This document shows, one piece after another, positions 1 to 64,000 of a stretch of DNA of 64,000 nt (the stretch's first letter is position 1; the number at the start of each line of letters is the position of its first letter). Origin of the DNA: Victivallis lenta (GTDB lineage Bacteria; Verrucomicrobiota; Lentisphaeria; Victivallales; Victivallaceae); contig NZ_VUNS01000007.1 of assembly GCF_009695545.1 (NCBI RefSeq), forward strand, positions 62,001 through 126,000, read 5' to 3'. The position numbers and the translations under genes are program-made. Under the pieces are notes generated by a model that saw nothing but the letters and a program-made list of their open reading frames with translations, was not told the origin of the DNA and searched no databases.

Positions 1-2
1 TG

Positions 3-680
3 TACGCGGGGCACCCGATCCACCTGATCGGCAGCAGCCGGACCGACGCCGGCGTCCATGCCCAGCGCTTCGCCGCCGGCTACCTGACTCCGAAGCGCCC
101 GGACATTCCGCCGGACAAGATTCTGCGCGCGGTCAACCGCCAGCTTCCGGCCGACATCAAGCTCCGCACCGTGCGCGAAGTGCCGCTTGAATTCCACGCG
201 CGCTACGACGCGCTCGGCAAGGCGTACACCTACGTCCTGAATCTCGGCGCGCCGTCGCCCTTCGCCGACCGCTACAGCTGGGTGCCGTATCACCGCATGG
301 ACGTCGATAAAATCCGGGCCGCGGCGCAGGTCCTGGTCGGCACGCACGACTATTCGAGCTTCGTCGTCGAGCGCAGCATGATCGACGAGGCGGTCCGCAC
401 GATCTACCGGATCGACGTCGAAACGATCGGGCAGTTCTGCTGCTGCACCTTCGTCGGCAACGGTTTTCTCTACAAGATGATCCGCTGCCTGATGGGGACG
501 CTTGAGGCGGCCGGTTCCGGCAAGCTGAATCCGGAAGCGGTCCGGCGGATTCTCGAAGCGCGCGACCGGACGCAGGCGCCGGAGACTGCGCCGCCGCAGG
601 GGCTTTTTCTGATGAAGGTGTTCTACACCCCCGAGGAGCGGGCCGCCTTCCGGCTCGAAGGGCTGCCGTTTTGTTTTTGA
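3..680 (+). CDS. truA: tRNA pseudouridine synthase A, 3' part
   Basis: The reading frame is open from the window edge, so the start lies upstream. The enzyme isomerises uridines 38-40 in the tRNA anticodon arm to pseudouridine in the cytoplasm. The visible part begins just before the family motif RTDAGVHA, which carries the catalytic Asp, near base 40. It continues through a conserved FHARYDALGKAYTY stretch, HDYSSF and the C-terminal FLYKMIRCLMGTL segment typical of TruA. Only a short N-terminal piece seems to be missing. It ends in FCF before TGA. The next gene starts 73 bp downstream from its own promoter. The identification is firm. Confidence 0.95.
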   Translation, partial: YAGHPIHLIGSSRTDAGVHAQRFAAGYLTPKRPDIPPDKILRAVNRQLPADIKLRTVREVPLEFHARYDALGKAYTYVLNLGAPSPFADRYSWVPYHRMDVDKIRAAAQVLVGTHDYSSFVVERSMIDEAVRTIYRIDVETIGQFCCCTFVGNGFLYKMIRCLMGTLEAAGSGKLNPEAVRRILEARDRTQAPETAPPQGLFLMKVFYTPEERAAFRLEGLPFCF

Positions 681-686
681 GTGCCG

Positions 687-715
687 TTGTAAAACTCCTG
701 TCCGGGTGGTATAGT
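687..715 (+). promoter_or_regulatory. Sigma-70-like promoter of rep helicase
   Basis: TTGTAA (687-692), a 17-bp spacer and TATAGT (710-715) stand about 40 bp before the helicase ATG, which has AGGAG upstream. Confidence 0.55.
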
Positions 716-753
716 ATCCGGATGTTATTGTCATACTTTCAGGAGATTACAGA

Positions 754-2793
754 ATGAGCGACTTCCTTTCGCAGCTGAACCCCGAACAGGCCGATGCCGC
801 CGGCACCGTGAACGGGCCGGTTCTCGTGCTGGCCGGAGCCGGAACCGGCAAGACCCGGGTCATCACGTTCCGGATCGCCCATATGCTTTCGATCGGAATT
901 CCCCCGGAGCAGATTCTCGGCATGACTTTCACGAACAAGGCGGCGCGCGAGATGCGCGAACGCCTTGCGCAGCTCGTCGACCCGAAGGTCGCGGCCCGGG
1001 TCACGCTCGGCACGTTCCACAGCTTCTGCATCCGGATTCTGCGCCGCGAAGCGAAGAAGCTCGGTTACCTGCCCGGCTTCACGATCGCCGACGACTCCGA
1101 CCAGCAGGGGCTGCTGAAGCAGGCGGCCGGAGCGGCCGGGTGCAACACCCGCGAAGGATTCCCGCTCGCCGAGGTGCAGGCGATGATCGGCAAGTGGAAG
1201 AACAGACTGCTGTTTCCCGCCGATGCGAAACGCTTTGCCGACAACGGCTTCGAAGAGGCGTGCGCGACGATTTACGAGCACTATCAGGAGCTTCTCGAGT
1301 TGCAGAATTCTCTCGATTTCGACGATATGCTGCTTCTGGTGCACAAGCTGTTCAGCGATTTTCCCGATGTGCTGGCGCACTACCAGGACCGTTACCGCTA
1401 TCTGCTGATCGACGAGTATCAGGACACGAACGCCGCGCAGTTCACGATCGTCAAGATGCTGATCGGCGAACGCCGCAACCTCTGCGTGGTCGGCGACGAC
1501 GACCAGAGCATCTATTCGTGGCGCGGCGCGGACATCAGCAACATCCTCGAGTTCCCGCAGCATTTCCCGGGTGCGAAGGTGGTCAAGCTCGAGCAGAACT
1601 ACCGCTCGACCTCGAGCATTCTCGATGCGGCGAACGCGGTCATCGGCTCGAACGAAAACCGCCACGACAAGAGACTCTGGTCCGACCTCGGCCGGGGCGA
1701 GAAGGTCAAGGTGATCAAGACCGCCGGAGGAGAGGCCGAAGCCGAATTCATCGCCGGCATGATCAGCCAGCTCAAGAATTCCGATCCGGCCGCGTCGTGG
1801 AAGGATTTCGCGATTCTGTACCGCTCGAACCACCTGTCGCGCGAGCTCGAACAGGCGCTGCGGCGGCAGCAGATTCCGTACCGGCTGGTCGGCGGGCAGG
1901 AGTTCTACAAGCGGCGCGAGATCAAGGACGCGGTCGCTTATCTGAAACTGCTTGTGAATCCGCATGACGACCAGAGCCTGCTGCGAATCCTCGGCACGCC
2001 TCCGCGCGGGCTCGCCGCCAAGGCGGTCGAGCAGCTGAAGATCGGCCGGGCCGTCTCGCACAAGCCGATGCTGGAGCAGCTCGGCGAGCCGGAGTTCCGG
2101 AAAAGCATGTCCGCCAAAGCCGCCGAAGCGGCGCTCGAGCTCTCCGAAGTGTTCCGGGAGTATGCGGAGAAGTTCACCGAGCCGGGGCAGCTCGCCGGGA
2201 AGATCGTCGGTTTCCTGCGCAGCGTCGGCTATCTCGACGGACTCCAGCGCATCTACAAGGACCTGAACGACGCGATGAAGCGGCGCGAAAACGTCGATGA
2301 GTTCATCAACGCGGTCGCCCAGTTCGAGGAGCGGCAGACGGAACCGCCGACGCTGGAAAATTACCTTGAGAGCTTCGCGCTGCTCGAGGAGAACGACCGG
2401 ACCGATGACGAGGAGAACAACGGCGACGCGGTCACGCTTTCGACGGTTCACGCCTCGAAGGGGCTTGAATTCCCGATCGTTTTCTGCGTCGCGCTGGAGC
2501 GGAACATTTTTCCGCACGAACGCGCCGTCGAGGAGGGGTCGGTCGAGGAGGAGCTGCGGCTCTTTTACGTTGCGATCACGCGGGCGCGGCGTCAGCTTTA
2601 CATCACGCGGGCGGCGCAGCGGATGCAGCGCGGCATGCTCAAGCCGAGTTTGCCCTCTCCGTTCCTCGAACTCCTGACCGGCGATGTGGCGGAGTTCCCG
2701 GCGGCGGACGAGCTGCTGCGCCCGGCTTCGGAGGATTCGGTCCGGCAGGCTTTCGCGGACATCTTCAAGATGCTGGACCGGAAGAACCGCTGA
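754..2793 (+). CDS. rep: ATP-dependent 3'-5' DNA helicase, Rep/UvrD/PcrA family
   Basis: This is a superfamily 1A DNA helicase that unwinds DNA 3' to 5', expected to act in replication restart or repair. Visible motifs are Walker A GAGTGKT (about residues 28-34), FTNKAAREM (Ia), LLIDEYQDT (motif II, about residue 220), VGDDDQSIYSWRG (III, about 246), QNYRS (IV), VTLSTVHASKGLEFP (V) and LFYVAITRAR (VI). The 679-aa length and motif wording resemble E. coli Rep more than the longer UvrD/PcrA proteins with extended C-termini. It starts at MSDFLSQLNPEQ after AGGAG. PcrA or UvrD function remains possible. Confidence 0.93.
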   Translation: MSDFLSQLNPEQADAAGTVNGPVLVLAGAGTGKTRVITFRIAHMLSIGIPPEQILGMTFTNKAAREMRERLAQLVDPKVAARVTLGTFHSFCIRILRREAKKLGYLPGFTIADDSDQQGLLKQAAGAAGCNTREGFPLAEVQAMIGKWKNRLLFPADAKRFADNGFEEACATIYEHYQELLELQNSLDFDDMLLLVHKLFSDFPDVLAHYQDRYRYLLIDEYQDTNAAQFTIVKMLIGERRNLCVVGDDDQSIYSWRGADISNILEFPQHFPGAKVVKLEQNYRSTSSILDAANAVIGSNENRHDKRLWSDLGRGEKVKVIKTAGGEAEAEFIAGMISQLKNSDPAASWKDFAILYRSNHLSRELEQALRRQQIPYRLVGGQEFYKRREIKDAVAYLKLLVNPHDDQSLLRILGTPPRGLAAKAVEQLKIGRAVSHKPMLEQLGEPEFRKSMSAKAAEAALELSEVFREYAEKFTEPGQLAGKIVGFLRSVGYLDGLQRIYKDLNDAMKRRENVDEFINAVAQFEERQTEPPTLENYLESFALLEENDRTDDEENNGDAVTLSTVHASKGLEFPIVFCVALERNIFPHERAVEEGSVEEELRLFYVAITRARRQLYITRAAQRMQRGMLKPSLPSPFLELLTGDVAEFPAADELLRPASEDSVRQAFADIFKMLDRKNR

Positions 2794-2877
2794 CGGTTCC
2801 GCATTCCGTCGCTTCCCGGCATGCCGCCGCTGTGCGATGAAGGTATGGAAGGCGCTGCTGCCGATTATGGCTGTTCT

Positions 2878-2921
2878 GCCTGCCGGTCACATCGTATCGG
2901 CAGGCGCGGATATTTTTTATT
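2878..2921 (+). terminator. Probable intrinsic terminator after rep
   Basis: GCCTGCCG (2878-2885) pairs with CGGCAGGC (2898-2905) around a 12-nt loop, followed by a T-rich stretch TATTTTTTATT (2911-2921). It lies between the 3' ends of the convergent helicase and AraC genes. Confidence 0.45.
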
Positions 2922-3843
2922 CCATCGGCTCGGAAGCATCGTTGAGTCCGCCGGCCGTTGCGCTGCGCCGGCAGCTGCCCGGCGTACGGCCGTAGCGGCG
3001 GCGGAATACGCGCGAAAAATAGCCGGCGCCGGAAAATCCGACCCGGCAGGCCACATGTGAAATCGGCAGCTCGGTTGAGGTCAGCAGCCGCATCGCCTTT
3101 GCCAGACGGATTTCGGTGAGGCACTCCTTCGGCGTCCGCCCGGTCAGTTCCAGAAAGCAGCGTTCCAGCGAACGGACCGACATGCCGTGCTCCTTCGCCA
3201 GCTCCGAAATCTGAAGCGGTTCGCCCGACCGCTCCTCGAGCCGTCTGAACCACTGTCCGAGCCGCAGAAGCCCGTCGCCGTTCCCGGTTCCGGCGGAGGA
3301 GGCGAAGGCGCGCAGAATCAGGACGACCATCTGCATGAAGTATGCCTTGAGTGCAAACCCGCTGCACGCCTTCGGCTTCAACTGCTCCGCAAGCATGGCG
3401 TCGATGACCGTTTCGGCGTTCCGCATGGCCTCCGCGTCGAGCCGGAACCGGGGGCGGAACGAATCGGCCAGCTGCGGCGACAGCTCGAAAAAGACCAGAT
3501 AACCCGGATCGCCGCGCAGCTCCGCGAACGGCATGCCGAGTTGCTCCGGCAGGAACAGGATGTTCACGATTTCGAGCCCGTCGAGGTCGCGGTAGCCGTG
3601 CAGGCAGCCGGGGCGCACGAGATAGAGGTCGCCGCGCGAGAGCGGATATTCGCCGTCTTCGGTCATGTGGAACCCGGAGCCGGAGAGTACCAGCACGAGT
3701 TCATGAAAATCGTGTTCGTGAACGAGATCGGCGTCGAGCAGGTATTTTTTCCGGATCACCCGGATACCGGGACCCGTTTCGTTGAAAATACTGCTCCGCG
3801 GCATCCGGTACGGATGGTTTCGCGTTCCCCGGCTGATTTTCAT
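2917..3843 (-). CDS. AraC-family transcriptional regulator
   Basis: This 308-aa regulator has an N-terminal cupin-like sensor domain (HEHDFHELVLVLSG, then a PGCLHGY loop, roughly residues 35-100), which probably binds a sugar. A C-terminal double helix-turn-helix AraC domain occupies about residues 195-295: ISELAKEHGMSVRSLERCF, then ISHVACRVGFSGAGYFSRVF and the RRRYGRTPG end signature. The start is supported by GAGGGG eight bases upstream. It is divergent from the GH2 gene and shares a 148-bp intergenic region with it. Direct repeats spaced 21 bp lie there, so it probably controls the GH2 gene and itself (inference). Confidence 0.9.
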   Translation of the reverse strand: MKISRGTRNHPYRMPRSSIFNETGPGIRVIRKKYLLDADLVHEHDFHELVLVLSGSGFHMTEDGEYPLSRGDLYLVRPGCLHGYRDLDGLEIVNILFLPEQLGMPFAELRGDPGYLVFFELSPQLADSFRPRFRLDAEAMRNAETVIDAMLAEQLKPKACSGFALKAYFMQMVVLILRAFASSAGTGNGDGLLRLGQWFRRLEERSGEPLQISELAKEHGMSVRSLERCFLELTGRTPKECLTEIRLAKAMRLLTSTELPISHVACRVGFSGAGYFSRVFRRRYGRTPGSCRRSATAGGLNDASEPME

Positions 3844-3860
3844 GGCTGCAACCCCTCTTT

Positions 3861-3887
3861 GTCGTAAAAATACTCTTTATTGTCGTA
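3861..3887. promoter_or_regulatory. Candidate AraC operator, direct repeat
   Basis: GTCGTA occurs at 3861-3866 and 3882-3887, exactly 21 bp apart (two helical turns). Each copy is preceded by CTCTTT. An overlapping inverted repeat AAAAATAC/GTATTTTT (3866-3873, 3884-3891) is also present. Two overlapping TATAAT boxes for the GH2 gene follow at 3917-3922 and 3922-3927. Confidence 0.45.
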
Positions 3888-3991
3888 TTTTTCAACTTAT
3901 TTCCGGAAAAATCCGGTATAATATAATTGCAGGGCCTGCCGTGTGATTCAAATACTGCATCGGATGAAAAGAGTGCATAAGGAGCTGTTGA

Positions 3992-6900
3992 ATGCGAAAA
4001 CGAATTTTTCTCTTGGTTCTTCTGCCTTTCCTGGCTGTGGCGGAGACCTGGCTGCCGCCGGAGCGCCCGCTGCCGGATTTGACGGATCTTGCGAAACGGA
4101 ATGAGATCGTCGCGGAGTCTCCGGCGCTCGGCAGCTTCAAGCCGGACGGATTTGCGTCGTCGCTTTCGCTGGACGGAACCTGGAAGCTGACTCCCCTCGA
4201 AAGTTCCGAAAAACCGTTCGGGCCGCTGAACGGGAGCGAACGGGAATTCGCCCGGCCTGATTTCGACGACTCCGGCTGGCATGATATCCGGGTTCCGCTG
4301 AACTGGTATCTTCATCCGGAGAACAGATACGGCAAGATTTTCCGCCACGGTGAAGTGCTCGACCCGCTCTCTACCGGCGGCGGCCTTGTCAGGGGCGTGG
4401 TAAATTCCTATGTCAAGGGCTGGTACCGCCGTGAATTCCGGCTCGACACGGTTCCGGCCGGGAAACGGGCAATCCTCTGCTTCGAACGGATCGGTTATCA
4501 GGCCGAGCTGTTCGTGAACGGGAAACCGGCTCCGGTCGAACATCAGGGCGATTTTGTCGGCTTCGAAGTCGATGTGACGGAGCTGCTCAAGCCGGGCCGG
4601 AATGTGCTGGCATTGCGGGTTCGCTCCGATATCCGGCCCATCAGCGGACGGTTTCCGCACACCTACGGAGCGATGTGGAGTCTGGACTCCTACAAAGGAG
4701 GAATCTGGGGGCATGTGAAGCTTGACTGGGTTGCCGAGCCGCGTGTCGCGTCAGTCAGATTGGTCGCGCCGGCTTCCGGAAAGCTCGAGGTTCACGCCGA
4801 AGTTGTGTTTTCCGGGAAAGAGCCGCTTGAAGTGACGCCCGGAGTCAGCGTCGTCCGGGCGAGGAAGGGGGCGGAGCCCCGCGGCCGCGAATACGATCCC
4901 GTCCTGCTCCGGCCCGGGCTGAACAGGCTGAAGTTCACTTTCGACCAGCCCCGGCCGGAGCTGTGGTCTGTTCAGCAGCCGAATCTCTATTTCGCCACCC
5001 TGTTTTTCCGGAACGGCGACCGGATTCTCTCCGCCGACACGACCCGGTTCGGTTTCCGCGACTTTGAAATACGCGGCACGAAATTCTATCTGAACGGGCA
5101 GGAGACCTTCCTTTTCTTTGAAAGCGCCCATTCGGTCCATTTCGGCGGTTATCCGTCTCCGGACGGACACGCCGTCCGCCCGGCCGAACGCATTGCCGGT
5201 TACAGGAGATTGGGCTACAATATGATCCGCACCGCGCACATGCCGGTTCCGCAGGAGGTCCTCGACCTGGCCGATGAGCTCGGCATGATGATTTACGACG
5301 AATGGAGCATGTGCTTCGTCACCGGCATCGACAAAGCCGTATTCGAGAAGAACAACTTGAAGGAACTGGCCGGATTCGTCGCGGCCGATCACAATCATCC
5401 CTCGGTCGTCATGTGGTCGCTCGGCAATGAGGTCTCCCACAAGCTCGACCCGGAGCTGCCCGGGCAGCTCGACAAACAGTATGACCTGGTCCGGGAACTC
5501 GATCTTCAGAAGCGGCCGATCTGTTCGTTCGCAGGTCTCGGCGATACCGAGTTATACGGCAGCGCGAAGCTGAAGACGGACGTGATCGACATCCACTGCT
5601 ACATCGGCATGACCGACTCCTGGACGCTGGCGAGGCAGGTCGGCGATCTCTATTACCGGCAGCTGGCCGGAATTTACGGCGACGGAAAAACTTTCGAAAA
5701 GCCCTACATCATCTCCGAGTGCGTCGGCGGCGGCTGGGGATATGCGCCTGACCCCGGCTACCGCTCGAACGTTCCCGGTTATCTCGAGCAAATGAGGCGT
5801 CCGTTTCACTGGGGGCAGCCCGGTTCGGCCGGTTATTCCGGCGCGATCGGCGTGGCGGCCGCCGCCGATCCGGAACGGGGGTTCCGCTATTTCCAGAACC
5901 GTATGGGACGGCGGATTCTCGAACAGTTCCGGCTTGACCCGCGCTACGCCGGTTACGCCCCGTGGTTTGCCGACCATTCCATGCGGAGCGCCCCGGTCTG
6001 GAATCAGGAGCACTATCCCGGTCTGCGGCTGCCCGGTTCCTTTGCGCCGCGCCAGCTGTTGGCCGGAACCGAACTTGAATTGGAGTGCTTCCTTCTCAAT
6101 GCCGGGCCGGAGCTGGCCGATCCGGAGCTGCGGGTCTCGCTTGAGATCAGCGGAACGGAGACCGAGCTCGGAAAGGTGAAGTTTCCCGTCTCCTCCACCG
6201 GCAGCCGCCTTTTCCGGAACTTGCGCGTGACGGTTCCGATGCTCTCACCCGGCGCCGGAGAGCTCAAGCTTACGCTCTTCGACGGCGGCCGCGAGGCGGG
6301 GCGCAACAGTTATGACGTGACGCTTCACGCGAAACCGGAGCCGGTCGAAGACCCGCTCCCGGTCGCACTCCTCTCCGGCGATCCGGCGCTGAAAACGCTT
6401 CTGAAGGAGCTGCGGATCGAGGCGGTCGAAGTCACCTCGCCCGAACAGCTGGCGGGATTCCGCCGGGCGGCGGTGGCCGGACGTCACACCCTTTCGCGCG
6501 ATTTCCAGCGGTCGCTGCGCAACTGGGTGGAAGAGGGCGGTTTTCTGCTGGCGCTGGAATGCGAATCGGGATTTATTCCCGGTTTTTCCGAGTACCGTTC
6601 GCTGGCGGTCGGCGCGCCGCTGGTGGAGCTCGTCGCCGCAGGCCATCCGCTCTTCGACGGCATGTCGCAGGATGATTTCGACACGTGGGCGGAAAAAGGC
6701 AGCGGCTATGTCGCGGAAACCGCGTTCGAGCCGCTGGACGAAACCCTGCTGGCCGCCGCCGGCATTTTCACTCACAACCGGAGGAACGGCGCGGTACTCG
6801 TCGAAGCCGGATTCGGCAAGGGGCGTTTGCTGATATCGGCTTTCAACGCCCGCCGGATCGCGGGGCGCAACGGCGCGGCGGCGAAGTGGCTCGGGAATCT

Positions 6901-8095
6901 GCTGCACTATTTCGCCTCCGCCGCCGTGAAGCCGGCGCAGCCGGAGCAACTGGTTCCGCTGGAACGGCCCACCGAGTTCAGTGCCGACATGGCGCAGGCG
7001 AAATTCGTGGACTTGCGCACCGCCGCCAATCGCGCTTTCCGGGACGATGAGGCCGGGGACGGCAGAGGCGGCTGGACCGATCAGGGCGAAAACGATTTCC
7101 GCAATATGCCCGCCGGCAAACAGCGCGATGCCGGAGTTGATTTCGAACTGATCGACCCGGCGGAGAACAGCGGATTCGGCTGCGTCATGCTGCGGGGGCG
7201 CGGGTTCCCGGACGGACCGGCGGCGCGGAGGATCGCGGTCCATGCCAGGGCGCAGACGCTCTATTTTCTGCATACCGCCGCCTATGTTTCCGGCAGCGCG
7301 CCGGTGGCGCATTACCTGATCCGTTATGCGGACAGGACGACGGCGAAGTTTCCGCTGGTCCCCGGGCGGAATATTGCCGACTGGTGGACGCCGTCGCTGC
7401 CGGAGGAGGCCTTCCCGGCTTTTTCCCGCCCGAACGGAGCGACCGGCCGAGTATCGTTCTTCATTGCGGCGTGGGAGAATCCGGCCCCGGAAAAGGAGAT
7501 CGAATCGATCGATTTCGTCTCCGCCGGAACGGATGCCGTCGCGGTGCTGGCGGCGCTCACGCTGCTTCCTCCCGCCGAATCGACGAACCTGATTCCGTTC
7601 TCCAATGGAAAGCAGCAGTGGGTCTGCGGCTGCGACGGTCCCGGCCAAAAGGCGGTTGCCCGCGCCGTCAGGCTCGAAACACCGGTCGGACAAGCCGCGA
7701 TGCGAGTCGATTTCCCGGCCGCGGAAAACGGCGGCTGCCCGTTCGCAATCGCTCCGGCGTATCTGGGGGGCATGAAAGGAAGGAGGCCGACGCATTTGAG
7801 CCTCCTCTTCCGCAGCCGTTCCGAAGGCGTTGTTGATGTGCAGCTGCCGGAAAAGGAGTGGCGCGGCTGGTTGTCGGCGCCGCTGGATCTCGGCCTTTCA
7901 CGCGGAGAGTGGGTGCGGGTGCGGCTCGATCTCGCAAAGGATTTCCGGCTCTCCGGGCAGGCGTTCTCCCCGGCCGGGCCGCGCAGCGAAATCGGTTTCT
8001 TCAACGGCAAGGAACGGCGGTCCGGTTATCCGCGCGGCCCGGTTTCCTTTGAGGTCGCGGATATCCGGTACGAATTCGGGAACTCCCGGGAATAG
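3992..8095 (+). CDS. Secreted glycoside hydrolase family 2 enzyme with C-terminal extension
   Basis: This very long (1367 aa) beta-galactosidase/beta-glucuronidase-type GH2 enzyme probably hydrolyses a beta-glycosidic linkage outside the cytoplasm. A signal peptide ([18 protein letters not shown]) is followed by a GH2 sugar-binding sandwich (about residues 45-240), an Ig-like domain and a TIM barrel. The proposed acid/base is E480 in WSLGNEVSH and the nucleophile E576 in YIISECVGG. After a further Ig-like segment, residues about 785-980 resemble a class I glutamine amidotransferase/ThuA-like fold ([27 protein letters not shown]). The last 380 residues look like carbohydrate-binding sandwiches. 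AAGGAG stands 7 nt before the ATG. The divergent AraC gene probably regulates it. The substrate cannot be read from sequence. Confidence 0.88.
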
Positions 8096-8258
8096 CCCGG
8101 ATGGATCAATTTCTTCGGGCGTCTCCTGATTCGCATACCGGCGGCGCCCCGGTTCATCAATCTTCAAAAAAAGGAAAGCAGAACATGGAAAGACACTTTT
8201 CCGAAACAGCGTCGGCGAAACGGCGTCTCCCGGCGGAATATCGGCACTTCACCCTGAT
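8079..8258 (+). repeat. Duplicated prepilin leader block, copy A
   Basis: Two sub-blocks, 8079-8110 and 8143-8258, recur on the other strand at 14748-14779 and 14630-14746. The first covers the last codons and stop of the GH2 gene and has 2 mismatches in 32. The second covers the Shine-Dalgarno region and the first 24 or so prepilin codons. Copy A carries about 32 extra bases between the sub-blocks. Confidence 0.8.
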
Positions 8259-8943
8259 TGAATTGTTGATTGTAATTGCGATCATCGCGATTCTCGCCGC
8301 GATGCTGCTGCCCGCTCTGAACCGGGCCAGAGACCGGGCGCACTCGACCAAGTGCGTCGCCAATCTGAAAACCTATACGATGTCCGGCCTCACTTACGCG
8401 AACGACAGCAACGACTATCTCGTGCCTGCCGACCCGACCAACGTAACCGTCTGCATCTGGTATCGCAACGCAGCCTTCCGGCGGCTTCTCGGCGACTGCC
8501 CGGGGCCTCTCTGGTTCGGCGCCACGCAGGTGGACAGCTCCAATGACCGGGCGGGCAATCCGGGGCTGCTCTGCCCGGCGCTTGCGGCAAACGCCGCCGG
8601 CAGGCAGGGGCCGTATTACAGCAACTCCTACGGGATGACCCACGAGGAAATTCCGGTTTCCGGCTGGAACTATCAGGGACTGCCGGGCGTGGCCGCTTAC
8701 AAGCTGAGCCGCATCATCGGCCCCTCGCAGCGGCTGATGTTCATCGATTCGGCCGATCCGACGACCGACAAGCGGTGGTCTACCCTGAATTACTGGACGC
8801 TCAACCGCCGGAACGTCGCCTACCGGCACGGCAATTTCACGAATGTCGGTTTGATGGACGGCCATGTGGAAAGCCGCGGCTGGCAGGATGTCGCCGTCGA
8901 TCATCTCTGGTTCGGCTTCTATACCGCCAACCTTGCGGACTGA
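8185..8943 (+). CDS. Prepilin-type protein with H-x9-DG domain
   Basis: This 252-aa type IV pilin-like (pseudopilin) protein starts at [14 protein letters not shown] with AAGGAA upstream; a longer frame from 8101 lacks a good ribosome site. The 24-residue leader before FTLIELL is unusually long. The hydrophobic helix [19 protein letters not shown] is the prepilin peptidase/assembly signature. The C-terminus has the H-x9-DG signature (H in RHGNFTNV, then DGHV). Such proteins are abundant in Planctomycetes and Lentisphaerae; their function is not established. It lies 90 bp after the GH2 gene and probably shares its transcript. Confidence 0.88.
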
Positions 8944-8969
8944 TCCGCTTTCCGGAACGGGAAAAATGC

Positions 8970-9001
8970 GGGAGCGGAGAAGGCGCTGCTTCTCCGCTCC
9001 C
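8970..9001 (-). terminator. Intrinsic terminator, malic enzyme and prepilin
   Basis: A perfect 13-bp stem joins 8970-8982 to 8989-9001 with loop GCGCTG. On the minus strand it is followed by a CGCATTTTTCCC tract, so it fits termination of the malic enzyme. It may act in both directions. Confidence 0.75.
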
Positions 9002-9025
9002 GCTGCGGTTTCGGGCTGTATGCGG

Positions 9026-10357
<1,332 letters not shown>

Positions 10358-10374
10358 ATCAATTCTCCCCGCAT

Positions 10375-11148
10375 TCAGAAAGTGGATGGTTCCCGGACCG
10401 GAATGCCGCGCTCCTTCAGGAACCGCTTGGCTTCCGGAATCGTATAAGTTCCGAAATGAAAAATACTTGCCGCCAGGACCGCATCGGCGTGCCCGGCATC
10501 GAGCACCTCCGCCAGATGGTCGAGCGTCCCGGCGCCGCCGGAGGCGATGACCGGCACGGAGACCGCATCGGAAACCCGCCTCGTCAGCTCGCAGTCGTAC
10601 CCGGCGCAGGTTCCGTCTGCATCCATGCTGGTCAGCAGGATTTCGCCGGCGCCGAGTTCGACGCCGCGCACGGCCCACTCGACGGCGTCGAGTTCCGTGG
10701 CCCGGCGTCCGCCGTGGGTGTAGACGAGCCAGCGCTCTTCTCCGGGAACTTTCCGTGCGTCGACGGCCAGCACGATGCACTGGCTGCCGAACCGTTCCGC
10801 TCCCTCGCGGATCAGCTCCGGGCGCTGGATCGCCGCCGTGTTGACCGAAGTCTTGTCGGCCCCGGCCAGCAGCATGCGGCGGATGTCCTCCGCCGTGCGG
10901 ATGCCGCCGCCGACCGTGAGCGGAATGAACACCTGGCTTGCCGTGCGCCGCACGACGTCGACCATGGTTTCACGCGCGTCGCTGCTCGCGGTGATGTCGA
11001 GAAAAACCAGCTCGTCCGCCCCCTGCGCATCGTACTGGCGCGCGATTTCGACCGGGTCGCCGGCGTCGACGAGATCGACGAAATTGACCCCCTTGACCAC
11101 TCTGCCGCCGGTCACGTCCAGGCAGGGGATGATGCGTTTTGCGAGCAT
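10375..11148 (-). CDS. hisF: Imidazole glycerol phosphate synthase, cyclase subunit HisF
   Basis: HisF, with glutaminase HisH, converts PRFAR and ammonia to imidazole glycerol phosphate and AICAR in histidine synthesis. The 257-aa length is standard for the (beta/alpha)8 barrel. Visible features are [14 protein letters not shown] with the catalytic Asp at residue 11, the second catalytic Asp in LAVDARKV (about 131), the phosphate-binding [11 protein letters not shown] and [17 protein letters not shown] precedes the ATG. No other his gene is in the window, so the pathway genes are scattered; pairing with malic enzyme is probably incidental. Confidence 0.96.
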
Positions 11149-11321
11149 TCGGACCTCTCGTTCACTCTTTCAAGTCGGATTATGGATATTTAAATATAGC
11201 ACCGGATTCCCCGGTTTGCACGGATTTCCCGGAAATTTCCGGCCGGAAATTTGCTTTCCGGCGGCTTTTCGGTTAAATTGTACAGGATGAGTTTCGTTTT
11301 TTTACGGAAGGGGGTAACCAT

Positions 11322-11831
11322 ATGGATTTTTACGACGTCATTTCCACGCGGCGCAGCATTCGCCATTATTCGGACCGTCCGGTTCCGGACGCCTCGCTCG
11401 ACAGGATCGCGCAGGCCGTGCAGCTGGCGCCGACCGCCTGCAACCGGCAGCCGTTCAGGATTCTCGCGGTCCGCAATCCGGAGCTTCGCGCCGCGATCTG
11501 CCGGGCCTGCCCGCAGCGTTTTCTGCCGGAGGCTCCGGTCATTCTCGTTGCTCTCGGCGATATGAAAAACGCATGGCGGCGGGTCGGGGACGACCACTCC
11601 ATCGTCGAAATCGACCTCGGCATCGTGTTTGAACACGCGGTTCTCGCGGCGACGGCCGAGGGGCTGTCGACCTGCTGGGTCTGCGCCTACGACCGGAAAC
11701 GCATGGACGAGGCTCTGAAACTCGGGGAACCGTGGAGCGCGCTCGCCGTCTCTCCGCTCGGTTACGCCTCCGAACCGGCCGCGCCGATCGAGCACAAGCC
11801 GGTGCCGGAACTGTTTGAAATCATCGACTGA
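11322..11831 (+). CDS. Nitroreductase-family FMN oxidoreductase
   Basis: This is a 169-aa short nitroreductase-fold protein expected to bind FMN and reduce a nitro, quinone or other small substrate with NAD(P)H. The N-terminal RRSIRHYSDRPVPD and the LAPTACNRQPFRILAV segment are the classic flavin-binding start. The C-terminal LSTCWVCAYD and LAVSPLGYASE match the short cofactor-binding end. AAGGGGG stands upstream of the ATG. It is divergent from hisF and 9 bp ahead of the next unrecognised gene, possibly cotranscribed. The substrate is unknown. Confidence 0.88.
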   Translation: MDFYDVISTRRSIRHYSDRPVPDASLDRIAQAVQLAPTACNRQPFRILAVRNPELRAAICRACPQRFLPEAPVILVALGDMKNAWRRVGDDHSIVEIDLGIVFEHAVLAATAEGLSTCWVCAYDRKRMDEALKLGEPWSALAVSPLGYASEPAAPIEHKPVPELFEIID

Positions 11832-11840
11832 AAGAATCAT

Positions 11841-12950
11841 ATGCCTGTTGAAATGAAAACCATCGCCGGGCCCGGTTTCACCGGGACGGTATACGCCGAA
11901 GGCGGCGCCGTCTTCGAACTGGCTGCCGGAGGCCGCCCGCTGCTTCGTCTCGGCCGCACGCGCTGCGGCGGTTTCGCCGAAGACGGCGCGCTGCTCAAAA
12001 AGCTCCGCTTTCACGCTTCGCTCGATTCGCTTTCGGCGTCGATCGATACGGCGTCGGTCATTCCGTTCGGTTGCGAATACCTGGTTTCGCGCGAACTTGA
12101 AATGGTTGCGGGGCTTGCGCTCTGGACGGTCGACGTCAGCGCCGTTGCACGCGGGATCGTCAGCGCCGTCGAGCTTGAGCCGGTCACCTTTCCGGGGCCG
12201 TGGCGGACGCTCGAATATCTGATCTACGGTGAAAAGGAGTTCCGCCGGGTCGAGCCCGGCGAAACGGAGACGGAGTTTTACCGCGGACGCGAGCTGGTCA
12301 TGTCCGTCCGGCTGACCGCCGCGGACGGCGCCCGGGTCGAATTCAATGCAGGCGGCGATCTCTGGCGTCATCGCGCGGCGATGCACCTGCCGGAGGCGGT
12401 GGGCGAGTATGCCCTTTCCGGCGGCGCGGACCGGATCGTGCTGACCCGCAAGGTGTTCGCCTTCGGGGCGGACGCGGTCATCGAAAAACGGCCGTGGCGG
12501 TTCCGGAACAGCTTTGCATGGTCTCTCCCCGGCGATACGTTCGCCGCGCCCGGCGACGAGGCGGTGCTCGATTTTGCCGATGTTGCTCTGCCGGAGTCGG
12601 GACGCAGGGTCCGCTGCGGCGGGGAGGCGGAATCGCGCCCCTGCCTGACCAGTCCGGCCGCGCGCCGCATTTTCCGGGATTTCGTCCGGCGTTCTGCGGC
12701 GGACCTGCGCATCGGGGGGCTGGCGCCCGGCTGCTGCTGCGCCGCCGCCCATCTCGAACGCCCCGGAAAAAAGGAGCTTGAGCATCTCGATCTCGACGAC
12801 TGCATCAGTTTTTATCTGTGGGGAAACCGGCAGCTTGCCAAAAACGGTCATCATCTGCGGATCACGCCGGCGGCGGAAGGGCCGTTCGCCGGTTCCGTGA
12901 GCGCGGCCAATCTGGGTGAGTACCCGCGCCTTCCGCTTGAGGAGCAATAA
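11841..12950 (+). CDS. Unrecognised protein, possibly a beta-sandwich sugar-binding fold
   Basis: I do not recognise this 369-aa protein. It has no signal peptide or membrane segment. Alternating beta-rich stretches and a terminal LSGGADRIVLTRKVF to FYLWGNRQLAKNGHHLRI section suggest an all-beta domain like the mutarotase fold, but no catalytic motif could be named. It contains a CCCAAAH cluster near residue 300. It lies 5 bp before a hexose-6-phosphate mutarotase and 9 bp after a nitroreductase, so it is probably in their operon and could act on sugars (inference). Confidence 0.7.
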   Translation: MPVEMKTIAGPGFTGTVYAEGGAVFELAAGGRPLLRLGRTRCGGFAEDGALLKKLRFHASLDSLSASIDTASVIPFGCEYLVSRELEMVAGLALWTVDVSAVARGIVSAVELEPVTFPGPWRTLEYLIYGEKEFRRVEPGETETEFYRGRELVMSVRLTAADGARVEFNAGGDLWRHRAAMHLPEAVGEYALSGGADRIVLTRKVFAFGADAVIEKRPWRFRNSFAWSLPGDTFAAPGDEAVLDFADVALPESGRRVRCGGEAESRPCLTSPAARRIFRDFVRRSAADLRIGGLAPGCCCAAAHLERPGKKELEHLDLDDCISFYLWGNRQLAKNGHHLRITPAAEGPFAGSVSAANLGEYPRLPLEEQ

Positions 12951-12955
12951 GGAAA

Positions 12956-13852
12956 ATGAATCTCGAAGAATTGCAGAAAACATTCGGCGCCGACACCGTG
13001 ACATTCAGGAAAGGGCCGGGCGAATTCACCACCGTCATCATCGACAACGGCGCGGCCGAGGCGGAGATCTGCCTGCATGGCGCGCATCTCATGAAGTTCG
13101 TTCCGGCCGGCGCGGTTCCGGTGCTCTGGATGAGCAAATCGAGCTGGTTCGAACCGAACCGGCCGATCCGCGGCGGCGTACCGATCTGCTGGCCGTACTT
13201 CGGTGCGGCGGCGGACCCGGCGCTGCCGGCCCACGGCTTCGCCCGGCTTTCGGAGTGGAACCTCGCGGAAATCGATTCCTCTGAGAAAGGGATGACCCGC
13301 GTGGCGCTGACGCTTTCTCCTGCCGATGTGACCGCTGTGCCGGTGCCGTTCCCGTTCGAACTCCGGATGGAGTTCGTGATCGGCAAGGTGCTCCAGATGA
13401 CGCTGACCATGAAGAACTGCTCCGACTCCGAGCAGATCATCACCGACGCGCTTCACACCTATTTCAACGTCAAGTCGGCCGGGGCGATCACGATTTCCGG
13501 CCTCGACGGGGTCAGCTATGAGGACCGCGTGGTCGGCGCGAAGGTTTTCGGCGGCGTTCAGGACGGCGACATCCGGATCGACCGCGAAGTCGACCGGGTC
13601 TATCTCGATACGGCCGATGCGGTCGAAATCCATGACCCCGGTTATGACCGGACGATTCTCGTCGAAAAATTCGGCAGCGAATCGACGGTCGTCTGGAATC
13701 CGTGGATCCGCAAGTCTCAGGCCATGCCGGATTTCGGCGACGACGAGTATCACACGATGGTCTGCATCGAGGCGGTCAACGCCGCGAAGGACCGCCGGAT
13801 TCTCGCCCCGGGCGCAACTCACGTCATCAGCCAGAAAATCACGCTGAAGTGA
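12956..13852 (+). CDS. D-hexose-6-phosphate mutarotase (YeaD family)
   Basis: This 298-aa aldose-1-epimerase superfamily protein of the YeaD type interconverts the anomers of hexose 6-phosphates in the cytoplasm. Visible motifs are IRGGVPICWPYFG, PAHGFARLSEW with the conserved His and Arg, TDALHTYFNV with the second His, and the WNPW segment near the C-terminus (about residue 245). Its start lies 5 bp after the preceding gene with AAGGA upstream. A strong hairpin follows the stop, so the operon ends here. Confidence 0.92.
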   Translation: MNLEELQKTFGADTVTFRKGPGEFTTVIIDNGAAEAEICLHGAHLMKFVPAGAVPVLWMSKSSWFEPNRPIRGGVPICWPYFGAAADPALPAHGFARLSEWNLAEIDSSEKGMTRVALTLSPADVTAVPVPFPFELRMEFVIGKVLQMTLTMKNCSDSEQIITDALHTYFNVKSAGAITISGLDGVSYEDRVVGAKVFGGVQDGDIRIDREVDRVYLDTADAVEIHDPGYDRTILVEKFGSESTVVWNPWIRKSQAMPDFGDDEYHTMVCIEAVNAAKDRRILAPGATHVISQKITLK

Positions 13853-13861
13853 GCTGAATCG

Positions 13862-13886
13862 GGGGGAACCGGGATCCGGTTCCCCC
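13862..13886 (+). terminator. Hairpin terminator after mutarotase
   Basis: A perfect 11-bp stem (GGGGGAACCGG with CCGGTTCCCCC) has a 3-nt loop GAT, 9 bp after the stop. The downstream T tract is weak. It lies between convergent genes and may serve both. Confidence 0.6.
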
Positions 13887-13935
13887 GGGCTGATTCTTCC
13901 GCTGTATCCGGGGGAGTGTGTTCAGAGCGCCGGAG

Positions 13936-14703
13936 TCACTTCAGGTACATCGAATAGTCGACCTCGTCCGGGTGGACATTTCTGGCGCTGCCGGCCAGTG
14001 TGACGATGTTCTGCGAAATCCCGTGCCGCAGGTCGTAGACGATATCGGCTTTGCCGACGAGATAATCCCGGTTGCAGATATCCGGAGGCGTCTCCTTCGT
14101 GCCGGAATCGGTATCCCGGGTGTGCCCCATGTCCGCCAGAAAAATGATCCGGGAAGGCTGGATTGCCGGGCACGCCGAATTCGACTTCACATACCGCCGC
14201 GTATCCTGGTTCGCCGGTTCCGACGCCGGCTTCTGCGGCGAAAGCTTGAACCATTCGGCGAGGCAGCCGAAACGGTTCACCGAATAACCGAGCGTATCGG
14301 TGCCGTAGTCCGCAATGCCGGGGCAGCGCAGCACCTTCGTGCGGGCGATGCCGTTGCGGTAGTCGTTCCAGCTTGTCACCTCACCGGTCCAGCCGAGGTA
14401 ATGGCGCAGCTTCTGGTGCCAGATGTTCTGTTTGAACTGGACGCCTGATTCGGCGGCCGATCCGATGGTATAATAACCGTAATCGTTTTCGTACATCGTT
14501 TCGGCCGTGAAAAGCTGCTTCAGGTTGTTCACGCAGGCGATGGATTTCGCCCGCGTCCGCGCCTGGTTCAGCGCAGGCAGCAGCATTGAGGCCAGAATCG
14601 CGATTATGGCGATAACGACCAGCAGTTCGATCAGGGTGAAGTGCCGATATTCCGCCGGGAGACGCCGTTTCACCGACGCTGTTTCGAAAAAGTGTTTTTC
14701 CAT
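13936..14703 (-). CDS. Prepilin-type protein, degenerate H-x9-DG
   Basis: This 255-aa pseudopilin starts at [14 protein letters not shown] with the same long leader as the copy at 8185. The signature [19 protein letters not shown] follows. The C-terminal motif reads [13 protein letters not shown], so the Asp of H-x9-DG is Ala and the usual DGHV is lost. Its ribosome site is also weakened (AAAGAAAAG where the other copy has AAAGGAAAG). It is the last gene of the minus-strand operon headed by gntR at 22569. Motif loss and the weak ribosome site suggest relaxed selection or a changed role. Confidence 0.85.
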
Positions 14704-14779
14704 GTTTTGCTTTTCTTTTTGTTGAAGATTGATGAGCTGGAGCGCCGATTAATCCATTCGGGCTATTCCCGGGAGTTCC
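14630..14779 (-). repeat. Duplicated prepilin leader block, copy B
   Basis: This is the reverse-strand copy of the block at 8079-8258. The part 14748-14779 matches a sequence that ends the GH2 gene in copy A, although here it is intergenic. The part 14630-14746 carries the leader and first codons of the prepilin. Confidence 0.8.
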
Positions 14780-14810
14780 GGCAACATCGTTTCCGCCTTT
14801 GGGTACAGAA

Positions 14811-17276
14811 TTATTTTTTCCGTTGCTCGGGGAATACATCGGTTCGCAGGATCGTGAAATTTTTGTTGTCTTTGAAGGAGATGGCATCATTTGAGATGGA
14901 GTCTCCTACCGCAATGACGCCGTTTTTTTTCGGAGTTTTGGAGTTCTGATAACTATTCCCTTCGAAGCGGGCGGATTCAATGCCGCAGACAAACGTCACG
15001 GCATTTTCATTCCAGTTGCGTTCCGTGAGCTGCCACGGCTTCACCTGTGGCTGCAGAGAGAGATCACGCAGAATATTGTTTTTCACGACAAGGTTTCTCA
15101 CCGAAGTGAAAATCATGGCCGAATTGTTGGATTTGTCGATCAGATTGTCGGAGATTTCGATATCGGAATGAACCGGGTAAGGTACTGGTGCTCCTTGGCT
15201 GGAGAGATCTTTCACATTGGGCAGCGGCCCTTCAGCGGTGACGGCGATGACGGCAGGAATTTTACGCATTCCATTTCTTCCGCAGTTGATGAAACGGTTT
15301 TTGCGAACCACAACGTGATTGCCCGGAGCCGCCTCGTACCACGGTGCGATGCAGGTATTGAGCTGAAACCCGGCAGCATCGATGAACTCGCAGTTCTCCA
15401 CAATCGCATTGCCGCACTGCAGGACGACGCGGCCTTCGCTGTGAAATTTACTGTTGGCGATCACGATCTGTTCCGGTTGACGGGCTGCCATGATCAGGTC
15501 GTTTTTCCAGTCCAGTTCCGCAGGAAGCGATTCAGTGAATTCCACCTCGCAATGACGCTGAGACCCCACCGCTTTTATGCGGGCGACCGTCCGTCTGGCA
15601 TAGACTGAAAAATCATTGTGCAGAAAGAGCAGCGTATCGCCCGGTTTATCCTGCGGCATCTCTCCGGAGTTGAATTTCGGGTTGTGCATGAGGATGCTGT
15701 TTCCCCCGGTCACCTTCTTGACACCGTAGTAGTTGCTGAAAATATTGATGGAATCGTCCTTGGCCCCTTTGATATAGCAGTCGGTGATTGAAATTTTTCC
15801 GTAACAGCCGAGCAGATTGATCGCGTCACTGGAGGTCGAGAGCGGCCACGCGGCATAGGGGGCCGGACGGATCTGTATTTTATTCAGCGTAATCCCGTCG
15901 AGATACTGGCCGACGATTCCCATACCCTTGCCGGCGTAAATATTGATGTTCTCAAGTTTGTGCCCGACGGAATCATGAAGGCGGAACAATGATCCGGTAT
16001 AGATGTGATGCCGCAACATGAGCTGCATTCCCTCCTTGAGCGGATGCATGGCATCTGACGCATATATCCGCATGACATTAGGTTGGACGAGCTGTGTCTT
16101 CGATACCCGGTGACAGACGAAAAGTCCTCCGTTAACATTCAGAAAATCTTTTCCCTCCACCTCTGCCCACGAAGGAACCGGTTCTCCGCCGCGCGGGCGG
16201 TAAACGGGGTTGAAGGCGACATCAAAAATATACTTGTCTGGCGAGATATAAGTGACTTTGCCGCAGGTGAAATGCGGTTCCTTGTAGTCAAGAGTCATGT
16301 TTTTAAACGTGACGTTGCGGCAATTCTTCGACCAGGCAAAACACTGGGTCCCATGCAGCATCATCGTTGCGCCGCCGCCGTCGATTTCCAGATCGGACAC
16401 CTTCTCCAGCCAGAGCACCCAGTGCGGCGGAGTCCAGAGAGAACCGGCAGCCTCTTCGAAATCAAAGATTCCCGGTCCGAAATACAGGCGGCGTGCTTTA
16501 TTCTCCAACGCAAACGCCAGTGCTTTCCGGACAGCCGCGGTATCATCGACACCGTCCCCCGGAACCGCACCGAAATCGATCACCGAGACCGTTCCGTCGG
16601 CAGATCCGGTGGCGGGGGGCGGTACCTCGTTCAGCTTCTTCCACTCCTCACCGGTGGGAATTCCGTCATACACCCGCAGAAAGTTCAATGTCCCTTTCAG
16701 CGGGAAGGACCATTTCCCGTAGGGATTGGCATTACCGAAGATCACCTCGGTGTCATACGGAAATGGGGGAGTTCCGAGCCGTGCGTCTCCTTCGAGTTTG
16801 CCGTTGATGTAGAGTTTTAACTGGTTCTGATTATTGGCCCGGTCAAACACGGAAACGATGTTGTAAAACTTCCCCGGAACAAGTTTCTGCTGTGAGCGGA
16901 CGATGATTCTCTCCTTTTTGTCCTGCCCCCAGATCTCCAACGTGACCCGTCCCTGATTGTCGCAGCCGAGCGTATGGTTGAAACCGCGCCGTACGGCGAA
17001 CGTATACTGCTTTTCCGGCAGTCCGGTCAGCTTCACCTGCAGCGCAATCGTAAGAGATTCGGCGATCTTCGGAGTTCCCAGATGCAGGAAAGAGTCCTGG
17101 CCGTTGAATTGAGCCCCCTCTTTTGTAATCGTCAGAGCACCTTTCTTTGAAAGGCGGCATTTCCCATAGTCATCCGGCCTGGTGGAATTCCAGTCGAGTA
17201 ATTTTTCCGCACCGGAGAGTGAGAGCGACAAACTCAACATCAGAAGAGAAACCATTTTTCTGTTGGGAATACGCAT
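14811..17276 (-). CDS. Secreted LamG plus right-handed beta-helix protein
   Basis: This 821-aa exported protein has a signal peptide (MVSLLMLSLSLSLSGAE). A concanavalin/LamG-like domain occupies about residues 25-205 (LHLGTPKIAESLTIALQVKL, LKLYINGKLEGDARLG). From about residue 228 a pectate-lyase-type beta-helix begins (VIDFGAVPGDGVDDTAAVRKAL) and continues with repeated N- and I-rich rungs to near the C-terminus. The fold fits polysaccharide lyases or GH28-like hydrolases, but no catalytic set could be assigned. AAGGAG precedes the ATG. The gene sits between two prepilins in the gntR operon. Base composition here is visibly less GC-rich than in neighbouring genes. Confidence 0.82.
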   Translation of the reverse strand: MRIPNRKMVSLLMLSLSLSLSGAEKLLDWNSTRPDDYGKCRLSKKGALTITKEGAQFNGQDSFLHLGTPKIAESLTIALQVKLTGLPEKQYTFAVRRGFNHTLGCDNQGRVTLEIWGQDKKERIIVRSQQKLVPGKFYNIVSVFDRANNQNQLKLYINGKLEGDARLGTPPFPYDTEVIFGNANPYGKWSFPLKGTLNFLRVYDGIPTGEEWKKLNEVPPPATGSADGTVSVIDFGAVPGDGVDDTAAVRKALAFALENKARRLYFGPGIFDFEEAAGSLWTPPHWVLWLEKVSDLEIDGGGATMMLHGTQCFAWSKNCRNVTFKNMTLDYKEPHFTCGKVTYISPDKYIFDVAFNPVYRPRGGEPVPSWAEVEGKDFLNVNGGLFVCHRVSKTQLVQPNVMRIYASDAMHPLKEGMQLMLRHHIYTGSLFRLHDSVGHKLENINIYAGKGMGIVGQYLDGITLNKIQIRPAPYAAWPLSTSSDAINLLGCYGKISITDCYIKGAKDDSINIFSNYYGVKKVTGGNSILMHNPKFNSGEMPQDKPGDTLLFLHNDFSVYARRTVARIKAVGSQRHCEVEFTESLPAELDWKNDLIMAARQPEQIVIANSKFHSEGRVVLQCGNAIVENCEFIDAAGFQLNTCIAPWYEAAPGNHVVVRKNRFINCGRNGMRKIPAVIAVTAEGPLPNVKDLSSQGAPVPYPVHSDIEISDNLIDKSNNSAMIFTSVRNLVVKNNILRDLSLQPQVKPWQLTERNWNENAVTFVCGIESARFEGNSYQNSKTPKKNGVIAVGDSISNDAISFKDNKNFTILRTDVFPEQRKK

Positions 17277-17310
17277 TGCAAAAGACTCCTTTATTTCAGT
17301 TCACAGAGAA

Positions 17311-18009
17311 TCAGTAACCGGTATAATTTGAAATATGACCGAACAAGTTGGATTGGTCATTTGTCATTTCCGCGTAGGTGAAGGAATCAACATGCCCATC
17401 AAGGAAACCGCAGTTCGACTGGTCCCGGTGGCGGGGTAGAAGATTGTAATTGTTGTCGTTCGGAACCGTCCAGCGGGTATACCAGCACCAGCAGACAAAT
17501 ACCCGGGCCGGAACGATTGTACCGTTTGCTTTCAGGCAACTGGCGTCTCCGATCAGTACGGATTCGGAAGGACGTTTGATTTTGGATATCTTTACTGAAA
17601 AACCGTATCCCACTAACCGATGATTGTCCCCCTGCCCGTGAATGCCGATTCCGGATCCGGTGGAATAGTCCAAAGTGGAGGGACAGATCTGTACTCCGGT
17701 TGCCGGGTAACCGCTGTTTTCATCAAACCATTTCGGTGGAGGCAGATAGCCTTCCGACAGGAGATTCTCCCACCACTTCTTATTGACTCTTGCGGACCAG
17801 CTCGGGCCGAGATTGAGCGGCGTCAGATGTCCTTGATTGTCAGAGGTATATTGGAGCTGTGCACCCATCAGCTGCTTCTGATTGTTCACACACTGAATCT
17901 GTTTGGTTTTGGAACGTACATTATTCAATGCAGGCAGCAGCATTGAGGCCAGAATCGCGATGATGGCGATAACGACCAGCAGTTCGATCAGGGTGAACGT
18001 TTTCTTCAT
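17311..18009 (-). CDS. Prepilin-type protein with H-x9-DG domain
   Basis: This 232-aa pseudopilin begins [20 protein letters not shown], the compact prepilin signature with a short leader, and has AAGGAA upstream. The helix ends at [14 protein letters not shown]. The C-terminal signature is intact ([16 protein letters not shown]). It lies 22 bp after the large glycosidase and 34 bp before the beta-helix gene in the same operon. Its role is inferred only from the family: probably an inner-membrane-anchored or exported pseudopilin. Confidence 0.88.
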
Positions 18010-18031
18010 GACGCTTTCCTTCCGTTTGCGG

Positions 18032-21000
18032 TTATTTCAGAATGAACGGGTAAAGTTCGGGGTTCTTCGCCTCGCCGATGCCGGGGGCGATCTGCATCCA
18101 GCCGTCGCGTCCTTCGCCGTCGTTGTCGTTGACGAGAAGATTGAACTGAATGCCGCGTTTCAGCTGTTCCGGCGCGGCGCCGATTCCGGCGAGCGGGATT
18201 GCAATCTCATAAATTGTCACCCTGCCGCGGGCCGATACGGCGAGTTTCGTCCGGGGCTCCGCGAGGTTGTCCGGCCTGATCCAGCAGTGTGTGCCGGGGG
18301 AACCGTCCTCCAGCTCCGCGAAACCGAACTCCCAGTGGCCGTTCTGCCCCGGAACGGCGAGCGCGAGCTGAATGCCGTCTTCCATGAAGCTCGAGGCGGC
18401 GCCCGGGGACTTCACATGGACGTCGTCGGTCACTTCGACCCGGAACTTCAGCTCCGTATCGTCGGAAGCGAGGAAAATCCGCACACTCTGGTCCTCCGGC
18501 CCGGACCAGACCCGGTGCGCCGTGTACGGATTGTGCTCCATCTGGCTCACGAGATTCGCCCGCGAATCGAGCGTGAACTGCGGTTCGGCCGGATACGCGC
18601 CGTCGGCGATCCGGGTCGCCACGTTGACCGGAATCGAAATCGAGGACCAGTCGCCGCCGTTCAGCCGGACCTGCAGCTCCGGGCGGACGATGCCGCCGCG
18701 CGTGGCTTCCGAAACCGTGACCGGCAGCACGAGTTCGACCGCTTCTCCGGCGGCGAGGCGGCGTTTTCCCGGCGCGGGAGCGTCGATGTTCTCCGGCAGC
18801 TTCCAGCGCAGTTCGGCAACGGCCTCCGCCGGGAGCGGGTTGTGCAGCGTCACCCGGATTCCGGACGGCACTCCGGGGGAGGCGGTCACCCGGGTTCCGG
18901 CGAAACTCACCACACTCCGGCCGCACTCGGGTGCACGCGCCGCTCCTTTCAGGAGCAGGTACCCCGGATGCTCCGGCACCGGCACGGTCAGCCGCCCGGC
19001 GGAGAGTTTCAGCGGCGTCGCATTGCCGAAGAGATCGACGAACTCGGCTTCGGCGGCGTCGGTCAGCAGGGTCAGCGGTTCCTCGACCGTGCCGCGCCCG
19101 CTCTTCCAGAAGACCACGGCCTGCCCGTCGTCGCGCCGGAACCAGTGGGCGGTTGTGCGCGGATTCCGGAGAAGCACTCCGCCGTAACGCGCCTGCCCGA
19201 GCAGCAGGTTCAGCGTGTTGAATGCGGCGAATCCCTCCTTCGGATACCAGTCATTTGTGACCAGCCCGTAGTTGTGCTCGCAGTAGCCGGGCAGGAACCC
19301 GTCGTCGCGCATGTTGAACCAGAGATAACCGCGCGCGCCGGTCGCCCAGGCGTGGACGATCTTTCGGACCACGTTTTCAGCCTGCTGCAGATAGTTCCCG
19401 TTGCTGATGTAGAAACCGGTTTCGGTGAAGAAAATCGGTTTCGGCGAGCGCAGAACCCGGCGCATCCGTGCCAGCGGCCCCTCGAGCACCCGCTCGTATT
19501 CGGAGAAATCGCCGTGCTGGTGGTAGCCGTGGAAATCGAAGTCGTCCTGTCCCTCCGCCAGCACCTGTTCCTGAAAGCCCGGTTTCGACCGCGCGCCGAC
19601 GTAGGCGAAGCCGCCGGTGATGAGTTTCGCCTCCGGGTCCGACTTTTTCAGCGCGCGGCGGACCCGCTTCAGGCATTCGAGGTACTCTTCGGCCGTGCCG
19701 CGCCAGAAGTCGAGGTCGGGTTCATTCCAGAATTCGTAAAATTCGATTTCCCCTCTGTAATGCTCCGCGAATTTTTCGACGAAGGCTTCGAGCGCATCCG
19801 GGTCCGGGGCGCTCTTGTTCCACTCGTTCCAGTCCTTGGCGTTGGCGACCAGTCCGGGCTTCGCGGCCCAGGCGGGCGTATAGGCGACCATGAAGATCTG
19901 CCGCATGCCGTACTTCGCATTCATGGCGAGCAGCTCGTCGAGCAGTTCGAAGCGGAACTCGCCGGGCGCCGGTTCCAGCGATTCCCAGGTGAAGCCGGTG
20001 CGCAGGAGCTTCGCGCCGATTGCGGCGGCGGCCTGCGATTCGCGTTCGCATTCGGCGCGGCTCCAGCCCTGCTGGCGCATATTCATGCCGATTTCGAACT
20101 CCGGGTTGCGCCCCTCCGTCGGGCCGGCCGGGGTCAGGCAGGCGAAGGCCGGGCGGTTCAGACGCTGTTCCCGGCCGGACGCATTGCGGAGCACAAGGTC
20201 ACATCGCCAGATGCCGCGCGGCGAGGCGGCGGGCCAGTCGAGCGGCCAGGCCGCTTCTTCTCCCGGAGCGAGTTCGAAGGATCGTTCGAAACAACGTTCC
20301 GCGCCGGTCAGCGTGTAAAGCCGGAGGCGGGCGGTAAAAACGTTCTTCTCCGGATAGCGGTTGCGGAAACGGAATTTCAGCGGCTTCTCCGCACCGGGTT
20401 TCAGGATATTCAGCGGATTGCCGGTGTCGAGCCGGGCTTCGACGGCGTCGATGTCGCGCAGCGTCTCGCGCTTGAGCCCGTCGCGGAAGAGCAGTTCCGC
20501 CGGTTTCCGCGCCGGGAACTGCAGGACGACGAGATTGGCGATGCGGACCGGCAGGTCGAGCCGTCCGTCCTTGTTCTTCCCCCAGCTTCCGGCGATGTCG
20601 TGCCGGAGATCCCAGACAACCCGGTTCGCTCCTTTCCGGAGCGGTTTCTGCTTCATCGAAAAATTCTCCCCGGCCGCATCGACGAGTTCGAGTGCGAGAT
20701 TCACGCCGGAGCCGTCGAGCAGTTCGACGTCGAAGCCGACCGCATCCGGCGAACCGATCTCCTTCAAATCGAACATGACCTCCTTCAACCGGCCGATTAC
20801 GGCCGGCTTGCCGGGCTCGGGAACCTGCCTGCTGCGGACGCGAAGGCCGTCCGGCTCCGGACCGCATTCGAGTTCGCCGGAGGGCTTCCAGCGGGCCGTG
20901 TCGTCGAACTTCACGAAGGAGCGGACGACGCGGCGGCTCCCCTCCGCCGTTTCAGGTTCCGGCGTCCGCAGCAGGACGCGGGCCGCCTCCTTCGCCGGAT

Positions 21001-21463
21001 ACTGGTGCAGCTGAAGCGCTTCGAGCCGGACCGGGAAATCGACTTTCCCGTTCTTCTTCTCCCCCCATGACCCGATGGCTTCCGATGCGGTCTTCCAGCC
21101 GACGCGGTTGAGGCCGGGCTTCAGCGGGCGCTGCGGATAGGCGAAAAACTCGCCGTCGGCATCCTGCAGGCAGAGTCCGAGCGTGGCGCCGCCGCCCGAA
21201 AGCAGTTCCGCCTCGAACGCGATCTGCTCCGGATTTCCGGGCGTCTTCTGCGAGCCGGCCTCCCGCAGCGAGTAGACGACCGGCGGTTTTCCCCACTCCG
21301 GCGTCTTCGGCGGAAGGAGTTCCAGACCGTCGAAACCGATGCAGAGCGGCAGCGACGGTTCCGCCTTCCACGACTCGGAAGCGTCGAATTTCCAGTCGAA
21401 CGGCTCCGCCGCAACGACGGCGGCGGTCAGAAACAATGCGAAACAGGGTGCTTTCCGTATCAT
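18032..21463 (-). CDS. Large secreted clan-A glycoside hydrolase (GH39-like)
   Basis: This 1143-aa exported enzyme has signal peptide [20 protein letters not shown]. Residues about 20-320 hold two tandem homologous sandwich domains (each with GSWG-x-K and a D-x-PVR segment) that look carbohydrate-binding. A TIM barrel follows at about 455-800. The proposed acid/base is E581 ([10 protein letters not shown]) and the nucleophile E681 (IFFTETGFY). The C-terminal 200 residues resemble a CBM9-like domain ([11 protein letters not shown]). AAAGGAG stands 5 nt before the ATG. It is the first enzyme after gntR (14-bp gap). The GH39 assignment is tentative; GH5 or GH42-type relatives are possible. Confidence 0.82.
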
Positions 21464-21477
21464 GCGGGCTCCTTTCC

Positions 21478-22569
21478 TCAGGCAAATTTCTCGTTGATCT
21501 TCCAGAGCGTTCCGCCCGGCTGGAGAACGGGCGAGAGCAGTCGCTGTTCGTGATTTCCGGCCTTCCAGCCCTGCAGGACCCGGAACACCTCGCGGCAGAT
21601 TTCACCGACCGGCTGGGCGACGCTCGTGAGCGGCGGATCGTTCCGCCGTCCGGCCGCCAGCCCGTCGAAGCCGATGAGCGCGATGTCGCGGCCGGGTTCG
21701 AGGCCGAATTCCCGGATCGCTTCCGCCGCGGCCAGCGCGCCGCAGTCGGAAATCGCAAAGACTCCGTCCGGGCGCCGCCCCGATTTCAGGACGGCCAGCA
21801 TTTTCGCATAGGCCAGCCCCGCGCGGTCGTCCTCAACCCGGACCTCGCAGTCGACCACGGCCGGTTCGAGGCCGGAGAGCTCGGCGATTTCCAGGAAACC
21901 CTGCAGTCGCTGAGCGCTCTGCCGCAGCATCGGTTCGCAGAGCAGGACCGCGAGGTCGCGGCAGCCGCTTTCGAGCAGCGCGCGGGCCGCGATCATGCCG
22001 CCGCGACGGTTGTCGGTCGCGATATTGCCGACGTTGATGTTGCCGAGCTCGCAGTCGATCACGATGAGCGGAAGCTCGTCGTATTTGCCGAGTACGCCGA
22101 GCTGGCGCATCGTGAACGCCTCGGTCGGCGGCAGGTAGACGACTGCGTCGCCGGGTTCGGCCGAGCGTTCGAGCCCGGCGAGAAATTCGTCGTGCGTCCG
22201 GACCTGCGTATGGACCACCCGCCGGTGCGCCCGGCGCGCCTCGCGCCGCAGCTCCTCGACGAGCCATGCCGCGTAGTCGTCGTCGGGCTTTCCGCCGACC
22301 GGAGAGGTGAAGAGCCCGAGCCGCGGCCAGGCGGCCTCCTCAAGCAGCGTCTCCGCCTGCGGTTCGAGATAGGTGCCGGAGCCGCGAATCCGCCGTACGA
22401 AGCCCTCCTGCTCAAGCTCCTTCATGACCAGCCGGACCGTCGCATAGCTGGCCAGCACTTCCGCCGCCAGTTCCTTCTCGGTCGGCATTTTCCGGCTCCC
22501 CTCGGCCAGCCGCCGCCGCATGCGGTCCAGAATATATCTGCGCGTCTCCGCAAACAGTGAATCGCCCAT
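21478..22569 (-). CDS. GntR/LacI-type hybrid transcription regulator
   Basis: This 363-aa regulator has an N-terminal winged helix of the GntR type (about residues 8-70: MPTEKELAAEVLASYATVRL, then RRIRGSGTYLEP). A periplasmic-binding-protein-like sensor domain as in LacI/GalR follows (YLPPTEAFTMRQLG, DIALIGFDGLAAGRRNDPPLTSV). It probably senses a sugar released by the enzymes it controls. It is the head gene of the minus-strand operon down to 13936, and its promoter overlaps a nested palindrome, so autoregulation is likely. It is divergent from a second GntR gene. Confidence 0.88.
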   Translation of the reverse strand: MGDSLFAETRRYILDRMRRRLAEGSRKMPTEKELAAEVLASYATVRLVMKELEQEGFVRRIRGSGTYLEPQAETLLEEAAWPRLGLFTSPVGGKPDDDYAAWLVEELRREARRAHRRVVHTQVRTHDEFLAGLERSAEPGDAVVYLPPTEAFTMRQLGVLGKYDELPLIVIDCELGNINVGNIATDNRRGGMIAARALLESGCRDLAVLLCEPMLRQSAQRLQGFLEIAELSGLEPAVVDCEVRVEDDRAGLAYAKMLAVLKSGRRPDGVFAISDCGALAAAEAIREFGLEPGRDIALIGFDGLAAGRRNDPPLTSVAQPVGEICREVFRVLQGWKAGNHEQRLLSPVLQPGGTLWKINEKFA

Positions 22570-22581
22570 TTCACCCTCTCA

Positions 22582-22633
22582 GTGTCAATAGTGCTAATGA
22601 AAAATTAATTTTATTTAGCAATAATTATGACAC
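22582..22633 (-). promoter_or_regulatory. Nested palindromic operator of minus-strand gntR
   Basis: GTGTCA (22582-22587) mirrors TGACAC (22628-22633), and TGCTAA (22592-22597) mirrors TTAGCA (22615-22620). The right arms overlap the -10 region of the promoter at 22624-22652. Confidence 0.5.
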
Positions 22634-22652
22634 AGAACAAAACCGATGTCAA
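22624..22652 (-). promoter_or_regulatory. Promoter of minus-strand gntR operon
   Basis: Read on the minus strand: TTGACA (22652-22647), a 17-bp spacer and CATAAT (22629-22624). This is close to the sigma-70 consensus. Confidence 0.65.
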
Positions 22653-22691
22653 GAGTCCGACGATAAAAAAGTTGATTTTCCGCATTCCTGC

Positions 22692-22737
22692 TTGATTTTG
22701 CCGTGGACAGGATTTATTGTAATCCTGTTATGGATTA
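22692..22737 (+). promoter_or_regulatory. Promoter and operator of plus-strand gntR
   Basis: TTGATT (22692-22697), a 17-bp spacer and TATTGT (22715-22720) are followed at once by the perfect palindrome TAATCCTGTTATGGATTA (22720-22737), about 20 bp before the ATG. The same half-sites and spacing recur at 23923-23940. Confidence 0.6.
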
Positions 22738-22757
22738 TAAATGACGGGAGAACGATC

Positions 22758-23846
22758 ATGATTTTCGGCCAGAACCTCGGCAGGCAGACGGAGAAGGCGA
22801 AACAGGGAATCCTGCGCTATATCTGGGACCGGAAGCTGAAGGCGGGCGACAAGATTCCGGCTCAGGCCGAGTTGAGCCGCCACCTCGGGCTCGGCTGCGC
22901 AACGCTCGACCGGGCGGTGAAATCGCTGGTGCAGGACGGTGTTCTCGAATCGCGCCGCCGGGTCGGCGTCTTCGTCCGCAACGCGAGCCCGGAAGGGCTG
23001 CCGGGCCGGTCGATCGGCGTGGCCGGGCTGCTGCTCGACACGCCGCACATGTTCAACTGGAGCATGGCCTACGCCCTTCAGAGCGAACTGCAGAGGAACG
23101 GCTGCCAGTGTACGATGTTCCCGTTCCGCGACGGTTACCGGAAACACCCGGAGTTTTCCGATTTCCCGGGCCTCGAATACGCGGTCGGCCAGGGCGGGCT
23201 GCACGGGCTGATCAGCATCGCGGACTTTTTTCCGGACAAGCTTCTCTCCGGGCTCGAAAATGCCGGGCTTCAGCTCTGTTTCAGCGGTTCTCCGGCACTC
23301 GCCGACTGCGGCGTATTCATCGACACGGTCGGCTTTATGCTTGAATCGCTCGAAAAGCTGCGGGAACGGGGGTTCCGTTCCCCGCGCGTGCTGGTCGGGC
23401 CCGGTCCGCTGCGTCACTTCAGCCTTCCGCGCCTCGCCCAGTTTCTCGGGCACTGGCCGGAATGCCGGGTTCCGCTCGACGATCTCTATCTCGAGGGCTA
23501 CGGCCTCGAGCATGGCCGGACGGCGGCCCGGAACGTGCTGGCTCTGCCCCCCGCCGAACGTCCCGACTGCATGGTGCTGTGCGACGACATCATCGCGCAG
23601 GGCTTTTTTTCGGAGCTCGTCCGCCGGCAGGGCAGCCGCATCGGCTACATGCCGCCCGGCTTCTGCCTGCGCAACCGCAACGCGCCGATTGATTTTCCGT
23701 GCCGCGACGTCGTCAACTACGAGGTCGACTGCCGCAGGATCGCGGAGCTGACGGTGAGGATGCTGCTCACGCGGCTGCGCACCGGCAGCGGCGAACCGGC
23801 CGTGCAATGGCTGCTGCCGGCGCCGGAAAAAACGGCGGCGGAGTGA
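22758..23846 (+). CDS. GntR-type transcription regulator with effector domain
   Basis: This 362-aa regulator starts at MIFGQNLGRQTEKAKQGI (22758) next to the promoter; the frame is open upstream but that stretch carries the promoter and operator. The GntR winged helix is at residues about 10-75 (KIPAQAELSRHLGLGCATLD, then ESRRRVGVFV). A LacI-like ligand-binding domain follows (SIGVAGLLLDTPHM, DCMVLCDDIIAQGFF). It precedes a prepilin/DUF4838/solute-binding operon and shares a palindromic operator with that operon's promoter, so it probably represses both. Confidence 0.87.
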   Translation: MIFGQNLGRQTEKAKQGILRYIWDRKLKAGDKIPAQAELSRHLGLGCATLDRAVKSLVQDGVLESRRRVGVFVRNASPEGLPGRSIGVAGLLLDTPHMFNWSMAYALQSELQRNGCQCTMFPFRDGYRKHPEFSDFPGLEYAVGQGGLHGLISIADFFPDKLLSGLENAGLQLCFSGSPALADCGVFIDTVGFMLESLEKLRERGFRSPRVLVGPGPLRHFSLPRLAQFLGHWPECRVPLDDLYLEGYGLEHGRTAARNVLALPPAERPDCMVLCDDIIAQGFFSELVRRQGSRIGYMPPGFCLRNRNAPIDFPCRDVVNYEVDCRRIAELTVRMLLTRLRTGSGEPAVQWLLPAPEKTAAE

Positions 23847-23885
23847 GACGGCCGTAAAATATTGCAAACTTTCCTGATTCCGCTC

Positions 23886-23940
23886 TTGACATTGGCATCG
23901 AAATCCAGTATAATTAATATTGTAATCCAAAAACAGATTA
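23886..23940 (+). promoter_or_regulatory. Consensus promoter with shared GntR operator
   Basis: TTGACA (23886-23891), a 17-bp spacer and TATAAT (23909-23914) give a perfect sigma-70 promoter. Downstream, TAATCC-AAAAAC-AGATTA (23923-23940) repeats the gntR operator with one mismatch. Confidence 0.75.
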
Positions 23941-23973
23941 ACCGGACCTCCACACAACAGAAGGGATGAAACA

Positions 23974-24657
23974 ATGAAAAGACGGACCTTTACCCTGATC
24001 GAACTCCTGGTGGTGATTGCGATCATCGCAATCCTCGCATCCATGCTGCTGCCGGCGCTGAATCAGGCACGGGAACGGGCGCGCAGCGCAACCTGCGCGA
24101 ACAACCTGAAGCAGTGCATGTCGGCCATGCTGTTGTACGCCAATGACTTCAAGGGACTGATCAAAGGTTACTCCGCCGAAACGTCTCCGGATGTGACCTG
24201 GAGCAGTGCGCTGATCGACGACGGTTATCTGCCGGAGGATGCGCCGGTGACCTACTGCGTTTCCCCTTATGATAAATACAGAACCTACGGCGTGCTGAAC
24301 ATCAAGGACAACCAGACCTTTTACAACAGCGTGAAGGCGGAATGGGGCGACTTCGGCGTCGCGCCCCTGCACTGGACCAGGATGTATTTCGATACCGGGC
24401 GCATGCGGCAGGCCTCGCGGGTGTTCCTGCTTGCGGATACGTATACGGCTTCCGTCGGAGGGACTTATATGGGGCGGAATTTCTATACCTTTTCTCCGGT
24501 TATCGTTTATGAGAACAGCGCCGCAGGCCTGCGTCATACCGGCACCTGCAACATGGCGTTCGGCGACGGGCATGTGGCCGGTCTGAAGAAGAACGACCTG
24601 AAGGAACGCGGCTTCACCGTCGCCGTCGAGAACGACGTGCTTAAAACCTCGCTCTGA
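23974..24657 (+). CDS. Prepilin-type protein with H-x9-DG domain
   Basis: This 227-aa pseudopilin begins [20 protein letters not shown] after AAGGGA. The helix ends [17 protein letters not shown]. The signature H-x9-DG is intact ([15 protein letters not shown]). It is the first gene after a consensus promoter and 25 bp ahead of the DUF4838-type enzyme gene. Confidence 0.9.
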
Positions 24658-24682
24658 CCATCCGGAAAAGGAAATGAGAACC

Positions 24683-26941
24683 ATGTGGAAAATCACGATC
24701 CTGCTGTGCTGCCTGCTGGGCCTTTCGCTGTCGGGTGCCGAACTTCTGACTGAAGGCGGAAGGAGCCGCTATGAAATCGTCCTGCCGGCCGATGCCGTGC
24801 CGGCTGAGCAGACCGCGGCGAGGGAATTGCAGTCATTTCTGAAACAGATTTCTGGAGTGGAACTGCCGATTGTCGCCTCCCCGTCCGGTCCGGCGATTTT
24901 CATCGGCCAATCTCCGGAAACCGCCTCGGCGCTCGGGATTCCGGACTGGAAGCGGCTGAAGCCGGACGAGATCCGGCTGAAGAGCGCCGGCGGCAATCTG
25001 TATCTGGCCGGGGATCGGCCGCGCGGTACGCTCTACGCCGTTTACGAACTGCTGGAGAAGGAGTTCGGAGTCCGCTTCTGGACGGCTGACGCCACGCACG
25101 TTCCGAAGCGGGAAAAGCTCGAATTGCCGCAGATTGACCTGCGATATGCTCCTCCGTTCGAAGTCCGGGCGGCCGGTTACGACCTCATCAGGCACGACCC
25201 TCGCTTTTCTGCCCGTACCCGGAATAACGGACACGGAGTTGTGGATTCGGTCGAATGGGGCGGTTCGGAGCAGCTGCTCGGCGGCGTCCACACCTTCAGT
25301 GAAAACATGCCGCTGTTCTCCCGGGACAAGGATTTTGCGTCCCATCCGGAATGGTTTTCCGAACGGGACGGGAAGCGGGTTCCGCGCCAGCTTTGCCTGA
25401 GCAACCCGGAAATGCGAAAGGAGCTGACGCGGCGCGTCCTCGAACGGTTGCGGAATTACCCGGAGACACGTTATATTTCGGTCTCTCAGGACGACAATCA
25501 CGATTTCTGCCGGTGCGCGGCGTGCGAAGCGTTCGTCAAGTCGCACGGCAGCCAGTCAGACCTGCTGATCGACGCTATTAACCAGGTGGCCGCGGCGGTG
25601 GAAAAGGAGTTTCCCGGCGTTTATGTCGAAACCCTGGCATATTACTACACGCGAAGCGCCCCGAAACGGGTCCGGGCCCGGCGGAACGTGGTCGTGCGCT
25701 ACTGCACGATCGAAGCCGCCAGTTTTCACCCGCTGGAGTCCGAAGCCAACCGGGCGTTGGAGCAGGACCTGCAGGAGTGGTCGCGCATGGCGGACCATTT
25801 CATGATCTGGAACTATGTCACCGATTTTACAAAATATTACCAGCCGCACCCGAACTGGCATACAGCGGCGCCTGATCTGCGCTTTTTCCGGAAGTGCGGC
25901 GCAATTTCAATCTATGAACAGGGTTCGTGGAACGGCGGCGGGGCAGTCGCCGACCTCGCCGACCTGCGGGCATGGCTTCTCAGCAAGCTGCTCTGGAATC
26001 CGGATCTCGACACGGAGAAGCTGATGGATGAATTCGTCACCGGCTACTACGGCCCCGCGGCCCCGGCCGTAAAGAGTTATCTGCAGGTGATGGAACAGTC
26101 CGCCCGGCGTCGTCCCGACTGCCGGAACACCTGCTATGCGCCTTCCACGGCAGGCTGGCTGGAGCCTGCCGTGCTGGTGAAAAGCTACCGGGAGATGGAA
26201 CAGGCCTACGGGCGCGTCAAGGATGATCCGGTTTACGGGCCGCGCATGGCCGCCGCGACCGTGCCGATCCGCGCGGCGCTGCTTGAGCGCCGGGAACTAT
26301 TGAGCCCGCCTGCCGGAAAACGGCTGCCGGAATTGCAGGACGTCGATGTGAATCAGGCTGCCGTCGAAACCGTTTCCCGGATGAAGCGGGCCGGAGTTGC
26401 CCGCGTGAATGAGGGTGGACTATCCCCCGATGAGTGGGTGGAACAAACCGCCCGGGGGTACGGAGTGCTCCCGAATGACGGAGAACGCCCGACTGCGGCC
26501 GGCTCCGGCCCTTACCATGCTTGGAGCATCCGCAAGGCGGCCGAGCTGCACGCTCTGGGCCGGGAGCTCTTCTGGGAGAAAGACCCGGCGGCCAGCGTCG
26601 GCGAAGCGGCCCGGATGCCGAACACTCACAATGAATGGCATATCCAGGGTTTCGGATTTCCGGCCGGAACATTCGAGCTCTATGCCGAGCTGCGCTGCGA
26701 CAGCGGTGCTCCTGCCGGAAACGCAATCCGGGTCGGCACCTACGACTGGAGCAGGCGCCGGGAATTCCACCGCGACATCCCTGCCGCCGAGATCTCAGGA
26801 GAGAACTATCGGGCCGTCCGGATCGGGACGGTGACGTTGAATGACGACATCTGCATCTTCATCGCGCCGGTCGTCAATCCTGCCGTCCGGAATGTCTGGA
26901 TCGACCGGATCATCCTGATCCCCCGGAAGAGCGGAAGATAA
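24683..26941 (+). CDS. Secreted DUF4838-type, alpha-glucuronidase-like protein
   Basis: This 752-aa exported protein has signal peptide MWKITILLCCLLGLSLSGAE (ATG 24683, 11 nt after AAGG; the ATG at 24674 is too close to it). The N-terminal domain (ADAVPAEQTAARELQSFLK, then GDRPRGTLYAVYELLEKEFG) matches the domain that precedes the barrel in GH20/GH67-like enzymes. A DUF4838-like region follows (RYISVSQDDNHDFCRCAACE, YYTRSAPKRVRA). The C-terminal 180 residues form a sandwich. Substrate and catalysis are not established. It overlaps the next gene by one base (TAATG). Confidence 0.8.
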   Translation: MWKITILLCCLLGLSLSGAELLTEGGRSRYEIVLPADAVPAEQTAARELQSFLKQISGVELPIVASPSGPAIFIGQSPETASALGIPDWKRLKPDEIRLKSAGGNLYLAGDRPRGTLYAVYELLEKEFGVRFWTADATHVPKREKLELPQIDLRYAPPFEVRAAGYDLIRHDPRFSARTRNNGHGVVDSVEWGGSEQLLGGVHTFSENMPLFSRDKDFASHPEWFSERDGKRVPRQLCLSNPEMRKELTRRVLERLRNYPETRYISVSQDDNHDFCRCAACEAFVKSHGSQSDLLIDAINQVAAAVEKEFPGVYVETLAYYYTRSAPKRVRARRNVVVRYCTIEAASFHPLESEANRALEQDLQEWSRMADHFMIWNYVTDFTKYYQPHPNWHTAAPDLRFFRKCGAISIYEQGSWNGGGAVADLADLRAWLLSKLLWNPDLDTEKLMDEFVTGYYGPAAPAVKSYLQVMEQSARRRPDCRNTCYAPSTAGWLEPAVLVKSYREMEQAYGRVKDDPVYGPRMAAATVPIRAALLERRELLSPPAGKRLPELQDVDVNQAAVETVSRMKRAGVARVNEGGLSPDEWVEQTARGYGVLPNDGERPTAAGSGPYHAWSIRKAAELHALGRELFWEKDPAASVGEAARMPNTHNEWHIQGFGFPAGTFELYAELRCDSGAPAGNAIRVGTYDWSRRREFHRDIPAAEISGENYRAVRIGTVTLNDDICIFIAPVVNPAVRNVWIDRIILIPRKSGR

Positions 26942-28422
26942 TGCGCCGCATCTTCCTCATCCTGTTCGTCCTGCTTGCGCTGGCATCGGCTGCGACCTGG
27001 TACACGCTGCAGGAGCGCTCGGCGCATCCGCAGATCGTCTGGACCGCCGGGCTTTCACCGGACCGGGTCGAACAGGTCGAAGCGTTCCACGGGTGGCTGC
27101 GCGCAAACGGGTATGTCGACAAGGACGGCGAACTGCTGTTTACCGTCCGGCTCGAGACGACCGACAACCAGAGCGCGTTGATCCAGGCGGTTTCCGGCAT
27201 GGCCGGCGATCTTATCGATCATGTGCCTGTAAAGCGGTTTGCTCCGATGGGCGTCCTCGAGGAGATCACCGGGTTCGCCCGTGAAAACGGGCTCGACCCG
27301 GCCGCCGGATACGGCGAGGCGGCCGGCGACCTGCTGATGTACGGCGGGAAGCAGTACGCATATTTCTGCAATCTCGCCACGCGCGGACTTCTCCTCAATC
27401 TCGATCTGTTCGAAAAATACGGCGTCGAACCGCCGCCGGAGGAGTGGACTCCGGCCGACTTTGAACGGATCGGCCGGGAATTCGTCCGCAAGGCGAACGC
27501 GGGCCGTCCGCGGCAGGAGGTCTTCTTTTCCGGCGCCATGCCGCAGGCCATCCTGCCGCTGGCCCGGAGCCTCGGCGCGGACGTCTTCAACGAGACGCTG
27601 ACCGCTGCGACGCTGACGGACCCCGCCTTCGTCCGGGCGCTCGAAACCTATTACGGCTGGGTTTACCGGCATCACCTGATCCCGACCGCCGCCGAGGCCA
27701 CCTCCACGGAGAGCGAGGGCACCAGCGTGAACAGCGAAGCGACGCCGCAACTCGCGGCCGGCCGCTACGGCATGATCCTGACCGGCCGCTATGTGAATAT
27801 GGATCTGCGCCGGTTCCGGAACGGCAGATTCCGTCTCGCTTTCGTGCAGCTGCCGGAATGGGAGTACAAAAACCTGGTCACCACCTCGCGCAACACCGCG
27901 ATCTACAAAGGCTCGAAACACAAGGAGCAGGCCAGGCTGTTCCTGAAGTTCCTGGCGGCGAAGGAGTACAACGATCTCATCATCCGCAGCTCCGACGGAC
28001 TGCCGCCGAATCCGGAGTGGGCAGAGGGCAATCCGGAGTTCCGGACCCCGCCGGGGCGGGAGTTCGAGGGAGATCTCCACGACAACGAACTCAAATGGAC
28101 GCTTTCGATCGGGATTCCGGAAAGCCAGAGTCCGTACTATCCGCTCGGCGACAATAAACTCTCCTACGCCTTTGCGAAGGTCGAAAGCAAACTCGCTTCT
28201 CCGGAGGAGGCGCTGAAGCAGGCGGAGGAGGCGATCAATTACTCGATCCGGTCAACCGTCGAAGGAACCGCCTCGCTGCAGGAGGAGTACCGCGCCGCCT
28301 GCGAACGTCAGCGGCAGATCGACCACCGGAAAGCCGCCGGAGAGAAGATTCCGGCCGGCTGGATCCGAAATCCGTTCTACCGCAAATTCTACCGCGACAG
28401 GGGAATGCTGGCCGATCACTGA
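26941..28422 (+). CDS. Extracellular solute-binding protein, family 1-like
   Basis: This 493-aa protein has an N-terminal export or anchor segment (MRRIFLILFVLLALASAATW) without a lipobox Cys. The body has the shape of an ABC sugar-binding protein: LLLNLDLFEKYGVEPPPEEW (hinge region), MILTGRYVNM and KHKEQARLFLKFLAAKEYND near the C-terminus. The C-terminal 120 residues are longer and more charged than usual. Translation is coupled to the DUF4838 gene. No permease or ATPase lies nearby, so it either serves a distant transporter or only senses substrate (inference). Confidence 0.8.
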   Translation: MRRIFLILFVLLALASAATWYTLQERSAHPQIVWTAGLSPDRVEQVEAFHGWLRANGYVDKDGELLFTVRLETTDNQSALIQAVSGMAGDLIDHVPVKRFAPMGVLEEITGFARENGLDPAAGYGEAAGDLLMYGGKQYAYFCNLATRGLLLNLDLFEKYGVEPPPEEWTPADFERIGREFVRKANAGRPRQEVFFSGAMPQAILPLARSLGADVFNETLTAATLTDPAFVRALETYYGWVYRHHLIPTAAEATSTESEGTSVNSEATPQLAAGRYGMILTGRYVNMDLRRFRNGRFRLAFVQLPEWEYKNLVTTSRNTAIYKGSKHKEQARLFLKFLAAKEYNDLIIRSSDGLPPNPEWAEGNPEFRTPPGREFEGDLHDNELKWTLSIGIPESQSPYYPLGDNKLSYAFAKVESKLASPEEALKQAEEAINYSIRSTVEGTASLQEEYRAACERQRQIDHRKAAGEKIPAGWIRNPFYRKFYRDRGMLADH

Positions 28423-28433
28423 CCGTTCGGCGA

Positions 28434-28499
28434 CGGACTGTCCGCCCGGGCAGTCCGGCCCGGACTTTCGCCGCACTCTGCGCCGCGCGGCGAAAGTCC
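28434..28499. terminator. Double hairpin between convergent genes
   Basis: CGGACTG/CAGTCCG (28434-28440, 28451-28457) is followed by a perfect 13-bp stem (28462-28474 with 28487-28499). The second stem ends 9 bp from the tonB-like stop codon. There is no clear T tract. Confidence 0.6.
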
Positions 28500-28508
28500 T
28501 CCTCCGGC

Positions 28509-29441
28509 TCAATCCTGGGTGCGGAGGATCATCTGAATGGAAGTGCTGCCGTTGCTCGGCGCCGGAACCCGGTCCAGGTTCGCCAGCATCCGCTGAACCG
28601 ATTCGTCCATGGAACGGTTTCCGCTGCGCCTGATGATCCGCGCATCGGTCACCCGGCCGTCCCCCGCGATCGCAAGTTGAATCGTGACCTGGGGACGCGC
28701 ATCGCCGAGCAGCGACCCGGGCGGTTCGGACCAGCGCATTTTGATGTAGTTGCCGAGCCGGCTCCAGTAACGTTCGTCTTCGCCCTTTGCTCCGCCGCCG
28801 GGTGTTCCGTTGTTCTGCTTTCCGTAAGTCTGCGCCCGGTCGGCGTTTCCGATCGGAACGGCCATGTTCGTGTTGCTGCCGCCGCCGTCGCCGTATTTCG
28901 TCGCATTCCTGCGCGCAAGGGCGACCTGTTCGGCGGCGGAGAGCTGCCGCGGGCGCTGCTGCGTCGCCGGTTTCCGCTGCGTCGTCTGCCGGGCCGGCTG
29001 CTTCTGCACCGGCTTTTTCACGACCGGCGGCTTCGGCGTCGGTTTCCGCACGACCGGCGGTTTGGGGCTCGGCTTCTTCACCGCCGGTTTCGGGACCGGC
29101 GGCGGCTCGGGCGGTTTCGGGGACGGCGGCACGGGTTTCGGCGGCTCCGGAGCCGGCGGTTCGGGCGCCGGCGGTTCCGGCGGACCCGGATTCGGCGACG
29201 GACGCAGCCGCGACGGCGGCCCGACCTCTTCTCCGGTCGAAAGCGGCCCGACCAGCTTCACCTTGAACGCACTCTCCTGCGGAGTGAGCCAGTTCCGGTA
29301 AAGCACATAGCCGAGCGGCCCGAAGATCACGAGGCAGTGGATGGCGACAACCTGCGCTCCGATCGAAAAACGGAGCTTGTGCGATGTCAGCGGCTGCGGC
29401 TCCTGCGGCCGCAGCGGCGGGGCGACCGGATTCTGTCTCAT
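28509..29441 (-). CDS. TonB/TolA-like energy transducer
   Basis: This 310-aa protein couples the ExbB-ExbD motor to the outer membrane. A short cytoplasmic start is followed by one membrane segment (about residues 25-45: FSIGAQVVAIHCLVIFGPLG). A long Pro-rich periplasmic spacer with PEPP, PKPP and KPVVKKP repeats covers about 80-165. A C-terminal TonB-type domain follows (IQLAIAGDGRVTDARIIRRS, then MLANLDRVPAP). It starts directly after the exbD stop. TolA function is an alternative; no TonB-dependent receptor is in the window. Confidence 0.85.
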   Translation of the reverse strand: MRQNPVAPPLRPQEPQPLTSHKLRFSIGAQVVAIHCLVIFGPLGYVLYRNWLTPQESAFKVKLVGPLSTGEEVGPPSRLRPSPNPGPPEPPAPEPPAPEPPKPVPPSPKPPEPPPVPKPAVKKPSPKPPVVRKPTPKPPVVKKPVQKQPARQTTQRKPATQQRPRQLSAAEQVALARRNATKYGDGGGSNTNMAVPIGNADRAQTYGKQNNGTPGGGAKGEDERYWSRLGNYIKMRWSEPPGSLLGDARPQVTIQLAIAGDGRVTDARIIRRSGNRSMDESVQRMLANLDRVPAPSNGSTSIQMILRTQD

Positions 29442-29852
29442 TTACTTGCCCTCCGCTTGTGTGACCAGTGAAACATCCTGAAAACCGGCGCGGCGAATCA
29501 GCGCCATAAGCTCGATCACATCGTTGTAGGTGCGCGAACCGTCCGCCCGCAGCAGAAGCTGGGTTTTGGGCTCGCTCTCCTTCAGCCGCGCCAGGAGCGC
29601 CGGCAGCTCTTCGCGCGTGACCGTATCCTTGTCGAGCATGATCGTGCCGGTCTTGGTCAGCGTCACGCTCTTGAAATTGTCCTCCGGCAGCTTGTCGCTG
29701 TTCATCTCCGGCGGAGAAATGTTCGTGCCGTACTCCATCAGCGGCATCGTGATCATGAAGACGATGAGGAGCAGGAACGTCAGGTCCAGCAGCGGCGTGA
29801 CGTTGATCTGGTCGATGGCGGCCATCTGCCGTCTTTTGCGGCGGCCCCTCAT
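29442..29852 (-). CDS. exbD: ExbD/TolR biopolymer transport protein
   Basis: This 136-aa inner-membrane protein has the conserved INVTPLLDLTFLLLIVFMI start, including the Asp in the membrane segment that carries protons. A periplasmic domain (LLLRADGSRTYNDVIELMAL) follows. It abuts exbB (1-bp gap) and the TonB-like gene (0-bp gap), so the three form one operon. ExbD and TolR cannot be separated by sequence alone; the Pro-rich partner favours ExbD. Confidence 0.92.
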   Translation of the reverse strand: MRGRRKRRQMAAIDQINVTPLLDLTFLLLIVFMITMPLMEYGTNISPPEMNSDKLPEDNFKSVTLTKTGTIMLDKDTVTREELPALLARLKESEPKTQLLLRADGSRTYNDVIELMALIRRAGFQDVSLVTQAEGK

Positions 29853-29853
29853 C

Positions 29854-30645
29854 TCACTCCTCCTCCCCCGCGGCGGCCGCTTTCGCCTCGGCGGCCAGCT
29901 CCCGGGCGATGCTCAGCTGTTCGAGCTTGATCCGCGCCATGAATTCATCCGAAAAGTTGTCGAGCTGGGTTGCGATGTTGCGGATCGTCGAAGTCAGCAG
30001 ATTGTAGCCGATCAGCGACGGAATCGCGACGACGAGCCCGGCCACCGTGGTCAGCAGCGCGCCCGCCACGCCCGGCGCCAGCGCCGAGAAATCCGACTTT
30101 CCCGCCGCCGCGATGCCGCAGAAGGCGAGCATGACGCCCCAGACCGTGCCGAAAAGCCCGAGGAACGGGCTTACGCTGACCATCGTGGCCAGGAAGCCGA
30201 CCCGGGTTTCTAGTTCGATCTCCTGCCCCGAGACCTCGCTGATCAGGACCGCCTCGATCGCGTTGTACTGCGCTTCGGAGAGTTTGGTCGGGCGCACCGA
30301 AATGCCGGAACTGTGGCTGAAGGTCGCCGGGTCGCTCTCGTAGAATTCGAGCAGCTTTTCGACGCCCTGGTTGTAGATCTGCGCGGCCGGGCTCGCATTG
30401 CCGGCCGCCTCGCGCAGCAGCTGCGGATTCGTGATGGTCTTCTTGTTCGACTTGAAGCGCGCGACGAACTGGCGCGACAGCTTTTTCGCGCGGTAGAGCG
30501 AAATGCCCTTTTCGATCATGACCGACCAGGTGAAGGTCGAGATGACCAGCAGGAGGACGACGATCCCTTTGCCGACCATGTCGCTGTTTTCAAACGCATA
30601 ATAAACGCCGGGGGAGGCCGCGATGACGGATGGAAGTGAGAACAT
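29854..30645 (-). CDS. exbB: ExbB/TolQ/MotA-type proton channel
   Basis: This 263-aa protein (from MFSLPSV, ten bases after CGGAG; a GTG start at 30678 is less likely) energises the TonB-like transducer with the proton gradient. Three membrane segments are visible: GIVVLLLVISTFTWSVMIEK, FLATMVSVSPFLGLFGTVWG with the family signature, and ALLTTVAGLVVAIPSLIGYN. It is the first gene of the exbB-exbD-tonB operon and is divergent from the ROK kinase operon. Confidence 0.92.
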   Translation of the reverse strand: MFSLPSVIAASPGVYYAFENSDMVGKGIVVLLLVISTFTWSVMIEKGISLYRAKKLSRQFVARFKSNKKTITNPQLLREAAGNASPAAQIYNQGVEKLLEFYESDPATFSHSSGISVRPTKLSEAQYNAIEAVLISEVSGQEIELETRVGFLATMVSVSPFLGLFGTVWGVMLAFCGIAAAGKSDFSALAPGVAGALLTTVAGLVVAIPSLIGYNLLTSTIRNIATQLDNFSDEFMARIKLEQLSIARELAAEAKAAAAGEEE

Positions 30646-30666
30646 ATTGAAAAAACTCCGAGAAAG

Positions 30667-30695
30667 TTGAAATAACACCCTTTATAAAATATAAT
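30667..30695 (+). promoter_or_regulatory. Promoter of ROK kinase operon
   Basis: TTGAAA (30667-30672), a 17-bp spacer and TATAAT (30690-30695) stand 60 bp before the chosen ATG. The AT-rich region is shared with the divergent exbB gene. Confidence 0.65.
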
Positions 30696-30755
30696 ACAGG
30701 GATTATATTCTACAAATGTATGTATGCGACAAAATCCAAAAAAATGGAGAAAAAC

Positions 30756-31748
30756 ATGGCACAGGAAAAACTCGTACTCGGTTTCGACGTCGGCGGAACC
30801 AAAATCGGCGTCGGCCTCGGCTCGAGCGAAGGCAGGATTCTCGGCAAGGCGCGCATCGAAAATGTCGATACTTATCCGGAAGACGTCCTGCCGCAGATGG
30901 TCGCCGAGGCGAAGAAGCTCGTCGCCGGAGCGGGCCTGACGATGGCCGGCATCGCGGCTTTCGGCATCTCCGCCCCGTTCCCGGCCGATCCGGCCAACGG
31001 GATCATGACCGCGCCGACCAACAACCGCCACTGGCGCAATGTGCCGATCCTCCAGTACCTGCGCGACGGGCTCGGGCTGCCCGGCTGCTTCGAGAACGAC
31101 GCGAACTGCGGCGCGCTCGCCGAATGGTTTTTCGGCGCCGGGCGCGGCTGTAAGGATTTCATCTATCTGACCATGAGCACCGGCATCGGCGGCGGCATCA
31201 TCGCCGCGAACCACCTCGTCCGCGGCGGCCGCGCCCTCAGCGCCGGCGAACTCGGCCACATCTGCGTCGAGCTCAACGGCCGGCAGTGCAACTGCGGGCT
31301 CAAGGGGTGCTACGAGGCGTATGCGGGCGGCCGCGCGCTCGCCCAGCGCATGCAGGAGGAGCTCCGGAACAAACCCGACAGCATGATCATGCAGCTCGTC
31401 GACGGGAACGTCGGCGCGATCGACATGGTCCCGCTCGAAAAGGCGGTCCGCGCCGGCGACCCGTACGCCGTTGCGCTGTGGGACGAGATGAGCCTCCGCA
31501 ACGCGCAGGCGTTCGGCATGTTCATCAACATGTTCAATCCGGAGCGGCTGGTGCTCGGCACGCTCGCCTGGGCGGTCGGCGATCTCTACACCGACCCGAT
31601 CAGGAAGTACCTGCCGCAGTTCTGCTGGAAGGAACCGATGGAGGCGTGCGAAATCGTCTCTTCCGAACTGCGCCGCGACATCGGTTATTACGCCGGCGTC
31701 GCCGCCGCACTGAACTACCTGAAGGAACAGGACGAAAAGAAGCGCTGA
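30756..31748 (+). CDS. ROK-family sugar kinase, probable glucokinase
   Basis: This 330-aa ROK kinase phosphorylates glucose or another hexose with ATP in the cytoplasm. It starts at MAQEKLVLGFDVGGTKIG with GGAG 5 nt upstream; upstream in-frame ATGs lack this. Visible motifs are the phosphate loop DVGGTK, substrate motif ENDANCGALAEW with the catalytic Asp, MSTGIGGGI, and the zinc signature CNCGLKGCYEAY preceded by GHI. It is followed 25 bp later by a second ROK gene. Confidence 0.92.
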   Translation: MAQEKLVLGFDVGGTKIGVGLGSSEGRILGKARIENVDTYPEDVLPQMVAEAKKLVAGAGLTMAGIAAFGISAPFPADPANGIMTAPTNNRHWRNVPILQYLRDGLGLPGCFENDANCGALAEWFFGAGRGCKDFIYLTMSTGIGGGIIAANHLVRGGRALSAGELGHICVELNGRQCNCGLKGCYEAYAGGRALAQRMQEELRNKPDSMIMQLVDGNVGAIDMVPLEKAVRAGDPYAVALWDEMSLRNAQAFGMFINMFNPERLVLGTLAWAVGDLYTDPIRKYLPQFCWKEPMEACEIVSSELRRDIGYYAGVAAALNYLKEQDEKKR

Positions 31749-31773
31749 CCGCCGGAAAGGGACGTCTGGTTCA

Positions 31774-32757
31774 ATGGAAAAAAATTTCCTCCTCGGCCTT
31801 GACGTCGGCGGAACCAAGTGCGCCTGCATTCTCGGCGCGGCGGTTTCCGGCGGCGGCATCGAAATTCTCGACAAAGTCAAATTTCCCACCGCCGAGGCCG
31901 GGACGCCGCGGCAGTGTCTCGAACGGATGGCGGAGCTCGGGCTCGAGCTCTGCTCCCGGCACGGCGTCGCGCACGAACGGCTGCGCGGCTGCGGCGTCTC
32001 CTGCGGCGGCCCGCTCGACAGCCGCCGCGGCGTAATCCAGTCCCCGCCGAATCTGCCGGGCTGGGATGAGGTCCCGGCGGTTGATATTCTCGGCGGCCGG
32101 CTCGGCATTCCGGTCCGGCTTCAGAACGATGCGAATGCCGGGGCTGTGGCCGAGTGGAAATTCGGCGCCGGTCGCGGCGTTCGGAACATGGTTTTCCTGA
32201 CCTTCGGCACCGGGCTGGGCGCCGGGCTGATCCTCGACGGGCGGCTTTACAGCGGCATCGGCGACTCGGCCGGCGAGTGCGGGCATATCCGGCTCGCTCC
32301 GTTCGGGCCGGTCGGTTTCGGCAAGGCCGGCTCGTTCGAAGGTTTCTGCTCCGGCGGCGGCATTGCGCAGCTCGCGGCTGTGCGGGTGCGTGAACAGCTT
32401 CAGCTCGGGAACCGGGTTGCATGGTGTCCGTCGCCCGAAGCGATTCCGGGGCTGAACGCCAAAATCGTCGGCGATGCGGCCGGGGCAGGGGATCCGCTGG
32501 CGCTGGCGGTTTACGCCGAGTGCGGCGCATATCTCGGGCGCGGCCTCGCCGTGCTGATCGACCTGCTGAATCCCGAACTCATTGTGATCGGCAGCGTGTT
32601 TGCGCGTTCGGAGTCTCTGCTGCGCCCCGCGATGGAGCGGAGCATTGCGGAAGAGGCGCTGCCGGGCGCCGCTGCCCGCTGCCGGGTCGTTCCGGCGGCG
32701 CTGGGCGAAGCGATCGGGGATTATGCGGCGCTGGCATTGGCGCTCGGGGAGTATTGA
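31774..32757 (+). CDS. ROK-family sugar kinase lacking zinc cysteines
   Basis: This 327-aa paralogue of the preceding gene has DVGGTKCA (phosphate loop), QNDANAGAVAEW with the catalytic Asp, TFGTGLGAGLI and GECGHI. Where the zinc signature C-x-C-G-x2-G-C stands in the neighbour it reads GFGKAGSFEGFCSGGG, so the metal cysteines are absent. This wording occurs in another branch of ROK kinases, so it is probably active on a different sugar (inference). It is cotranscribed with the first kinase and with the hydrolase that starts immediately after its stop. Confidence 0.88.
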   Translation: MEKNFLLGLDVGGTKCACILGAAVSGGGIEILDKVKFPTAEAGTPRQCLERMAELGLELCSRHGVAHERLRGCGVSCGGPLDSRRGVIQSPPNLPGWDEVPAVDILGGRLGIPVRLQNDANAGAVAEWKFGAGRGVRNMVFLTFGTGLGAGLILDGRLYSGIGDSAGECGHIRLAPFGPVGFGKAGSFEGFCSGGGIAQLAAVRVREQLQLGNRVAWCPSPEAIPGLNAKIVGDAAGAGDPLALAVYAECGAYLGRGLAVLIDLLNPELIVIGSVFARSESLLRPAMERSIAEEALPGAAARCRVVPAALGEAIGDYAALALALGEY

Positions 32758-33378
32758 ATGATGGCGTTTCAGGTTCAACAGTTGAATGTCGGCGGGTACG
32801 ATCATAATTTCTCGTATCTGGTTGTCGCGGACAACGGCGATGCGGCGCTGGTCGACCCGACCGGCGATTGTGAAAAAATCCGCAGGGCGGTCGAAGCGGC
32901 GGGGCCGCTCACGCCGCGCTATATCCTGCTGACGCACGGCCATCAGGACCATTCCGAGTGTCTCGGCGAGGTCTGCAGCTTTTTTCCGGCCGGGATCGCC
33001 AGCCACCCGAATCATCCGCTTTCCGGACGGATCAAGCTGCATGACGGCATGCGTCTGCCGTTCGGCGGCGGCTGGATCGAAGCGATTGCGATGCCGGGGC
33101 ATACGCGTGATTCGATCGCCTTCCGGCTCTCCGACGATTCGGCGCTGTTTACCGGCGACACGCTTTTTGTGGACTGCATCGGTTTCTGCCGGTCGAAGGA
33201 TATGTTCGACACCATCACGAAAAAGCTCCTGCCGCTGCCGGACGGCCTTGTGGTCTATTCCGGCCACGATTACGGTTCCGTGCCGTTCCGGACGCTGGGG
33301 GAAGAGAAAAAGTTCAACCCGTATCTGAACTGCCCGACGCTCGAAGCGTTCCGGCAGCAGCTGCGGCATCTGGAGTGA
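32758..33378 (+). CDS. Metallo-beta-lactamase-fold hydrolase (glyoxalase II-like)
   Basis: This 206-aa cytoplasmic metal hydrolase has the binding motif LTHGHQDHSE (about residues 58-67). Further metal ligands are in MPGHTRDSI and FTGDTLFVDCIG, with the last His in YSGHDYGSVPF. The length and layout match small glyoxalase II-like thioesterases. Start is at MMAFQVQQL directly after the ROK stop; the second Met (32761) is equally possible. It lies in an operon with sugar kinases and a lipid-acylating enzyme. Confidence 0.88.
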   Translation: MMAFQVQQLNVGGYDHNFSYLVVADNGDAALVDPTGDCEKIRRAVEAAGPLTPRYILLTHGHQDHSECLGEVCSFFPAGIASHPNHPLSGRIKLHDGMRLPFGGGWIEAIAMPGHTRDSIAFRLSDDSALFTGDTLFVDCIGFCRSKDMFDTITKKLLPLPDGLVVYSGHDYGSVPFRTLGEEKKFNPYLNCPTLEAFRQQLRHLE

Positions 33379-33385
33379 GGTCCGC

Positions 33386-35656
33386 ATGGCCCCGTCGATG
33401 ATTTTCATGATCGTTTTCGATGCGCTGATTCTGCTCGGCGCAGTGATCCTGTTCCTGCGTCCCTCCTTCACATTGAAGCTGCTGACCTGGATTCTTCGGC
33501 ACACGCTGGTGCGGCTGCGGGTGGAGGGGCTGGAGAACATCCCGGATTCGGGCCCGGTGCTGATCGTGTCGAACCATGTTTCGCTGATCGACATGCTGCT
33601 GATCCAGTCCGTCTCGCGCCGCCCGGTCAGATTCATGGTCCATCAGGAGGTGCTGGAGTTTGTGCCGACCCGTTTCATCTTCTGGTATCTCGGGGTGATC
33701 CGGGTGCCGTCGATCCGGCGGCCGAAGGCGATGCAGCGTTTTTTCCGGCGGGTACGCGGCGAACTTCGCAAAGGGGAGGTGCTCTGCCTGTTTCCGGAGG
33801 GGGGAATCTCCGGCAACGGCGGGCTTATGCGTTTCCGTTCCGGCGTTGCGCCGCTGCTGCCGGCCGGAGTTGACGTTTCGGTCATACCGATCCGGATCGG
33901 CATGCTCTGGGGCAGGTTGTTTTCCGTGCATGACGGAAAACTCAAATACCGCGCTCCGCGCTCGCTGCCGCTGAATTTCAGCCTCCGCATCGGCGCGCCC
34001 GCTTCGACGGGGCTCTCGGCGTTTCAGTTGCGCCAGCTGATTTCGGAGCTCGGCGCCGAGGCGGAAGCCGCTCCGCAGCCGGGCGAACTGCCGCTGCATG
34101 TCGCGTTCGCAAAGCGGGCGAAGCGCCATCCGTTCGCGGTGACCTATCTCGATGCGGACGGCACGAAGCTGACGAATTTCGAGATGCTGGTCCGGGCCGC
34201 GCTTCTGTCGCGCCGTGTGAGGGCGCTCGGGACGGAATCGCGTTATATCGGCGTCCTGCTGCCGAACTGCACTTCGATGGCGGCCGCGATGTTCGGCGTG
34301 CTTTTCGCGGGGCGCACTCCGGCTGTCATCAATTTCAGCGCCGGCGCCGAGGTCGCGCTCGAAGCCGCCTCCCGTGCCGGAATCGGGAAGATCCTGACCA
34401 GCCGGAAATTTCTGCACAAGCTCGGCTGGGAAGAGAAACCCGGCATGGTGATCCTCGAGGATGAAGCGAAAAAAATCACGAAATCCGAAAAACGCGCGAT
34501 GATCCGCCTGGTTCTGCTGCTGCCGTTCCGGATGCTGATGCGCCGTCTGGCGCCGGAGAGCGCGTTCAACGCCGGCCGCGAGGCCGTGCTGCTGTTTTCA
34601 AGCGGATCGACCGGCAGGCCGAAGGCGGTGCAGCTCACGCACCGCAACATCAACTGCGACCTCTGGGCGTTCTGGCGGATGATCCTCTGGAGCCGGCGGG
34701 ACCGGATCGTCGGAAATCTGCCGCTCTTCCACGCTTACGGCTTTACGGTCGAATTCGCGTTCCCGGCGCTTTCGGGGACCCCGGTGGTCTACCTGCCGAA
34801 TCCGCTCGACGCGGCCGGGGTCGTCAAGGCGATCGACGAGTACGACATCACGCTCCTGACTGCGACGCCGACCTTCCTGCAGGGCTACATGCGCAAGGCG
34901 AAGCCGGAACAGCTCAAGTCGCTGCGGCTGGTCATCACCGGGGCCGAGAAGCTGCGGCCGGAGCTCGCCGCGAAGTTCCGCGACATGACCGGGCTCGAGA
35001 TCATCGAGGGGTACGGCTGCACGGAGCTCTCCCCGATCGTGACCATCAATCTCTGCAACTCGATCTATCTGCTCGGCAGGCATGCGCACCATCCCGGCAG
35101 CATCGGGATTCCGCTGCCCGGCATTCACGTGCGGGTGGTCGATCCGGAGAGCGGCGTCGAGCTGGGTCCGGATGAGCCCGGCCTCATGCAGGTCAGGGGC
35201 GGCATCGTCATGAAGGGGTATCTGAATGATCCGGAGCAGACTGCCCGCGTGATCCAGAACGGCTATTACAACACCGGCGACATTGCGAGGATCGACCGCG
35301 ACGGTTATGTCTACATCACCGGGCGCGCCTCCCGCTTCAGCAAAATCGGCGGCGAGATGGTGCCGCATGAACTGGTCGAGCAGGCGATCGCGAATCTGCG
35401 CGGCAGCGAGGAACGCGAAGTCGCCGTCGCCGGCCGCGGAGACCCGAAGCGCGGCGAGCGCCTCGTGGTGTTCTATACGCCGGATGATTTCGATCCCGCC
35501 GCCGTGGTCGAGGAGCTGCGGAAGGAGAAGCTGCCGAATCTCTGGATTCCGAAGACGGAGGATTTTGTGAAGCTCGACCGCCTGCCGCTGCTCGGCAGCG
35601 GCAAACTCGATCTGGCCAAATTGAAAAAACTCGCGGAGGAGCAAGCAAGCGCATGA
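33386..35656 (+). CDS. aas: Acyltransferase/acyl-ACP synthetase fusion (Aas-like)
   Basis: This 756-aa bifunctional protein should activate a fatty acid and transfer it to lysophospholipid at the inner membrane. The N-terminal acyltransferase domain (about residues 35-235) has the H-x4-D motif NHVSLID (about 62) and FPEGGISGNG. The AMP-forming ligase domain (about 245-745) has LLFSSGSTGRPKAVQLTH, VITGAEKLRPE, GYGCTELSP and YNTGDIARIDRDGYVYITGR. Unlike some relatives, it has no fused LplT-type transporter. Its end overlaps the next gene by ATGA. Confidence 0.9.
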   Translation: MAPSMIFMIVFDALILLGAVILFLRPSFTLKLLTWILRHTLVRLRVEGLENIPDSGPVLIVSNHVSLIDMLLIQSVSRRPVRFMVHQEVLEFVPTRFIFWYLGVIRVPSIRRPKAMQRFFRRVRGELRKGEVLCLFPEGGISGNGGLMRFRSGVAPLLPAGVDVSVIPIRIGMLWGRLFSVHDGKLKYRAPRSLPLNFSLRIGAPASTGLSAFQLRQLISELGAEAEAAPQPGELPLHVAFAKRAKRHPFAVTYLDADGTKLTNFEMLVRAALLSRRVRALGTESRYIGVLLPNCTSMAAAMFGVLFAGRTPAVINFSAGAEVALEAASRAGIGKILTSRKFLHKLGWEEKPGMVILEDEAKKITKSEKRAMIRLVLLLPFRMLMRRLAPESAFNAGREAVLLFSSGSTGRPKAVQLTHRNINCDLWAFWRMILWSRRDRIVGNLPLFHAYGFTVEFAFPALSGTPVVYLPNPLDAAGVVKAIDEYDITLLTATPTFLQGYMRKAKPEQLKSLRLVITGAEKLRPELAAKFRDMTGLEIIEGYGCTELSPIVTINLCNSIYLLGRHAHHPGSIGIPLPGIHVRVVDPESGVELGPDEPGLMQVRGGIVMKGYLNDPEQTARVIQNGYYNTGDIARIDRDGYVYITGRASRFSKIGGEMVPHELVEQAIANLRGSEEREVAVAGRGDPKRGERLVVFYTPDDFDPAAVVEELRKEKLPNLWIPKTEDFVKLDRLPLLGSGKLDLAKLKKLAEEQASA

Positions 35657-36531
35657 AAAAAATCGTCTGCCTCGGGTCGTTGAATCTCGATCACGTCTAC
35701 CGGCTCGATCACTTTGTCCGTCCCGGCGAGACGCTGGGCTCCGAATCCTATTCGGTCGGCTGCGGCGGGAAGGGGCTGAATCAGTCGATCGCCCTGGCCC
35801 GGGCCGGTGCGCCGGTCATGCATGCCGGCCGGATCGGGCATGACGGCGGTATTCTGCGTTCCGCCCTTGAAGCGGCCGGGGTTGACGTCTCCCTGCTCGT
35901 CGAGGGGGACGTTCCGACCGGACATGCGATCATTCAGGTCGATGCGAAGGGAGAAAATGCGATCATTCTCTACGGCGGCGCGAACCGGCGGATCACCGAA
36001 GCTGAAATCGATGCGGCGCTCGACGCGGTCGGGGACGGCATCCTGCTGCTGCAGAACGAGATCAATTCGCTCGGAACGATTCTGGAGAAGGCGCATGCGC
36101 GGGGAATCCGGACCGCGTTCAACTTCGCCCCGTTCGACCCGGAGGACGCGAAAACGCTGCCGCTCGGACTGCTGAGTTACCTCATCGTGAACGAGATCGA
36201 AGGCGCCGGCGTCGCCGGCGTCGCGGAGCCGGAGGCGATTCTCCGGACGTTGAAGGAGCGTTATCCCGGCTGCCGGGTCATCCTGACGCTCGGCAAGGCC
36301 GGGGCCGCCTTCCTCGGCGACGACGGCGTCATGGTGCCCGTTCCGCCCTGTCCGGCGGAGGTGGTCGATACGACGAGCGCCGGCGACACGTTCATCGGCT
36401 ATCTGTTCGCCGGGCTGCTCGAAGGAATGGAATTGAAGGCCGCGATGGAGCTGGCCGGCCGGGCTTCCGCAATCACGGTGAGCCGCGCCGGGGCAGCCGA
36501 TTCGATTCCGTTCCGGAAGGAGCTCCGGTAA
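35653..36531 (+). CDS. PfkB/ribokinase-family sugar kinase
   Basis: This 292-aa kinase phosphorylates a pentose or related sugar (ribokinase-like). Visible motifs are LGSLNLDHVYRLDHF at the start, CGGKGLNQSIALARAGA (PfkB signature 1, about residues 37-53), GQ-type substrate strand NAIILYGGANRRI and the catalytic anion hole DTTSAGDTFIGYLFAG (about 236-251). The start overlaps the aas stop (ATGA), so translation is coupled. It is the last gene of the operon that begins at 30756. Confidence 0.9.
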   Translation: MKKIVCLGSLNLDHVYRLDHFVRPGETLGSESYSVGCGGKGLNQSIALARAGAPVMHAGRIGHDGGILRSALEAAGVDVSLLVEGDVPTGHAIIQVDAKGENAIILYGGANRRITEAEIDAALDAVGDGILLLQNEINSLGTILEKAHARGIRTAFNFAPFDPEDAKTLPLGLLSYLIVNEIEGAGVAGVAEPEAILRTLKERYPGCRVILTLGKAGAAFLGDDGVMVPVPPCPAEVVDTTSAGDTFIGYLFAGLLEGMELKAAMELAGRASAITVSRAGAADSIPFRKELR

Positions 36532-37500
36532 TTACGGCTGTCCTGCGGCGAAGCGGGTGCAGAGCGCGGTGAGCTTTTCGGCCTTTTTCCGCCACGCGTC
36601 GCCGGGGTTTCTCAGCTCGCAGAGCGGGGTCGCCGGGTCGAAGCTCGTGACATAGCTTCCGTCCGGCCGCACCGTGACGAGGTTGAAAAGCGGCAGGAAC
36701 TCCTCAATGCGCGCGCGCTCGCTTTTCTTGGCCAGATCGCTGTCCACAAAGATGACCGGCGTCCCCATCGCGATGCACGGCAGCGCGACGTGAATGCGCG
36801 AGGTGATGACCAGCCGGGCGCGTGCAAGGCGTTCCAGCAGCTGTTCGGCCAGCTTGAAACGGGCTTCCGGCGCGGGAAATGCGTTCGACGGGTAGTCGCA
36901 GGTGCACTCTTCTTTCCGCTGCCCGACTCCGGCCAGCAGCCGGTTGAGCAGCGCCCGGCGTCGTCCGATCCGGAATAATCTGCCGTTTTTCAGCGATTTC
37001 ACGAAGGCGTTCGGACTTTTAAAGCAGCTTCGCAGGGTCGGCGCCTTGAAGAGGGCGTCCGCCAGCAGGACGGGGGAGTCCGGGGTCGGCGACCAGCGGT
37101 AGCTGCGATGGAGCGTCAGCGTAAGGCAGCCCGAATTCCAGGCAGGAATCCCGTGCGCTTCGAGTACGGCCCGGCTCTGTTCGTCCCGGCAGCCGATCGG
37201 CGCGAAACGGCGCAGGTAATCGGCTTTCCGGGGAGACAGCATCGCATCGGCGTGTTTCGGGTTGATATGGAATGCGACGAAGAGCGGTTCGATGTCGGGC
37301 GACGGCGGCCAGTTTTCCGGATGGAACATGAACCAGCCGTTCATGATGAGCCGGATCTTTTCCCCGCGGTATCCGTGGAGTTTTTCCCGGTTCAGGAACC
37401 GGTCGACCTGCGGCAGGAATTGACGCGCGGCGATACTCTGCACATAGTCGCCTACATTGAAATGCCGCTTGAATTCGTAAGAGAGCAATCCGTACTTCAT
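36532..37500 (-). CDS. Polysaccharide pyruvyl transferase-family protein
   Basis: This 322-aa protein starts at MKYGLLSYEFKRHFNVGDYV. The N-terminal GDYVQS-like segment and the C-terminal LVITSRIHVALPCIAMGTPV are hallmarks of the CsaB-type pyruvyl transferase family, which modifies cell-surface polysaccharide with phosphoenolpyruvate. The sugar acceptor is unknown. The start lies 7 bp after the glycosyltransferase stop, so the pair is probably one operon for surface glycan synthesis. It converges exactly on the ribokinase-like gene with no gap. Confidence 0.82.
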   Translation of the reverse strand: MKYGLLSYEFKRHFNVGDYVQSIAARQFLPQVDRFLNREKLHGYRGEKIRLIMNGWFMFHPENWPPSPDIEPLFVAFHINPKHADAMLSPRKADYLRRFAPIGCRDEQSRAVLEAHGIPAWNSGCLTLTLHRSYRWSPTPDSPVLLADALFKAPTLRSCFKSPNAFVKSLKNGRLFRIGRRRALLNRLLAGVGQRKEECTCDYPSNAFPAPEARFKLAEQLLERLARARLVITSRIHVALPCIAMGTPVIFVDSDLAKKSERARIEEFLPLFNLVTVRPDGSYVTSFDPATPLCELRNPGDAWRKKAEKLTALCTRFAAGQP

Positions 37501-37507
37501 GGAACCT

Positions 37508-38659
37508 TTATTCCGGCAGAACCGGCCTGCCATTCACGGCGATAGTCCGTTCAAAGAGTTGAATATACTGTCCGGCCACGGCACGCCAGGAGTTGGCTTC
37601 CGCCGTTTCGCGCGCGGCGGCGCGGAACCGGTCAAGCGTACCCGACTCTCCGGCGGACGCTTCGAGGGCGTCGGCCAGCGCCTCCGGGTTTCCGGGCGGC
37701 ACGAGACGGCCGTTCACGCCGTCGCGGAGCAGCTCGCGGATGCCGGGAATGTCGGTTCCGATAAGCGCGCAGGAGCTTGCCATCGCCTCGAGCACCGTCA
37801 TCGGCATGCCCTCCACCACGGAGGGCTGCAGGAACAGCCGGCAGCGGCTCATCAGCCAGTCGCGTTCCGCCGCATTGACCTGGCCGATCAGGAAAACGTC
37901 GTTTTCGAGACCGTGCTGGGCGATTTTCGCGCGGATCGCCGCCTCTTCGCGGCCGGTTCCGGCCATCAGGAGCGGCGGGCGGCCGACGCCGCGCTTCTTT
38001 AAAATTCCGAGTGCATCGATGAGGCAGGTCAGCCCTTTATTCGCATGGAGCCGGCAAAGCGTCAGGTCGAAGCCGCGTTCGGCTGCCGGAACCGGCAGCC
38101 GCCCCGCGAGCGACGGCGGTTCGGGCGGCGGCAGCGGAATATCCGCGCCGTTGCCGATATAGAACGCGCGGCGGAAACCGACCATCGCGTCGATCGTGTC
38201 GCAGACGCCGCGGCCGACGCCGGTGACGGCGCTTCCGGAGGTCATCGCCTCGATCATCCGGCGGTTCGTGACCGGTTTTTTCCGCAGGCGCGAGCCTTCG
38301 CGCACATCGCCGACATGGGAGGTCATGACGGTCGGAATTCCGAGCTTGCCGCTCATCTTCCAGCCAAGGTATCCGGTCGGATAAATCTGGTGGGCGTGGA
38401 TCACGTCGAAACGGTATTGACGGTGCAGGCGGGTCAGCATCCGCTTCGGCGCTCCGTTGAACCACACTTCGGACATGCTGCGCTTGTAATAGCAGACCGG
38501 ATAGTCGAAGGCGGGTGCCTCTTTCATGCCGCGCGGCGTCTTGGCGAGAACCGCGACCCGGTGTCCCATGGCGATATATTCTCTGGCGAGCCGGTCGATC
38601 ACGATCTCCATACCGGCCACCTTCGGGAGGAAGGAGGCGGTGAAGAGGCATATGTTCAT
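37508..38659 (-). CDS. Glycosyltransferase family 4 protein
   Basis: This 383-aa retaining GT-B glycosyltransferase transfers sugars from nucleotide sugars to a surface glycan. It starts at MNICLFTASFLPKVAGMEIV (38659). The N-terminal domain has FDVIHAHQIYPTGYLGWKM. The C-terminal donor domain has LHANKGLTCLIDALGIL, LIGQVNAAERDWLMSRCRLF and FLQPSVVEGMPMTVLEAMAS with the conserved Glu of the E-x7-E motif. Promoter and transcript run toward the pyruvyl-transferase gene. Confidence 0.9.
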   Translation of the reverse strand: MNICLFTASFLPKVAGMEIVIDRLAREYIAMGHRVAVLAKTPRGMKEAPAFDYPVCYYKRSMSEVWFNGAPKRMLTRLHRQYRFDVIHAHQIYPTGYLGWKMSGKLGIPTVMTSHVGDVREGSRLRKKPVTNRRMIEAMTSGSAVTGVGRGVCDTIDAMVGFRRAFYIGNGADIPLPPPEPPSLAGRLPVPAAERGFDLTLCRLHANKGLTCLIDALGILKKRGVGRPPLLMAGTGREEAAIRAKIAQHGLENDVFLIGQVNAAERDWLMSRCRLFLQPSVVEGMPMTVLEAMASSCALIGTDIPGIRELLRDGVNGRLVPPGNPEALADALEASAGESGTLDRFRAAARETAEANSWRAVAGQYIQLFERTIAVNGRPVLPE

Positions 38660-38706
38660 AAACCCGGAGGCCCTTTCTGCTGTTGCTGCGGAACTGAATT
38701 TCCGAT

Positions 38707-38735
38707 ACAATAACGCAGATGCCGCTCCATGTCAA
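38707..38735 (-). promoter_or_regulatory. Promoter of glycosyltransferase operon
   Basis: On the minus strand: TTGACA (38735-38730), a 17-bp spacer and TATTGT (38712-38707), about 50 bp before the ATG. Confidence 0.6.
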
Positions 38736-38894
38736 GGGCGTACCGCAGAAATTTGCGTACAATCGGAGCCCTCCTGACTGCGGTTCGGCACGGAACATAC
38801 GGACCGCCCGGCCGTTCCCGGCCGGTTTCTCCGGCACGGGGGAAATGAAAGGCGGGGCCGGGGGATTTTCAGGTCTTTTCTTCCGGCTTCCGGC

Positions 38895-38923
38895 TTGAAA
38901 AAGAGGGTTTCCGGCGATATTTT
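38895..38923 (+). promoter_or_regulatory. recN promoter, predicted leaderless transcript
   Basis: TTGAAA (38895-38900), a 17-bp spacer and TATTTT (38918-38923) end only 6 nt before the recN ATG at 38930. No Shine-Dalgarno sequence is visible in between. Confidence 0.5.
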
Positions 38924-38929
38924 CTCTGC

Positions 38930-40594
38930 ATGCTTATCTATGTGAAAATCACGAATTTTGCGTTGATTGAGGAGTCCGAGCTGGAGTTCGGGCCCGGTTT
39001 CAACGTCGTCACCGGGGAATCCGGGGCGGGCAAATCGATCCTGATGGGTGCGGTTGAGCTGCTGCTCGGCGGCCGGGTCGACAAGGGAGTGATCCGCAAC
39101 GGGTGCGACCGTTGCATGGTGTGCGGCGGATTTGCCGTGCCGGCGGGGCTGGCCGGTGCGGTCGGCGCGATTCTCGTTCCGGCCGGAATTCCGTTCGATC
39201 CGGCGGAGCCGCTGCAGCTGCGGAGGGTGATCGGGCAGTCGAGCGTCCGCAATTATGTGAACGACACGCCGGTCAGCGCGCGGCTGCTGGCTTCGGTCGG
39301 GGAGCAGCTGATCGATCTTCACGGCGCGAACGAGCAGCTTTCGCTGACGGTCCCGGCCCGGCAGCTCGATTTGCTGGATCGTTACGCCGGTGCGGAGGAG
39401 GCGGCTGCCCTCTGCGGCAGGATCGCCGGAGAGCTCGAAGCCCTGGCGAAGGAGCGCGAGGAGTTCGACCGGCAGACGCCGGACGAGGCCGAGCGGAGCC
39501 GTCTCGAGCTTCAGCTCGAAGACATCGACAAGGTCAACCCGGCGCCGGGCGAGGATGAAGAGCTTTCGGCTCGGTTCAAGGTGGCGGGGAATTCGCGGCA
39601 GGTGCTTGAAACGGCCGGGCAGCTGACCGCGGCGCTGACTGAGGGGGAAGACTCGGTGGCAGACCGGCTCGGGAGCGTTTACCGCAGGCTGCTCGAACTG
39701 TCGCGCATCGATGAGGCGCTGGCGGCGGGGCTGCTTGAGGAGTGCGACCGGATTCAGGAAGATGTGAGCGCGCTTTCGGGCCGCGTTGCGGAGCTGGCGG
39801 ACAAAGTGGACCTGGACCCGGAGGCGCTGGCCGCGATTGAGAGCCGGCTGGGAGAATTGTTTACGATCAAGCGGCGTTACGGGCCGACGCTCGAGCAGGT
39901 GCTGGCGGTGCGCGGGGAGGCGTTCCGGCGGCTGGAGCTGTACCGGAATACCGCTGTGCGCCGCCAGGAGTTCGAGCGCCGGAAGGCGGAGCTGACGGCT
40001 GAGCTGCGCCGGGCGGCGGAAAAGCTGTCGGCGCTGCGGAAAAAGAAGGCGGCGGAGTTTGCGGAGCGGGTGCGTTCGAAGCTCGGAGCGATCGGGTTTG
40101 CGAAATGCGTGCTTGAGGTGGCGTTTTCGGAAGTCGAGCCGGGGCCGAACGGGATGGACCGGGTTGAGCTTCTGTTCAGCGCGAATGCGGGTGAGAGCGT
40201 GCATCCGTTGCGGAAGATTGCGTCGAGCGGGGAGTTGTCGCGATTGATGCTGGCGCTGAAGACGGTGCTGGCGGACGCGGATTCGATTCCGGTGGTGGTG
40301 TTTGATGAGATCGACGTGAATATCGGCGGCGAGACGGCGAACCGGGTGGGCGAAGAGCTGCACCATCTGGGCCGGAACCGGCAGATTTTGTGTATTTCGC
40401 ATCTGGCGCAGGTCGCGGCGCGTGCGGACCGTCATTTCCGGGTGGAGAAGCACACGGAAGAGGGACGGACGTTTTCGGAGTGCCGGGAGCTGGATGCGGA
40501 AGGGCGTGTGCGGGAGATCGGGCGGATGCTCGGCGGCGGGGAGTCGGCGGTGACCCACGCGCGCGCTATCCTGAGTAAAATCAAAGAGCAATAA
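38930..40594 (+). CDS. recN: DNA repair protein RecN
   Basis: This 554-aa SMC-like ATPase acts in recombinational repair of double-strand breaks. The N-terminus has KITNFALIEESELEFGPGFN and Walker A GESGAGKSILMGAVELLLGG (about residues 29-37 for the loop). A long coiled-coil middle follows (about 150-370). The C-terminal lobe has the signature ASSGELSRLMLALK, Walker B VVVFDEIDVNIGGETA and ILCISHLAQVAARAD. The length matches the family. The likely promoter is so close that the mRNA may start at the ATG. A hairpin follows at the stop. Confidence 0.96.
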   Translation: MLIYVKITNFALIEESELEFGPGFNVVTGESGAGKSILMGAVELLLGGRVDKGVIRNGCDRCMVCGGFAVPAGLAGAVGAILVPAGIPFDPAEPLQLRRVIGQSSVRNYVNDTPVSARLLASVGEQLIDLHGANEQLSLTVPARQLDLLDRYAGAEEAAALCGRIAGELEALAKEREEFDRQTPDEAERSRLELQLEDIDKVNPAPGEDEELSARFKVAGNSRQVLETAGQLTAALTEGEDSVADRLGSVYRRLLELSRIDEALAAGLLEECDRIQEDVSALSGRVAELADKVDLDPEALAAIESRLGELFTIKRRYGPTLEQVLAVRGEAFRRLELYRNTAVRRQEFERRKAELTAELRRAAEKLSALRKKKAAEFAERVRSKLGAIGFAKCVLEVAFSEVEPGPNGMDRVELLFSANAGESVHPLRKIASSGELSRLMLALKTVLADADSIPVVVFDEIDVNIGGETANRVGEELHHLGRNRQILCISHLAQVAARADRHFRVEKHTEEGRTFSECRELDAEGRVREIGRMLGGGESAVTHARAILSKIKEQ

Positions 40595-40617
40595 GAGCTT
40601 ATCCCTGAATAAGCTCT
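40594..40617 (+). terminator. Hairpin at recN stop
   Basis: AGAGCTTAT (40594-40602) pairs with ATAAGCTCT (40609-40617) around CCCTGA. No T tract follows; it is the first member of the hairpin array. Confidence 0.5.
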
Positions 40618-41035
40618 AAGTCGGGGAGCGAAGCGATCGGGTTCAGGGCCTTTCGGCCCTGGCGGGATTCCAAAGGCTGCGCAAGCCTTTGGTGGAGTTT
40701 GAGGCCAAGCCTCAGGCAGACCCGTGCGAAGCTCAATCCGGACAGTCCGCAACCGAGTTGCGGCGCTTCGAACGGTGTGAGCGACGCGGCCGGAGGCTGC
40801 GGAGCGGTCGAAGGGGCCGAGGCGTAGTTGCCGCCGTAAAACCGATGATGCACCGGACCGGCAGGCGATGGTTGAATGCGGGCTGACAGTGTGATTGGCC
40901 GGAAGAGGGAGGCGCCCCTTCCGGGGCGCGGTCTGTCGCCCTCCGGGCTCAGACCGTGTACGCTGCGCGTACATTGCCTCCGGCGGTCGGGGGCGCTTCA
41001 TCCCGAGCCCCGACCGGCAGGGTGCCGGTGCCGTC

Positions 41036-41054
41036 GGCGGCTTTGCCGCCTTTT
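41036..41054 (+). terminator. Intrinsic terminator closing hairpin array
   Basis: GGCGGC-TTT-GCCGCC followed by TTTT: the only hairpin of the array with a T tract. It lies 38 bp before the SGNH ATG. Confidence 0.6.
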
Positions 41055-41091
41055 GTGTGTGCGAATTTTCGATTGTTTTGAGGTATGGTTT

Positions 41092-41706
41092 ATGAGACGG
41101 GTTTTCAATGCCGGAATCCCCGGCGACACGACGCGCGAACTGCTGGCGCGTTTTCAGCGGGATGTCGCCATGCGCGCGCCGGATCTGGTTATCCTCTGGG
41201 CCGGCGTCAACGACCGGCTCTATCCGGGCCACACCGTCGAACCGGCGGAATTCAGGGCGAATTATGCCGAACTGCTCGACCGTATCCGCGTGATTGGTGC
41301 AAAGGTGCTGATCGGAACCCTGCCGCCGCAGTACAAGCCGTATCTCTTCACGCAGTTTCCGCCCATCGCGGAGTTTCCGGAAACCCCGGAGGAGCGGTTG
41401 GCCCCGGTCAACGCCCATCTCCGGAGTCTCGGCGTTCCGCTGGCGGATTTCGAAGCGGTGGTCAGAAGCCGTCCGGTCGACGAAGTTCCCGAATCGTATT
41501 TGCGGAACCTCTCGAACAGCGGCGTCCCCGACGGTCTGCATCTGACTCCGGAAGGAGCCGGGGCCGTCGCGCGTTGCGCGGATGATGCGATCCGGCAATA
41601 TGCTCTCCCGTCCGCCCGGATCGTCTGCTTCGGCGACAGCCTGACCTACGGGTATGGACTCAAGCGGGACGAGACGTATCCATCCCGCCTCGCCGAACTC
41701 GGATAG
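41092..41706 (+). CDS. SGNH/GDSL hydrolase with circularly permuted block order
   Basis: This 204-aa protein holds all four SGNH blocks but in the order II-III-V-I. It starts at MRRVFNAGIPGDTTREL (block II Gly), then ILWAGVNDRLYP (block III, N40), then PDGLHLTPEG (block V, D147 and H150). It ends with block I, IVCFGDSLTYGYGL (nucleophile S183) and YPSRLAELG, immediately before the stop. In normal family members block I is N-terminal and flows straight into the NAG-x-x-GDTT segment. All catalytic residues and a normal total length (about 200 aa) are kept, with a linker of about five residues. GAGGT stands 7 nt before the ATG. It may be an active esterase/lipase or the remnant of a tandem duplication. 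Confidence 0.8.
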   Translation: MRRVFNAGIPGDTTRELLARFQRDVAMRAPDLVILWAGVNDRLYPGHTVEPAEFRANYAELLDRIRVIGAKVLIGTLPPQYKPYLFTQFPPIAEFPETPEERLAPVNAHLRSLGVPLADFEAVVRSRPVDEVPESYLRNLSNSGVPDGLHLTPEGAGAVARCADDAIRQYALPSARIVCFGDSLTYGYGLKRDETYPSRLAELG

Positions 41707-41802
41707 TCTGCCGTCTCGGTTCCTCTCTGCCGGAATATTCGCGCCGGCAGCGCCTCGAATGCCCCCGTTTTCAAAATAAATCGAAAAAAGTCGGATCGGC
41801 GC

Positions 41803-41831
41803 TTGGATATTTGTTAGCAGTATGCTATAAT
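41803..41831 (+). promoter_or_regulatory. Promoter and operator of third gntR
   Basis: TTGGAT (41803-41808), a 17-bp spacer and TATAAT (41826-41831) with an extended TGC. The inverted repeat TAGCA-GTA-TGCTA (41815-41827) overlaps the -10 box and resembles the TTAGCA/TGCTAA arms at 22592-22620. Confidence 0.6.
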
Positions 41832-41853
41832 TAATATCGAAATGGAGATAGCA

Positions 41854-42969
41854 ATGATAGACAATTTTGAGAAATTCAACGGCGGCAAGACCGGCTTGGT
41901 CGAGCAGGAGATTCTGCGGCAGATCGACCTCGGCAATTTTCGGCGGAACTCCCTGCTCCCGTCGGAGCGGGAGCTTGCGAAGCAGCTGGGCGTCAGTTAT
42001 ATGACGGTTCGGCGCGCGATCGGGAAACTGGTTGATGACAGCTTTCTGACCCGTGTGCAGGGCAAGGGCACTTATGTGCGCGGCGACGTGCCGCTGCACC
42101 GGATGCAGCAGACGCTCGGAATCGTCGTCCCCGCCTGGGAGACGCCGGAACATGCGGACCTCATGATGATCCTCACTGCAATCGCCGGGGAGAACGGAGT
42201 GCTGCCGAAATTCCATCTCTGCCGCTCGTGGGAGGACCGGACGGTCGTCGATGCGTATGAGAGCTGCGACTACCTGCTGCTCGTGCCGCCGGCGCCGCTC
42301 GCGGATCTTCCGGAGGAGATGCTGGTCCGTTTCCGGGCCGGAACGACGCCGGTCGTCGTGCTCGGGCTCGACGCAACGCCGTACGGCCTCGATTCGGTGA
42401 CCGGCGACGCCTGCACGGAGGCCGGAATCCGGGAGCTGCGCCGGCTCGGGCACTGCCGGATCGGCCTGATGACTCAGGTCGAAGAGCGCGGCGGAAAGCT
42501 GCTTCGCCAGACCGAGACCTTTTACCGGAACTGGCGGCTGCGGATGCTGGAACGGTTTTCCGCGAAGGAGGTCGACCGGATGGAAATCCGGATTCCGGTC
42601 AAGGCCTACGAGCTGCCTCACCAGGCGTTTTACGACTATCTGTATGTGAACGGGAAAGACCTGCCCTTCACCGCGCTCATGCTGCCGCTTGCGGTCGCGT
42701 GGGGTGTCATCTCCGCCGCGGCGGACAGCGGCCTGGCCGTCCCGCAGAAGCTTTCGATCCTCAGCATCGGCGACCGGCAGGAGGCGCGCTTCTACCGCCC
42801 CCGGCTCTCGCTGGTGCGCGTCTCCTACCGGCGGCACGCCGAGCTTGCGTTTGAAGCCCTGCGGCGGAGAATGCAGGAGCCCGGCCTGCCGCCGCGCTGT
42901 TTCACCGTTGAGCCGGAACTGGTTCCGGGAGAAACGGTATCGCCGCTTTTACCGCCCGACAACCTTTAA
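41854..42969 (+). CDS. GntR-type transcription regulator with effector domain
   Basis: This 371-aa regulator starts at [15 protein letters not shown], 6 nt after GGAG; the ATG at 41842 lacks a ribosome site. The GntR winged helix covers about residues 12-75 ([20 protein letters not shown], then [11 protein letters not shown]). A LacI-like sugar-sensing domain follows ([35 protein letters not shown]). The prepilin and GH71/99-like genes follow within 22 bp and 4 bp, so this is a regulator-led operon, probably autoregulated through the palindrome at its -10 box. Confidence 0.88.
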
Positions 42970-42991
42970 CTTTCAACGAAAGAGGTTTCCC

Positions 42992-43720
42992 ATGAAAATC
43001 AGGTCACGTGCGTTCACTCTGATCGAGCTTCTGGTGGTTATTGCGATCATCGCCATTCTGGCTTCGATGCTGCTGCCGGCGCTGAATCAGGCGCGTGAGC
43101 GGGCGCGGACGGTCAAGTGTACCGGCAATCTGAAGCAGATCATGTCGGCGGTGGATTTCTACCGCAACGACAACCACGGCTACTTCCCGGTCATCAACGC
43201 AGGCGGCGCTTCGAACGTGACCGATAAACGCTGGTGGACGAATATGCTGGCCGTCTACCTGCCGCCGGTCGAATGGCGCTCCGAGGAGGCCGGAAGCGTC
43301 AGGTACAATGCAAAATGCGTCTGGACCTGCCCGTCGGTCAAATCCGAAATGTGCGAAGGGGAGAGCTGGGGCGCCGGGTATGCGCCGTATTCGCTCGGGC
43401 CGATCACCTGGCTCAATCCCCAGATGAGCTATGGATGGGGATACAATCGAGGCGAACGGACCAGACTGCGGGGGAACGCTTCGCAGGTTTCGAAGCGGAT
43501 CGTCCTTTCCGATGCGATGCAGTTCCGGGTCAACGATTTTCCGCTGACTGCGGCGGAGACCCGGCTCCGCACCCATATCGACTGGCTCGGCAACAACGTC
43601 AAGCAGCCGGCCAACTGGCACGGCGATGGAGCGAACGTCAGTTTTGCGGACGGCCACGTCGAATATCACAAGTGGCTCGAGCTCTACAATTCCGAAAAAA
43701 TCTACTTTGCGTGGTGGTGA
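42992..43720 (+). CDS. Prepilin-type protein with H-x9-DG domain
   Basis: This 242-aa pseudopilin begins [20 protein letters not shown] with AGAGG 6 nt upstream; the open frame further upstream overlaps gntR and is a shadow. The helix ends [17 protein letters not shown]. The signature is intact ([20 protein letters not shown]). It lies between gntR and a GH71/99-like gene. Confidence 0.9.
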
Positions 43721-43724
43721 GAAA

Positions 43725-45668
43725 ATGAAGAAAACTCTGCTGATTCTGGGAGCGGTGTTCGCACTGGCATCCGGCGCGGTCGGTGCGCCGGAACTGCCGG
43801 AGCGTGAAACCGCGGTCGTTGTGCTCTCATTCATCAGCCCGGTGGCGCGCGAATCGCTCAACTCGTACGATTACCGCATGCACAAGAACAGCCGCGAGGC
43901 GAAGAATTATCCGCTGCCGCTGACCGCGCTGCCGGAGAAGGCCGTGCTGTACGGACAGGAGGGATATCTGCCGCTCGAACTCGCCGCGGCGCGGGAGCAT
44001 ATGAAGCGGATCCGCGAATCCGGGTTTGATCTTGTTTTCTTCGACATGCTGCCGATTCCGGACTATGATCCGGCGCAGGCGCTGACCTTCACGAACGAAC
44101 CGTTCTACTACTTTTCGAACTATTTCGAATGGATGAAGGCGGCGGAGGAGAATAATCTGAAGCTCGGAATCTTCGCGGATGTCGGCAATCAGTCGGCACG
44201 CTATCCGCAGTACCGCAGCATCACCCGGGACGAGTGGGTGAAGATCCTGCATGCCGCGCTCGGGATGATTCCGGAGTCGCCGGCGGCGTGGAAGGTGAAC
44301 GGCGTCGACGGCGTGGTCCATTTCGGTACTGACTGCGTCTACAACCTGAAAGCTTCGCCGGTTCCGGGGGCGCCGATGCCGGACGGCGGCTGGCGCGAAG
44401 TCTGGAAGCTGTTGCGGGAGAAGGGGGACGAATTCTTTTTCGTCTCCGATATTCGGCCGCACGGCAGGGACGGCGACTGGGACGGCCTGGCCGACGCCGC
44501 CTATCTGTTCGCCCCGGCCGGCCCCGCGCCGTTCATGACGGAGTATCAGGCCGACATCTCCCGGCGCCTCAGGATAACGCCGTATTACTGGACGGTCAGC
44601 AGCGGATATCACCGAATCCGGCGCGACTACACCCAGCCTGATTTTTCCCGGCTGCACGATACTTACCTGGCCGCCCTGCGTGCCGGGGCGCGGAAAATCA
44701 TCGTCATGACCTGGAACGATCTCGGCGAGGACCATGACATCTGGCCCTCCGCGAACAAAGGGAGCGAACTGCTCGATGTGGTCGCCTTCTATAACGACTG
44801 GTTCAAACGCGGAAAACAGCCGGAGATCGTGAAGGAGAAGCTCATCGTCGCCTATCCGTTCCGGGCTCCGGCCGAGGCGGCTTCCAAGCCTCCGGTTTAC
44901 GGCGGCGGCAAGTGGGCCTCTCCGGCATTCGAACCGAAGGTGTTCTACTGGAGCGCGCTGCGGCGGCCGAAACGTGTCGGGCTGGCCGGCCGGACGCTCG
45001 AGCTTCCGGCCGGGATTGCGATGGGCGAGATTCCGCTCGACCCGGGCGGCGACCCCGCGTCGATTCCGGTCGGCGCGAAGCTCGACGGGCGGACGGTTGT
45101 TCTGCCGCCCGTCGTGAAAACGGCCCGGGAAGGGGACGGCGGCGGCCTTGAGCACCGTTATGTGAATCTGCTCGGCTCCGCCGCCATGCGGACGGTCGGC
45201 AACCCGAAGACGGGCTGGGACTTTTCGAAAAACGACGAGAGCCGGGCGGAGAAGTCGTTCGATGCCGCGACGGGAATTACTATGAATTTCACTGCGGTTC
45301 CGGGAAAGCACAACTGGATCTATCTGCGGAACCATATGCCGGAAGGGAGCGTTCCGGCCGACGCGCGGTTCGTGCGCCTCGCTTACACGGGGAAAATTCC
45401 GGCCGGCATGAAACTGCTCTGCGTTCTGCAGGAGGAGGGCGGCGTCAGCTGTTCGTATGAGCTGCCGCTGCCGGAGGAGGCGGCCGGGGGCGGCGAGCTG
45501 ATCGTCCCGCTCGCGCAGTTCCGGCGGACCGGCTGGAGTGCCGCGTCTCCGGTCGACATTCCGACCGCCGCCCGGATTCGCTGGGGACATATCGGGCCGA
45601 TCGGAATTCCGGCTGAGGGTGATGCCGCCGGAACCCTGACGCTCCGGCAGTTCGACTTCCTGAAGTAA
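43725..45668 (+). CDS. Secreted GH71/GH99-like glycoside hydrolase
   Basis: This 647-aa exported protein starts at MKKTLLILGAVFALASGAVG (signal peptide). The first 400 residues form a barrel-like domain: REHMKRIRESGFDLVFFDML, YFEWMKAAEENNLKLGIFAD, YYWTVSSGYHRIRRDY and RKIIVMTWNDLGEDHDIWP. The last motif recalls the WND-x-GE region of GH71 endo-alpha-glucanases and GH99-like proteins. The C-terminal 200 residues are a sandwich, probably carbohydrate-binding. Catalytic residues were not assigned with certainty. It ends the gntR-prepilin operon. Confidence 0.72.
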   Translation: MKKTLLILGAVFALASGAVGAPELPERETAVVVLSFISPVARESLNSYDYRMHKNSREAKNYPLPLTALPEKAVLYGQEGYLPLELAAAREHMKRIRESGFDLVFFDMLPIPDYDPAQALTFTNEPFYYFSNYFEWMKAAEENNLKLGIFADVGNQSARYPQYRSITRDEWVKILHAALGMIPESPAAWKVNGVDGVVHFGTDCVYNLKASPVPGAPMPDGGWREVWKLLREKGDEFFFVSDIRPHGRDGDWDGLADAAYLFAPAGPAPFMTEYQADISRRLRITPYYWTVSSGYHRIRRDYTQPDFSRLHDTYLAALRAGARKIIVMTWNDLGEDHDIWPSANKGSELLDVVAFYNDWFKRGKQPEIVKEKLIVAYPFRAPAEAASKPPVYGGGKWASPAFEPKVFYWSALRRPKRVGLAGRTLELPAGIAMGEIPLDPGGDPASIPVGAKLDGRTVVLPPVVKTAREGDGGGLEHRYVNLLGSAAMRTVGNPKTGWDFSKNDESRAEKSFDAATGITMNFTAVPGKHNWIYLRNHMPEGSVPADARFVRLAYTGKIPAGMKLLCVLQEEGGVSCSYELPLPEEAAGGGELIVPLAQFRRTGWSAASPVDIPTAARIRWGHIGPIGIPAEGDAAGTLTLRQFDFLK

Positions 45669-45761
45669 AGCAAACCGGTCCGGCAAGCGGAACTGACGCT
45701 TTTTCTTCGGGAAGGAGCGCGCCTTTTCCGTTAGGATTGTATTAGACTTTCGTTATGCCGT

Positions 45762-45790
45762 TTGCCGTGTCCATCGTCCCGTGGTAGAAT
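45762..45790 (+). promoter_or_regulatory. Promoter of HTH-protein gene
   Basis: TTGCCG (45762-45767), a 17-bp spacer and TAGAAT (45785-45790), about 50 bp before the ATG, which has GGGAG upstream. Confidence 0.45.
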
Positions 45791-45843
45791 AAAGCGGGGA
45801 GAAATGGGGAAATTGCAGCATCAACTGACAGGGAGACGGAACG

Positions 45844-46257
45844 ATGTCGGGCAATCAATCGAAAGTGGATGACAAGCTTCGCCGGCTGGTGCGGGAAGAG
45901 GTCGAAGCCGCGATCCGGCCGCTCAGGAAACAGATCGCCGAGCTGAAAAAGGAGCTCGCCGGACCGGAAGCCGGAAAGCCGGAGAAACAGGGGAAAGCCG
46001 TTTCCGGTCAAAAGAGCACGGCGGTGTTTGAGGCGGAGGATATCGCCAGACTCCGGAAAAAGTGGAAGCTGAAGCGGGACGTTTTCGGCGAGTTTTTCGG
46101 AGTGAGCGGCGAAGAGATCCGGAGCTGGGAGCGCGGCGGGAACAAACCCGCGCCGCGCAGTCTGGAACTCCTGGCGCATATTCGCGGGATGAGCCGGAAG
46201 GAACGTGTCGCTCTGCTGGAGTCGATCGCGGCGGAGAAGCCGGCGGAGAATCTTTGA
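45844..46257 (+). CDS. Small protein with coiled coil and XRE-type helix-turn-helix
   Basis: This 137-aa protein has a charged N-terminal helix likely to form a coiled coil (REEVEAAIRPLRKQIAELKK, about residues 17-36). A linker rich in K, G and E follows. A C-terminal helix-turn-helix covers about residues 65-115 (LRKKWKLKRDVFGEFFGVSG, then SWERGGNKPAPRSLELL). The W-E-x-G-x3-P wording is typical of XRE and MqsA-type DNA-binding domains. It is monocistronic with its own promoter and is a probable DNA-binding regulator; the target is unknown. Confidence 0.78.
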   Translation: MSGNQSKVDDKLRRLVREEVEAAIRPLRKQIAELKKELAGPEAGKPEKQGKAVSGQKSTAVFEAEDIARLRKKWKLKRDVFGEFFGVSGEEIRSWERGGNKPAPRSLELLAHIRGMSRKERVALLESIAAEKPAENL

Positions 46258-46350
46258 ACGCCGCGGGCCGCCGAAGACACGAAGCGACCGGATTCCGGGT
46301 TTTTCACTTGACAGGCTGCGGGGATTGATCGGGCTGCCGGCGGGGCGGAA

Positions 46351-47580
46351 TCATTTTCCCGGAACCGGCAGGCTGCGTGCGTTTCCGTTCCTGGTCAGCA
46401 ATGCGGCAATCAGGGAGAGCAAATAAAAAATCCAGGAAAGATGCATGACCGGAGCAAGGCCGATCCGGGATGCGATCTGGCCGATCGCCAGCAACGCGAT
46501 TCCGGCGATCCCCCACGTTCCGCCGACGATAATCCCCATGCGCGCGCTCATCGGCAAAGTTCCTTCCGCGCGGCGCGACATGGAAACCAGCAGCGGATAG
46601 CAGGAGCTCGCCAGCAGCCCGCCGAGCATGATCAGCAGACAGGATGCCGGGTGCCCGGCGAACAGAAAATAGAGCAGCACAACCGGAATTCCCGGCACAA
46701 GCCCGCCCAGAACAAACGGGGCGTTCCGGTATTTCCGGACCAGAAAGCCGATCGCAATGGACCCGGCCGCGGACCCGGCACCGAACAGCATCGCGCTGAA
46801 GCCGCCGAAAGAAAGGGTGAAATCCAGTGTCACGAGATAAGAAGGCAGCAGGGCTTGAATTGCAAGCGTCCCCGTGTTCAGCAGGGTCGCGATCAGACAC
46901 AAACTCCGGAAGCTCCACGGGCAATCCTCTCCGGGAGCGGCCGGGGCATTTTTCCCCGCCGGGCTTCTGTCGGAAGAAGGGGCATGACGATCCGGCGCGA
47001 GCTTGACATTGCTCAGGCGCAAAGCAAGAATGACGGCCAGAACGGGGAGAGCCATCCAGTAAAGTCCCTTCAGCCCGAAACTGCCGACCAGCAGTGCGCT
47101 GACCCAGGGGCCGACCGCGCTGCCGAGGAAGCCGCCCGTCATGAAAGCCGGCACGGAAATGCTGGAGGCGATCCTGCCGATATGCTGGGTTCCGCGAAGT
47201 CCGTGAGGGTGGACAAGCGCTATTCCCGCGCCGACGGCCGCCATCAGAAGGCAGAGCACGATGACCGGAGTGGTTTCCGGCATCGCCGCGAGGAGGACAA
47301 TCATTCCCGCCATCACAAGACCGACGGTCAGCAGGCGGGGAGTGCGCGTTTCACGGCCGAGCAGGGAGGCCGGAATCTGCATGAGGTTGCATCCGATGCT
47401 CATGCAGGTGAGGATGATCACTCCCATGCCGAGATCGATTCTGAAATACTTCAGCGCGACAGGCAGAAATCCCGGCAGGAGCCCGCCGAGCATATCCGCC
47501 GTGAAATGGGCGGCGGAGAGAACGGCGACCCGGGTTCCCGAAGCATGGAACGCGGTCGGCACGACACTGTGTTTTTTCAT
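46351..47580 (-). CDS. MFS transporter, Fsr-like
   Basis: This 409-aa membrane protein of the major facilitator superfamily starts at MKKHSVVPTAFHASGTRVAV; a GTG start 7 codons earlier (47601) is possible. About 12 hydrophobic segments are visible. The opening AAHFTADMLGGLLPGFLPVA and VGAGIALVHPHGL resemble the fosmidomycin-resistance (Fsr) branch. It follows the Asp-box protein gene by 72 bp and could be in the same transcript, moving a product of glycan breakdown or a drug (inference). Confidence 0.85.
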   Translation of the reverse strand: MKKHSVVPTAFHASGTRVAVLSAAHFTADMLGGLLPGFLPVALKYFRIDLGMGVIILTCMSIGCNLMQIPASLLGRETRTPRLLTVGLVMAGMIVLLAAMPETTPVIVLCLLMAAVGAGIALVHPHGLRGTQHIGRIASSISVPAFMTGGFLGSAVGPWVSALLVGSFGLKGLYWMALPVLAVILALRLSNVKLAPDRHAPSSDRSPAGKNAPAAPGEDCPWSFRSLCLIATLLNTGTLAIQALLPSYLVTLDFTLSFGGFSAMLFGAGSAAGSIAIGFLVRKYRNAPFVLGGLVPGIPVVLLYFLFAGHPASCLLIMLGGLLASSCYPLLVSMSRRAEGTLPMSARMGIIVGGTWGIAGIALLAIGQIASRIGLAPVMHLSWIFYLLSLIAALLTRNGNARSLPVPGK

Positions 47581-47652
47581 AAAGACCCGTGAGACAGCCA
47601 CGCCGGGAGTGCCGGAAATTGCTTCCCGGCGCCTCCGGCGGAGGATTCGGAT

Positions 47653-49179
47653 TCAGTCCTGTTTTCCCGGCACCGCATTTTCGCCGGTTGCGCCGGCCGG
47701 GGCCGCCGCCGCCGACACCGCGACGAAGGTGTCGGGTGCCGTACCGGAATAGTACGCCAGAAAATGCATGTTCTGAATCACCGAGGCATTCACGTTTCCC
47801 GCATCCGGAAAGGCCGTGCTGCCGAGGGCGACGGGCTCCGGCTCCGGCCAGGCAAGCGGGTTGCCGATGATGCGGTCGAGCTTTACGACGCGGCGTTTCA
47901 GGACGCCTCTGCCCCGGTGAAAGTAGTAGTTGCTCAAAAGCCCGGTCGCCTCGTCAAAGACCAGGCTCGGGGTGGAGAGGGCAACATCTCCGATGTTCGT
48001 TCTGGAGCGGGTCCAGGTTGCGCCGCAATCCTCCGACTCCAGCTGGAACTGGGCGCGTTCCGTCGTGTTTTCCAGACATTCCGTCCGCGCGACGGCGAAG
48101 ATTCTGCCGTTCCCGAAACAGACCGCCGAAGGCTCGGTCGGCCATTCGGACTTCGGAAGTCCGGACTCGATGACACGCTGTTTCCAGGTCGCGCCGTTGT
48201 CGCTGCTGGTCAGCGTGCCCCATGAATTCTGTCCGTCGTCGCTGTAATTTCCCGCAAACCAGAGTGCCATCAGCCCGACTGCGGGGACCGGGAAAATATC
48301 CGTGATCTGCATCGGCATCGGGTCCAGAACCGGGGTCGCAATGCGGGTGAAGGTCACTCCGTCCGCCGAACGGTAGAGATCATGACGCCGCTTCGCCCCC
48401 CAGCAGCGCACCCAGAGAAGCATCGCGCCGTCGGCGTCCAGCCCTTTCCCGATGGTGACTTCGCCGCAGTCCGGCGCGTTCGAGATCAGCGTCTCCGGCG
48501 ACCAGGTTTTCCCGCCGTCCCCGGAGGTTCGGGCGTAGACGCCCCGGCAGCTTTCGACGATGTCGTGCCCGCGCCCCCGGCTGTAGGCGCAGACCAGCTT
48601 CGGGCCGATCGCCTGGAGCATGGGCCACGAATTATAGCCGGGAGCATCTTCGACGATAAACGGCGCGGCCGGGGCTTTCACGGGCGTGACCCGGACCAGA
48701 AGCAGGTCCGTCGGGCATCGGCAGGTATCGGCCGGATCCCCCGGACAGCGCTCAATCCGCACGGTCAGCGGCCGGTCCGGGTCCGTCGCGCAGTATGACT
48801 CCAGTTCGATCGTCCGGGGGAGACCCGGCGCGGCGGAAAGCGCGGTGCGGACCGGCGTCATATGCTCTTCGCATGTGTCTTCCGGCGCTTTGCCCGCTCC
48901 CTGCGACAGATGCAGCCGGTATACGTCTTCGAGTCCGGAGTTTTCCGCCCCGCCCGCAGCGGCCACGACGATTTCGACCTTCACTCCGCGGCAATCCGCA
49001 GGCAGGCGGGAGATGGTTCCGGCGACAGACTGATCCGCGTCTTTCCCGGAAAAGGTCCAGACCGGGACCGCCCGGGAATCGATGACGGCCGTTCTTTTTT
49101 CCGGGCTGCCCGTCGCGATCGACAACTCGTCCGCCGTCAGGCGGAGCGGAGCGGTTTCGGAAGCATTCTCTGTTGACAT
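47653..49179 (-). CDS. Asp-box (sialidase-fold) protein without signal peptide
   Basis: This 508-aa protein has three clear Asp boxes (S-x-D-x-G-x-T-W): RTSGDGGKTWSPE, SSDNGATWKQ and ESEDCGATWTRS, so a six-bladed propeller like sialidases and related hydrolases is likely. An N-terminal sandwich domain of about 180 residues precedes it. The start at MSTENASETAPL follows AAAGGAG by 12 nt; MADFKTAKEK (49218) lacks a ribosome site. No signal peptide is seen with either start, although the neighbouring enzyme is exported. The catalytic Arg triad was not assigned. It follows the GH5-like gene by 101 bp. Confidence 0.75.
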   Translation of the reverse strand: MSTENASETAPLRLTADELSIATGSPEKRTAVIDSRAVPVWTFSGKDADQSVAGTISRLPADCRGVKVEIVVAAAGGAENSGLEDVYRLHLSQGAGKAPEDTCEEHMTPVRTALSAAPGLPRTIELESYCATDPDRPLTVRIERCPGDPADTCRCPTDLLLVRVTPVKAPAAPFIVEDAPGYNSWPMLQAIGPKLVCAYSRGRGHDIVESCRGVYARTSGDGGKTWSPETLISNAPDCGEVTIGKGLDADGAMLLWVRCWGAKRRHDLYRSADGVTFTRIATPVLDPMPMQITDIFPVPAVGLMALWFAGNYSDDGQNSWGTLTSSDNGATWKQRVIESGLPKSEWPTEPSAVCFGNGRIFAVARTECLENTTERAQFQLESEDCGATWTRSRTNIGDVALSTPSLVFDEATGLLSNYYFHRGRGVLKRRVVKLDRIIGNPLAWPEPEPVALGSTAFPDAGNVNASVIQNMHFLAYYSGTAPDTFVAVSAAAAPAGATGENAVPGKQD

Positions 49180-49280
49180 TTTTGAATTTTTCTCCTTTGC
49201 GGTTTTAAAGTCAGCCATATGAGGAATTTCATGCTTCTGCGGATTGTCCGGCAAAACCGCGCCTGCATCGTCTCTCCCCT

Positions 49281-51389
49281 TCACCTGGCCAGTTCGTACC
49301 AGACGGTCCTGTCGCGGCCGGTGTCGAAGCGGAAGCAGTCGGTTTTTTCCGCAGCTTTCGTTTTGCGTTCTCCGTGTTCGCCGAGAATCCAGACATCGCA
49401 GCGGCCGCTTTTCAGCCGGAGCGTTCCGGCCACCGGCTTCAGAACGACCGGGCTCCCGCCTTTCAGCCACCAGCCGTTCGGCGCGGGATCGGTTCCCGGC
49501 GCAAGCGTATTGCCGCACTCTCCGGCGGCAAGGAACATCATGCGCTTCGCCCCGGCGATCTCCGCTTCTCCGAAAGAGGCCAGAAAGCAGACTCCGAACG
49601 GAGACTCCATCTCAAGCGTCATGTCGTTCAGCTCGAAGCGGCGGGTCCGGTCGAAGAAGCCTTCCGCCCCCTGCGCCGACGGCGTATCGAGCACCCAGTA
49701 GCCCTCTTCCCAGTTCCGCCGGAATTCGCCGGTATCGGACTCGATGACCGGGCCGATGTCATCGAGCTTCCGGTCGCAGGAGGACGCATAGTCGAACACC
49801 TGCGCGTAATCCTCCGGGCGGTATGCGGTCCCGGGGTAGGCAAGCTCAAGCCGGTGCCGTTCCGGCGTGTTGAACAGGAGATCGCTGAAGAACGACGGCG
49901 ACTTCTTCGTCGAGAGGATATCCTTTTCGGAGACCTTCAGCAGCACGCGCTGCCGGGCCGGCGCAACCGCTCCCCCGCGCAGCAGCCAGGCCGAGAGCGG
50001 GAAGGTCGCCAGATAAGTCGTGTCGTGCCGCACGTCGAGAATGTGCCCCATGCGTTCGTACTGATTCAGCTGCTCGGTTCCCTGCGAGGCGAAGAGGTAA
50101 AAGCCGTCCCACTCCTGAAACGCATGGACCGCCGAGAAAAACGGCAGTCCCGCCGCGCGGTACTCGTTGTACTGCATCGGGTTCGCTCCGAGCGACGCGG
50201 TCGCGCCGCCCTTCGCGGTGCGGTGTTCGCTCGAGATCAGCGGCTTTCCGGCCACGGAGGCGAGTGAAAACCGGGCGAAAAGGTCCTTCGTGTATTTCTC
50301 CTTTTCGCGCGACTCGTTGACCGGTTTCTTCAGCAGCGGGCTCCAGCGGCCGCCGGAAAGAATGCGGACATTGCCCTCCGACCACGGCGCGTAGCCCCAG
50401 TAGAGGTGGGCGTCCATGAAATCCCCGGCCAGCGACGGCTGCGTATGGTAGAAGTTCTCCCCGACGTTCGAACCGCTGATGACGCCCCGGTAACCGAGCG
50501 AACGGACGTAATCGCGCCACATGCGGTATCCCTCCGCCATCGTTTCGTTCCAGAACTTCGCGGAAGCATCGTCGTTCAGCGAGAGGTCGAGTTCCCGTTC
50601 CGGCAGCCGGTTGCGTTTCAGATACTCCCGGAATTTCGGCCTCAGTTTGCCTGTGTAGTACGGATTGAGCCCGGCGAGTCCCTTCGGGTGATAGTTGTAG
50701 GCGACCTCGTTCACGACGCCGAGCATCACGAACTGCGGGTCCTCGAAGAGGCTCCTGCCGGTGTAACGGTTCGGCCGCATGAAAAAAGCGCGGACATATT
50801 TTTTCACATACGCCTGAACTTCGGGGTCGAACAGCATCAGCAACTTGAGGTCGAACCCCTCGCGCGTGCCGTTCGGAATTTCGGAGAGGGCCGGTTCCAG
50901 CGACGAATCCGGCAGCTCGCAGGTCACATAGATCCCCTCTTCCTTCAGTGCTGCCGTGAAGCGGTCGAGGAGTTCCAGCGCCCTGTCGTTGAATTCGAGC
51001 GTGCTTTCGGCACGGTCTTTGAAGAACGGCGCGGCATTCTGCCAGCCGGCCGTCATATGATGGATGCGCACGATATTGATGCCGAGCGCGGCCATCTTCC
51101 GGGCGACGGTTTTCGCCGTTTCCGGCGCGTACATGTTGAAGACGCGGTTGTCGACCACGTTGAGTCCGAACCAGCGTACCGGCGTGCCGTCCTCGAAGAC
51201 GAAATTCCCGCCGACGGCGCGCAGCACACCGTGCTTTCCGGCCGGCTTGTGGTTCAGGAACGAGACGTTGACCACGGAATCGGCCGCCGGTTCGCGGATG
51301 ATGAACGGAAACTCGTTCTCATACATGGCCCCGGCGAGGGGAGTTGCAAAGGCGGCTGCCGCAAATACGGTTGTCAGAAATTTCTTCAT
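49281..51389 (-). CDS. Secreted cellulase-type (GH5-like) glycoside hydrolase
   Basis: This 702-aa exported clan-A enzyme has signal peptide MKKFLTTVFAAAAFATPLAG (ATG 51389, 8 nt after AAGGA). An N-terminal sandwich is followed by the barrel: FVFEDGTPVRWFGLNVVDN, LGINIVRIHHMTAGW, proposed acid/base E228 (GVVNEVAY) and proposed nucleophile E388 (LISSEHRTA). The C-terminal 200 residues are a sandwich. The substrate is unknown. It follows a prepilin by 11 bp and precedes the Asp-box protein; these form one minus-strand module. Confidence 0.82.
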   Translation of the reverse strand: MKKFLTTVFAAAAFATPLAGAMYENEFPFIIREPAADSVVNVSFLNHKPAGKHGVLRAVGGNFVFEDGTPVRWFGLNVVDNRVFNMYAPETAKTVARKMAALGINIVRIHHMTAGWQNAAPFFKDRAESTLEFNDRALELLDRFTAALKEEGIYVTCELPDSSLEPALSEIPNGTREGFDLKLLMLFDPEVQAYVKKYVRAFFMRPNRYTGRSLFEDPQFVMLGVVNEVAYNYHPKGLAGLNPYYTGKLRPKFREYLKRNRLPERELDLSLNDDASAKFWNETMAEGYRMWRDYVRSLGYRGVISGSNVGENFYHTQPSLAGDFMDAHLYWGYAPWSEGNVRILSGGRWSPLLKKPVNESREKEKYTKDLFARFSLASVAGKPLISSEHRTAKGGATASLGANPMQYNEYRAAGLPFFSAVHAFQEWDGFYLFASQGTEQLNQYERMGHILDVRHDTTYLATFPLSAWLLRGGAVAPARQRVLLKVSEKDILSTKKSPSFFSDLLFNTPERHRLELAYPGTAYRPEDYAQVFDYASSCDRKLDDIGPVIESDTGEFRRNWEEGYWVLDTPSAQGAEGFFDRTRRFELNDMTLEMESPFGVCFLASFGEAEIAGAKRMMFLAAGECGNTLAPGTDPAPNGWWLKGGSPVVLKPVAGTLRLKSGRCDVWILGEHGERKTKAAEKTDCFRFDTGRDRTVWYELAR

Positions 51390-51400
51390 CTGCATATTCC

Positions 51401-52126
51401 TTATCTGGCGGAGAGAATCCAGCGGTCGAAAATCGGGCAGCCGGGCTGCTGCGTCCAGTTTCCATCGTGGAGCTGGCGGCGGTTCAGCGTTTCGACGTGG
51501 CCGTCCCAGAGCAGTGCGTTCAGCGTGTAATTGTGGTGGCGGAAGGCCATCCAGTAGCCGCTGCTGTCTCCCTTCTCCGGAATCATGTACTTCGGGTCGT
51601 TGTAACGGACGAAGGTGCCGACGCCGTCGACGATGTTCATGCGCAGCGAGGGCCGGGCCAGCGAGGTGATCTTGAAACTCTGCCGCGAGGCGTCCGTCCC
51701 GGACGGGAAGCTGTCGCTGGCCGCGACGCCCGGATAGTGCATGTTCTTCGCATACCAGTGTCCGGTATAGTTGTTGGCGTTGCGGTCGGCCGGCTTGGCC
51801 GGGCAGAAGAAGCCGGTATTCAGGTTGACGTTGCCGTCGTCATACGTGCTTTTCATGCTCGCTCCGAGCGCCTGCAGGAAGCCGGCATTGTTGCACCAGC
51901 GCATCGCATTGTCCCAGCTGTTGTTCAGCAGCAGAGGAACCACGAAATCGTCATATGCCGTCGAATAGATCGCCTCGGCCATGCCGAACTGCTTCAGATT
52001 CCCGGCGCACTTGACGGCGTGAGCGCGGGAACGCGCCTGATTCAATGCCGGCAGCAGCATCGATGCGAGGATTGCGATGATCGCTATAACAACCAGTAAC
52101 TCGATCAGCGTAAATGTGTTGCGCAT
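51401..52126 (-). CDS. Prepilin-type protein with H-x9-DG domain
   Basis: This 241-aa pseudopilin begins [20 protein letters not shown]. The helix ends [17 protein letters not shown], and the signature is intact ([15 protein letters not shown]). No Shine-Dalgarno sequence precedes the ATG, and the start codon lies inside one arm of a 16-bp inverted repeat whose other arm is about 290 bp upstream. It leads the module with the GH5-like enzyme. Confidence 0.87.
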
Positions 52127-52429
52127 AATATTGAGTATGTGAAAAAGGAGAGCCGGCCCGATGAAGAAAAGCGCTGCCGGAGCCCCGCGGCGCCGGAGAA
52201 CGAACTGCACGGTCCGGCGGCGGCGGCCTCCTCGGAAAGTGCCCGAAGCCCCGGATGGGGAATCAGGATGCAGCACCGGGCATACGGGCGGAACATAGCG
52301 CCGCCCGCAGCCGCGAAGCCATGCGACATGGATCGGACAATGTGCTGTAAGGATGACCATAACCTATTAACTGCAAAGGAAATGAATTATGAAGAAGAAT
52401 ATCGGCAAGTATAACATACTCAATATTAT
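52125..52429. repeat. 16-bp perfect inverted repeat flanking 273 bp
   Basis: ATAATATTGAGTATGT (52125-52140) is the exact reverse complement of 52414-52429. The left arm includes the start codon of the prepilin gene; the right arm lies in a permease-like fragment. The GC-rich stretch between has no recognised gene. No target-site duplication flanks it. Confidence 0.6.
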
Positions 52430-52466
52430 ACGTCGCAATATCCTCCTGGCGCCATTTATTTTCTGA
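52389..52466 (+). pseudogene. Fragment resembling start of sugar ABC permease
   Basis: A 25-codon frame reads MKKNIGKYNILNIIRRNILL then APFIF and stops. This is the style of N-terminus found in MalF/UgpA-type sugar permeases, where it runs straight into the first membrane segment. GGA stands a few bases upstream. It is cut off where the convergent GH gene ends (11-bp overlap). It is too short to be a working permease; a recombination scar is the likeliest reading, chance the alternative. Confidence 0.4.
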
Positions 52467-55400
52467 CCGAGCCGACGGCCTGGTCGAGCACATACCGGTC
52501 GGCAGGATTTTCGGCATGGAACTCCTGATCGCTGAAATACCAGTAAAAGCGGCCCTGCCGGACAAATGCGGCGCTTTCTCCCGCCGAACCGGGAATCCGG
52601 AACCGGGCGAGGACTTCACAGCCGTCGGCGAGCTGCTCCGGAACCACCAGCGAAGTCGCGCCGCCGCACGGCGCCGCCATCGAGCCGCCGCCGGCGGGCA
52701 GAAAACGGCCTGAAGCACTGCCGGTGATTTCGATCGGAGCCTTCCAGATCCCCCCATCGTCGCGCAGATTCCGCACGATGATGACCAGTTCATTCGCTCC
52801 GCCGAAGTTCGTTCCGTCTTCCGGAATCGCATATTCGCGCGACACCATCCAGTAGTTCGGCGTCTTTTCGCCGGTATGCCCGATCAGTTTGCCGTTCCAG
52901 AAAACCCAGTCGAGATCATCGACGGCGCCGAGTTTCAGCTTGAGCGGGCGTCCTTTCCAGCCGGCCGGAATCACGACACTGCGGCGGCAGGCTCCGTCGC
53001 CGATGCGGTATTGCAGAGAACCGGTCATGCCGGTTTCGCCCCACATCCCCGGCACTTTCACCGTTTCGCTTTTCTTCCAGCCGGCCGGAGGAGCGACCGG
53101 AGCCTTCTCCTGCGGCCCGAGAAAAATGAATTCCCAGCTTCCGGCAAGATCGATGCGCCCGGAATGTTCCGCCGCGCGCCGGACCGGGCCGGACTTCAGC
53201 AGGAGGCCGTTCTTCACGAGATACGCCGGCAGCCCGGCATCCTGCCTGCGGGCGTAGGAATCCAAGTCGAGCCTTCCGTTCAGCAGGACTTTGCCTTTGA
53301 AGCGGTTCCGCAGCACATCCAGAAGCCGCAGGTCGGCATAATCCGTTGCCGTGACCGCAAGCGCATAGCCGTCCAGCAGCGCGGGCTCGTCGATGATCCG
53401 CAGCGTTTCAAAGACGCCGACCCGGCAGCCGCGTTCTTCGAGCTGCGCAATCAGGTCGCCGAGCTTCGCCCCGGTCGAGGCTTCGAGCCGGGCGTTGACG
53501 ATTACCGCGACCGCCGGGCCGGTTTTCGGAACCGGGCGGAATGTGCGGATATGCGATGCAAGCTTCGGCAGATAGCCGACCTCCGGTTTCAGATGCCAGT
53601 CGTCATCCGCCAGCAGCATCCCGCCGCCGCCGCGAAAATGGAAGGCGAACGGGCAAAAGCCGAGCCCGAGCGCGACGTGGCGTTCGACCGCATTGCGGCT
53701 GCCCTCCATCTGCTGTTCGGAGTCATAGCTGCCGCGCGTCAGAGTTGCGGCCTTGCGTGCCTGCACGCCGCCCATATTGTAGTGCGTGCCGGGCAGGACA
53801 TGCTCTCCGACCGAGGTCAGAATCGCACGGTAATCGACCGGAACCGGACTGCGGTCCCACATATCGCCGATCGTGCGCTGGAACATGCCGTATGCTTCCG
53901 GGCGCGTCTCCCGCAAAGCGGCGACGATCCGGCCCGACTGCTCCTTCTGCATCATCGCCGCAAACCGGAGGTGATCGTAGAAGCGCGGATTCGACTCATA
54001 AGCCTGATCCGGCGAAGCGTCATCCTGAAAACCGAGGGGGCGGATTGTGCAGTCGTCCCAGTTCTCGCCGGGAGCGAGTCCGTAACGGTCGGCTCCGTCG
54101 GCCGCGGCGCCCCAGACCGCCTGCAGGTTTTCTCGGGTTCCGTATTCGCTCTTCAGAAATTCGTTCCAGCGCCGCAGCAGGTAGCGGCTGGCGGCCAGGC
54201 CGTCCCTGTCGCTGCCGATCGGCGTTTCATTGGTCGGCACCTCAAAAGCGACGATGTTCGGCAGCTCCGCAAACTCCGCGCCGAGGCGGCGCCAGGAATC
54301 TTCCAGCGCCTCCGGCCAGTGATAGGAATTGGCCTTGGCGAGTTTTCCATTGAGTTCATACCCCGGTTTTCCCCGGTTGAACCAGTCCGGATACGGCCAG
54401 TGCAGATCCACGCTGACACCGAAACCGTAGCGCTCCGCCTCGCGGACGATATCCTTCAGCATGCCGAGAAAGGCCGGGTCGAACTTTCCCTGTTCCGGCT
54501 CGAGCTTCTGCCAGATCACGTGCAGGCGGATTCCGTTGAAACCGAGCCCGGCGAGATACCGCATGTCCCACGGCCGCCACTGGTTCAGCCCCGGAGAGTA
54601 CAGCGCGCGGAAAAAATGGGGACCGAACATCCGAAACTCACGGCCGTCCGGGTAACGGAACTGTTCTGTTACGGGATCGTAGACAAAACGGCGTTTTTCG
54701 GGCGGCAGCGATGCGAGCGCGGCGTCGACATAGGCATCTGCCGATTTCTGGAGCTCCTCGCTCTTTTGCCGCAGGCCGTTGAAACCGCCCTGTTTTCCGG
54801 TTTCGATGAGAACCGCGTTTTCCGCCAGCAGCCGCCCGGCGGTTTCGGGGTCAAACAGTGTTTTAAAATAATTCAGCTGCTCGCGCTGTGCGGCAAGCAT
54901 GATGCCGGTCCAGAGGCAGGGTTCGATCTCCTGCGGAGTCTTTCCGTTCAGCGCGGCACGCCACGGGACGCCGCGCGCCTCGAGCGCCTCGAGCATCGTC
55001 CGCTGAACCAGGTTCAGCTTGCGGTCGCGCGTCAATCGGTAAGCCGCGGCTTTTCCGGCATCGGCAAAAATCATGTCCACCTTCAGTATGGCCATCTCCT
55101 TCCCGGCTTCACCGGCGACGAATTCGACCGAGTTGATGAGCTCCCGCTCCTGTTCCGGGACTCCGAATGCGGCCCAGTCGAAATCGATGAACTGCCGGCC
55201 GGCCGGCAGAACGACTTTCCGCGACTGCCCGGATTTTTTTGCGGCATAGAAACCCTTTTCACGGGAAAAGCCTTTGCAGACGTTCAGCGTCAACGCCGTC
55301 TCCTCCGGCAGCACCACCTCGAACCGGAGGCCGGAGGGCGGCGGATCGATCGGGTCGATAAAACCGAAGCCGTAGACCGCCCATCCTTTTGCGCCCGGTT

Positions 55401-56121
55401 TTCCCTGCACCTGCCAGAGTGCGGCTTTTACGCCGTCCACGACGGTTTCTTCGAGACGGCTGGTCAGGCCGCCGCCGCCGCGCAGGGAAAACACGCCGGT
55501 CAATTTATCGAACGGACGGGCGACCGGGTTGACGGCGCCCTCGGCGGCATCGAGCCAGTTCACAACGACCGGAGCGTCGGCGGCGAGCGGTTCCGGGTAG
55601 AGGAGCCCGAAGGAGTGAAGCTCCATGCGGTACGGTTCCGCGACGGAGAAGGTGACGGCGTTGACCCGGTTCCAGTCCGCGCTTTTCACATTCAGGTCCC
55701 CCCAGGTGAATTCGAGCGTCTGTTTTCCGGCGGAGAGCTCGACGCTGCGGCGCCCGAGCCATTCGGTCGCCCAGAACCCTTTGCCGGGCGTCTTGTTGAT
55801 CCGCGGCTCGATGTTGAGCCTGACCGGCCGCGGCAGCGTGACCTCCAGCCGGAAGCCGGCCGGAGCGGCGGTGCGGGGATTCTGAAATTCGATGCCGAGC
55901 GCGGACCAGCGTTCTTTTTCGCCTTTCCCCGCAACGGTGTTCCAGACGGCGGAATTTGCGCCGGGGATGAGCTTGCTTTCCAGTCCGGCGCCAGAGAAGG
56001 TGCAGCGGTTGCCGAGCTTTTCAGCCCGGATTTGCGCGCCGGAAAGGAGCGGAAGATATTCCGGAGCCGCCTCCGCCGCAGACACGGCGATGCAGGCAAG
56101 AATGACCAGGAGCTGTTTCAT
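52456..56121 (-). CDS. Large secreted multidomain clan-A glycoside hydrolase
   Basis: This 1221-aa exported enzyme starts at MKQLLVILACIAVSAAEA (signal peptide) with GGGAG upstream; the frame extends further upstream only as overlap with the prepilin. Two tandem related sandwich domains fill about residues 20-330. A clan-A barrel follows (about 480-880): LGFNGIRLHVIWQKLEPEQG, SVDLHWPYPDWFN and proposed acid/base E632 (VPTNETP). A C-terminal GH2-type sugar-binding sandwich follows (VKVPGMWGETG, LDWVFWNGKLIGHTG, ELVIIVRNLRDDGGIWK). The nucleophile was not assigned. It lies 19 bp after a prepilin gene; the exact GH family is uncertain. Confidence 0.8.
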   Translation of the reverse strand: MKQLLVILACIAVSAAEAAPEYLPLLSGAQIRAEKLGNRCTFSGAGLESKLIPGANSAVWNTVAGKGEKERWSALGIEFQNPRTAAPAGFRLEVTLPRPVRLNIEPRINKTPGKGFWATEWLGRRSVELSAGKQTLEFTWGDLNVKSADWNRVNAVTFSVAEPYRMELHSFGLLYPEPLAADAPVVVNWLDAAEGAVNPVARPFDKLTGVFSLRGGGGLTSRLEETVVDGVKAALWQVQGKPGAKGWAVYGFGFIDPIDPPPSGLRFEVVLPEETALTLNVCKGFSREKGFYAAKKSGQSRKVVLPAGRQFIDFDWAAFGVPEQERELINSVEFVAGEAGKEMAILKVDMIFADAGKAAAYRLTRDRKLNLVQRTMLEALEARGVPWRAALNGKTPQEIEPCLWTGIMLAAQREQLNYFKTLFDPETAGRLLAENAVLIETGKQGGFNGLRQKSEELQKSADAYVDAALASLPPEKRRFVYDPVTEQFRYPDGREFRMFGPHFFRALYSPGLNQWRPWDMRYLAGLGFNGIRLHVIWQKLEPEQGKFDPAFLGMLKDIVREAERYGFGVSVDLHWPYPDWFNRGKPGYELNGKLAKANSYHWPEALEDSWRRLGAEFAELPNIVAFEVPTNETPIGSDRDGLAASRYLLRRWNEFLKSEYGTRENLQAVWGAAADGADRYGLAPGENWDDCTIRPLGFQDDASPDQAYESNPRFYDHLRFAAMMQKEQSGRIVAALRETRPEAYGMFQRTIGDMWDRSPVPVDYRAILTSVGEHVLPGTHYNMGGVQARKAATLTRGSYDSEQQMEGSRNAVERHVALGLGFCPFAFHFRGGGGMLLADDDWHLKPEVGYLPKLASHIRTFRPVPKTGPAVAVIVNARLEASTGAKLGDLIAQLEERGCRVGVFETLRIIDEPALLDGYALAVTATDYADLRLLDVLRNRFKGKVLLNGRLDLDSYARRQDAGLPAYLVKNGLLLKSGPVRRAAEHSGRIDLAGSWEFIFLGPQEKAPVAPPAGWKKSETVKVPGMWGETGMTGSLQYRIGDGACRRSVVIPAGWKGRPLKLKLGAVDDLDWVFWNGKLIGHTGEKTPNYWMVSREYAIPEDGTNFGGANELVIIVRNLRDDGGIWKAPIEITGSASGRFLPAGGGSMAAPCGGATSLVVPEQLADGCEVLARFRIPGSAGESAAFVRQGRFYWYFSDQEFHAENPADRYVLDQAVGSVRK

Positions 56122-56140
56122 GGCGGAATCTCCCTTGTCC

Positions 56141-56845
56141 CTACCGGGGAATGAAAGTATATTTGGATTCGGAGGTCTCGCCGATGTCGGTTTTCGGAAT
56201 CCGGTCGACATGACCGTCCATGAGCAGGAAGTTGCCGAAACCGGTGCCTTGTACGGCCGGCTGCCAGTCGGCCGTGGTTCCGGCGGATTTCGTGGCGGAC
56301 GAACCGTGCCAGAATCCCATGTCGCGCTGATCGATCAGAGCGTTGGAAAACCAGCCGCCTGTGCAGAAGCTCGCATCGCCGATCAGGGTGACCCGGCTGG
56401 AATTGCTCACCCGGGTCACTTTGGCTCCCTTCTGAAAGTCCACCGTTCCCCCGTGTCCCGGCCAGGTGCGCCGGTTCATGCAGTAGGAGAGCCACTGGTT
56501 GTTCCCCCCGCCCGAAACCCGGATTCCGGTGACGCAAAGCAGAATCTTCTTCCCGGTTCCGCTCGCTTTGGCGTTATAACCGAGCTGCTCGCCCACCATC
56601 GTGGAAATCCGGCGCGCCCAGTGGTAATCCATCGCGGAGGTATCGACCGGAAACAGGAAATCGTTATTGGATGTCGTGTACAGCTGGAGTACTCCGCCCA
56701 TCTGCTTCAGGTTCGACATGCAGTTCGTGCTGTACGCCCGTTCCCGCGCCTGGTTCAGCGCAGGCAGCAGCATCGATGCGAGGATTGCGATGATCGCGAT
56801 CACTACCAGCAGTTCAATCAGTGTGAATGTGTGTTTCCTGCTCAT
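56141..56845 (-). CDS. Prepilin-type protein, variant H-x9-DG
   Basis: This 234-aa pseudopilin begins [20 protein letters not shown] with GGAGG 7 nt upstream. The helix ends [17 protein letters not shown]. The C-terminus has [12 protein letters not shown], but the residue nine before DG is Gln ([13 protein letters not shown]) instead of His; a His occurs earlier in FWHGSS. It is the first gene of the module, followed 19 bp later by the 1221-aa glycosidase. Two direct repeats lie in its upstream region. Confidence 0.87.
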
Positions 56846-56887
56846 ACCCTGACCTCCCGATTGTTTGAAGAATACATCTGCAAATCG

Positions 56888-56951
56888 ATAACCAAACGTT
56901 TCATTTTTTTAACGTAAACCCTTTTTATCAAAATAACCAAACGTTTCATTT
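56888..56951 (-). promoter_or_regulatory. Tandem operator-like direct repeats
   Basis: ATAACCAAACGTTTCATTT occurs identically at 56888-56906 and 56933-56951, 45 bp apart. The core AAACGTTT is palindromic with a central CG, as in LacI-family operators. It lies 43-106 bp upstream of the prepilin ATG. Confidence 0.6.
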
Positions 56952-57077
56952 CTTTTATTATGACCTAAAATACCGCAAAAGTCAAGAGGCGATGACGAAA
57001 ACTGCGAAAAAATTATGAATTTTCATGCCGTGCCGCCGGAAGGCGCTCCCGGCGGCACGGCGGCGGAGGAGAAAGGT

Positions 57078-58106
57078 TCATTTCGTGATGCCGAGTCCCC
57101 GGACTTCGGCGGGACCGCCGGTCAGTGTGCAGTTGACGTGCGTGGTTCCGGCCGGGATCGGGTACGAACCCATATGGCGCTGCCACTCCCTGCCGGGCTC
57201 GGCGACCAGTTTCCGCCGGGCCAGAAGCTTCTGGCGCTGCATGAAATTCACCTCGAGCACGAGCTTGACGCTTTCCGTCGCGCGCGCTTCGTAATACGCG
57301 TAAAAGCGGCCGCTTCCCTGTACGCGCAGCACGCGCAGCGCAAGCGAGCGGCCCGCGTCGATCCGGAGGCCGCCGCCGGAAACCGGACAGAACTCCCCCT
57401 GGAACTGCACGTAGACGCCGCCGTTCATGCCGGTAGTGCGGTGCCGCAGGAAATGAGGGTCCGCGAACTCGTTCCGCGCACCGGGCGGCAGTTCGGCGGC
57501 CTTCCGGTCCGTTTCGGCAGAGACGGCCGGGGCGGTTTCGTCCGGTTCGAGCTGTCCGGAGGGGGCGAGTTCGAGCAGCGCGGCCGATTCCGGCGGCAGC
57601 GGGATGCCGAAATTCAACGCGCCGTCGAGAATCGCATGGTCGCCGCGGTCCGTACTCGGCTGTTTCTCCTTCTCGTCAGTCGTCAGCAGCTTTAACCGCA
57701 GATCGACCCGCTTCGATCCGAAAAAGCGGCCGGCGTCGGCCATGACCAGTTCGGCGAAGCCTCGCGTCGACCCGGTGTTCCAGACCAGAATCTGCAGCTG
57801 CCGCTTCGCCGGGTCGGCGAAGGCAAGGGTGTTCAGATTCCCGCTCCGGCCCGATTCGACCCGTTTCCCCTTCAGGCCGTCGGTCAGCAGCGTGACCGGC
57901 GGCGTCGGCTGCGGTTTCGCTTCGGAAAGCGCAGCCTTGAGCCGCTCGAGCTGACCGGCCGGCGCTCCGATCACCGAACTGTTGACCAGCTTGCGGAAGG
58001 CGGCGGCGTCGCCCTGCGCCGGAGTGAAAAGCGCGATCCGCAGCTCCGCCGCCGGAAGCAGGATGGCGGCCGAAGAACAGAAACTCAGCAGAAGCAGTCG
58101 AAGCAT
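57078..58106 (-). CDS. Unrecognised exported protein
   Basis: This 342-aa protein has a signal peptide (MLRLLLLSFCSSAAILLPAA). It is not a family I recognise. Residues about 25-150 alternate helix and strand; a Pro- and Glu-rich linker at about 175-215 leads to a C-terminal beta-sandwich (LRIDAGRSLALRVLRVQGSG, FYAYYEARATESVKLVLEV) that could bind carbohydrate. It begins 19 bp after the DppB-like permease stop, so it is the last gene of that transcript. The function is unknown. Confidence 0.75.
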   Translation of the reverse strand: MLRLLLLSFCSSAAILLPAAELRIALFTPAQGDAAAFRKLVNSSVIGAPAGQLERLKAALSEAKPQPTPPVTLLTDGLKGKRVESGRSGNLNTLAFADPAKRQLQILVWNTGSTRGFAELVMADAGRFFGSKRVDLRLKLLTTDEKEKQPSTDRGDHAILDGALNFGIPLPPESAALLELAPSGQLEPDETAPAVSAETDRKAAELPPGARNEFADPHFLRHRTTGMNGGVYVQFQGEFCPVSGGGLRIDAGRSLALRVLRVQGSGRFYAYYEARATESVKLVLEVNFMQRQKLLARRKLVAEPGREWQRHMGSYPIPAGTTHVNCTLTGGPAEVRGLGITK

Positions 58107-58125
58107 GGCAGGTCCCTCCCGGCGG

Positions 58126-59142
58126 TTATTTCGTATGCAGCTTGATTCTCGGATCGGCGGCCAGATAGAGCATGTCCGAGAGGAAGATCCCCCCGAGCGT
58201 CAGCATCCCGGTGAACGCGAAGAGCGCCATCTGCAGCGGGTAGTCGCGGCTCGACAGCGCCAGCAGCGACAGCGTCCCCATGCCCGGAATATTGAAGATG
58301 TATTCGACCAGCAGACTTCCCGCCACCAGCGTCGGCAGCAGGCCGCCGAACAGGGTGATGAGCGTGATGAGCGCATTGCGGAACGCGTGTTTCCAGATGA
58401 TTACGGTTTCGGATTCCCCTTTCGCGCGGGCGGTGCGGATGTAGTCGGAGTGGATCACCTCGAGCATGCCGTTCCGGGCGTAGCGCGAAAGTCCCGCGAA
58501 GTTCGCATAGGTCAAACAGAGCACCGGCAGCATGTAGTGCCGCAGGATTTCCCATTGCAGCTGCCAGGTCGACAGCGCATCCTCGTTGGCCGGCGTCAGC
58601 CCCTTCAGCGGAAAGAGCGGCCATTTGCCGCCGTCGCAGAGCGTTGACTGCAGCAGCAGCGCAACCCACATGACCGGCAGCGAATAGAGCAGAAAGAGCA
58701 GAAATGCCGAACCCCGGTCGAACCAGCTGTCGGCATGGACGGCCGCATAAACGCCGAGCGGGACTGCCAGCAGATAAGTCAGCAGAATCGCCCAGACGTT
58801 CAGGCTGACCGTCACCGGCAGCCGGTCGAGAATCAGTTCGGTCACCGGGCGGCCGGGGTCGACCGAGGCCGAGGTTCCGAAGTCGCCCTGGGCGACCTCC
58901 TTCAGCCAGAGCCAGAAGCCGACCAGAACCGGTTTGTCGAGGTTCAGTTTCTCGCGCATCGCGGTGTTGCGGGCGAGCGCGCCCTTCGAAGCGTCGAGCG
59001 CGCTGCCGGCCGAATCGCTGCCGAACATGCTGCTCCGGGTCGGGTCGCCCGGCGCGAGACGCAGCAGCACGTAGCTGACCAGCAGGATCGCCAGCAGCGT
59101 GAAAAAGGCCAGGATCAGCCGTTTGATGATGTACTCAACCAT
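58126..59142 (-). CDS. DppB/OppB-type ABC transporter permease
   Basis: This 338-aa inner-membrane permease begins MVEYIIKRLILAFFTLLAIL, the usual DppB start, with LLRLAPGDPTRSS after the first membrane segment. The periplasmic loop is longer than usual (about residues 35-100). The EAA loop region reads RTARAKGESETVIIWKHAFR, then NALITLITLFGGLLPTLVAG. It normally works with DppC, ATPases and a binding protein, none of which is next to it. It overlaps the MFS gene upstream by 8 bp, so it is translated from that mRNA. Confidence 0.9.
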   Translation of the reverse strand: MVEYIIKRLILAFFTLLAILLVSYVLLRLAPGDPTRSSMFGSDSAGSALDASKGALARNTAMREKLNLDKPVLVGFWLWLKEVAQGDFGTSASVDPGRPVTELILDRLPVTVSLNVWAILLTYLLAVPLGVYAAVHADSWFDRGSAFLLFLLYSLPVMWVALLLQSTLCDGGKWPLFPLKGLTPANEDALSTWQLQWEILRHYMLPVLCLTYANFAGLSRYARNGMLEVIHSDYIRTARAKGESETVIIWKHAFRNALITLITLFGGLLPTLVAGSLLVEYIFNIPGMGTLSLLALSSRDYPLQMALFAFTGMLTLGGIFLSDMLYLAADPRIKLHTK

Positions 59143-60403
59143 GTGCCGTCCCCTTCCGTTCCGCCGGGAGCCGGACCTTCCCGAGCAGGAAGCCGCCGAG
59201 CAGGAACGGGATGCCGAGCAGCGCGATGCCGATTTCGCTGTATCCGAAGAGCCAGCCCGCCAGCCCGACCAGCAGCGGCCCGAGAATCGTGGTGAATTTG
59301 CCGAAAATATTGTAGAAACCGAAGAATTCCGCCGCCTGTCCGGCCGGAATCAGCCGCGTGAAGAACGAGCGGCTCAGCGACTGGATTCCCCCCTGTGACG
59401 TGCCGATCAGGAACGCGGCGGTGAGAAAAAGCGCCCGTTTCGCCCCCGGCGTGTCGAAGAGCGGAATCAGTCCGACCAGGACGGCGATCAGGATGTATAC
59501 GCCGATCGCCGCATACAGCATTTTCCGCGCGCCGTATTGCTTCGCCAGCGCCCCGTACAGAATCGTGAACGGAAAGGCGAGGAACTGCAAGGCGAGGATC
59601 GTCAGCAGCAGCCATCCCTGCGGGATGCCGATATCCACGCTGATCGGCGCCGCCATCATGAGGATCGTGCCGACTCCGTCGATGTAGAGGAAGTAGGCGA
59701 CGAGAAACAGGGCCGCGTCGCGGTGCTGCCGGATCTCGCTGGCGGTCCGCCAGAGTTTGCGGAACCCGTCCAGCGCACTGGCCCGGCGCACCTCCTTCCG
59801 TTTCCGCTCTTTCACGAACCGGAACATCGGGATCGCCAGCGCGATCCACCATGCCGCCGCCGCCACGAACGCGAACCGGATGGCGGCTGTGACCGCGTCC
59901 TTCAGCAGCAGCGAAACGCCGAGGCAGACCAGAAACGGAATCACGCCGCCGACATAGCCCCACGCATAGGAAAGCGAAGAGAGCTTGTCGGACGAACCGC
60001 GGCTCGCGATGTCCGGCAGCAGCGCGTCGTAGAACGAGTTGCTGCCCATGTAGGCGACGAGCGCCGTAAAGTAGAAAATCAGCATCAGCCCCGCATCACC
60101 CCGCCCGGTGAAGCAGAGCGCGAGCGTCGCCGCGACTCCGATGCCGAGAAAGGCGGCGAGAAAACGCTTGCGTCCCGCGTTCGCGTCGGCGATGCTGCCG
60201 AGCCATGGGGCGAGGAGTCCGGCCGCCAGTCCGGCGCCGGCGCTGACATACCCCCAGATGCTGGTCGCCAGCGTCGGATTCATTCCGGCGGCGGAATAAT
60301 CCTTGAAGAAGAGCGGCGCATAAACCGTGCGCACGATCAGTGCGAAGGCCGCATTGGCCATGTCGTAGCAGATCCAGCTCAACTGCGCGCGCGTCAGATG
60401 CAT
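59135..60403 (-). CDS. MFS transporter, UMF1/Atg22-like
   Basis: This 422-aa membrane protein has about 12 hydrophobic segments. The opening LSWICYDMANAAFALIVRTV and the later YMGSNSFYDALLPDIAS are typical of the UMF1 (BtlA/Atg22-like) branch, thought to export amino acids or other small molecules. GGIQSLSRSFFTRLIPAGQA in the second half is also characteristic. It starts 36 bp after the LolD stop and overlaps the DppB-like gene by 8 bp. The substrate is unknown. Confidence 0.88.
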   Translation of the reverse strand: MHLTRAQLSWICYDMANAAFALIVRTVYAPLFFKDYSAAGMNPTLATSIWGYVSAGAGLAAGLLAPWLGSIADANAGRKRFLAAFLGIGVAATLALCFTGRGDAGLMLIFYFTALVAYMGSNSFYDALLPDIASRGSSDKLSSLSYAWGYVGGVIPFLVCLGVSLLLKDAVTAAIRFAFVAAAAWWIALAIPMFRFVKERKRKEVRRASALDGFRKLWRTASEIRQHRDAALFLVAYFLYIDGVGTILMMAAPISVDIGIPQGWLLLTILALQFLAFPFTILYGALAKQYGARKMLYAAIGVYILIAVLVGLIPLFDTPGAKRALFLTAAFLIGTSQGGIQSLSRSFFTRLIPAGQAAEFFGFYNIFGKFTTILGPLLVGLAGWLFGYSEIGIALLGIPFLLGGFLLGKVRLPAERKGTAHG

Positions 60404-60439
60404 GTCGTCTCCATCGCCTGAAGTTTCAACCGCCGTGCT

Positions 60440-61129
60440 TCATTGGTTCGTCAATCGGCCGTCGACCAGCTCCTCGGTCCGGTCGGCCAGTTTCGCGATC
60501 TCCCAGTTGTGCGTGATCATCATGATCGACCGCCCGGGATGCAGCTTGCGCAGCTCCGTGAAGAGCTCGAGAATCGCCTCTCCCGTATGCGTATCGAGGT
60601 TCCCGGTCGGTTCGTCCGCCAGCAGCAGCTCCGGCTCGTTCAGCAGCGCTCGCGCAATCGCCGCGCGCTGCTGTTCGCCGCCCGAAAGTTCCGACGGCCG
60701 GTGACGCATGCGGCCGGAAAGCCCGACCGTTTCCAGCAGCGGGACCGCACGCTTCTTCGCTTCGCCGCGCGACAGCCCCGCCAGATTGCCCGGCAGCATG
60801 ACGTTTTCGAGCACGGTCAGCTCCGGCAGCAGATGGTAGGCCTGGAAGACGAAGCCGATCTTCCGGTTCCGGAACCGGGCGGCCTCGCCGCGGCCCAGCT
60901 TCGACACGTCGACTCCGGCGATGCGGATCGTCCCGGAATCCGGCTGCTCCAGCGTGCCGATCAGATTCAGCAGCGTGGTTTTGCCGCTGCCGGAGGCGCC
61001 GAGCAGGCAGGCCCATTCGCCGCGCCGGATCTCCCAGTCCACGCCGCGCAGGACCGGCAGTTTTTCCCTGCCGAGTTTGTAGGTGCGCGTGACGCCGCGC
61101 AGTTCGATGATATTCTCTTGTTCACTCAT
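60440..61129 (-). CDS. lolD: Lipoprotein-releasing ABC ATPase LolD
   Basis: This 229-aa ATPase powers release of outer-membrane lipoproteins from the inner membrane. It starts at MSEQENIIELRGVTRTYKLG. Walker A is GASGSGKTT (about residues 44-52), the signature is LSGGEQQRAAIARALLNEPE, Walker B is LLLADEPTGNLDTHTG and the switch His is in MMITHNWEIAKLAD. The start overlaps the lolC stop by 8 bp (ATGAGTGA). A MacB-type role is the alternative, but the direct lolC partner favours Lol. Confidence 0.93.
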   Translation of the reverse strand: MSEQENIIELRGVTRTYKLGREKLPVLRGVDWEIRRGEWACLLGASGSGKTTLLNLIGTLEQPDSGTIRIAGVDVSKLGRGEAARFRNRKIGFVFQAYHLLPELTVLENVMLPGNLAGLSRGEAKKRAVPLLETVGLSGRMRHRPSELSGGEQQRAAIARALLNEPELLLADEPTGNLDTHTGEAILELFTELRKLHPGRSIMMITHNWEIAKLADRTEELVDGRLTNQ

Positions 61130-62390
61130 AGCGCAATGCCTTGGCCGGGTCGAGCCGGGCCGCGCAGAGCGCCGGGAGCAGCGCCCCCAGCGTGCAGAGC
61201 GCGATCGAGGCTCCGACAATGATCAGTACATCCGTCGCAACGATATGCGCCGGGAGTCCGTCGAAATAGTAGAACTGTTTCGGGAAGAGCTCGACATGGA
61301 ACGTCTTCGACGCGAAGTCCATGATGTCGTTCCGGTAGAAGATGACCAGCACGCCGGCCAGCGTCCCCGTGATGCTGCCGAGCACACCGATCAGGAACCC
61401 CTGAAAGATGAAAATGAAGGTCGTGCAGCAGTCGCTCGCACCGAGCGCCTTCAGGATTCCGATCTCGCGCGTTTTCTGGTAAACCGACGTGATGAGCGTA
61501 TTCATGATGCTGAACGCCGCGACGAGCACGATGAAGATCAGCAGAAAGAACATCATGTTCTTTTCGACCGCCAGCACGCCGAGCAGCTGCCGGTTGTCCT
61601 CCTCCCAGGTCACGACCCGCAGGTGACTGAGGGCGTCCCGCACCTTGCCGACCAGCTCCTTCTGGTCGAAGGGGTCCGGCCCCCACCCGAAAATCGCGGT
61701 GGCCGCGCCCCACGGCAGCGTCAGCAGGTCGGCCGCGTCGTCGCTCCCGACGAAAAGGAAGGTCCGGTCGAAATCGTATTTGCCGACGCTGTAAATTCCG
61801 CTGACGACGAACTCGGCCGGCAGATAGGCCGAAGCGTTCCTGTTCAGCTCCACGCCGCCCTCCGGCTTGAAATCGACCAGCCGGGTCAGCCGCTGCTGGG
61901 TGTGCAGCAGAAGCTTGCTGCCGACGCGCACGTTCCAGCGCCGGGCCATGTCCTCGCTGATGACGATCTCCCCCCGGTCGAGCGACAGTTTGCCTTCCTT
62001 GAGCGTATCGGCCTTGAAGATGCCGAACTTCAGCAGATTCTCCGCCGAGGTTCCGAACATGATCACGCGCGGGTCGAGCGATTTGCCGAGCTGGACGATC
62101 ACCGGCGATTCGAGCACCGGGGCCCCCCGGCCGCCGGCCGCCTCCACGGCTTTGACCGCCTCATCGGGGTCGTAGATCACGCCGCCGTAGAGCGGACGCA
62201 CCTGGAAGTGCGCCTGTGTTTCGATCAGTTTCTCCTTCATGAGATCCGTGAAGCCGGTCATGACCGCCAGCACCACGATCAGCACGGCGACGCCGAGCGT
62301 CACGCCGAGAATGCTGAGCACGGTGATCAGCGAGACCGCGCTCCGCCGCGGCTTCAGGTAGCGGCCGGCCAGGAACAGTTCTGTGAGCAT
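61122..62390 (-). CDS. lolC: Lipoprotein-releasing ABC permease LolC/E
   Basis: This 422-aa inner-membrane protein has one N-terminal membrane segment (VSLITVLSILGVTLGVAVLI), a large periplasmic MacB-like domain (about residues 45-270) and a C-terminal FtsX domain with three segments (MFFLLIFIVLVAAFSIMNTL, VLGSITGTLAGVLVIFYRND, IALCTLGALLPALCAARLDP). The opening ELFLAGRYLKPRRS is typical of LolC/E. A single copy suggests a LolF-type homodimer. It is first in the operon lolC-lolD-MFS-dppB-like-57078. Confidence 0.93.
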   Translation of the reverse strand: MLTELFLAGRYLKPRRSAVSLITVLSILGVTLGVAVLIVVLAVMTGFTDLMKEKLIETQAHFQVRPLYGGVIYDPDEAVKAVEAAGGRGAPVLESPVIVQLGKSLDPRVIMFGTSAENLLKFGIFKADTLKEGKLSLDRGEIVISEDMARRWNVRVGSKLLLHTQQRLTRLVDFKPEGGVELNRNASAYLPAEFVVSGIYSVGKYDFDRTFLFVGSDDAADLLTLPWGAATAIFGWGPDPFDQKELVGKVRDALSHLRVVTWEEDNRQLLGVLAVEKNMMFFLLIFIVLVAAFSIMNTLITSVYQKTREIGILKALGASDCCTTFIFIFQGFLIGVLGSITGTLAGVLVIFYRNDIMDFASKTFHVELFPKQFYYFDGLPAHIVATDVLIIVGASIALCTLGALLPALCAARLDPAKALRYE

Positions 62391-62620
62391 TGCGCCTTTT
62401 TCCCCGATGGTTCCTTAGAGATTCGTCATTTCGGGCTAATATAGCATGTTTCGGAATGAAACGCAACAGCCCTGCCGATATCCGCCGGATTTTTTACGGT
62501 GCGGGCTTGACTTTTCCGCGGGGAGCCGTAAACTAATGACAGAGGAAGTTGATGCGTTTTTCACGGAATGGACAGAACCGGCCGCTTCCCGGCCGGGAAA
62601 TGATGATCTGGAGGGAGAAA

Positions 62621-63790
62621 ATGCGTGGATTGCAGCTGTCTGCCGCCCTGTGCGCCGCCGCGTTGCTGGCCGGGGGCTGGGGCGCGGGGAAAAAAGAGGC
62701 GGCCGAACGGGTCGTGAAGGTCGTCGTCATGCAGCCGGTGAAGATGGAATTCGTCCAGAAGATCCGGGTGCAGGGCAACGTCGAAACGAAGGCGAAGGCC
62801 GAGGTGTCGAGCCGCATCAGCGGCACGCTCGACCTCATGAAGGCGGATGAAGGCCAGCGGGTCAGGAAAGGGGACATCCTTTTCCAGGTCGACCGGATCA
62901 AGCTCGAAAACGATGTCAAGGGGCAGAAACACAAGCTCGCCGTCGCCGAAGCGGAGCTGAAAATCGCCGTGATCAACAGTGAGCTGGCCCGGACCGTCGC
63001 CGACAAGGCGCAGGTCGACTTCAACCGTGCCGACCGGCTCAGGAAGGCGAATGCCGTGTCGGACGACGCCTATGAACGCGCCGCGCTGAACCTGAAGGAG
63101 GCCGAAGCCGGCGTCTCGAAGGCCGAAGCGCAGGCGAATTGCGCCCGGGCCAAAGTCGGGCAGGAGCAGGCGAACCTCGAAATCGCGGAAAAGAACCTTT
63201 CCGACTCGCTGATCCGCGCGCCGTTCGACGGCATGGTCATTCTGAAGAAGAAGGACCCCGATGAGTTCGTGAATACGGGCGACATCATCTACCGGCTCGA
63301 AGATCCGGACCGGCTCGAGCTGGTCACCATGATCAGCGCCGTTTACTACGACCGGATCGTTCCCGGCAAAACCAGGGCTGTCATCTACGCGCCGAACGGC
63401 TCTGTGGCCGGAGAGGGAACAGTCGGCTTCCGCAGCCCGGCGATCGACTCGCTGTCCCGGACCTTCACGGTCAAGATCGACATCCCGAAGGAGTTCCACA
63501 TGGTCGGCGGCCAGCTCTGCGAGCTCGACCTCATCCTGCGCAGCGAAGAGGGAGTCGGCGTGCCGAACCAGGCGCTTCTCGACCGGCGCGACAACCGCCG
63601 CGCCGTCTTCGTCGTCAGGGACGGCAGGGCCGAGGAGGTTGAAGTGAAAACCGGCATCGTCGATGGCAAATGGACCATGCTGCTCAATCCCGCGGCGCTG
63701 AAGGGATTGCCGGTCGTCGTCGAAGGGCAGGCGTTTCTCGGCAGCGGCGACCGGGTCGACATCGCGCCGGCGGGGAAGGAGGGGAAATAA
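62621..63790 (+). CDS. RND efflux periplasmic adaptor (membrane fusion protein)
   Basis: This 389-aa HlyD/AcrA-type adaptor links an inner-membrane RND pump to the outer membrane. It starts at MRGLQLSAALCAAALLAGGW (signal peptide, no lipobox Cys) with GGAGGGAG just upstream; ATGs at 62549-62552 lack this. A lipoyl half (VQGNVETKAKAEVSSRISGT, KADEGQRVRKGDILFQVD), a coiled-coil hairpin (about 95-175), the second lipoyl half (SDSLIRAPFDGMVILKKK) and a beta-barrel follow. Its stop abuts the ATG of the RND pump. Confidence 0.93.
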   Translation: MRGLQLSAALCAAALLAGGWGAGKKEAAERVVKVVVMQPVKMEFVQKIRVQGNVETKAKAEVSSRISGTLDLMKADEGQRVRKGDILFQVDRIKLENDVKGQKHKLAVAEAELKIAVINSELARTVADKAQVDFNRADRLRKANAVSDDAYERAALNLKEAEAGVSKAEAQANCARAKVGQEQANLEIAEKNLSDSLIRAPFDGMVILKKKDPDEFVNTGDIIYRLEDPDRLELVTMISAVYYDRIVPGKTRAVIYAPNGSVAGEGTVGFRSPAIDSLSRTFTVKIDIPKEFHMVGGQLCELDLILRSEEGVGVPNQALLDRRDNRRAVFVVRDGRAEEVEVKTGIVDGKWTMLLNPAALKGLPVVVEGQAFLGSGDRVDIAPAGKEGK

Positions 63791-64000
63791 ATGTTTCTTT
63801 CCCGCGCTTCCGTCCGGCGCCCGATCGCGATGAGCTGTTTCCTCATCATGCTCGTGTTGTTCGGAATCAATTCCTGGGACCAGCTCGGGCTCGACGCGTT
63901 CCCGAACGTCGAGATTCCGTATGTGACGGTCACGACGGTCTATCCGGGCGCGAGCCCGGCCGAGATCGAGGTCGATGTCGCCAAGCGCCTCGAGGACGCG
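63791..64000 (+). CDS. RND efflux pump, AcrB-like, 5' part
   Basis: Seventy codons are visible before the window edge. The start MFLSRASVRRPIAMSCFLIM with the first membrane segment, then LDAFPNVEIPYVTVTTVYPG and ASPAEIEVDVAKRLEDA, are the standard opening of HAE1-type RND transporters. It directly follows the adaptor gene with no gap, forming an adaptor-pump operon. Confidence 0.95.
   Translation, partial: MFLSRASVRRPIAMSCFLIMLVLFGINSWDQLGLDAFPNVEIPYVTVTTVYPGASPAEIEVDVAKRLEDA

Follow-up and report, generated by a model that had tools for sequence, protein, structure and literature searches.

The window, a stretch of 64,000 nucleotides from Victivallis lenta (contig NZ_VUNS01000007.1, positions 62,001 to 126,000), carries on its forward strand a gene for a permuted SGNH/GDSL hydrolase (41092..41706, +), which encodes 204 aa with no apparent signal peptide and whose start and stop region are shared by its orthologues. 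The coordinates and length given by an earlier, sequence-only reading of this DNA held, as did its mention of a good ribosome site, a GAGG (41080..41083, +) located 8 nt 5' of the ATG. Upstream lies recN (38930..40594, +), separated from the permuted gene by a GC-rich intergenic stretch of ~500 nt (window 40595-41091) in which no close inverted repeats turned up when we searched for them, and downstream, outside the SGNH domain, lies a sugar-type regulator of the GntR/Peripla_BP_3 kind (41842..42969, +). Farther along the window, prepilin-like proteins are encoded at 42969-43720 and 51401-52360, next to large genes for secreted enzyme-like proteins at 43626-45668, which matches GH71 weakly, and at 52456-56211.

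The permuted protein has block II at its N-terminus, MRRVFNAGIPGDTT. The block (VFNAGIPG, residues 4-11, 41101..41124, +) can also be read as NAGIPGDT (residues 6-13), and its N6, G8 and G11 are invariant in an alignment of 21 sequences. It is followed by block III (GVND, residues 38-41, 41203..41214, +), with G38, N40 and D41 invariant among 21 sequences, by a family signature RN-x-x-NS (residues 138-143, 41503..41520, +), with N139 and N142 invariant (n=21), and by block V (DGLHLTPEG, residues 147-155, 41530..41556, +; core DGLH, residues 147-150), which holds Asp147 and His150 and in which D147, G148, H150, T152 and G155 do not vary (n=21). Predicted secondary structure places the linker between the old C-terminus and the old N-terminus (residues 170-175, 41599..41616, +) between a helix at 153-169 and a strand at 176-181. 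Block I comes last (residues 176-200, 41617..41691, +): it reads RIVCFGDSLTYG...YPSRL, includes the YP-x2-L helix, is matched by a canonical block-I HMM and is followed by the stop, the C-terminus of the protein being RIVCFGDSLTYGYG...YPSRLAELG. The Ser183 codon of this block (41638-41640, +) lies ~20 residues upstream of the stop codon, and C179, G181, D182, S183, T185, G187, P197 and L200 are invariant (n=21). The block order is thus II-III-V-I (G-N-H-S) and not the canonical I-II-III-V, while the catalytic residues S183, G8/G11, N40, D147 and H150, which the sequence-only reading had described as kept, are all invariant in the 21 aligned sequences. Because the chain runs from block II through to block I, its termini lie in the block I-block II loop.

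The swapped order, likewise proposed earlier, emerged from several searches. Lipase_GDSL_2 from Pfam matched the window protein at 1.8e-22 and 81 bits, entering at profile position 34, and the protein exceeded the curated cut-offs of both Lipase_GDSL_2 (PF13472) and Lipase_GDSL (PF00657). In a phmmer comparison with solved structures, two stretches aligned in swapped order, as with esterase 7c23, where residues 165-201 paired with its 12-47 and residues 4-66 with its 59-120. A block-I HMM trained on canonical proteins only located block I at residues 175-194 with 15.5 bits, whereas the best of 20,000 shuffles reached 8.9 bits, which excludes a chance block order; for 53/53 family sequences tested, the same HMM put block I in the final 30% of the domain. 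The RN-x-x-NS signature is not typical of canonical SGNH sequences; a looser pattern, N-x2-N-x4-D-x2-H, occurs in 42/52 permuted versus 1/46 canonical ones.

Using AlphaFold2 with the family alignment, we obtained confident models for the window protein (pLDDT 96.1, pTM 0.92) and for a Bacteroidota member (pLDDT 94.4, pTM 0.92). In VIA-align, residues 1-174 of the model superposed with an rmsd of ~2 Å and a Z of 13-16 on the structures of canonical SGNH proteins such as 4iyj, 3p94 and 7ddy, the matched part of which runs from approximately residue 44 through to the C-terminus; over residues 1-174 of the model, the predicted fold is the three-layer alpha/beta arrangement of SGNH proteins. In the moved block I, the model has a strand at 176-181 followed by a short helix at Ser183. 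A profile search of solved structures gave no stretch running from block II into block I among the 60 matches listed, the furthest reaching 177/217; the best Foldseek TM was 0.63 and most VIA-align matches ended near residue 174, and such lists can miss G-N-H-S structures.

The protein is not a single case; we found it to belong to a large family. The same 5.5-Mb genome holds three further genes with the order II-III-V-I: two encode proteins of 252 and 256 aa, the longer of them with a signal peptide, and in the third the permuted domain is the C-terminal part of a large protein. Among the 22 Lipase_GDSL_2 matches in this genome, the 4 permuted ones enter the model at position 25-34 and nearly all others at position 1-4. 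Upon searching 388 genomes of the phylum with a profile built from the genome's four permuted sequences, we obtained two clearly separate groups of matches, a permuted group that reaches the profile end and scores above ~130 bits (in at least 38/388 genomes) and a canonical group that stops near profile position 193, before block I, and scores below ~97 bits. A scan of genome contigs yielded further members in Victivallis, Verrucomicrobiales, Gimesia and other Planctomycetota, and, within Bacteroidota, in Parapedobacter, Gramella, Tamlana, Chitinophaga and others. Homologues with the same block order, a search for which the sequence-only reading had suggested, occur in several bacterial phyla. 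Full-length permuted members were present in at least 9/294 genomes of Gimesia's phylum in a Gimesia-centered search and in at least 4/395 genomes of Parapedobacter's phylum in a Parapedobacter-centered one, both being lower bounds because few candidates were scored per genome. Plasmid records searched at E 1e-5 yielded no relative of the permuted protein. As Pfam calls a GDSL lipase despite 33 missing N-terminal profile positions, the members of this sizeable family have probably passed for ordinary or truncated proteins in annotations.

At almost every locus inspected, the permuted domain terminates 0-12 residues before the stop. Six proteins carry it at the N-terminus, followed by at least 500 non-SGNH residues, and the domains found C-terminal to it include CBM_4_9 and DUF6259; in two marine-type Bacteroidota, it is itself C-terminal to a right-handed beta-helix. 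One genome (G092:C94) has two permuted SGNH genes ~2.2 kb apart, at 40919 and 43804. Degenerate copies were also seen. Locus L134 (G046:C53, ~93000-93560) joins the LacI-like ligand-binding part of a sugar-type regulator to a C-terminal degenerate permuted SGNH domain, in which GDSNTFG is retained and block III is changed. In L133 (G198:C27, ~3258-3839), the permuted domain forms the N-terminal part of a large enzyme-like protein, no longer has its catalytic Ser (IGGEEVHG) and is likely a pseudoenzyme of the permuted SGNH family.

In the textbook route to circular permutation, a gene is duplicated in tandem and the outer parts are then lost, and the family would most likely stem from such events. 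Duplication intermediates of the order I-II-III-V-I were sought among the ORFs of the loci examined, and none was found. For phylogenetic trees, we rotated the permuted sequences in silico to the canonical order. A quick tree placed all 51 permuted sequences on one side of a branch (support 80), corresponding to one change, while a careful tree of 88 rows needed two changes, did not reject a single origin (p-AU 0.363), and grouped the permuted set with eight canonical sequences (support 99/95). Given these results, a single origin of the permuted family seems plausible.

We conclude that circular permutation of one complete SGNH domain, as originally proposed, is the best-supported explanation, a reading that is firmly fixed because the homologues have the same order, and that the gene very probably encodes a complete and functional SGNH-type serine esterase, permuted to run from block II to block I with a short linker between the old termini, within a widespread G-N-H-S family. 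By analogy with canonical SGNH enzymes, Ser183, activated by His150 and Asp147, would attack an ester, and the oxyanion hole would form from Gly11, Asn40 and the Ser183 backbone, Gly11 being the putative oxyanion residue by comparison with the canonical enzymes. The esters attacked are likely to be O-acyl, and probably O-acetyl, substituents of carbohydrates. A signal peptide or a place among genes for sugar degradation is common in the homologues, whose neighbors include sulfatases, a 3-keto-disaccharide hydrolase, GFO/IDH oxidoreductases, and a set of amidohydrolase, glucosamine-6-phosphate isomerase-type and ROK genes; these neighborhoods, together with the CBM and beta-helix fusions, suggest esters on carbohydrates, and the most likely function is that of a carbohydrate O-acylesterase. 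The placement of members beside sulfatases, beta-helix proteins, CBMs and amino-sugar genes points to a set of candidate carbohydrate esterases. The window copy is probably cytoplasmic and probably acts on an intracellular small molecule or oligosaccharide, as its gene lies between recN and the GntR/Peripla_BP_3 regulator and lacks an obvious signal peptide, while recN and the GntR gene say little on the substrate itself. We would give even chances to a broader proposal, in which the family is an ancient, unrecognised G-N-H-S lineage of one origin that spread through Verrucomicrobiota/Lentisphaerota, Planctomycetota and Bacteroidota and forms a new carbohydrate esterase family with RN-x-x-NS as its own active-site signature.

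The sequence-only reading had also considered a misassembly or a decayed tandem SGNH pair, in which copy 1 lacks its 5' end and copy 2 its 3' end. Such a state is a stage on the duplication route to permutation, and tandem canonical SGNH genes do exist in relatives (G242:C44), yet three paralogues show the same order, and so do many genomes that were assembled independently. Furthermore, an orthologue is present in four other genomes of the genus (65-76% identity), and three of these orthologues end at the same position as the window protein while using different stop codons (TAA, TGA and TAG), so that the downstream decay suggested from the VSV/AGI bases is not supported. One of the related genomes, G061, keeps the orthologue directly 3' of recN, the arrangement seen in the window. 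In a comparison with the 75% orthologue, Ka was 0.17 in both segments, far below a Ks of 1.0 for blocks II-V and 1.3 for block I. Misassembly and tandem decay are therefore contradicted both by the orthologues, which have the same ends, and by the purifying selection that acts on the two segments, and an artefact or a functionless remnant is excluded.

A short linker and a terminal block I make it conceivable that block I is swapped between two chains, with the active site formed between subunits, but confidence is high along the whole of the single-chain model (pTM 0.92 again, for single chains only), and we consider such an exchange very improbable. Somewhat less remote, though still unlikely, is that the fold and triad are intact and the protein acts as an O-acyltransferase like AlgX, AlgJ and PatB1 instead of a hydrolase. 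The known permuted SGNH relatives are indeed O-acetyltransferases (PMC9487903), and one family member shows a weak AlgX match; against this, the permuted family has the canonical block III Asn, GDS and DxxH, in place of which AlgX/AlgJ show Tyr, GTSYS and DxH and PatB1 shows KDS and TDHHW, no membrane acyl donor partner lies directly beside the window gene, and the closest solved folds are hydrolases.

Canonical SGNH/GDSL hydrolases, such as E. coli TesA/TAP, acetylxylan esterases and sialate O-acetylesterases, have the blocks, the catalytic residues and the fold over residues 1-174 in common with the window protein, which differs from them in that its block I is C-terminal, not N-terminal, and in its extra invariant Asn residues in RN-x-x-NS. 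As all canonical catalytic motifs are kept, what permutation does to an enzyme that is unaltered in other respects can be tested directly. The sequence-only reading knew of no described circular permutant of this fold, which proved incorrect: AlgX, AlgJ and PatB1 are circularly permuted SGNH proteins of the order H-S-G-N with altered motifs (PMC9487903, PMC4148444, PMC5697884). In the literature on permuted SGNH/GDSL proteins that we covered, which took in few subscription journals, only these three appeared and none with G-N-H-S, no biochemically characterized member of the window family came up, and two recent permutation-detection papers made no mention of SGNH; the permuted G-N-H-S family is thus apparently undescribed. 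While the O-acetyltransferases AlgX and AlgJ share a circularly permuted SGNH fold with the window protein, their order is H-S-G-N(Y), with the cut between blocks III and V (PMC9487903, PMC4148444), whereas the window family has G-N-H-S, with the cut between blocks I and II, and canonical motifs, which its alignment shows as GDS[LI]T and DG[VL]H. PatB1, of the DHHW family, likewise has a circularly permuted SGNH core, but its order H-S-G-N, its KDS and TDHHW motifs and its beta-sandwich cap (PMC9487903) are all missing from the window family. The order V-I-II-III, GTSYS or KDS, and DxH or TDHHW are all absent from the window protein, and its ALGX Pfam match, at 15 bits, falls below the cut-off. 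The order G-N-H-S and the canonical motifs therefore mark a different permutation, outside the AlgX, AlgJ and DHHW families, and give the SGNH superfamily a second kind of circular permutation, in which the cut falls between blocks I and II.
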